From positions 1 to 27,588 of the IMG/VR virus record IMGVR_UViG_3300031758_000452: DNA of 27,588 nucleotides; one strand, given 5' to 3'. The notes under the pieces are model-generated. The model was not told the DNA's origin. It was given only the letters and a program-made list of their open reading frames with translations, and did not search any database. Shown here in pieces: positions 1 to 27,588 of the stretch (positions are counted from its first letter, which is position 1; every line of letters begins with the position of its first letter). This DNA is from a virus. The position numbers were made by a program, and so were the translations under genes.

Positions 1-2
1 CT

Positions 3-3000
3 TCAGGTTGGTTAGAACATAAAGGTATTGCTTCTTCAGGTTCAGCCGAAGAACTAATAGCATTTATGGACCAAGTTGGACCACTTAAGAACAATAAAGG
101 TGCTTTTCAAAAGAGAGCACTGATTAACAAATATATGTCTGCTCAAACAGAAGCAGATAGAATTGCTGTTGCCATACAAATAGAAAACTCTATGGTTAAA
201 GCAATCAATAAAAAGTATGGTCTTAATAGAAAACTAACACCCTCAGAAGTTAACTGGGCTAAAAAAGAAGGCGTGCCTTCCCCTAAAACTATGGGCGATG
301 TTATCAAATGGAAGATAGACCAAAGAAGAGCAAACGTTCTAAATCACTACCGTGAACGTGGTTTTGCTTACAATGATGGTGAATGGATTATTACAGACCC
401 TGTACTAAGTTCACAAATCGGTGACGCAATGCCAATGTTAAACATTAAACTTTACGAAACATTTGCTAAAGAAGATTTAAGTTTCCTGCATAACGCCACA
501 TATAGTGTTAAAGATGCTATGCAAAGAGCATACTTTGCTTTTGATGCAGTGTGGAGACCAGCAGTATTGTTACGTCTTGGCTACCCACAACGTAACGTTA
601 TTGAAGGTACACTACGCGCAGCGTTATACAACAAAAACATTATGGAAGTTGGAATGGCTTTAGCCAAAGGTTCAAAGAACCTAACCAATAACCTATATCA
701 CAGCATAGTAAGTAACCGTATTGAGAAGTATAACATTGCCCAAGAGATGGGTATTAATGCCCCTAAAGCAACGTTAAGTTCTTGGAATTCTATTGTTAAA
801 TGGCAAAAGAATGAACTTGAAATCATTAGAAACAGATACAAAAGTTTATCAAATAACCTATTAAAAGAACAAAACAAACTTCGTAGCAAAACTATTAAAG
901 CATCTGATAAGAAAACTACTCAGGCTAAAATAGAAAGAATCAAAGAAGACCTAGATGATGTGTCTGCAAGTTTAAATCAACAAGAAAACTTGTACGCAGA
1001 GATGCTAATAAAAGTTGATACTGCAACCAAAGGACGTGGTGGCAAGTATAATAAGATACGTCAAGGTCAAGAGAACATTGTTGTAGATAATCTACAGTTC
1101 AGAGGTTCTAAATCTGGTGCTATCGGTTCAATAGGAATGAAACTATCTTCCTCATTGCAACGCCAAACCAAAGAAATACGTAACCCTTTAATGCAAGGGT
1201 CACAATACAAATCTTATGGTTGGAGTATGGTAGAACCAACTGACCCTAACTATTGGGCTTCAATGTATGTTGCTGCTAGACAATTACGTGAAGCAGAAGT
1301 TACACGAAGAATGTTACTTATCGATATTAATCGTGGACCTAAATATGTTAGAAGCGAACTTAACAAAATTAAACAATGGTTTACATCTAACGATAGACTT
1401 GCACAAAAAGAATTCCGTAACACTAAAGTTGAATACCCAACATTAGAAAACAAAAAATCACCATACAATGTTGATAACTATATTGCTGACAGATGGAATG
1501 AAATACAAAGTTACTTTCCAGATGTTAGTGTAAGGTTTGATATTGCAAGTAAACCATACGAAAAGATACCTTCAGCCTACGAACTTGAAGCACGTATGGG
1601 TCAACTTGGTGACCAACTTTCCCCTGTTTATGGTGAAATTGTAGGTAAACCTTTAGACAGAAATGTCAAAGATGTTTACAATGATTTCATTAATACAGCA
1701 TTTAAATACTTAGGTTCAATGCCTGAAGATGCACTTGTACGTCATCCATTCTATGAAAACGTATATCAAAGTGCTATTCAACGTGGTGGCGAAGCACTAG
1801 TTGCTAAACAAAAACGTACAGGTATTGCACCAAGTAACATAGAAATAGCAGCAGTTGAAAAAGCAGCACACCGTGAAGCATTAAAAGAAACTAACCGTGT
1901 ACTTTACACAGTTAAAAGATATTCTAACTTTGCTGCAACAGTTGCATTTGTTTCACCATTTATTCAAGCAGCAACAAATACTTTCCGTGTATGGGGTAAA
2001 TTAGCATTAGAAAACCCAACACCTTTTATTAGACCAACACAGTTATGGCAAGACCCATACAATAAAGAACTTATTGAAAATGACCCAGAAACTGGGGAAC
2101 CATTAGTAACTTTTCAAATACCAGAATCTTGGAGAAAGTACGCTGGATTCTCTGAAGTAACTTCATTCAAGTTTCCTGTAACAAGATTAAACATTCCTTT
2201 CTCAGGTGAACCTTGGTACTCTGCAGGGTTCGGTCCAATCATTCAAATGCCTATATCTAATCTTGTAAGAGCAGTGCCTTACCTAGATGCTAAAGTTCAA
2301 AGAACAACAGGTATTGATTTACCAATTAAAAGAGTTCTTGTTGATAAATACATTTTACCTAATGGTCCTTCAAAAGAATTTGGTTCTTGGGATTTGGCTT
2401 TACCATCAGGTGCTAAACGTGCAGTATCACTTGCAAGAGGTGTTGATGATAAATCATTCCTTTCATCATTGCAAAAGATTACAGCAATTGAAAATCAAAA
2501 GTACAGATTAGGTTTAAGAACAACAGAACCTACACCTGAAGAATTAGTTGGCAGAAATGCTTGGCTATTTGCTTTACGTTTTGGTGTTAATATGACCTTT
2601 GGTGTTGTACCAGGATACGGTCAAGAGTTTGAATTCTACTTTAATGAATACAGAAAACTTCAAGACAAATTTGGTTTTGAACAAGCAGATGCTACATTCT
2701 ATGAGAAGTATCCTGAATACTTTGAAATGGTTGTAACAAGTTTTCGTGAGAACACAACAGGTGCTGAAGCAAGTGTGGCAGCAACAGACCAGTCTGTTAG
2801 AAACCGTAATCTAATTTCTAAGATTGTTGGTGACCCTAACAAGAATCCTTTTGTTACTCAACTTATCACAAACAGTTGGGGTGTTGAATCACAGTTTGAC
2901 CAATCAGCATACGCTTTCCAATTAAAAGAAGTTCCAGGTATGACAGGTGAAGTTGCATACCGTAATGAAATTCCTATTGAAACTGCTTTAGTTAACGCTA

Positions 3001-3491
3001 AAGTTAAAACTGGTTGGGCAACATATAATAGTTTTATGTCTTGGCTTGATTCTGAAGTTGAGAAGAACGGATTTGTTTCTGTTAACTCTCGTGGTGCAGG
3101 ATGGCTTAAAGATGCAAAGAAACAATTCGTTGAAGACCAAAAAGATGTTAACCCTGATTGGTACAATACTTATAAAGAGGGCTTTAAGATTGATAAATAT
3201 AAAGCCACTTTACGTAGCATAGACACAATATTAGAAGACGAAGAGTTTACTAATAGTGACTGGTTTAAGAATGAACCAGCATTTCAGTGGCTTGTTGAGT
3301 ATATGGATTTCAGGGATTATATAAGTAATGAACTACAAAACAGTAAGTCATCTGATATTGAATCAGCAAGTAACGCAGCATTAAGAGAAACTGTAGACAA
3401 TTTTGTTGCAGATGCTAAACGTAATTCTCCTAAGTTTGCACTTTGGTATGACAGATTTCTTGAACAAGATGGATTCGGAGTTTACAAATAA
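3..3491 (+). CDS. Very large virion protein, probable internal/ejection protein (5' partial)
   Basis: The reading frame is open from base 3, so the gene starts upstream of the window; at least 1162 residues are visible. About residues 260-340 form a charged, Lys/Glu-rich coiled coil. A hydrophobic segment near residues 640-670 (FAATVAFVSPFIQAATNTF) could be membrane-active. A conserved-looking stretch, WRPAVLLRLGYPQRN, lies near residue 190. I recognise no enzymatic domain in the visible part. Size, coiled coil, place among virion genes just upstream of scaffold and capsid, and absence of a tape-measure gene suggest a large internal virion protein ejected with the DNA, but this is inference. 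It could instead be the C-terminal part of a MuF-like or other minor capsid fusion protein. The stop overlaps the next start by one base (TAATG). Confidence 0.6.
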   Translation, partial: SGWLEHKGIASSGSAEELIAFMDQVGPLKNNKGAFQKRALINKYMSAQTEADRIAVAIQIENSMVKAINKKYGLNRKLTPSEVNWAKKEGVPSPKTMGDVIKWKIDQRRANVLNHYRERGFAYNDGEWIITDPVLSSQIGDAMPMLNIKLYETFAKEDLSFLHNATYSVKDAMQRAYFAFDAVWRPAVLLRLGYPQRNVIEGTLRAALYNKNIMEVGMALAKGSKNLTNNLYHSIVSNRIEKYNIAQEMGINAPKATLSSWNSIVKWQKNELEIIRNRYKSLSNNLLKEQNKLRSKTIKASDKKTTQAKIERIKEDLDDVSASLNQQENLYAEMLIKVDTATKGRGGKYNKIRQGQENIVVDNLQFRGSKSGAIGSIGMKLSSSLQRQTKEIRNPLMQGSQYKSYGWSMVEPTDPNYWASMYVAARQLREAEVTRRMLLIDINRGPKYVRSELNKIKQWFTSNDRLAQKEFRNTKVEYPTLENKKSPYNVDNYIADRWNEIQSYFPDVSVRFDIASKPYEKIPSAYELEARMGQLGDQLSPVYGEIVGKPLDRNVKDVYNDFINTAFKYLGSMPEDALVRHPFYENVYQSAIQRGGEALVAKQKRTGIAPSNIEIAAVEKAAHREALKETNRVLYTVKRYSNFAATVAFVSPFIQAATNTFRVWGKLALENPTPFIRPTQLWQDPYNKELIENDPETGEPLVTFQIPESWRKYAGFSEVTSFKFPVTRLNIPFSGEPWYSAGFGPIIQMPISNLVRAVPYLDAKVQRTTGIDLPIKRVLVDKYILPNGPSKEFGSWDLALPSGAKRAVSLARGVDDKSFLSSLQKITAIENQKYRLGLRTTEPTPEELVGRNAWLFALRFGVNMTFGVVPGYGQEFEFYFNEYRKLQDKFGFEQADATFYEKYPEYFEMVVTSFRENTTGAEASVAATDQSVRNRNLISKIVGDPNKNPFVTQLITNSWGVESQFDQSAYAFQLKEVPGMTGEVAYRNEIPIETALVNAKVKTGWATYNSFMSWLDSEVEKNGFVSVNSRGAGWLKDAKKQFVEDQKDVNPDWYNTYKEGFKIDKYKATLRSIDTILEDEEFTNSDWFKNEPAFQWLVEYMDFRDYISNELQNSKSSDIESASNAALRETVDNFVADAKRNSPKFALWYDRFLEQDGFGVYK

Positions 3492-4600
3492 TGGTTCAAC
3501 CCCCTGTTCAACCCCCATTGAGTGGTAATAATTGGGAAGAGTTATATGGTCAAGGTGGTTCACGCACTAACACTTCTGGTGGCTTAACTACTGCTGGCTC
3601 AGGTAATATTGTTATTGGTGGTAAATCTTATCCTGTTGGTCAAGCATATGATTTGTATTCTAAAAGCCAAGACCAAAATACAAGAAGACAAATCTTACAA
3701 TACATTCAAGCATTTAACCCAGGATATAATCCAAAAAATACTACTGCTGCTAACTCTGCTTGGAATAAAATACTTGATGGTTATTCATTAGGTGAAAATA
3801 GAAAGAAACCTTTTGATACTTGGTTTACTGAAGAGGTAAATCTTAATCAAGATATGCTTGGTTTAGGTGACGGAACAACCACATTACTCCAACCATCTGT
3901 TACAAGCAGAGAAGATGCTTACGATTATTTTAATAGTCTTATGCGTGACTATGTTGGTATGGATGCTGATGCTAAAGACTTTAACCAATACTATAAAGCA
4001 TTAAACAAACTTGAAAAGACTAAAGTTGCTAAACAAAAAACTGTTCGCACAGGTTCTACTACTACACAAATAGTTACACCTGGTGTAACAAATGAAGACC
4101 GTGAAGAACTTGCTTTAGATTTTGTTTCTAAATATATTGACACTAAAGGTATTGAAAATGCTGGTGGTGCAATAGGTGCTAACCTTCGTGATATTCGTAG
4201 ACTTGCTGCTGATTATAACGTTTCGTTATCTGATGCTGAGGTACGTCAATATGCTCTTAATGGTTTAAGAGATAAGACTTCTATCGAAACTGTTAGAACT
4301 AAAATTCAAAACACTGCTAAAGCAATGTATCAAAACCTTTCACAGTTTATTGACCAAGGTTTAACTGTTAAAGATATTGCTTCACAATACATTAACAGAA
4401 TGGCTAATGTTTTAGAAGTTAATCCTGAAACAATTAAACTTGATAACAGGTATGTTCAAAACGCTTTAACAACTCTTCCTAACTTTACTGACTTTAATAA
4501 AATGTTACGTAATAGTCCACAATGGGAATACACAAACAATGCTCGTGAAGAGGCTGCAGGTTATGCAAATAAAATTCTTCAAGATTTTGGGTTAAGATAA
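3491..4600 (+). CDS. Putative internal virion/minor structural protein, 369 aa
   Basis: It starts with an ATG sharing one base with the previous stop and is followed directly by the next ATG at 4601, so three genes form a tight unit. The N-terminus is Pro/Gly/Asn-rich and flexible (residues 1-50); the remainder is predominantly helical and charged, with a longer helical region at about residues 205-330. No signal peptide, membrane segment or catalytic motif is visible. I do not recognise a named family. Its position between the very large protein and the LysM-like protein, just before scaffold and capsid, suggests a virion component, possibly one of three ejection proteins. The function is inferred from context only. 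Confidence 0.55.
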   Translation: MVQPPVQPPLSGNNWEELYGQGGSRTNTSGGLTTAGSGNIVIGGKSYPVGQAYDLYSKSQDQNTRRQILQYIQAFNPGYNPKNTTAANSAWNKILDGYSLGENRKKPFDTWFTEEVNLNQDMLGLGDGTTTLLQPSVTSREDAYDYFNSLMRDYVGMDADAKDFNQYYKALNKLEKTKVAKQKTVRTGSTTTQIVTPGVTNEDREELALDFVSKYIDTKGIENAGGAIGANLRDIRRLAADYNVSLSDAEVRQYALNGLRDKTSIETVRTKIQNTAKAMYQNLSQFIDQGLTVKDIASQYINRMANVLEVNPETIKLDNRYVQNALTTLPNFTDFNKMLRNSPQWEYTNNAREEAAGYANKILQDFGLR

Positions 4601-5842
4601 ATGGCAAAGGTAGATAAAAATACTGGTAGGGTAACAGTTCAAAAGGGCGACACTGCTGCATCTATTGCTAAAGCAGTGGCTGCTGCAACTGGGCAAAAGG
4701 TTACTACTGCACAAATTAACCAAGCAATTTCTGCTAACAAAACTTTGGCTGCTAGACAAAAAGCAGGTTCAACTGTTTTGTTTAGTGGTACAACTTTTAA
4801 AGTTCCAGGTATTACTGCTGCTGGTCCAACTCCTTCAGGTAATGCACCTATTAGTAAAACAGTTATTAATACAGTTACTAATGATGATGGTAGCGTAACT
4901 ATTTCTTATAGTGACGGTACAAGTGAAACTAAAGGTGGCGGTAGAGCAACTTTACCTGACCCTGCTGATGCTATGCGTGAAGAAGGTCGCCGTAGTGCTT
5001 TTGCTATTCTTGAAAAAGAATTTAAAGACAACGGTTTAGATACTTTAATCCCTGAGATTAAAAGATTTATGACAGAAGGGTATGGTGCTGAAGAAGCATC
5101 ACTTATGTTACCAGAAACCCAAGCATACAAAACACGTTTCGCTGGTAACGAAGGTCGTAAAGCATTAGGGTTACCTGTGTACACACCAGGTCAATACATT
5201 ACTGCTGAACAAACTTACCGTGATTTGTTTAACCAATACAATCTTGGTGAACTTGCTAATCAGGAAACATACAACTCTTTAATTGGTGGGGCTGTTTCAA
5301 TTGATGAGGCTAAGGCTCGTGTTGATAATGTGTTTGCTAGAATTGACAAAGCACCAGATGAATTAAAAACCCAGTTAAGTACTTACTTAAATGCTTATGG
5401 TGTTGGTGACCCAACTAAACAGCGTTCACAAATTGCCCTTGCTTTAATGAAGGGACCTCAAGGTATTAACGAATTAGAAACAAGTCTTCGTAAAGCAAAT
5501 ATTCGTACAGGTGCAGCATTAAGTAATATCAATGTTGCTGAGGAAAACATTAGTCAACTTGAGAAACAATTAAGCACAAGTGGTTTATCAACTGAACAGA
5601 TTGGTAATCTTTCAAGAGAAGCCTACGCAAATATTGCAGAGGTTCAACCAACTGTAACAAAACTTTCAGAAATTTACGGTGACCAAACACCTGGTCTTGC
5701 TAAAGAACTTGAACAAGAAGCGTTCTTTGGTTTAGCATCACAACGCCGTAAGAAACTTCAAGAAAGAGAAAGAGCCACATTCGGTGGACAAGCAGGTGTT
5801 TCAACTGCTTCATTAGCGCAGCGAACAGCAGGCGCAATTTAG
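4601..5842 (+). CDS. LysM-like domain virion protein, 413 aa
   Basis: Residues about 7-70 resemble a LysM repeat: TVQKGDTAASIAKAV at the start, then an N-x-L-type turn (SANKTLAARQKAGSTVLF) and FKVPG at the end. LysM modules bind peptidoglycan GlcNAc sugars. A Ser/Thr/Gly-rich linker with a small beta segment follows, then a long helical region (about 120-400) with a coiled-coil stretch near 310-345. No cell-wall hydrolase motif is visible. Its place right after two other large virion proteins and before the scaffold suggests an internal virion or ejection protein that touches the cell wall during genome entry. The LysM match is judged by eye and the domain is divergent; the virion role is inference. 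Confidence 0.6.
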   Translation: MAKVDKNTGRVTVQKGDTAASIAKAVAAATGQKVTTAQINQAISANKTLAARQKAGSTVLFSGTTFKVPGITAAGPTPSGNAPISKTVINTVTNDDGSVTISYSDGTSETKGGGRATLPDPADAMREEGRRSAFAILEKEFKDNGLDTLIPEIKRFMTEGYGAEEASLMLPETQAYKTRFAGNEGRKALGLPVYTPGQYITAEQTYRDLFNQYNLGELANQETYNSLIGGAVSIDEAKARVDNVFARIDKAPDELKTQLSTYLNAYGVGDPTKQRSQIALALMKGPQGINELETSLRKANIRTGAALSNINVAEENISQLEKQLSTSGLSTEQIGNLSREAYANIAEVQPTVTKLSEIYGDQTPGLAKELEQEAFFGLASQRRKKLQERERATFGGQAGVSTASLAQRTAGAI

Positions 5843-5961
5843 ACCCTCAGTAGGATAGACCAGCCCCTACGAGAGTAACAAGACTGGTAGCAAGAGCCAT
5901 AGTATTTTCCCCGATTTATTATGAGGCTTGCGACTAACACAAATAGAATGGGAGCGTTGCG
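5843..5961 (+). other. Non-coding gap before the scaffold gene
   Basis: At 119 bases this is the longest gap on the plus strand in a genome where most genes touch or overlap. It looks less A+T-rich than its surroundings in its first half. An ACCAG/CTGGT pair could form a five-base stem, too weak to call a terminator. TATTAT at 5917-5922 is a possible -10 but has no convincing -35. A 14-codon reading frame (5923-5964) overlaps the scaffold start but lacks a ribosome site. A capsid promoter or RNA-processing site is possible but unproven. The scaffold start itself has GGGAG eight bases upstream. Confidence 0.3.
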
Positions 5962-6438
5962 ATGAGCAACACATATCAAGAATGGGAAGATGACGATGAT
6001 GATATTAATCAAAGTCAACAATCAGATAGCGATTTATTAAAGCAACTTCGTAAGGAGTTGAGAACTAAATCTAAAATGCTTTCCGAAATGGAAGGACAAC
6101 TATCTTCGATTAAGACTGAACAACGTCAAAACGTTATCAAATCAGTTCTTGAAAGCAAGGGCGTAAGTCCAAAGATAGCAAAATTTATTCCTCAAGATAT
6201 TGAGGCTAGTCCAGAAATCATCGATAACTGGATTGCAGAAAATGCTGATGTCTTTGGTTTAACAGTACAGACGCCCGATGATGTGAAGCCAGATTTGGCT
6301 ACACTCAGACAAATCGATTCTGTTACTGCTAATGCCCAGTCTCCTGCTGGCTTGGATGATTTATATTTGAGATTACAAAACGCAGAATCTGCTGAAGAAA
6401 TCACAAGTATGATTTTCCAACAAGGCGGAGAGATTTAG
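5962..6438 (+). CDS. Capsid scaffolding protein, 158 aa
   Basis: A small acidic, hydrophilic, mostly helical protein directly before the major capsid gene, the classic place for a scaffold. It begins with an acidic patch (WEDDDDDIN, residues 8-16), followed by a coiled coil at about residues 24-60 (LLKQLRKELRTKSKMLSEME). The C-terminal part is helical. Scaffolds copolymerise with the capsid protein to build the procapsid and then leave or are degraded. No protease domain is visible. The start is supported by GGGAG eight bases upstream. Identification rests on length, composition, coiled coil and position, since scaffold sequences are poorly conserved. Confidence 0.75.
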   Translation: MSNTYQEWEDDDDDINQSQQSDSDLLKQLRKELRTKSKMLSEMEGQLSSIKTEQRQNVIKSVLESKGVSPKIAKFIPQDIEASPEIIDNWIAENADVFGLTVQTPDDVKPDLATLRQIDSVTANAQSPAGLDDLYLRLQNAESAEEITSMIFQQGGEI

Positions 6439-6471
6439 GCTAACTAACTACTATCTAAGGAAATAACCGAA

Positions 6472-7497
6472 ATGCCTAATGCATATACCGCGCTCTCTGG
6501 TGGTTCTGCTGCAACTAACGGTGGTCTTGGTGGCGGTCAATATTCAAGTGCTGATAACGTAGGTACCTTTACACCATCCAATGGTGCAGGTCTCGTACAA
6601 AAAGCATACGACCGCTTAGTTGAGTTTGCTTTACGCTCTCAACCATTACTACGTTCAGTCGCAGACAAACGTCCAGCACGCCAATCAATGCCAGGCTCAT
6701 CTGTAGTATTCCAAATCTACAGTGACCTAAGCAAAGCAACAACTGCTTTGTCAGAACAAGTTGACCCAGATTCAGTAGCGATTGGTGCTCCAACTGCTGT
6801 AACCGTAGTTCTTAACGAATACGGTAACGCAGTGTTGACCACACGCAAACTGCAATTAATGTCACTTGCTGAAGTTGACCCAGCGATTGCAAACATCGTT
6901 GCGTTCAATATGGCAGATTCCATTGACGAAATTGTTCAAACAGAACTTCGCGCTGGAACAAACGTAATCTACGCAAGCAATGCTTCAGGTACTCGCGCAA
7001 CAGCAACAACAAACGTTACTGGCGCACACACCTTGAAAGCAGCCGATATCCGTCTCGCAGTTGCAAAACTACGTGCAGGTAAAGCAGTTGCTCGTAAAGG
7101 AAGCCTATACTGGTGTGCAATCCACCCAGAAGTTTCACACGACCTTCGTGCAGAAACAGGCTCAGCCTCTTGGAGATTGCCTCACGAATACCAATCAAAT
7201 GCCGAAATTTGGGCAGGAGAAATTGGAACATTCGAAGGTGCATACTTCATCGAATCACCACGTATGTACAACGCCACCGATGGTGGTTCAAGTGCACGCG
7301 TGTTCCGTACAATTCTTGCTGGTCAACAAGCACTTGCTGAAGCAGTTGCTGAAGAACCACACGTAGTTATCGGAAACGTAACTGACAAATTGATGCGCTT
7401 GCGCCCAATTGGTTGGTACGGTGTACTTGGCTTCAAACGTTATCGTGAAGAAGCATTGTACAGAATTGAATCATCTTCAAGCATTAACGCTTCATAA
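6472..7497 (+). CDS. Major capsid protein, N4-gp56 family, 341 aa
   Basis: The sequence has the look of the N4-gp56 family of HK97-fold capsid proteins: a Gly-rich N-terminus, then LVQKAYDRLVEFALRSQPLL (about 42-61), a KxxxxxMPGSSVVF segment near 66-82, LTTRKLQLMSLAEVDP near 120-136 and a C-terminal region with RPIGWYGVLGFKRYREEALYRIES. Length is within the family range. It forms the icosahedral shell. A good ribosome site, AAGGAAATAACCGAA, precedes the ATG. It lies behind the scaffold and is followed by a hairpin terminator, consistent with separate high expression. Its codon choice is visibly richer in C-ending codons than the flanking genes, as expected for a very highly expressed gene. 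Confidence 0.9.
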   Translation: MPNAYTALSGGSAATNGGLGGGQYSSADNVGTFTPSNGAGLVQKAYDRLVEFALRSQPLLRSVADKRPARQSMPGSSVVFQIYSDLSKATTALSEQVDPDSVAIGAPTAVTVVLNEYGNAVLTTRKLQLMSLAEVDPAIANIVAFNMADSIDEIVQTELRAGTNVIYASNASGTRATATTNVTGAHTLKAADIRLAVAKLRAGKAVARKGSLYWCAIHPEVSHDLRAETGSASWRLPHEYQSNAEIWAGEIGTFEGAYFIESPRMYNATDGGSSARVFRTILAGQQALAEAVAEEPHVVIGNVTDKLMRLRPIGWYGVLGFKRYREEALYRIESSSSINAS

Positions 7498-7517
7498 GTT
7501 AGATTCAAATCAAATTT

Positions 7518-7543
7518 AAAGCCCCTGGGCAACTGGGGGCTTT
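7518..7543 (+). terminator. Hairpin terminator after the capsid gene
   Basis: AAAGCCCC at 7518-7525 pairs perfectly with GGGGCTTT at 7536-7543 around a ten-base loop; two G-T pairs could extend the stem inward. The run after the stem (TTTACTTATT) is only moderately T-rich, so leaky termination is likely. It sits 20 bases after the capsid stop and 18 bases before the next start, placed to lower transcription of the downstream small genes relative to the capsid gene. Confidence 0.8.
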
Positions 7544-7561
7544 ACTTATTAGGAGAGCAAA

Positions 7562-7819
7562 TTGCCAACATTTTTTCCACCAACAGTTGATGAAGGACCA
7601 GCAGGGTATGGTCTATTCTATCGTTACAAACATAAACGTGGAATTAGTGTATTAAAAATTAGTGGCACATATTATAAAATAAGAGTTCCTTCTACCGACC
7701 AAGTTGATTCTGCTACAGAATATTATGCTGGAGGACACGAGCACAATGTTACCAATGCACAAAAGACAGCACTTATTAACGCTGGCATCGGCATTACTGA
7801 AAGTAACTTTGAAGGATGA
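7562..7819 (+). CDS. Small hypothetical phage protein, 85 aa
   Basis: It starts at TTG, supported by AGGAGAG seven bases upstream, the best ribosome site nearby. The product is soluble, rich in Tyr and Gly, with a beta-like core (KRGISVLKISGTYYKIRVP) and a helical C-terminus (NAQKTALINAGIGITESNF). No motif is recognised. It is the first gene after the capsid terminator, and its stop overlaps the next start as ATGA, so its translation is probably coupled to the small genes that follow. A head-decoration or head-completion role is possible by position only. Confidence 0.6.
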   Translation: MPTFFPPTVDEGPAGYGLFYRYKHKRGISVLKISGTYYKIRVPSTDQVDSATEYYAGGHEHNVTNAQKTALINAGIGITESNFEG

Positions 7820-8091
7820 TAGAGAACGTTTTAATAGCAGGAGCAACAGCAAGCGCGATTGCCTCTGTATATTTTGTGATTGCACCATCGGCAAAAAGGA
7901 TTCGTTCTATGATGGAATGGTTGGAAAGATTTCGCCGAGATTGGGAAGGCGAGCCTGGTGGTCCAGGTAGAGACCGTGTTCCAGGTGTAATGGAAAGACT
8001 TAACAGACTAGATGGTGAGTTAAGTAATAATGGTGGTACATCTATTAAAGATGCCATTGATAGAATTGAAAAAGTTTTAGGGACAAAATGA
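7816..8091 (+). CDS. Small membrane-anchored protein with Gly/Pro-rich linker, 91 aa
   Basis: One hydrophobic segment (residues about 5-26, LIAGATASAIASVYFVIAP) is followed by a basic amphipathic stretch, a Gly/Pro-rich turn (EGEPGGPGRDRVPG) and a helical tail (NGGTSIKDAIDRIEKVL). This layout resembles small single-TM proteins common in actinobacteriophages, whose function is unknown to me. It overlaps both neighbours by four bases (ATGA), so it is co-translated in the post-capsid cluster. It could be a membrane or holin-like protein or a virion component; lysis genes are located elsewhere, so I make no functional claim. Confidence 0.6.
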   Translation: MIENVLIAGATASAIASVYFVIAPSAKRIRSMMEWLERFRRDWEGEPGGPGRDRVPGVMERLNRLDGELSNNGGTSIKDAIDRIEKVLGTK

Positions 8092-8339
8092 GTTTACATA
8101 GAGAACGTACACATCCTGAATATGTTGAAGGATGTTTTGGTTGTAAGGCTTCAACAGTTGACTTGAATCCTGGTGAAGCATCCACTAGACTAACAATGTC
8201 TGCAAAGAAGTGGGACAATGAACTTGCGTTATATCGTCAGGCTAGGTCACAGGGTATTCAACCTGATAGCACCAAAACTAAAGATATACGTAGGGCAATA
8301 GATATATCAAACAAAACAGGAGTAGCATACGGTGCGTAA
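8088..8339 (+). CDS. Small hypothetical protein with CxxC, 83 aa
   Basis: The ATG overlaps the previous stop by four bases. The N-terminus carries a CFGC pair at residues 16-19 after His/Glu residues (RTHPEYVEGCFGCK), which could help bind a metal, but a full zinc finger is not present. The rest is charged and helical. The family is unknown to me. It belongs to the chain of small co-translated genes behind the capsid and overlaps the next small gene, which begins at GTG 8332. Confidence 0.55.
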   Translation: MSLHRERTHPEYVEGCFGCKASTVDLNPGEASTRLTMSAKKWDNELALYRQARSQGIQPDSTKTKDIRRAIDISNKTGVAYGA

Positions 8340-8496
8340 AAATCCAGGTAAGATTAAAAAAGTTATGAAGGAATACAAAAAGGGCGAACTCAATATGGGT
8401 AAGTCTAGTAAAAAAGTTAAGTCAAAGAAACAAGCAATTGCTATCGCTATGAGCGAAGCAGGTATGGCTAAGAAAAAGAAAAAGGGTAAAAAATAA
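8332..8496 (+). CDS. Very basic mini-protein, DUF6496-like, 54 aa
   Basis: The frame from GTG 8332 to TAA 8496 encodes a protein in which roughly two of every five residues are Lys or Arg. The pattern KKVMKEYKKGEL, then KKVKSKKQAIAIAMSEAG and a Lys-rich tail matches what I know of DUF6496-type proteins found in phages and bacteria, whose function is not established. It overlaps the preceding gene by eight bases and the next by one (TAATG). The charge suggests nucleic-acid contact, for example DNA condensation in the head, but this is inference. Confidence 0.7.
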   Translation: MRKNPGKIKKVMKEYKKGELNMGKSSKKVKSKKQAIAIAMSEAGMAKKKKKGKK

Positions 8497-8636
8497 TGTG
8501 CGCAACTTGTGGATGTAACTATCCTAACTTAGAACACGCTATGGCTAATGCTAAAGGCAATAACCCAATGGGTATGCCAATTGCACCAAAGCCATCAAGC
8601 ATTGAAAAAGCAACACCTAAGCAACCTAAGAAGTAA
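8496..8636 (+). CDS. Cys-rich N-terminus mini-protein, 46 aa
   Basis: A short frame starting at the ATG that shares a base with the previous stop. It begins MCATCGCNYP, a tight CxxCxC cluster that could bind metal, and continues into a Pro/Asn/Lys-rich, probably disordered tail. No family is recognised. Support comes from exact overlap with its neighbour, the filling of an otherwise empty interval, and spacing of two bases to the next gene at 8639. Confidence 0.6.
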   Translation: MCATCGCNYPNLEHAMANAKGNNPMGMPIAPKPSSIEKATPKQPKK

Positions 8637-8638
8637 CT

Positions 8639-9121
8639 ATGGCTATCAAAGTTAAACAATCAACTATCGATGAAATTAAAAAGATGGGTATGACTAAGGC
8701 TCTTGCTGCTGCAAAGACTCGCCGTACTCCAGAATACCAAGAAGCAATCAAACGTATGTATGGTGCTAAGAGATTAGCAAAGGCTACTGCTGGTGCTAAA
8801 ACAACAAGAGGAAGTTCAATTCCTGTTGGTGGTGTTATGGGTTCTAAGAGGTCTAAAGTTATGTCTGGTCCTGTAACTTCAACAATGAAGAAAAAAGTTG
8901 TTAAACGTAACGCTGCTGGTAAAGTTGTTAATAGGCAAAGTTTTGCTGATTTAACTCCTGCACAAAAAAAGACTGTTACAGCAAAAATGAAGGCTGACCG
9001 TAGTAAAACTTCACGTACTGCAGGTAAAGTTGTTGGTGTTCTTTCAGCACCGTTTGGTCCTGTTGGTGCTGCTGCTGCAATTTATGGTACAAGAGATTTC
9101 AGAAAAAGAAAGAAGAAATAA
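8639..9121 (+). CDS. Lys/Arg-rich protein, 160 aa
   Basis: A strongly basic protein. The N-terminal third is helical with a motif KKMGMTKALAAAK and a later RMYGAKRL (residues about 40-47). The middle is a Lys/Ser/Gly-rich flexible part, a second basic segment is near 115-130, and a hydrophobic Ala/Gly/Pro-rich stretch (VVGVLSAPFGPVGAAAAIYG, about 132-151) precedes a KKRKKK-like end. This hydrophobic piece could insert in a membrane or be a packing segment. The composition recalls histone-like or DNA-condensing proteins, but I know no defined function. It is coupled to the next gene by TAATG. Confidence 0.6.
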   Translation: MAIKVKQSTIDEIKKMGMTKALAAAKTRRTPEYQEAIKRMYGAKRLAKATAGAKTTRGSSIPVGGVMGSKRSKVMSGPVTSTMKKKVVKRNAAGKVVNRQSFADLTPAQKKTVTAKMKADRSKTSRTAGKVVGVLSAPFGPVGAAAAIYGTRDFRKRKKK

Positions 9122-9381
9122 TGATTAAAGATTCTCGCCTTAAAAGGGCTGGAGTCTCTGGGTATAACAAACCAAAACGAACCCCTAGCCACCCAACTAA
9201 ATCACACGTTGTTGTGGCTAAGGTTGGTTCACAAGTTAAGACTATTCGTTTTGGTCAGCAAGGTGTTACTGGGGACAGACAACCTACTAAACGTCAAGCA
9301 TCTTTTAAAGCACGTCACGCAAAGAATATTGCTAAGGGTAAGATGAGCGCAGCCTATTGGGCGGATAAGGTTAAGTGGTGA
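9121..9381 (+). CDS. Conserved basic phage protein, 86 aa
   Basis: The pattern LKRAGVSGYNKPKRTPSHPT, then SHVVVAKVGSQVKTIRFGQQ and a C-terminus KARHAKNIAKGKMSAAYWAD is one I recognise as a recurrent conserved phage protein of unknown function found near head genes in many aquatic phages. It is strongly basic, with a central beta hairpin and a conserved helical end. It shares one base with the previous gene and four with the next (GTGA at 9378-9381). A virion or DNA-binding role is inferred from charge and place. Confidence 0.65.
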   Translation: MIKDSRLKRAGVSGYNKPKRTPSHPTKSHVVVAKVGSQVKTIRFGQQGVTGDRQPTKRQASFKARHAKNIAKGKMSAAYWADKVKW

Positions 9382-9533
9382 AGAAACAATTTTGGGATAA
9401 AAAGAACCCTAAGAAAACTTCTAAGAAATTAACTCCAGCACAAATTAAAAGTGCCAAGGCTCGTGCTAAGGCTGCTGGTAGAAAATACCCAAACCTAGTA
9501 GATAATGCTGCTGTAGCAAGAAAATCTAAATAA
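9378..9533 (+). CDS. Basic mini-protein, 51 aa
   Basis: The frame starts at GTG 9378, overlapping the previous stop by four bases, and ends at TAA 9533. The product is Lys/Ala-rich: WDKKNPKKTSKKLTPAQIKS followed by AKARAKAAGRKYPNLVDNAA. The LTPAQxxxAxARAKxAGRxYPNLVDN pattern recurs in small phage proteins that I have seen near head genes; function unknown. It ends the cluster of tiny basic genes. Seventeen bases with GGGGACG separate it from the glycosyltransferase. Confidence 0.65.
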   Translation: MKKQFWDKKNPKKTSKKLTPAQIKSAKARAKAAGRKYPNLVDNAAVARKSK

Positions 9534-9550
9534 AACATATTGGGGACGAT

Positions 9551-10612
9551 ATGAAAATAGCAGTATATGCAATTGCTTTAAATGAAGAGAAGCACGTTAT
9601 GCGTTGGTTGGAAGCAACCAAAGATGCTGATGTTAGACTAGTTGCTGATACTGGTTCAACAGATAGAACTGTTAAAATATTACAAGGGGCACCAAATGTT
9701 ATTGTTCATCAAATCAGTGTTCAACCGTTCAGGTTTGATGATGCGCGTAATGCTGCTCTTGCTTTGTTACCTACTGATGTTGATATGTGTCTTTCCCTTG
9801 ATTTGGATGAGATACCGCAAGATGGATTCTTTGATGTTGTAAGACAGAACTGGACTCCTGATGTTAACCGTATTTGGTTAACTTGGGAAACAGGATACAA
9901 GTGGCAGAACAATAATCGTTTTCATTCAAGACACGGTTATCGTTGGGTTAAGCCTTGCCACGAGGTCACAGAATATTATGGTGACTTTTTTGGTGGTGAA
10001 GAGAAAAGTATTACTCTTGATTTAACTGTTACACATAGACCTGATGATGATAAGTCTAGGGCACAGTATCTTCCTATGTTGAAGATGGCTGTTGCTGAAG
10101 CACCTAATGATGCTCGTATGTGGGCTTATCTTTGCAGAGAGTATTTCTTTCACAATAAGTGGAGAGAAACTATTGAGTCTGCTGAAGAGATGCTTAAAGC
10201 AGGTGGCTGGTATATAGAACGTGCAGCGTCTTGTAGGGCTGCTGGTGAAGCGTTTGTAAATCTTAAGAATAAAGAGATGGCAAGGGACTGGTTTGTTAAA
10301 GGTGTGAAAGAGGCACCTGACCAACTTGAGGCTTGGTATTCTTTAGCACAATTTAATTATGATGTTAAGAACTGGCAGGGATGTTGGGACTCAGCAATTA
10401 AGGTTGAGACACTTACTAAAGAGAAACATTATCTTATTAATGATGATGTTTGGAATTGGAAATGTTTTGATTTGTTAGCCATCTCAGGATGGCATCTTGG
10501 TAAAAAGAAAGAAGCAATTGATTACGCAGTGATGGCAATACAAAACAATCCTAAAGAACAAAGATTAATAGATAACTTGGAATGGATGCAAAAACAGGAT
10601 GACAACGTTTAA
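9551..10612 (+). CDS. Glycosyltransferase (GT2-like, GT-A fold) with TPR-like C-terminus, 353 aa
   Basis: The N-terminus has the standard start of GT2 enzymes: VYAIALNEEKHVMRWLEA, then VADTGSTDRTVKIL (residues 31-44) and a DLDE metal/nucleotide-sugar motif at 84-87. A conserved-looking WVKPCHEV lies near 143-150. From about residue 160 to 345 there are repeated helical pairs of TPR type (MWAYLCREYFFHNKWRETIE and similar). Such enzymes transfer a sugar from a nucleotide donor. Its place between head and connector genes suggests it modifies a virion protein or a host surface glycan, but the acceptor cannot be told. The ribosome site GGGGACGAT precedes ATG. It overlaps the next gene by 14 bases. 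Confidence 0.8.
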   Translation: MKIAVYAIALNEEKHVMRWLEATKDADVRLVADTGSTDRTVKILQGAPNVIVHQISVQPFRFDDARNAALALLPTDVDMCLSLDLDEIPQDGFFDVVRQNWTPDVNRIWLTWETGYKWQNNNRFHSRHGYRWVKPCHEVTEYYGDFFGGEEKSITLDLTVTHRPDDDKSRAQYLPMLKMAVAEAPNDARMWAYLCREYFFHNKWRETIESAEEMLKAGGWYIERAASCRAAGEAFVNLKNKEMARDWFVKGVKEAPDQLEAWYSLAQFNYDVKNWQGCWDSAIKVETLTKEKHYLINDDVWNWKCFDLLAISGWHLGKKKEAIDYAVMAIQNNPKEQRLIDNLEWMQKQDDNV

Positions 10613-11492
10613 CGATATGGTTGAAGAGGTTTTAATTAACCTTGAAGGTTTTACCCTTCGTCAAGACCGTACCACATATTTAACTTCTGGTATTGATTCA
10701 GATGATTTAAGTATCTCTCTTGCCAGTGGTGACAACATTGGTAAAGGTATTATAGAAATTGATGATGAACTTATTCACATTGACTCTGTTGACCGTTCTG
10801 ACCGTTCTGCTGTTATCTCACCATTTGGTAGAGGTTATCGTGGCACAACTGCTGCATCACATTCTGCTAACGCTAAAGTAACATTCTCCCCAAGTTTCCC
10901 ACGTCTATCTGTTAAACGTGCAATCAATGACACTATCCGTGCAGTTTACCCAAATGTTTACGGTAAAGCATCCACAACTTTTACATTCAATCCTTCTGTA
11001 ACAACATACTCATTACCTGTTGAAGCAGAAACAGTGTTAGCAGTTTCTTGGGATACTATCGGACCAAGTAACGAATGGTTGCCAATTAGACGTTGGAGAC
11101 ACGACCCAACTGCTAATACAGGTGAGTACGCAACAAGTAACGCTATCAGTATTTATGAACCAATTGTTCCTGGTCGTACTATAAATGTTGTTTACTCTAA
11201 AACACCTACACCATTATCAAATGCTAATGATGTGTTTACAACTGTTACAGGTCTTGAAGAAACAAGTCGTGATTTAATTATTTACGGTGCAGCCTATCGT
11301 ATGGCTTCTTTCATTGACCCAGGTCGTTTAACATTTACTTCACCTGAAGCAGACCAAAACGACCAGACTCGTCCTTTTGGTTCTGGTACAAATACTGCAA
11401 GATATTTGTTGGCTTTGTATCAGCAACGTTTGCAAGAAGAAACAAATAGGTTAATCGGCAAGTATCCTGTCCGCGTCCACTACACAATATAA
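10599..11492 (+). CDS. Probable head-tail connector/tail structural protein, 297 aa
   Basis: Residues about 20-105 are a beta-rich module with signature FTLRQDRTTYLTSGI, then IIEIDDELIHIDSVDR and RGYRGTTAASHSANAKVTF. The later part is mixed, with a helical segment (RLSVKRAINDTIRAVYP) and a long C-terminal helix (RYLLALYQQRLQEETNRL). The helix that follows the module and the C-terminal helix are what one finds in adaptor proteins that join portal and tail. The position before the fibres fits. The N-terminal module also occurs at the start of the following fibre. Connector identity is inference. A later ATG at 10617 is an alternative start. Confidence 0.55.
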   Translation: MTTFNDMVEEVLINLEGFTLRQDRTTYLTSGIDSDDLSISLASGDNIGKGIIEIDDELIHIDSVDRSDRSAVISPFGRGYRGTTAASHSANAKVTFSPSFPRLSVKRAINDTIRAVYPNVYGKASTTFTFNPSVTTYSLPVEAETVLAVSWDTIGPSNEWLPIRRWRHDPTANTGEYATSNAISIYEPIVPGRTINVVYSKTPTPLSNANDVFTTVTGLEETSRDLIIYGAAYRMASFIDPGRLTFTSPEADQNDQTRPFGSGTNTARYLLALYQQRLQEETNRLIGKYPVRVHYTI

Positions 11493-11501
11493 GGTAAATT
11501 A

Positions 11502-13454
11502 ATGTCCAGAAAATATTCTAGCGTTTCACTCGAAACAGAAGTTGTTGGTTCTTTAACCACATCTGCAACAAGTATTACAGTTGTTAACGCAACTAATCTT
11601 CTCGGTGGTATCAACGCAGCATCCATCAACACTACTGATGACTTCATTGTTGTTCTTGACCCTGAAACATCAAGTGAAGAAATTGTTAGGGTAACTGCTG
11701 TTGCTTCTAACACTCTCACTGTTGTTCGTGGTTATGATGGTTCAACTGCTAAGACTCATACTTCTGGTGCCAAGGTTCGCCATATGGCTATCGGTGAGGA
11801 TATGCGTAATGCTGCAGCCCACATTGAGGCTACTGCTGCTCACGGTGCTACTGGTGCTGTGGTTGGTACAACTAATACCCAAACTTTAACTAACAAAACT
11901 ATTAGTGCTGCAAGTAATACTATTAGTGATATTGCTAACGCTAACATTGCTTCTGCTGCTGCGATTGCTGATACTAAACTTGGTACTATTTCTACAGCGA
12001 ATAAGGTTCAGAACTCTGCTACTACTGCTACTTCAAGTAACTCTGGTTCAGCAATTGTTTCTCGTGATTCTTCAGGTAACTTCAGTGCAGGAACTATCAC
12101 TGCTGCTTTAACAGGTAACGTAACTGGTAATGCTTCTACTGCTACCACTCTTGCTACTGCTAGAGATTTTCAAATCCTTGGTGATGTTGAGGCTTCTGCT
12201 GTTTCTTTTAATGGTTCAGGTAACGTTAACTTAACAACACAGATTGCTAACAATGTTATTGTTAACGCAGACATTAATGCTTCTGCTGCAATTGATAAGA
12301 CTAAGATTGCTGGTACAGCAATTACTGCTGCAGATACTGGTACTGTAACTAACACAATGTTGGCTGGTTCAATTGCCAACAGTAAGTTAGCAACTGACCC
12401 TTTGGCTCGTGCTAACCACACTGGTACACAACTAGCAGCAACTGTTTCAGATTTTGATACACAGGTTCGTACTTCTAAAGTAACTGACCTTGCTGCACCT
12501 ACTGGTTCATTCTCAATGAACTCACAAAAGATTACTAACCTTGCAACAGCAACAACAAGCACTGATGCTATTAACAAAGATTATGTTGATAGTAAAGTTG
12601 GTGCCAATAATGGTATTGCTTCACTTGATTCTGCAGGTAAGGTTCCAACTTCACAACTTCCTGCTGTTGCTATCGCTGAAACCTATGTTGTAAATTCACA
12701 AGCAGCGATGCTTGCTTTACCATCTGATGTTGGTGAGATTGCAATTCGTACAGATGTTAGCAAGTCTTTCATTCTTACAGCATCTCCTGCTTCTACTCTT
12801 GGTAACTGGCAAGAACTGTTAACCAGTGATGCTGTTACTTCTGTTGATGGTCAAACAGGTAACGTAAGTTTGGCTTCAACATATGTTAACGTTACTGGTG
12901 ATACTATGTCTGGTGCCCTTGCTATGGGTACTAACAAGATTACTGGTATGGGTGACCCAACATCTGCACAGGATGCTGCAACTAAAAACTATGTTGATAC
13001 TGCAGTTATTGCACCAAGTAATCTTACTGGTCCTATTACTTCTGTTGGTTCAGCAACTTCTGTTGCTGCACAAACTGGTACTGGTTCTACTTTTGTTATG
13101 CAAACCAGTCCAACTTTAACCACACCTAACATTGGTGTTGCTACTGCAACATCTATTAACGGTACAACTATTCCAAATACAGCAACACTTGTTACAACTG
13201 CTGATACTGCTTTACTTGTTCCAAGTCAAACAGGTCAAAATGGTAAAGTTTTAACAACTAACGGTACTGCTTCTTCTTGGGGTAGTGCTGGTTCAGCAAC
13301 TTATTATCAAACTTCAGCCCCTACAGCGACTGCTGTTGGTGAGTTGTGGGTTGATTCTGATGCAACAGCATCAATTTTAAATACTAACGATTTTGTTCAA
13401 AAGACAAATATTTATTCAGAAGCGATTCATCCGTTCGTGATGATGGGAGCATAA
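11502..13454 (+). CDS. Tail fibre protein with tandem repeats, 650 aa
   Basis: The N-terminal module (about 10-95: VVGSLTTSATSITVVNATNL, EEIVRVTAVASNTLTVVRGY, TAKTHTSGAKVRHMAIG) resembles that of the preceding protein and probably attaches the fibre. The shaft is low-complexity Ala/Thr/Ser/Asn-rich with typical fibre repeats: TNTQTLTNKTISAASNTI, KITNLATATTSTDAINKDYV (about 347-366) and KITGMGDPTSAQDAATKNYV (about 478-497). The C-terminus holds YYQTSAPTATAVGELWVDSD, a motif also present near the start of the 307-aa fibre. It probably forms a trimeric fibre reaching the host. Thr/Ala codons dominate. Confidence 0.85.
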   Translation: MSRKYSSVSLETEVVGSLTTSATSITVVNATNLLGGINAASINTTDDFIVVLDPETSSEEIVRVTAVASNTLTVVRGYDGSTAKTHTSGAKVRHMAIGEDMRNAAAHIEATAAHGATGAVVGTTNTQTLTNKTISAASNTISDIANANIASAAAIADTKLGTISTANKVQNSATTATSSNSGSAIVSRDSSGNFSAGTITAALTGNVTGNASTATTLATARDFQILGDVEASAVSFNGSGNVNLTTQIANNVIVNADINASAAIDKTKIAGTAITAADTGTVTNTMLAGSIANSKLATDPLARANHTGTQLAATVSDFDTQVRTSKVTDLAAPTGSFSMNSQKITNLATATTSTDAINKDYVDSKVGANNGIASLDSAGKVPTSQLPAVAIAETYVVNSQAAMLALPSDVGEIAIRTDVSKSFILTASPASTLGNWQELLTSDAVTSVDGQTGNVSLASTYVNVTGDTMSGALAMGTNKITGMGDPTSAQDAATKNYVDTAVIAPSNLTGPITSVGSATSVAAQTGTGSTFVMQTSPTLTTPNIGVATATSINGTTIPNTATLVTTADTALLVPSQTGQNGKVLTTNGTASSWGSAGSATYYQTSAPTATAVGELWVDSDATASILNTNDFVQKTNIYSEAIHPFVMMGA

Positions 13455-13463
13455 GGAAAACTA

Positions 13464-13796
13464 ATGGCAATTACATATAAGGTGCTAGGTCAATCAGCAC
13501 CATCAGCAACAACCAACACTGATGTTTACACTGTTGGTGCAGGAAAGCAAGCAACTATTTCTACTATCACGGTGTGTAACCGTAACACTACAACATCAGC
13601 AACGTACCGTATCGCTGTTCGCCCTGATGGTGCATCAATAGCAAATCAACATTATGTTGCTTATGATGCAACTGTTGGTCCTAAAGATACTGTTACTTGG
13701 ACTATTGGTATCACAGCAGATGCCTCAGATGTTGTTACTGTGTATGCAAGTTCTGCTGATTTATCTTTTAACATCTTCGGAGTGGAGATTGCGTAA
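13464..13796 (+). CDS. Small beta-sandwich virion protein, 110 aa
   Basis: An all-beta protein with regular strands: KQATISTITVCNRNTTTSAT, YRIAVRPDGA, and a later TVTWTIGITADASDVVTVYA. Proteins of this size and pattern occur next to tail fibres in many phages and are probably fibre or tail accessory proteins, or decoration proteins with an immunoglobulin-like fold. AAGGAAAACTA precedes the ATG. The stop overlaps the next start (TAATG), which places it in the adhesion operon. The precise role is unknown. Confidence 0.6.
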   Translation: MAITYKVLGQSAPSATTNTDVYTVGAGKQATISTITVCNRNTTTSATYRIAVRPDGASIANQHYVAYDATVGPKDTVTWTIGITADASDVVTVYASSADLSFNIFGVEIA

Positions 13797-14326
13797 TGGC
13801 TATTAAAACGGCTAGTGGTTCTGATTTACGTAATAGTTTAAGTTCTGGTTTGGTGTTGTTGAATACGACTACTTTTAGTGGAGTAGCCAGTCAATCAATC
13901 AATGATGTATTTAGTGCAACATATAAAAGTTATTTAATTATTTGTGGTTTTACTTCAATTACTGCTTCTCCAATGACTATGAGATTAAGAGTATCTGGTA
14001 CAGATAATTCGGCAGCAAATTATGGTTTCGCTTATACAGTTGGTCGTTTAGGTTATCACGACAGTTCTGGCGCAAACACAAACACAAGTTGGGAAATTTC
14101 TCAAGCAGAGAATTTTAGACAATGTTCTTTTACAATGCATTTACACAATCCTTTTGAAACAGAGTTCACGACTTTCCAAAGTAGTACTGCTGCTTTTAAC
14201 AACAGTAATTCATTATTTTATAGTCACAGTGGCGCAACCAGCGTAACAACTTCCTACACAGGTTTTACTTTGTTGCCACCTGGAAATATGACTGGAACAG
14301 TCAGCGTTTATGGATTGGCGAAATAA
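13796..14326 (+). CDS. Receptor-binding-type fibre protein, paralogue A, 176 aa
   Basis: A beta-rich protein related to three others in this window. Shared elements are SGLVLLNTTTFSGVASQSI at 18-36, FSATYKSYLI near 39-48, MRLRVSGTDNS near 62-72 and a C-terminus GNMTGTVSVYGLA. The middle of the protein differs between paralogues, as expected for a jelly-roll-like head whose loops contact the receptor. The short N-terminus (MAIKTASGSDLRNSL) may bind the tail. It is followed directly by a small chaperone-like gene, with one-base overlap. Receptor binding is inferred from context and variability. Confidence 0.65.
   Translation: MAIKTASGSDLRNSLSSGLVLLNTTTFSGVASQSINDVFSATYKSYLIICGFTSITASPMTMRLRVSGTDNSAANYGFAYTVGRLGYHDSSGANTNTSWEISQAENFRQCSFTMHLHNPFETEFTTFQSSTAAFNNSNSLFYSHSGATSVTTSYTGFTLLPPGNMTGTVSVYGLAK
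13845..13885 (+). repeat. 41-bp near-identical repeat, copy 1 (with 14663-14703)
   Basis: The 41 bases from ctggtttggtgttgtt to ttttagtggagta match 14663-14703 with only two differences. The repeat lies in the same reading frame in paralogues A and B and codes for the conserved GLVLLNTTxFSGV strand. The genes differ strongly beyond it, so this could be a site of homologous recombination that swaps receptor-binding heads, or a remnant of recent duplication. Confidence 0.85.
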
Positions 14327-14538
14327 TGGCAACAGAAAAAATAAGGATTGGTATTGATGACCAAGTTATTGAATTAACTGGTCAAGCAAAAGCAGATTTT
14401 ATTGCAGATAGAGAAGCCTCATTAGAAGCACAACGCCTACTTGAAACGAAGTATAAAGAAAAACAAGAAGCCAAACAAAACATACTAAAAAAACTTGGTC
14501 TAACACAAGACGAACTAGAAACATTACTAGGAGCATAA
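14326..14538 (+). CDS. Small fibre-assembly chaperone-like protein, copy 1, 70 aa
   Basis: A helical, charged protein that begins MATEKIRIGIDDQVIELTGQ and ends GLTQDELETLLGA, with a Glu/Lys-rich helix between. A second copy, 73 aa, lies at 15132-15353 with the same layout. Small helical proteins of this form commonly follow tail-fibre genes and act as, or are annotated as, fibre assembly chaperones; that role is inferred here. It is linked to the fibre gene upstream by TAATG and ends directly before the ATG of the next fibre. Confidence 0.65.
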   Translation: MATEKIRIGIDDQVIELTGQAKADFIADREASLEAQRLLETKYKEKQEAKQNILKKLGLTQDELETLLGA

Positions 14539-15132
14539 ATGGCTAAACAAGCGTACGTGTACTCTGGAACCGATTGGGTTCCGTTAGCATCAGAGGTGAC
14601 TAACCTTTCTAACTATTACACTAAAGGTGAGGTTGATACTAACTTTACAACTAAGGCTTCTACTGGTTTGGTGTTGTTAAATACGACTAGTTTTAGTGGA
14701 GTAAGTTCTCAAAATTTAGATAACATTTTTAATGCAACTTATGAAAATTATATTGTTGAATTAAGATTTGTTCACAGCACAAGCAGTTCAATTGGTATTC
14801 GTATGCGAGCAGGTGGAACTAACAACACAGGTGCTTCTGCTTATGTCAGAACATTTATTAGAGGTGTTTCTACTGCAACAGCACAACAAGCAACAACAGA
14901 CCAATGGGGTGATGTGATAGAAACTGACACAAACATTTGTAATTTAACAATGTGGTTTTATAGACCATTTTTAGCAGAGCCAACAGGATTTAAGGCTTTT
15001 GGTGGTCGCGCCACTTCAATCACAGGTTATCTTGGTAGACATACTGAAAGTGTTTCCTATGATGGCATAGGGATTCTTTTGGGTACAGGAAATATAACAG
15101 GAAAAATATCTACTTATGGATTGGCTTTGTAA
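14539..15132 (+). CDS. Receptor-binding-type fibre protein, paralogue B, 197 aa
   Basis: It has an N-terminal attachment-like segment with YVYSGTDWVPLASEV (5-19) and NYYTKGEVDTNF (24-36), both patterns usual in tail-fibre linkers. Then comes the shared head: TGLVLLNTTSFSGVSSQNL, FNATYENYIV, IRMRAGGTNNT and a C-terminus GNITGKISTYGLAL. The middle loops (about 105-170) are unlike paralogue A. The segment around 14663-14703 is nearly identical to paralogue A at DNA level. It is followed by its own chaperone-like gene with a one-base overlap. Receptor binding is inferred. Confidence 0.65.
   Translation: MAKQAYVYSGTDWVPLASEVTNLSNYYTKGEVDTNFTTKASTGLVLLNTTSFSGVSSQNLDNIFNATYENYIVELRFVHSTSSSIGIRMRAGGTNNTGASAYVRTFIRGVSTATAQQATTDQWGDVIETDTNICNLTMWFYRPFLAEPTGFKAFGGRATSITGYLGRHTESVSYDGIGILLGTGNITGKISTYGLAL
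14663..14703 (+). repeat. 41-bp near-identical repeat, copy 2 (with 13845-13885)
   Basis: The partner of 13845-13885, with two mismatches in 41 bases and the same reading frame. It encodes the GLVLLNTTSFSGV strand at the beginning of the receptor-binding-type head of paralogue B. Confidence 0.85.
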
Positions 15133-15353
15133 TGGCTACAGAAAAAATTTTTGTTGGATACAACAATGAAAAAGTTGAATTAACAGGTGTAGAAAAAGAA
15201 CAATTTTTACAACAAAGAGAATTAGATAATCAAGCAAAACTTTTACTTGAAACGGAGCAGTTGGCTAAGCAAACTGCACGCGCATCAGCAATTAACAAAC
15301 TTGCAGAAGTTGCAGGACTAACCGAAGAAGAAATTGAAGGGTTGATTAGATAA
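15132..15353 (+). CDS. Small fibre-assembly chaperone-like protein, copy 2, 73 aa
   Basis: A paralogue of the 70-aa protein at 14326. Shared positions include MATEKIxxG near the start, ELTGxxKxxFxxxRE, LLET in the central helix, KQ-A, and GLTxxExExL at the end. It is helical throughout after a short beta start. It overlaps fibre B upstream and the 307-aa fibre downstream by one base each. A role in folding or trimerising the upstream fibre is inferred from position and from having a duplicate in the matching position. Confidence 0.65.
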   Translation: MATEKIFVGYNNEKVELTGVEKEQFLQQRELDNQAKLLLETEQLAKQTARASAINKLAEVAGLTEEEIEGLIR

Positions 15354-16276
15354 TGGCAGCAGTACCAATATACGTATGGAACGGAACAGCCTGGCAAGAA
15401 ACAGGACCAACCATCCCAGCAAACCCAATCAAATACCAAGCAAGTGCCCCTTCCAGCCCCTCCACAGGCGATATTTGGGTGGATTCTGACGGTGATGTGA
15501 CCACAGGTTCACAACAGTTCCAACGGTTCCGTTTTGTGGCTTCTGGTGGTGAAACCACTATTTCTGGTGCTGATGCTAATGGTGCTGTTTTGGCTTACAC
15601 AGCAGGTTTGGAGCAGGTTGTTTTGAATGGTGCTGTGCTTGTTCGTGGTCACGATTACACGGCAACTAATGGTACTTCTATTACTGGTTTGTCTCCTGCT
15701 TTGGTGGCTAATGATGTGTTGGAAGTGTTTTCTTTTATTGCTTTTACTGTTGCTAATACTTATACCCAGTCACAAGTTGATGGGTTGTTTAATAGTGCAA
15801 ACGGTATTTTAACTTCTTTAGAAACTGGTACTTTAACTGGTGCTTCTGTAACTACAAGTACTTTGTCTGGTAGTTATAGAGATTTGTATGTTGTTATCAA
15901 AAATTTACAGCCAGCAACAGACGCAACAAGTTTAAGAATGCGTTTTAATGGTGACGCAAATACTAGATATAATGCGAGTAATAACGTAGGTTCAACTTCT
16001 GCTTTTGATGAAAGTTCAATGGGTTTAACTGGAAACATTGACAATGGTACTTCTAATGGTTTAATTCGTATGACTATACCTGAATATGCAAATACTACAA
16101 CTTGGAAATTTGTTGACGTTGTAGCAATATATAATGATTCCACAACAGCAACAAGTGTGGGATATAGAAGACAGTATGGGTTTTATAATCAAACAAGCGC
16201 AATTACAACTTTAACATTCTTTATGTCATCAGGTAATCTTACCTCTGGTACCTACACAGTTTACGGAGTGAAATAA
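15353..16276 (+). CDS. Tail fibre/receptor-binding-type protein C, 307 aa
   Basis: The longest of the four related proteins, with three parts. Residues 1-50 contain an anchor-like IYVWNGTAWQETGP and YQASAPSSPSTGDIWVDSDG, the latter shared with the C-terminus of the 650-aa fibre. Residues about 55-135 are a fibre domain (VLAYTAGLEQVVLNGAVLV, GHDYTATNGTSITGLSPALV, DVLEVFSFIAFTVA) familiar from many phage fibres. Then YTQSQVDGLFNSANG leads into a head with LRMRFNGDANTRYN and a C-terminus GNLTSGTYTVYGVK, related to A, B and D. Unlike A and B it has no chaperone-like gene after it. Confidence 0.7.
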   Translation: MAAVPIYVWNGTAWQETGPTIPANPIKYQASAPSSPSTGDIWVDSDGDVTTGSQQFQRFRFVASGGETTISGADANGAVLAYTAGLEQVVLNGAVLVRGHDYTATNGTSITGLSPALVANDVLEVFSFIAFTVANTYTQSQVDGLFNSANGILTSLETGTLTGASVTTSTLSGSYRDLYVVIKNLQPATDATSLRMRFNGDANTRYNASNNVGSTSAFDESSMGLTGNIDNGTSNGLIRMTIPEYANTTTWKFVDVVAIYNDSTTATSVGYRRQYGFYNQTSAITTLTFFMSSGNLTSGTYTVYGVK

Positions 16277-16277
16277 T

Positions 16278-16859
16278 ATGACTAAGGCAAGAGATTTAGC
16301 GAACGGTGGTTTCGGTTTAGTTCTTATTAAACCTTCTTCTGTTGTGAATGGTACGGATAATGGTAAGGGTACTGTAAGTTTCAGTGGTGTTACAAGTGTG
16401 TCGTTGAATGATGTGTTCAATGCAACTTACACAAATTATAAAATGATTTTAAATGATGTAACACCACCAAGTCCAGGTGCAGAAATTACTTTTAGAATGC
16501 GTGTTTCTGGTTCAGATAATTCAACTTCAGGAAACTATATGTGGGGTAAAATTGGTTTAGAATTTGATGGTAGTGCTTCAAATGGTAATGGTGGAGCAAG
16601 TGCTACTTCTTTTAATATTGATTTTAATGATTCTGCTAATGGTATTTCTGGTGCATTTGATATTTACACCCCATTTGTTACGACAGATGTAACAAGATTT
16701 TCAGGCGTTTCACAATCACACAGAACAGATTACACAAATTCTTGGTTTAGAACGTCAGCAGGAAATATGACTGTTACAACTTCTTATACAGGTCTGACAT
16801 TAATTTGTGGTTCAGGAAATATGTCTGGTTCAATTTCAGTTTACGGTTACAACCAATAA
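16278..16859 (+). CDS. Receptor-binding-type fibre protein, paralogue D, 193 aa
   Basis: A short N-terminus (MTKARDLANGGFGLVL) resembles the start of many phage fibre-tip proteins. Residues about 30-60 carry VSFSGVTSVSLNDVFNATYT, close to A and B. RMRVSGSDNSTSGNYMWGKI follows and the C-terminus is GNMSGSISVYGYNQ. The middle is Gly/Ser/Asn/Asp-rich and specific to this copy. It is one base away from the previous stop and has no chaperone-like gene after it. It is the last of the four receptor-binding-type genes before the 661-aa tail protein. Confidence 0.65.
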   Translation: MTKARDLANGGFGLVLIKPSSVVNGTDNGKGTVSFSGVTSVSLNDVFNATYTNYKMILNDVTPPSPGAEITFRMRVSGSDNSTSGNYMWGKIGLEFDGSASNGNGGASATSFNIDFNDSANGISGAFDIYTPFVTTDVTRFSGVSQSHRTDYTNSWFRTSAGNMTVTTSYTGLTLICGSGNMSGSISVYGYNQ

Positions 16860-16877
16860 TAAGATAAGGAACACCTA

Positions 16878-18863
16878 GTGGCTTTATCAAGCACAATCAG
16901 AACACTCCGTTCCAGAGACATAACAGACTCAATCCCATTCAACGTGGGACAACCCTCATACGTTTCTGACATTTGGACAAACACAACAGTTGCATACGAT
17001 GTTGCAATCGGTGGTCTACCATTCTTCTACGGCATCAACAACGACAGACCATACGAACGTCAAACTGCACCATACAAGAAACAACAGTTTGATAACAGTA
17101 AAGAACCTGGTGAGCAAACCCTTGAAGGTTGGTGGATTAGAAGCCAATCATCTTTTCATCGTGGTGCAGGAATAACTTTCTTTGACCCTTCTGCTGGTGA
17201 GGAAGTTGATTACCGTTTCAGTTCATCACAAGGTGTTAACGTGTGGGACAAAGGTCAAGTAACCCTGTTGAAGAAAGTTGTTGCTGGTCACGAAACCTCA
17301 ACCAGTTCACAGAAACTTCGCTCAATCAGATACTCAAACACTGATGCAGTGTTATCACTTGATGGTCACGATGTTGACAAACTACTTGGTGATGGAACAG
17401 TTGTTCACTTTGTTGACTACAACAGTGGCACAGATGCACCTGTTTATGGTATCTGTGATGACGGAACCACAGCCTACTGGGCAACCAATGATATTGATGC
17501 TGGCACTAACAAAGCACATTTGTACAAAAAAGCATTAACATTAACTTCTACTGATGCTGATACTTTAATGTTCAACGTTAACTCATACACTTTCACTGAA
17601 GGTAAAGTTGTGATGGATTATGTTAAAGGTCGTATCATTCTTTGTGCAGATAATAAAGTTTATGAAATAACCCCAACATCTAATAACCTTCCATCCCCAA
17701 TATTCACACACACCAACACCTCATACACATTCACAAGTGTCACCGAATCAGGTGCAGCAATCTATGTGGCAGGCTTTGCTGGCACACAATCATCAATCTA
17801 CAAGTTTACTTTGTCTGATGCTGGTGCTATCACTTCTTTAACTTCTGCTGTTATCGCAGCCGAAATGCCAATCGGTGAACTAATCCACTCAATCAAATAC
17901 TATCTAGGCTATATGCTTATCGGAACCAATAAAGGTATCCGTGTAGCACAAGTATCTGTTGATGATGGTTCAATTGCTTATGGTCCACTGATTGTGGAAA
18001 CCTCTCAACCTGTTTACGATTTTGCTTTCCGTGACAGATTTGCTTGGGCAACCACAAGTGTTAACGGTAACTCTGGTTTGACACGTATTGATTTATCTGA
18101 ACAGATTAGTCCTCTTCGTTTTGCTTACGCAACAGATTTGTATTCTGATGCAGCAACCACAACCACAACTGCTTGTGCCCTACTTGGTACAACTAATCGT
18201 ATGGTTTTCACAGCAGCAAACTCATACCATTTCATTGAATCAGCCACAGAGTTCATAGACTTTGGTTTCCTTCAAACAGGTTTCATTCGCTACGGCACAC
18301 TTGAACCTAAGAACTTTAAACGTTTACGTTGTCGTGGTGACTACGACAATGGTGGTTTGTTACTTGCACCTGTTGGTGAAGATGGCACAGTTTACGAAAC
18401 AGCAATCTACAATTCAACTCTTGGCACACCAGAAGTTAACACCATTAACCCACCTGGTTCACAAGAATATATTGGTTTAAAGTTTACCCTTTCAAGATAT
18501 GAGGACCCAACAGATTTGTCCTCAACTAAGGACACTCTTGGTCCAACGTTTAAGGGATACCAGTTACGTGCACTACCAGCAACACCAAGACAGCACCTAA
18601 TCCAATTACCTTTGTACTGTTATGACGTTGAAACAGACAGATACAACGTACAAGTTGGTTACGATGGTCGTTCTTGGGAACGCATACAAGCGTTAGAAGA
18701 TTTGGAAACAACAGGTGATGAAGTTATCTTCCAGGATTTTACTACTGGTGAACAGATAACTGTTGTTATTGATTCTGTTGGTTTCCAAAGAGCAACACCA
18801 CCATCTGGGGGCTTCTCAGGTTTTGGTGGAAATCTTACAGTTATAGTTAGGGAAGTTGGATAA
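16878..18863 (+). CDS. Large tail protein, probable tail tube/nozzle-type, 661 aa
   Basis: It starts at GTG with AAGGAA eight bases upstream. The protein is rich in beta strands with repeated blade-like units (GICDDGTTAYWATNDIDAGT; KVVMDYVKGRIILCADNKVY; SGAAIYVAGFAGTQSSIYKF; GYMLIGTNKGIRVAQVSVDD; AFRDRFAWATTSVNGNSGL) at about 190-420, suggesting a beta-propeller like those in podoviral tail nozzle proteins. The N-terminus (SSTIRTLRSRDITDSIPFNV) could be the attachment part. A nozzle role (as in T7 gp12 or P22 gp10) is inferred from size, fold impression and place; sequence similarity is not obvious. It is followed immediately by the holin-like gene. Confidence 0.55.
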   Translation: MALSSTIRTLRSRDITDSIPFNVGQPSYVSDIWTNTTVAYDVAIGGLPFFYGINNDRPYERQTAPYKKQQFDNSKEPGEQTLEGWWIRSQSSFHRGAGITFFDPSAGEEVDYRFSSSQGVNVWDKGQVTLLKKVVAGHETSTSSQKLRSIRYSNTDAVLSLDGHDVDKLLGDGTVVHFVDYNSGTDAPVYGICDDGTTAYWATNDIDAGTNKAHLYKKALTLTSTDADTLMFNVNSYTFTEGKVVMDYVKGRIILCADNKVYEITPTSNNLPSPIFTHTNTSYTFTSVTESGAAIYVAGFAGTQSSIYKFTLSDAGAITSLTSAVIAAEMPIGELIHSIKYYLGYMLIGTNKGIRVAQVSVDDGSIAYGPLIVETSQPVYDFAFRDRFAWATTSVNGNSGLTRIDLSEQISPLRFAYATDLYSDAATTTTTACALLGTTNRMVFTAANSYHFIESATEFIDFGFLQTGFIRYGTLEPKNFKRLRCRGDYDNGGLLLAPVGEDGTVYETAIYNSTLGTPEVNTINPPGSQEYIGLKFTLSRYEDPTDLSSTKDTLGPTFKGYQLRALPATPRQHLIQLPLYCYDVETDRYNVQVGYDGRSWERIQALEDLETTGDEVIFQDFTTGEQITVVIDSVGFQRATPPSGGFSGFGGNLTVIVREVG

Positions 18864-19118
18864 ATGAGTTTAAGTATTATTAAAGATGTATTGTTTCGTT
18901 CCATTGCATTGTTTATGACAATGGCTTTACCAGCAATTGGTGCTGGTGCTTTTGCAGGTGTTGAACCTGTTAACTCTGCGTTGATTGCAGGAGCCCTTGG
19001 TGTGTCTAAGGTTCTTACAGATTTAGCCAAAGCGTTCTTGGATGACGGAAAACTTACACAAGAAGAAGTAGATGGCGTGTTCAAACGTGCTGGTAAAAAA
19101 TCTGAAGGTGGCAAGTAA
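18864..19118 (+). CDS. Holin-like small membrane protein, 84 aa
   Basis: Two closely spaced hydrophobic segments, residues about 10-31 (FRSIALFMTMALPAIGAGAF) and about 36-50 (NSALIAGALGVSKVL), are followed by a charged tail ending in a Lys/Gly-rich segment (KRAGKKSEGGK). Length, hydrophobic pattern and place two genes before an endolysin without signal peptide fit a holin, which makes the membrane lesions that let the endolysin reach peptidoglycan. The tail contains DDGKLTQEEVDGVFKR, common in phage holin-like proteins. ATG directly follows the previous stop. Confidence 0.7.
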   Translation: MSLSIIKDVLFRSIALFMTMALPAIGAGAFAGVEPVNSALIAGALGVSKVLTDLAKAFLDDGKLTQEEVDGVFKRAGKKSEGGK

Positions 19119-19121
19119 ACC

Positions 19122-19502
19122 TTGTACGTTCAATTAAAAGATGACAAGGTAAAACAATCTTTCAAACCTAATGTTTGGACACCTATGGTGCTCAATGGTC
19201 AAGATGCTATTGACCCAACAAAGGAAGGTAATTGTTTTTGGGAATCCCAATTACATTTAACTTTACCTAAAACAGGTAGACCAACCTATGTGAAAATAAA
19301 TTTCTCAAGAGATTACAAAGGTAAGAACGACACTACTGGCACTAACACTTATGCTGTGCCAGCAGACGTTACCTCTGTTCAGTTCACTCTGTCTTGGTTC
19401 TTTAAAGCAAAACCTGGTACACCTATCTCTTGTATGGTTTACCACAACGGAAAGTCAGATATAGTTTCACCGATTAGACAATTTAAAGGAATGATACTGT
19501 AA
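19122..19502 (+). CDS. Unknown beta-rich protein in the lysis region, 126 aa
   Basis: It starts at TTG with GGTGG upstream, three bases after the holin-like stop, and ends sharing one base with the endolysin start. It is soluble, without signal peptide, with many short strands (NVWTPMVLNG, WESQLHLTLP, TYVKINFSRDYKG, SVQFTLSWFFKAKPGTPISC). I do not recognise the family; a lectin-like or jelly-roll fold is possible. The place between holin and endolysin suggests a virion or lysis accessory role, for example binding the cell wall for the very short endolysin, which lacks a binding domain. That is a guess from context. Confidence 0.6.
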   Translation: MYVQLKDDKVKQSFKPNVWTPMVLNGQDAIDPTKEGNCFWESQLHLTLPKTGRPTYVKINFSRDYKGKNDTTGTNTYAVPADVTSVQFTLSWFFKAKPGTPISCMVYHNGKSDIVSPIRQFKGMIL

Positions 19503-19897
19503 TGGGATTACCTATTAAAGATGGAAAGATTACAACTGCTTATGGCAAAAAAGGTAAGATGTGGAAATCTGGCTATCACACTGGTGTGGACTTCGCTGTA
19601 CCTCAAGGTACTGATGTCATTGCTGTTGCTGATGGAAAGATTGCTCCTGCTAATTGGGGTAAAGCCTACGGAACTCATCTTGTACAAAAGATTGAAGGAC
19701 AAGACACTTGGGTTATTTATGCACATCTATCTAAGTCCCTTGTCAAGGCTGGCGATGAAGTCAAAAAAGGACAACACATAGGAGAGTCAGGTAACACTGG
19801 TAATTCTTCTGGTCCTCATTTACATTTTGAAGCCAGGAATAATGTTCGTTGGTCTGCTGGTAAAGATGTTGACCCGAAAGATATTCTCGCTATTTAG
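19502..19897 (+). CDS. M23 (LytM-type) peptidoglycan endopeptidase, endolysin, 131 aa
   Basis: Motifs of the M23/LytM zinc metallopeptidase family are complete: H26-x3-D30 (GYHTGVDFAVPQGTDV), H75 (IYAHLSKSL), and the H106-x-H108 motif (SGPHLHFE), plus the standard GDEVKKGQHIGESGNTG before it. The enzyme cleaves peptide cross-links of peptidoglycan. The protein is just the catalytic domain with no cell-wall binding domain, no signal peptide and no membrane segment, so release depends on the holin-like protein upstream. Its end overlaps by eight bases with the convergent gene on the other strand. No hairpin is visible between the two convergent genes. Confidence 0.9.
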   Translation: MGLPIKDGKITTAYGKKGKMWKSGYHTGVDFAVPQGTDVIAVADGKIAPANWGKAYGTHLVQKIEGQDTWVIYAHLSKSLVKAGDEVKKGQHIGESGNTGNSSGPHLHFEARNNVRWSAGKDVDPKDILAI

Positions 19898-20423
19898 TTT
19901 GTTTATGTGTAATAAACGGTGGTGCAGTAAAGACATTGTTCTTCGCTGCAATATTCATAGCCTGTTTCCAGGAAGCACCTGCTTGTAAAGCACCTATGGC
20001 ATAAGATGCCCCACTTCCTATGCCATAGATACCATCATCTCTCATTAGCACAGACAATGTGTCATCTATCTCGTAGATAATACCGTTTAATGCTATGAGA
20101 AATATAAAGTCTTGGTCTTCTGATTCTTTATCAGGTTGATAACCATTAACAGATAAAGTAAATCTTATTGATGGTGCAACTGTTTCAACCATATAATGAT
20201 ATGGGTCCTTGTTTGCCACTGGTGTTAATGATGGTGGTTTCCAAATGTGTTGCACAATATCGCAAGGTAAGGTTAGCCCTGCACCTGCTATCAAAAACTT
20301 TCCACGTTTAGTTATCTTAGTAACTACTGGATGTGTGTAGGTTCTTCCTGAATCATCTGTGATTCGTGAGTCTGCAACAAGTAAACAATGGTCTTCTTTT
20401 TGTATACCAATTATTGTTGTCAT
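19890..20423 (-). CDS. HslV/proteasome-beta-like Ntn-hydrolase, 177 aa
   Basis: The protein starts MTTIIGIQ. Removing Met exposes Thr1, the nucleophile of proteasome beta subunits and HslV. In mature numbering VADSRIT places Asp17, Ser18, Arg19 and Thr21 exactly where the family has them; Lys35 (TKITKRG) would be the Lys33 equivalent after a two-residue insertion; AGAGL matches the Gly47 region; and GIGSGASYAIGALQAGAS matches the Ser129-Gly130 region with its helix. Length is close to HslV. An ATG five codons upstream is in frame, but the chosen ATG overlaps the previous stop as ATGA and has GGAG nine bases before it. No HslU-like or other AAA unfoldase is seen in the window. The target is unknown; role in proteolysis of host or phage proteins is inference. 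Confidence 0.8.
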   Translation of the reverse strand: MTTIIGIQKEDHCLLVADSRITDDSGRTYTHPVVTKITKRGKFLIAGAGLTLPCDIVQHIWKPPSLTPVANKDPYHYMVETVAPSIRFTLSVNGYQPDKESEDQDFIFLIALNGIIYEIDDTLSVLMRDDGIYGIGSGASYAIGALQAGASWKQAMNIAAKNNVFTAPPFITHKQTK

Positions 20424-21010
20424 AGTAATGTGCTCCACTTTTCTTCAAAGTATGTTTGGTCTGCTTTAGTAAGTTCCATTAGTTCTTCATTGGTGGATGT
20501 TAAATGGTTTGGGTGTAAGTGTTCTACTTCTGCTGGAATGTAAACAACTTCACCAAGTTCTTTTGCTTTTAATCTGATGTCATCATCACCGTACCACCAT
20601 CTAAAATTTTCATCTGCTCTGATGTTTGATTTAATATCAAGTACCCAACAGTAACCTGGAATATGTCCTGCGTATGGTAAAGGATAACCAAGTGTTGCTT
20701 TAAGTTTGTTCATACCGTAAGCAATTTTATTTATAGGATTGTTTTTTAGTACCACATCATCGTTTAATACAGCAATATAATCTGCACCAAATGTTCTGGC
20801 AACATCTATGCCACGATTCCACCATCTGTGGATATTAACTGGGTCTAAATCCCAAATGTTATTAACACCTTCTATAGGTTCTGATTCAACTGTATGCACA
20901 ATCACAATTTTTTCAGGAGAGATTTGACTTTCTTTAATTATGTCTGCAAGGTATTGACGGCGTGTTCCAGTAGGAATGGTTAACCAAATGTCTAGGTTAT
21001 TATCTGTCAT
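20420..21010 (-). CDS. Small GT-A-type glycosyltransferase, 196 aa
   Basis: The N-terminus (IWLTIPTGTRRQYLADII) and PEKIVIVHT are the Rossmann-like start of GT2-type enzymes. WWNRGIDVARTFGADYIAVL is followed by NDDVV (83-87), the metal/nucleotide-sugar motif. WWYGDDDIRLKAKELG (138-153) and the His in EHLHPN (163-168) fit the acceptor/catalytic region. Length is short, so only the catalytic domain is present. It probably glycosylates a host or phage component in the cytoplasm. AAGGAT eleven bases before ATG supports the start. It is the first gene of a two-gene minus unit with the Ntn-hydrolase and its first 23 bases overlap the oppositely oriented secreted-protein gene. Confidence 0.75.
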   Translation of the reverse strand: MTDNNLDIWLTIPTGTRRQYLADIIKESQISPEKIVIVHTVESEPIEGVNNIWDLDPVNIHRWWNRGIDVARTFGADYIAVLNDDVVLKNNPINKIAYGMNKLKATLGYPLPYAGHIPGYCWVLDIKSNIRADENFRWWYGDDDIRLKAKELGEVVYIPAEVEHLHPNHLTSTNEELMELTKADQTYFEEKWSTLL

Positions 21011-21989
21011 ATCTATCTTTATCCTTACTACTCTTATTGCTCAACCATCATACTCTGATGATGTGACTATTAATCTTGATTCTACTACACCTTATGTGGA
21101 TATTCCTGTAACTGTTACTGAACCTGTTGATGCAACTATCAGCACTGTTACTGGTACTCCTCAAGATAATCCTGGGTTTATTGATTCTTGGATTGAGGTT
21201 TGGCAAGACACTGTTCGACTTGCATACAATGATGACGGATTACATAGTGCTAGCAACGTGCTAGCATCCATCATTACTATACCACTACAAGTTGGTGAGT
21301 ATTTCATTCGTGCCACCTCTTACGCTTATGCGTGTTGTAATTCGTATCCTACTGGTTCTTACTTGTTGTCTACCAATTTAACAGTAGCCACGCCAAGCCC
21401 ATCACCGACATTGATAGAACCGACACCAGAGCCAAGCCCTTCGCCAACTGAAAGTCAGACATCTAGTCCAACCCCAGTTCCGTCTTCATCAACGACAACC
21501 GATGAGCCAACTCCTGAGCCTTCTTCTCCTTCTCCGTTACCGTCTGATACTCCCTCTCCATCATTAACTCCAGAGGTTCCAGTTGCTCCAGTTCAAGAGC
21601 CATCCGTGCCAAGCCCTGAAGTTTTATTAGAGTCTTCAACGCCTGAGCCATCTCAGTCTCCATATGTTCAAGATACTTTAGAAGTAGTTGTTGATTCGTC
21701 ACCTAGCGATTTCCCTTCTTCTTTGGAGAACGAGTTACCTTTGTTGGAAGAGACTTTATCCATAGACGAAACCGAATCTCTCCTTGAATTTCTTCCAGAA
21801 CTTTCATTAGAATCATTGCAAGAAACGTTCCAACAAATATCTGAAACCATAACTGAGACATTATCTACCGTATCCAATCTTGGGTCTGAGTTCACACCTG
21901 AAGAACGTGAACAGGCTCAACAGGTTGTACTTGGTGCAATAATTGTAACACAACTGTCTGCTGCTGCAACAACTAGGAGAATAAAATAA
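20988..21989 (+). CDS. Secreted protein: PPC-like domain, Pro/Ser/Thr-rich linker, C-terminal hydrophobic end, 333 aa
   Basis: A signal peptide covers about residues 1-23 (SRLLSVISIFILTTLIAQPS) with likely cleavage after SYS. Residues about 24-133 look like a PPC-type beta domain: IEVWQDTVRLAYNDDG, VGEYFIRATSYAYACC and PTGSYLLSTNL. A Cys pair at 116-117 is notable. Residues about 135-225 are a Pro/Ser/Thr/Glu linker, then an acidic helical part (LPLLEETLSIDETESLLEFL). The end holds a hydrophobic stretch (VVLGAIIVTQLSAAA) followed by TRRIK, like a C-terminal membrane anchor. An ATG at 20976 is in frame, but the chosen one gives a cleaner signal peptide. Probably exposed at the host surface; a role in lysis or in excluding other phages is possible. 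Confidence 0.7.
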   Translation: MSRLLSVISIFILTTLIAQPSYSDDVTINLDSTTPYVDIPVTVTEPVDATISTVTGTPQDNPGFIDSWIEVWQDTVRLAYNDDGLHSASNVLASIITIPLQVGEYFIRATSYAYACCNSYPTGSYLLSTNLTVATPSPSPTLIEPTPEPSPSPTESQTSSPTPVPSSSTTTDEPTPEPSSPSPLPSDTPSPSLTPEVPVAPVQEPSVPSPEVLLESSTPEPSQSPYVQDTLEVVVDSSPSDFPSSLENELPLLEETLSIDETESLLEFLPELSLESLQETFQQISETITETLSTVSNLGSEFTPEEREQAQQVVLGAIIVTQLSAAATTRRIK

Positions 21990-21990
21990 A

Positions 21991-22191
21991 ATGAAACGTG
22001 TCCTATCATTCATCTGGAAACATCTTGATGCGTGGGCTGGCGAAGCCTTTACCATTGTTGGTTTAACTATTGCTTGGATAGTGCTACCTCCTGGTGACAC
22101 ACGTAACGTTGTAGGTATCATTTGTCTTGGTGCTTTTGCTGTTTGGACACTGTTTAAGGTGACCCTGAACACCGATTCTAAGGACAAATAA
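21991..22191 (+). CDS. Two-TM small membrane protein, 66 aa
   Basis: One base separates it from the secreted-protein stop; the ATG follows GGAG and AAAATAAA. Two hydrophobic segments, about residues 19-33 (AFTIVGLTIAWIVLP) and 41-57 (VGIICLGAFAVWTLFKV), are joined by a short PGDTRN turn; the ends are charged (MKRV, NTDSKDK). No family is recognised. The size would fit a holin or antiholin, but it is away from the endolysin and is coupled to the secreted protein, so it may serve its insertion or a shared membrane role. The strong hairpin downstream ends this two-gene unit. Confidence 0.65.
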   Translation: MKRVLSFIWKHLDAWAGEAFTIVGLTIAWIVLPPGDTRNVVGIICLGAFAVWTLFKVTLNTDSKDK

Positions 22192-22213
22192 GGGCAAAAT
22201 TAGCCACTTTTAT

Positions 22214-22245
22214 AGGCAGGTTGGGTAGGAATATCCATCCTGCCT
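22214..22245 (+). terminator. Terminator hairpin between convergent genes
   Basis: AGGCAGG (22214-22220) pairs with CCTGCCT (22239-22245), and after one T-T mismatch TGG (22222-22224) pairs with CCA (22235-22237). CTTTTGTCATTT follows on the plus strand, which fits termination of the secreted/TM gene pair. On the minus strand the stem is followed by ATAAAAGTGG, not U-rich, so it is less likely to work for the early operon that ends at 22256. Confidence 0.8.
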
Positions 22246-22255
22246 CTTTTGTCAT

Positions 22256-22885
22256 TTAATCAGAATGTTTTCTGTAGTCCCTATCAGGTCTTGGAGCACG
22301 ACCACCAAGTTTTTTAATGATAGCATCAATGGCTCTGGTCACTTTCATTCTAGCATTCTTATCAGTTAAACCTAAAGCAACACCTAGGTCTTTAGAGTTA
22401 CGACCATTCAAATACCATTGCAATAATATTTCTTGATGATGTGGGCTTATGCGTTCAAACGCATAGGAAACATCTGCTTGCATAGCCATAAGGTTTCCAC
22501 CTTCACTTGGTGCAAATGTTTTCCTGTCACCATTAACATCGGAGAACACTGGTTGAGACCAGTCATCTGTAAGGATTGATGGAAGAAGTTCCTCAACCAC
22601 ATCACGATGATAATAAGATAGGTCTGCTAGTTCGTAACCAACTGTTCTTGCTTTTTCTTTCTGACAAAAATCGTGTGCACGATTATGTAAAGACCTGTTA
22701 ATAAGTTTGGTTGCAAGTTTTTGGTCATCCATCTTAGACCACTCTTCAACTTTGTTAGGGTGTTCAAGAAACCACAACCATAACTCTTGTGTTATATCTT
22801 CTTTGGGAACCATTGAATAATCTTTATGTTTAGAGTATGCAACGTTCTTAACTAAAGCATTGTATTCTGTTATGTAATCTACCAC
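22256..22885 (-). CDS. Sigma-70-like RNA polymerase sigma factor, 209 aa
   Basis: Residues about 25-80 (VPKEDITQELWLWFLEHPNK, KLATKLINRSLHNRAHDFCQ) look like region 2 of sigma-70 proteins. Residues about 140-193 (YAFERISPHHQEILLQWYLN, SKDLGVALGLTDKNARMKVT) look like region 4, with the helix-turn-helix that reads the -35 element. The spacer (95-135) is non-conserved. A phage sigma factor of this type would redirect host RNA polymerase, plausibly to late promoters. It is the last gene of the early operon and starts at GTG, overlapping the metallophosphoesterase by seven bases, with AAGGAAAAG about 12 bases upstream. A plain HTH regulator is an alternative. Confidence 0.65.
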   Translation of the reverse strand: MVDYITEYNALVKNVAYSKHKDYSMVPKEDITQELWLWFLEHPNKVEEWSKMDDQKLATKLINRSLHNRAHDFCQKEKARTVGYELADLSYYHRDVVEELLPSILTDDWSQPVFSDVNGDRKTFAPSEGGNLMAMQADVSYAFERISPHHQEILLQWYLNGRNSKDLGVALGLTDKNARMKVTRAIDAIIKKLGGRAPRPDRDYRKHSD

Positions 22886-23634
22886 TTGTAAACTTTTCCT
22901 TCTACTACGAATGAGTTACCTATCATTGGTACAGGTACTGGGGTTACTTTACCTCTGTCAATGTAGAGGATACCGAAACCTGATTGCCAGTTCGCTGAAC
23001 CACCTTTAAGGTAGGTTGCTTGTTTCAAATCCATTATGTTTCCAACTTCAAAGCCATACAAACTTGATGTTTGTTTACCATTGAATGATGTGTTGTGATG
23101 GATGATTCCTTGCTTATGTGTATGTCCACACACTACTGACATACCAATCTTTCTTGCTAATGCTACTGCTGTGCCACCAGCGTAACGACTGGTTGCACCT
23201 TCATCACCGTGACCCATAACCCAACCAGGTGCAAATGACCACAGTTTATTATGGTAAACAATTTCTAAATCACGATAACCTAAAAGTTTTTCATACTTCA
23301 AATCTCTAAGTGTTGCTAACGCTGGCGCATCACGTTCAATGTAACGTTGTATTCTATCGCCGTGATTACTTCTCATAAGATGAAAAGGTTTATGTCCTAT
23401 TGCTTTACGAAACTTACCCATAATAGATGTGGTTTCATCAAGGTCTCTTTGTAAGTTGCTGTGTTCAGCAGCATATCCTTTAGACCAACGTGCTGGTGCT
23501 AAACAATCTGCTTCATCACCAACACAAAAGAGTTCATCTGGTTGGTAGTCTTTAACAAACTTTATTACTGCATTGATTGCTGGTTTATTATGCAATGGTA
23601 TTTGCATATCACTTAGGACTACGATGCGTTTCAT
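22879..23634 (-). CDS. Calcineurin-like metallophosphoesterase, 251 aa
   Basis: The five motifs of the family can be seen: LSDMQIP (D9), CVGDEAD (D40), MRSNHGDR (N90, H91), VMGHGDEG (H142) and VVCGHTHKQG (H171, H173). The first motif has Gln11 where most members have His (D-x-H), a variant I associate with phage members. The enzyme hydrolyses phosphoesters with two metal ions; relatives include SbcD/Mre11 nucleases and phosphodiesterases. In phage replication blocks it may process DNA ends or nucleotides; no partner of the SbcC type is seen. ATG overlaps the previous stop as ATGA. Confidence 0.85.
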   Translation of the reverse strand: MKRIVVLSDMQIPLHNKPAINAVIKFVKDYQPDELFCVGDEADCLAPARWSKGYAAEHSNLQRDLDETTSIMGKFRKAIGHKPFHLMRSNHGDRIQRYIERDAPALATLRDLKYEKLLGYRDLEIVYHNKLWSFAPGWVMGHGDEGATSRYAGGTAVALARKIGMSVVCGHTHKQGIIHHNTSFNGKQTSSLYGFEVGNIMDLKQATYLKGGSANWQSGFGILYIDRGKVTPVPVPMIGNSFVVEGKVYKW

Positions 23635-23924
23635 TCAACGCCTTCCCATTGTTTATCTAGCACCATCATTGCGATGATTGCATAGTTTGCTATGTCCATA
23701 AAAGAATCACGTAACGATTCATTCTCTGGTGTTACACCTGTTTCGACAAGGTTATTGATGCGAGCAAGTTTGTCAAACATTCTCACACGTAACCCATTAA
23801 GTGGACCACCAGGTGAATCAGAAATATTCTTTGGTCCATAATCTTTTTGTTTCTTAATTAACAACTCTGCTAAACCATCTGTGTACACATAGGTTAGTTC
23901 AGCAAATCTTACTTCGTTATACAT
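23631..23924 (-). CDS. Nmad1/DUF1599-like protein, 97 aa
   Basis: KKQKDYGPKNISDSPGGPLN (24-43), GLRVRMFDKLARINNLV (44-60), and ENESLRDSFMDIANYAIIAM (68-87) form the signature I recognise as nucleotide-modification-associated domain 1 (DUF1599), an all-helical phage domain. The final D-x-ANYA helix recalls MazG-type NTP-binding helices, so nucleotide-pool handling is possible but unproven. I chose the ATG that shares one base with the primase stop (TAATG); an in-frame ATG nine codons upstream, inside the primase gene, is possible. It ends in an ATGA overlap with the phosphoesterase. Confidence 0.75.
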   Translation of the reverse strand: MYNEVRFAELTYVYTDGLAELLIKKQKDYGPKNISDSPGGPLNGLRVRMFDKLARINNLVETGVTPENESLRDSFMDIANYAIIAMMVLDKQWEGVE

Positions 23925-24544
23925 TAGGCTGCCACTTTCTGTTTGAACCAATCGAAACCGTTAGCGTTCTTGATAAACAAACTGTTAACATCTTCACCAT
24001 CTGGAATGGTGATAGGTATAACACCTGCTACTTTTCTTGCTAGGTCTTTAGCGAAGTCACGACCTGCTGTGTCACCATCAGCGAACACATATATCCTGTC
24101 AAAGTCTGACAAGATTTTGTAATGATGTGGCTTAATGTTTTTTACACCAGGAATACCAAGGGCAGGGTAACCTAGTTTGGAAAGTGTGATGGTATCTATT
24201 TCTCCTTCACATAAACATATCCAATCGGTTGCTTGAAAGTATGCTTCAACATTGTAAAGTCTTGTAACAGATGCAGGTAAACCTAAATACTTTGGTTCAG
24301 AATAATCTATTGCCCTGAACCTAATATCAACAACACCTGCTCTAGTTATGTAAGGTATCGCTAGCCTGTTCTGATACGCTTCGTGACCTACGAGTGGTTG
24401 GTTCACTACCCCCAGACGAAACCTCTCTGCGTCTTCCAGAGATAGTCCCCTCTTGGCGAGATACTCTTCTGCCAAGTTGATTGACTTTTGGTAATGAGAT
24501 GTTGCTTGTTCCAGTAATTTCTTCTGCTCTTGATTTTGCTTCAC
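23924..24544 (-). CDS. DNA primase, TOPRIM catalytic part, 206 aa
   Basis: Residues about 27-75 (EEYLAKRGLSLEDAERFRLG, YQNRLAIPYITRAGVV) are the N-terminal half of the DnaG RNA polymerase domain. CEGEIDTITL (112-121, Glu113) and VFADGDTAG (Asp156, Asp158) are the TOPRIM motifs that bind magnesium. It makes RNA primers for replication. There is no zinc finger; that is in the gene before it. The chosen GTG at 24544 has AAGGG ten bases upstream, in the coding region of the zinc-finger gene. The frame is +1 relative to that gene, and the two overlap by about 200 bases, so the primase could also be made as one chain by frameshifting. Confidence 0.8.
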   Translation of the reverse strand: MKQNQEQKKLLEQATSHYQKSINLAEEYLAKRGLSLEDAERFRLGVVNQPLVGHEAYQNRLAIPYITRAGVVDIRFRAIDYSEPKYLGLPASVTRLYNVEAYFQATDWICLCEGEIDTITLSKLGYPALGIPGVKNIKPHHYKILSDFDRIYVFADGDTAGRDFAKDLARKVAGVIPITIPDGEDVNSLFIKNANGFDWFKQKVAA

Positions 24545-24758
24545 GAAAACCAATCCCTTCTTGTTCCATAATTATTTTAAAAATGTCTCCCTTAATACTA
24601 CAGGCAAAACAGGAGAACGCATTCACCTCAGTGTTAACTGTTGCTGAGGCGTGACGGTCAGAATGAAAAGGACATTTCATACTGCGCCATCCTCTGCCAG
24701 ATGGTACCTTTACAGCCCCATAAAGCATCAACACTTTTGCGATAGGTGAATCAGACAT
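24342..24758 (-). CDS. DNA primase, CHC2 zinc-finger part, 138 aa
   Basis: CPFHSDRHAS (C29, H32) and FSCFACSIKGD (C50, C53) are the C-x2-H ... C-x2-C zinc site of DnaG-type primases, which reads the template for priming. EGIGFREAKSRAEEITG (67-83) ends the domain. From about residue 90 the frame is Arg/Ser-rich with no normal look (GRRVSRQEGTISGRRREV), because there the other frame codes the TOPRIM part. ATG at 24758 is chosen over the TTG one codon upstream, with AAGGGA in front; it overlaps the previous gene by eight bases. Real protein may end early by frameshift or carry this odd tail. Confidence 0.8.
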   Translation of the reverse strand: MSDSPIAKVLMLYGAVKVPSGRGWRSMKCPFHSDRHASATVNTEVNAFSCFACSIKGDIFKIIMEQEGIGFREAKSRAEEITGTSNISLPKVNQLGRRVSRQEGTISGRRREVSSGGSEPTTRRSRSVSEQASDTLHN

Positions 24759-25086
24759 CAAGTTCCCTTATCAAACTTAGAAACATATACACTGGCATTG
24801 TTGCATACCATTCGCCAACATCTAATGTTCCACGTTTCTTATGAATAACTGCACCTGTTACAGCGTCAGCGTTATCCACTTCAACTACTAACTCTTTAAC
24901 CCAACCAGATAGTTCCATCTTCTTGTGGTCTTTAACTTCCAATACCACATCATCAATGCCTGAGATGTCACCTTTATCTAAACTACCTTGCAGTGCACGG
25001 CGTTCTGCTTTAGGGAAACCGTTTGCTTTAAGGTATTTAACTACAGCAGTTTCTGCAGCAGTACCTTTTTGTTTAGACTTGCTCAT
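24751..25086 (-). CDS. PD-(D/E)XK nuclease, Holliday-junction-resolvase-like, 111 aa
   Basis: KGTAAETAVVKYLKANGF (7-24) carries Glu12; KGDISGIDDVVLEVKDHKKM (38-57) carries Asp40 and the E50-x-K52 pair: together the metal-binding core of PD-(D/E)XK nucleases. ADAVTGAVIHKKRG follows the core as in resolvases. Actinobacteriophages often have such a gene next to primase. It probably cuts branched DNA during replication and packaging. I chose ATG 25086 with AGGTGA directly upstream; GTG 25092, two codons upstream, is possible. It overlaps the zinc-finger primase part by eight bases and the Cys-rich mini-gene by 14. Confidence 0.8.
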   Translation of the reverse strand: MSKSKQKGTAAETAVVKYLKANGFPKAERRALQGSLDKGDISGIDDVVLEVKDHKKMELSGWVKELVVEVDNADAVTGAVIHKKRGTLDVGEWYATMPVYMFLSLIRELDV

Positions 25087-25168
25087 CTTCACCTATATTC
25101 GATTCGTTATTGCAAGTGCAGTACCAGATAGATGAACAGATATAACATCTGCCATCCATATTTCTCAT
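25073..25168 (-). CDS. Cys-rich zinc-finger-like mini-protein, 31 aa
   Basis: A short frame that fills the gap between the ATPase and the resolvase. Its ATG overlaps the ATPase stop as ATGA, like many true junctions in this genome, and its end overlaps the resolvase start by 14 bases. The product carries GRCYICSSIWYCTCNN (residues 6-21): C8-x2-C11 and C17-x-C19, four Cys that could hold one zinc. The tail is acidic. No clear ribosome site is seen, which fits coupled translation. Support is gene geometry plus the Cys spacing; no family is known to me. Confidence 0.5.
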   Translation of the reverse strand: MRNMDGRCYICSSIWYCTCNNESNIGEDEQV

Positions 25169-25953
25169 AAAGATTCTCTTGGGTCAGCAAGGTACATAAA
25201 CTCTGGGTTGAATGACAGATAAACTGGTTCACTCCCTGATGCGTTTGCTTTTCCGTAACGATTCTTTACTGGTGCAACACCCATCATACCGTTAGGTGTT
25301 TGACCTATGGTACAAATCAATGCTGGTAGTTGTGAAACTTTACCTTGTATCGCAGCCCTTGGTGGGCAAGGGTTAGAATCAAATGCTTCACTTGTGTGAT
25401 GAAGGATAAGAACGGCAGCGTTAGTATCTCGTGCAAGAAACTTTATCTCTTTCATAGTCTGACGCATACTTGACCACTCTTCACCACCACCATCAGTGAT
25501 ATCGATAAGGTTATCTAACACAATCAAGTGTGGGTTCTCACCGTGTACTTCTTCAAATGAAAGTACTTCTTCATCTAAATCAGATAAGGAAGGTGCTGCA
25601 TCAAATGACCAGAAGATATGGCTTGAACCTTTGTTGATTGCTTCCCTTGCGAACTTAACATCTGATGATAAAAGTTTCTCTGCCTCATCTTGGCTCTTAC
25701 CTGTAAGCATTGAGAACAAACGCATACTCATTGTGTGTGCACCTGTGTCTGCTGATACATACAAGGTAGGAACTTTCATCCAAGTTGCTAACGCTAAAGC
25801 AAGTGTTGATTTACCAGCACCAGGGGCACCAGCAAACATACTCACTTCGCTTCGGCGTAAAACAATTTGGGAATGTTCAAACGTCCTGAACACAGGTGGC
25901 AATGGTTCGCCACCTGATTCAGTTTTACCAATTGTTCTAGTGAGTGTTCTCAC
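25165..25953 (-). CDS. RecA-fold replicative ATPase/helicase-like, 262 aa
   Basis: Walker A is GAPGAGKST (42-50), Walker B is HLIVLDNL (142-149), and LILHHTSEA (182-190) holds the sensor His typical of DnaB/RepA-like RecA-fold ATPases. SADTGAHTMSMRL (67-79) is the usual region after the first strand pair. It probably works as the replicative helicase or as a recombination ATPase. The length is that of a single RecA core, without the N-terminal DnaB domain, like the AAA_25/RepA type. It starts at GTG right after the stop of the preceding gene. Confidence 0.8.
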   Translation of the reverse strand: MRTLTRTIGKTESGGEPLPPVFRTFEHSQIVLRRSEVSMFAGAPGAGKSTLALALATWMKVPTLYVSADTGAHTMSMRLFSMLTGKSQDEAEKLLSSDVKFAREAINKGSSHIFWSFDAAPSLSDLDEEVLSFEEVHGENPHLIVLDNLIDITDGGGEEWSSMRQTMKEIKFLARDTNAAVLILHHTSEAFDSNPCPPRAAIQGKVSQLPALICTIGQTPNGMMGVAPVKNRYGKANASGSEPVYLSFNPEFMYLADPRESL

Positions 25954-26382
25954 TTACGCAACCCAACCAACTTCGCCACGTTTAATCCACATTGGTTGAC
26001 ATTGGTCTGGTGTTCCTTTAGCAGATGGACACATCCACGCTTGCCAAGGACCTTTAGCACCTTGTCCACTCTTATGTTTCTTTGGACCGTGATGACAGGT
26101 AGGTGCAGGGAATGAACCAATTGTTGACGGTGGTGCAATAGGACCGTTGCCAATGTTTGGTTCAGTCACAACACTTGTTGCACCTAACGCTTGCGCAGCG
26201 TAAGCAACAGCATCTTGTCCGTGAACGATATCTTCTAATGCACCGACAACTAAGTTAATGTTGCCACCAACTGCGTCAGCGATACTCTTAGAGAATGTTT
26301 CGAAATCATCTGCACGCAAGGTGAGGATGGTTCCACTTTTTGTTTTCATACTAACTGAAAACAGTGCTTCATTTGTTGCCAT
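25954..26382 (-). CDS. Replication-associated protein with C-terminal zinc ribbon, 142 aa
   Basis: The N-terminal part (1-70) is mixed alpha/beta (SVSMKTKSGTILTLRADD). A Pro/Gly linker (74-94) precedes a C-terminal module with PTCHHGPKKHKSGQGAKGPW (94-113), MCPS (C118) and DQCQPMW (C128), which can hold zinc. I recognise this module from actinobacteriophage replication blocks, directly before the RecA-fold ATPase, but know no defined function; single-strand DNA binding or helicase loading is possible. The start is strong, with AGGAGA five to six bases before ATG. It overlaps the exonuclease by 14 bases. Confidence 0.65.
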   Translation of the reverse strand: MATNEALFSVSMKTKSGTILTLRADDFETFSKSIADAVGGNINLVVGALEDIVHGQDAVAYAAQALGATSVVTEPNIGNGPIAPPSTIGSFPAPTCHHGPKKHKSGQGAKGPWQAWMCPSAKGTPDQCQPMWIKRGEVGWVA

Positions 26383-27043
26383 TGATTTCTCCTAACTGGC
26401 TAGACTTTTCTCCGTCTACCCAATAACAGTACTCTTGTACAGAGCACATTTTACACGACTCAAAATTAGGTAGATAAAGGTTATCCTCTCGCGCTTTCTG
26501 AAAGAGACTAACCATCTCATCTAATTTCTTTAATGTAAACTTATTTAACCTAACAGGTGTACTGGTTCCACCTTGTCTTGCCATCCAGTATGCACCAAAG
26601 TCAGGTCTAATTCCTGTTGCACGTTCCAACATACAAGCATACACCTGTAGTTGCAGGTCTGATTGTGGTGTGCGCATACCTGTTTTCAAATCAACAACAA
26701 TGATTTCTCTTTCAGGTGTAATGAACACACGGTCAACTGCACCTTTAAGATTAACACCACCTGTTTTAATCTCCATCATTAACTCTATGGCTGGCACACC
26801 TTGAGGTGTTGTCCAGATATTCCAACCTGAACCTTTACGCCAAGCAATCCAAGAGTCAAGGAACTTACGACCATTAACATACCACCACTCAGCGTTCTCC
26901 CCATCAGGGTTTGCTTTAGTTGTGCGTGATGATTGACGTAAAGTTTTGGTATCAAAATTTGGGTCTTGATATTTTATTATGTCTTCAATCTCAGCGTTCC
27001 ACGCATCGTTCCAGACTTTATCCAAGTCTATTGTTATGTCCAA
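26369..27043 (-). CDS. RecB/Cas4-like exonuclease, C-terminal catalytic part, 224 aa
   Basis: The core of a PD-(D/E)XK exonuclease of the RecB/AddB/Cas4 group is present: AIELMMEIKTGG (Glu87 region), GAVDRVFI (Asp104), IVVDLKTG (D118-x-K120), and QLQVYACML (Gln motif, 131-139). Three Cys in SCKMCSVQEYC (197, 200, 206) match the C-terminal part of an iron-sulphur cluster. The fourth Cys and the G-x-x-x-H helix that such enzymes have at the N-terminus are missing here but are in the fragment at 27419-27588, on the other side of a 130-aa gene. The start is TTG at 27043, with AAGGTGA ten bases upstream; an in-frame TAG lies three codons before it. Confidence 0.8.
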   Translation of the reverse strand: MDITIDLDKVWNDAWNAEIEDIIKYQDPNFDTKTLRQSSRTTKANPDGENAEWWYVNGRKFLDSWIAWRKGSGWNIWTTPQGVPAIELMMEIKTGGVNLKGAVDRVFITPEREIIVVDLKTGMRTPQSDLQLQVYACMLERATGIRPDFGAYWMARQGGTSTPVRLNKFTLKKLDEMVSLFQKAREDNLYLPNFESCKMCSVQEYCYWVDGEKSSQLGEINGNK

Positions 27044-27426
27044 AATAATCTATCACCTTTTTCTATCGGTAAGAAAGAAACTGATTTAGTTACTTTCTCT
27101 TTGTTATCGAACTCTGTTGTTGCTGGCAGGTTATCTTGGTCAGTCCAAACTAAATCATCAAACTTATCCAAGTTAAAAACCCACACACCTTCAGGTGTTG
27201 AGTTAATGTACAACGGTGCCATCAACTTACTTCTTGCCTCATCAACAAGTCTATCATACTTAGACTTCTCAATGAGCAACGTACTGTAATGGGTGTGCCT
27301 ACATTTTAATTCAATGTAAGCATTAAGTACCTCTGAAGTGCAATCAAAAGTTGAATACTCGTTCTCTGCTTTTTTCAAGTCAGGTATCAACTCTGATAGT
27401 TGGTCAAACAATTCTTCTTCAGACAT
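27034..27426 (-). CDS. Inserted ORF with PD-(D/E)XK-like signature, 130 aa
   Basis: It sits exactly between the two parts of the exonuclease, overlapping the first by eight bases and the second by ten. Residues 25-41 (STFDCTSEVLNAYIELK) put Asp28 before Glu39-x-Lys41, a spacing seen in PD-(D/E)XK nucleases. YSTLLIEKSKYDRLVDEA and PLYINSTPEGVWVFNLDKF follow, a pattern that I link with small restriction-like nucleases. A homing-type endonuclease that has entered the exonuclease gene is one reading. No LAGLIDADG, HNH or GIY-YIG motif is seen. Function is inferred; the fold call is by eye. Confidence 0.6.
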   Translation of the reverse strand: MSEEELFDQLSELIPDLKKAENEYSTFDCTSEVLNAYIELKCRHTHYSTLLIEKSKYDRLVDEARSKLMAPLYINSTPEGVWVFNLDKFDDLVWTDQDNLPATTEFDNKEKVTKSVSFLPIEKGDRLFWT

Positions 27427-27588
27427 TTATTTCATCCCAAAGTTGACGGTCATAAGTTTCCGTTGCTCTATGCACAGCAGAACCACCAAGTGTCCAAGCA
27501 GCAGGCTGTTCCTCAACTTGTTGAATACGAGTTAAGTAATAGCGATAACCACAGGACAACCAAGTGGTAATACTTGAATAGGAAACGT
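27419..27588 (-). CDS. RecB/Cas4-like exonuclease, N-terminal part (5' partial)
   Basis: The frame is open from 27586 to the TGA at 27421-27419, and its start lies beyond the window. The 55 visible residues run from VSYSSITTWLSCGYRYYLTR to HRATETYDRQLWDEINV. This is the standard start of RecB/AddB/Cas4-type exonucleases: a S-x-S-S helix, a Cys (residue 12 of the visible part) for the iron-sulphur cluster, RYYLTRI, and G-S-A-V-H (35-39) with the conserved His. The remainder of the enzyme is at 26369-27043. It ends inside the start of the inserted 130-aa gene. Confidence 0.75.
   Translation of the reverse strand, partial: VSYSSITTWLSCGYRYYLTRIQQVEEQPAAWTLGGSAVHRATETYDRQLWDEINV

Follow-up and report, generated by a model that had tools for sequence, protein, structure and literature searches.

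The window analysed here, a stretch of 27,588 nucleotides comprising positions 1 to 27,588 of the IMG/VR record IMGVR_UViG_3300031758_000452, carries on the strand opposite its late block a gene for a proteasome-like peptidase (Table 1), whose product begins MTTIIGIQ. The reading frame, its strand and its residues are as the initial annotation had described them: counting the initiator Met as 0, so that Thr1 is residue 2 of the ORF, the product has Thr1, Thr2, Asp17, Ser18, Arg19, Thr21, Lys35 and GIGSGASYAIGAL, a set well beyond what chance would give. In profile searches it matched phrog_1040 ("peptidase HslV family") over residues 1-175 with an E-value of 2.7e-27. The Pfam family Proteasome (PF00227) scored 19.3 bits against a gathering score of 22.4 (E 0.00095), and it matched 44 of 47 relatives at E<=0.01, the best at 2.8e-9. 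These relatives came from scans of IMG/VR, which returned hundreds of them, mostly on contigs of up to about 42 kb; below we refer to 278 complete copies, 47 representatives and 28 long relative phage records. Two scans of genome contigs with a few short peptide patterns, a weak kind of evidence, gave no cellular relatives, and PADLOC gave no match.

Table 1. Features of the peptidase gene and its two neighbours, with positions in the window
Feature	Position	Strand	Basis
Proteasome-like Ntn-hydrolase gene (phrog_1040), 177 aa, no propeptide, Thr1 directly after the start codon	19890..20423	-	ORF, PHROG profile, relatives, fold
Catalytic Thr1 codon (ORF residue 2)	20418..20420	-	278/278 relatives; pairs with chain residue 1 in BPH and HslV
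Asp17 codon	20370..20372	-	278/278 relatives
Lys35 codon, equivalent of proteasome Lys33 / Td-BPH Lys37	20316..20318	-	47/47 representatives; BPH numbering PMC5777263
Gly48 codon, probable oxyanion-hole Gly (proteasome Gly47 / Td-BPH Gly50)	20277..20279	-	47/47 representatives
Acidic 12-residue loop GYQPDKESEDQD, pore-loop site between second helix and next strand	20109..20144	-	Charge over 47 sequences; site per PMC5777263, PMC8665760
Ser136 codon in G-S-G, Ser129-equivalent	20013..20015	-	Ser in 38 and Thr in 9 of 47; glycines on both sides invariant
Lysin gene (peptidase M23), convergent with and overlapping the peptidase gene by 8 nt	19502..19897	+	PF01551 E 3.3e-30
Upstream gene, GT-A glycosyltransferase-like by eye only; stop overlaps peptidase start by 4 nt	20420..21010	-	ORF

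The pairing with a glycosyltransferase, also put forward in the initial annotation, was not confirmed, as searches with the product of the upstream gene gave nothing in Pfam or PHROG and no meaningful hit in the PDB. A glycosyltransferase with TPR repeats (PHROG 13126) is encoded elsewhere, within the structural block (9551-10612). The tail region holds a tandem duplication of a two-gene unit (13796-15353), encoding proteins of 176 and 197 aa that are 36% identical and, as second gene, a protein of 70 or 73 aa (45% identical); 16278-16859 carries a third related copy (33%). Immediately ahead of the lysin genes, an ORF for an 84-aa protein (18864-19118) bears a doubtful 'nuclease' label from PHROG 26427 and looks by eye like a small, holin-like membrane protein. 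Furthermore, a 337-aa protein without family match (20976-21989) combines a likely signal peptide with a long stretch rich in Pro, Ser and Thr and a hydrophobic C-terminus. The next ORF (21991-22191) encodes a 66-aa putative membrane protein, and the two possibly form a cell-wall-spanning lysis pair.

Every one of the 278 IMG/VR relatives has Thr-Thr at positions 1-2 and Asp-Ser at 17-18. Likewise, Lys35, Gly48, Gly135 and Gly137 are invariant in all 47 representatives, and position 136, flanked by the last two glycines, is Ser in 38 and Thr in 9 of them (Gly-Ser/Thr-Gly). The active set of the proteasome family, namely the Thr nucleophile and the equivalents of Asp17, Lys33, Gly47 and Ser129, is present in all sequences checked. 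In each copy a start codon immediately precedes Thr1 (278/278; ATG in 247, GTG in 26, TTG in 5), and therefore no propeptide is made; all 278 products begin Met-Thr-Thr, whatever the start codon. By the rules of methionine aminopeptidase, Met is expected to be removed before Thr, and this removal would expose Thr1. The gene is, judging from its dN/dS of 0.04-0.15 against near relatives, under purifying selection. In Td-BPH, a beta-proteobacterial proteasome homologue (BPH), the counterparts of the active set are Thr1, Asp17, Lys37, Gly50 and Ser139 (PMC5777263).

The profile search and the monomer structure prediction that the initial annotation had proposed as checks both kept the product within the proteasome-like family. 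A profile of the 47 relatives searched against the PDB placed BPH first (4e-10), followed by HslV (5e-8) and the 20S beta subunit (2e-4). The AlphaFold2 model built from 47 diverse sequences has a pLDDT of 93.7 and replaced an earlier one built from 12 close sequences (pLDDT 45). It contains helices at 51-60 and 74-92 and a terminal strand at 171-176 with no helix after it, and it matches the four-layer Ntn fold of solved proteasome-like subunits. Foldseek ranked BPH at the top for this model (5ovs, E 8e-10); in VIA-align, where rows within 1 Z were taken as tied, BPH and HslV aligned at Z 16.8-17.6 over 156-167 residues, the best value being 17.6 (5ovt, 4hnz), and model residue 2 paired with chain residue 1 (Thr1) of both. 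From the profile ranking and the fold match it follows that the ORF product is a proteasome-like Ntn-hydrolase, more precisely one of the group I proteasome-like subunits as Fuchs et al. 2021 define them (PMC8665760). The claim of an HslV/proteasome-beta-like Ntn-hydrolase with a full catalytic set thus holds, whereas its narrower version, HslV proper, was rejected: the NCBIfam HslV models scored 20.3 and 20.1 bits against cut-offs of 157.75 and 137.

Assignment to other named members of the family was rejected as well. The NCBIfam archaeal 20S beta model gave 22.2 bits against a cut-off of 224, and a propeptide is lacking in 278 of 278 relatives. Anbu ends in a long C-terminal helix, H5, which is absent here. 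PPH has about 140 aa and no helix H2, as opposed to 177 aa with H2 in the phage peptidase, and connectase, as defined in PMC8665760, does not fit a protein in which both first helices are present and the two-helix S3/S4 insert is not.

Very probably the host is an actinobacterium, in keeping with the original proposal, because WhiB occurs in 26 of the 28 long relatives and the capsid protein of the window shares 57% identity with its Streptomyces phage counterparts. According to PMC10611076, WhiB, which was also found in 13 of 16 capsid-matched contigs, occurs exclusively in actinobacteria and in their phages. The GC content of 36-42% would fit low-GC freshwater actinobacteria; no tRNA genes that could serve for host assignment were present in the relative loci. 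The peptidase gene was not found in the Streptomyces phages sharing the capsid, and its family extends to phages of E. coli, Vibrio and Klebsiella.

In the window the peptidase gene does adjoin the M23 lysin gene, so that its description as lying beside the lysis genes is correct for this genome; it does not carry over to the relatives, where the gene belongs to the replication block, on the strand of DnaB and primase. Three other sites were seen there: the gap between primase and metallophosphoesterase, the gap between DnaB and primase, and the position just before primase. For instance, in one relative (L085) the lysin and the glycosyltransferase-like gene are immediate neighbours, and the peptidase gene sits between DnaB and primase. 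Where the markers were found, the peptidase gene shares its strand with primase in 100 of 100 and with DnaB in 97 of 97 cases, and lies on the strand opposite the lysin; about 172 further loci without any marker gene were left out of these counts. On a quick tree with many forks open, the four placements plus outgroup require at least 6 changes, the least possible being 4. The lysis-gene neighbourhood is specific to the window lineage, and a functional link to lysis or to the neighbouring gene is unlikely because the position of the gene changes among relatives. Moreover, the gene is accessory: among 9 capsid-matched records longer than 38 kb, 6 carry it. Within the replication genes of the window, the primase is apparently split into two overlapping ORFs (23924-24761), an N-terminal primase PHROG (24342-24761) and a Toprim part (23924-24553).

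Across the 47 sequences the loop at the pore-loop site is 12-16 residues long and rich in Asp/Glu, with a mean of 4.6 acidic versus 1.7 basic residues; its mean net charge of -3 only ties for that of the most acidic 12-residue stretch of the peptidase. HslV carries a basic cluster on a short linker at this site, whereas BPH, for which no unfoldase is known, has a long acidic loop (PMC5777263). Because the loop is acidic as in BPH, and not basic as in HslV, it suggests a BPH-like mode. No unfoldase gene is present in the window, as had been noted at the outset, and AAA_2 (PF07724, the HslU/ClpX type) was detected in none of the 28 long relative phage records, an absence that is not proof as the contigs are possibly incomplete. 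The only AAA matches in relatives, to PF00004, are located at the DnaB-like helicase gene and were rejected as unfoldases.

We tentatively favour the reading that the gene encodes an active group I threonine peptidase, a relative of HslV, BPH and AAH, which would form rings, be made early and act without a dedicated unfoldase. In this model, methionine aminopeptidase would expose Thr1, which Lys35 and Asp17 would then activate. We infer that the subunits would form a double ring like that of BPH, with the active sites turned inward and the acidic loop lining them, and that the enzyme, operating independently of host ATPases, would need no unfoldase of its own. Judging from gene placement only, it would be made early, alongside the replication proteins, and may degrade or trim a restricted group of loosely folded polypeptides, of the host or of the phage, in the service of host takeover or counter-defence. 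This reading is supported by the fold, the complete catalytic set, the actinophage context, the placement on the replication strand, the lack of a phage AAA+ partner among the records searched, and a gene that is accessory but selected. It is weakened by the behaviour of BPH, which bound epoxomicin but left model substrates uncut (PMC5777263), and by the acidic loop being only tied with the most acidic stretch of the protein.

The host, however, may itself provide an unfoldase (Mpa/ARC, ClpX or ClpC), in which case an active ring peptidase would depend on it and the phage would redirect the unfolding power of the host to its own chamber. We consider this unlikely, yet it draws on the actinobacterial host, the failure to find a phage unfoldase and the HslV-like fold. 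Against it, pairing of the HslU type is not indicated, as the pore loop is acidic like that of BPH, which lost the HslU-binding residues, and the hosts of the E. coli, Vibrio and Klebsiella phages that also carry the family differ in their ATPases. Rather improbable, in turn, is an enzyme of narrow specificity that processes or transpeptidates a single protein without a degradative chamber, in the manner of connectase, a monomeric ligase within the proteasome-like family (PMC8665760). A single stand-alone gene without partner would agree with such an enzyme, but the connectase hallmarks considered above are missing, and the helices H3/H4 of the ring contact carry no insertion. It seems very improbable that the protein is an inactive decoy which binds the proteasome rings of the host or poisons them: an actinobacterial host, as supported by capsid and WhiB, could possess a 20S proteasome, but a decoy would have no need of catalytic residues, and these never vary among the sequences checked. 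The similarity to BPH and HslV is also higher than that to the 20S beta subunit, including the actinobacterial one, and nothing favours a replacement of host 20S rings. Finally, a prohead protease for virion maturation is scarcely credible, even though no other was recognised near the capsid gene, given that the gene lies on the replication strand outside the capsid block, that 3 of the 9 long relatives sharing the capsid lack it, and that it was not found in the Streptomyces phages mentioned above.

Returning to the favoured active threonine peptidase, proteins of this kind are already known from phages: the homologues PPH and AAH were reported in 2021, neither function nor substrate being assigned to them (PMC8665760), and the literature searched, largely without subscription journals, yielded no functional work on such a phage homologue since then. 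The peptidase is a well-populated addition to them and no separate class; its clade is large, its active site invariant and its host group likely. Whether a widespread freshwater-actinophage clade carries its own unfoldase-independent, self-compartmentalising early threonine protease for host takeover or counter-defence is more doubtful; if so, a viral proteasome-type chamber would for the first time have a defined role.

Likeness to known phage proteins begins with the other members of PHROG 1040, among them those of Vibrio phage henriette 12B8, Escherichia phage phAPEC8 and Actinomycetia phage DSL-LC01, which belong to the same profile family and have the N-terminal Thr and Asp17. Most annotated members are only 24-33% identical to the peptidase, and the present clade differs from them in residing on actinophage genomes of about 38-42 kb. 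Distant homologues also exist in isolated phages, namely gp135 of Microbacterium phage Pumpernickel and gp77 and gp81 of the Arthrobacter phages Pitbull and Hum25, respectively, all 27-33% identical to one member of the window peptidase family. In the proteases of Pumpernickel and Pitbull the N-terminal Thr, Asp17, Lys and G-S-G are intact, as in the window peptidase. The hosts of the three phages are cultured, which makes the function approachable in culture, and there the protease gene stands among unrelated neighbours. PPH and AAH, the latter compared by its published description, are likewise group I proteins carried by phages, for which no AAA+ partner was found. Fuchs et al. 2021 found no Actinobacteria-specific phages with AAH (PMC8665760), a gap on which our carriers bear, as they look actinobacterial.

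Of the cellular systems, HslV resembles the phage peptidase in fold, in the Met-Thr-Thr start and in the G-S-G motif, but has the basic residues Arg86, Arg89 and Lys90 where the phage peptidase has its acidic loop, and its partner HslU was not found in the phages. The best solved match by both profile and fold is BPH (PDB 5ovs, 5ovt, 5ovu), a double ring (tetradecamer) that bound epoxomicin and gave no activity on model substrates (PMC5777263). BPH is 20-22% identical, is encoded on a bacterial chromosome and not in a phage, and forms heptameric rings, whereas the phage protein is known from its sequence and a monomer model. Nevertheless, the two have in common the Thr1/Asp17/Lys/Gly/Ser set, the lack of a propeptide, an acidic pore-loop site and no known unfoldase.
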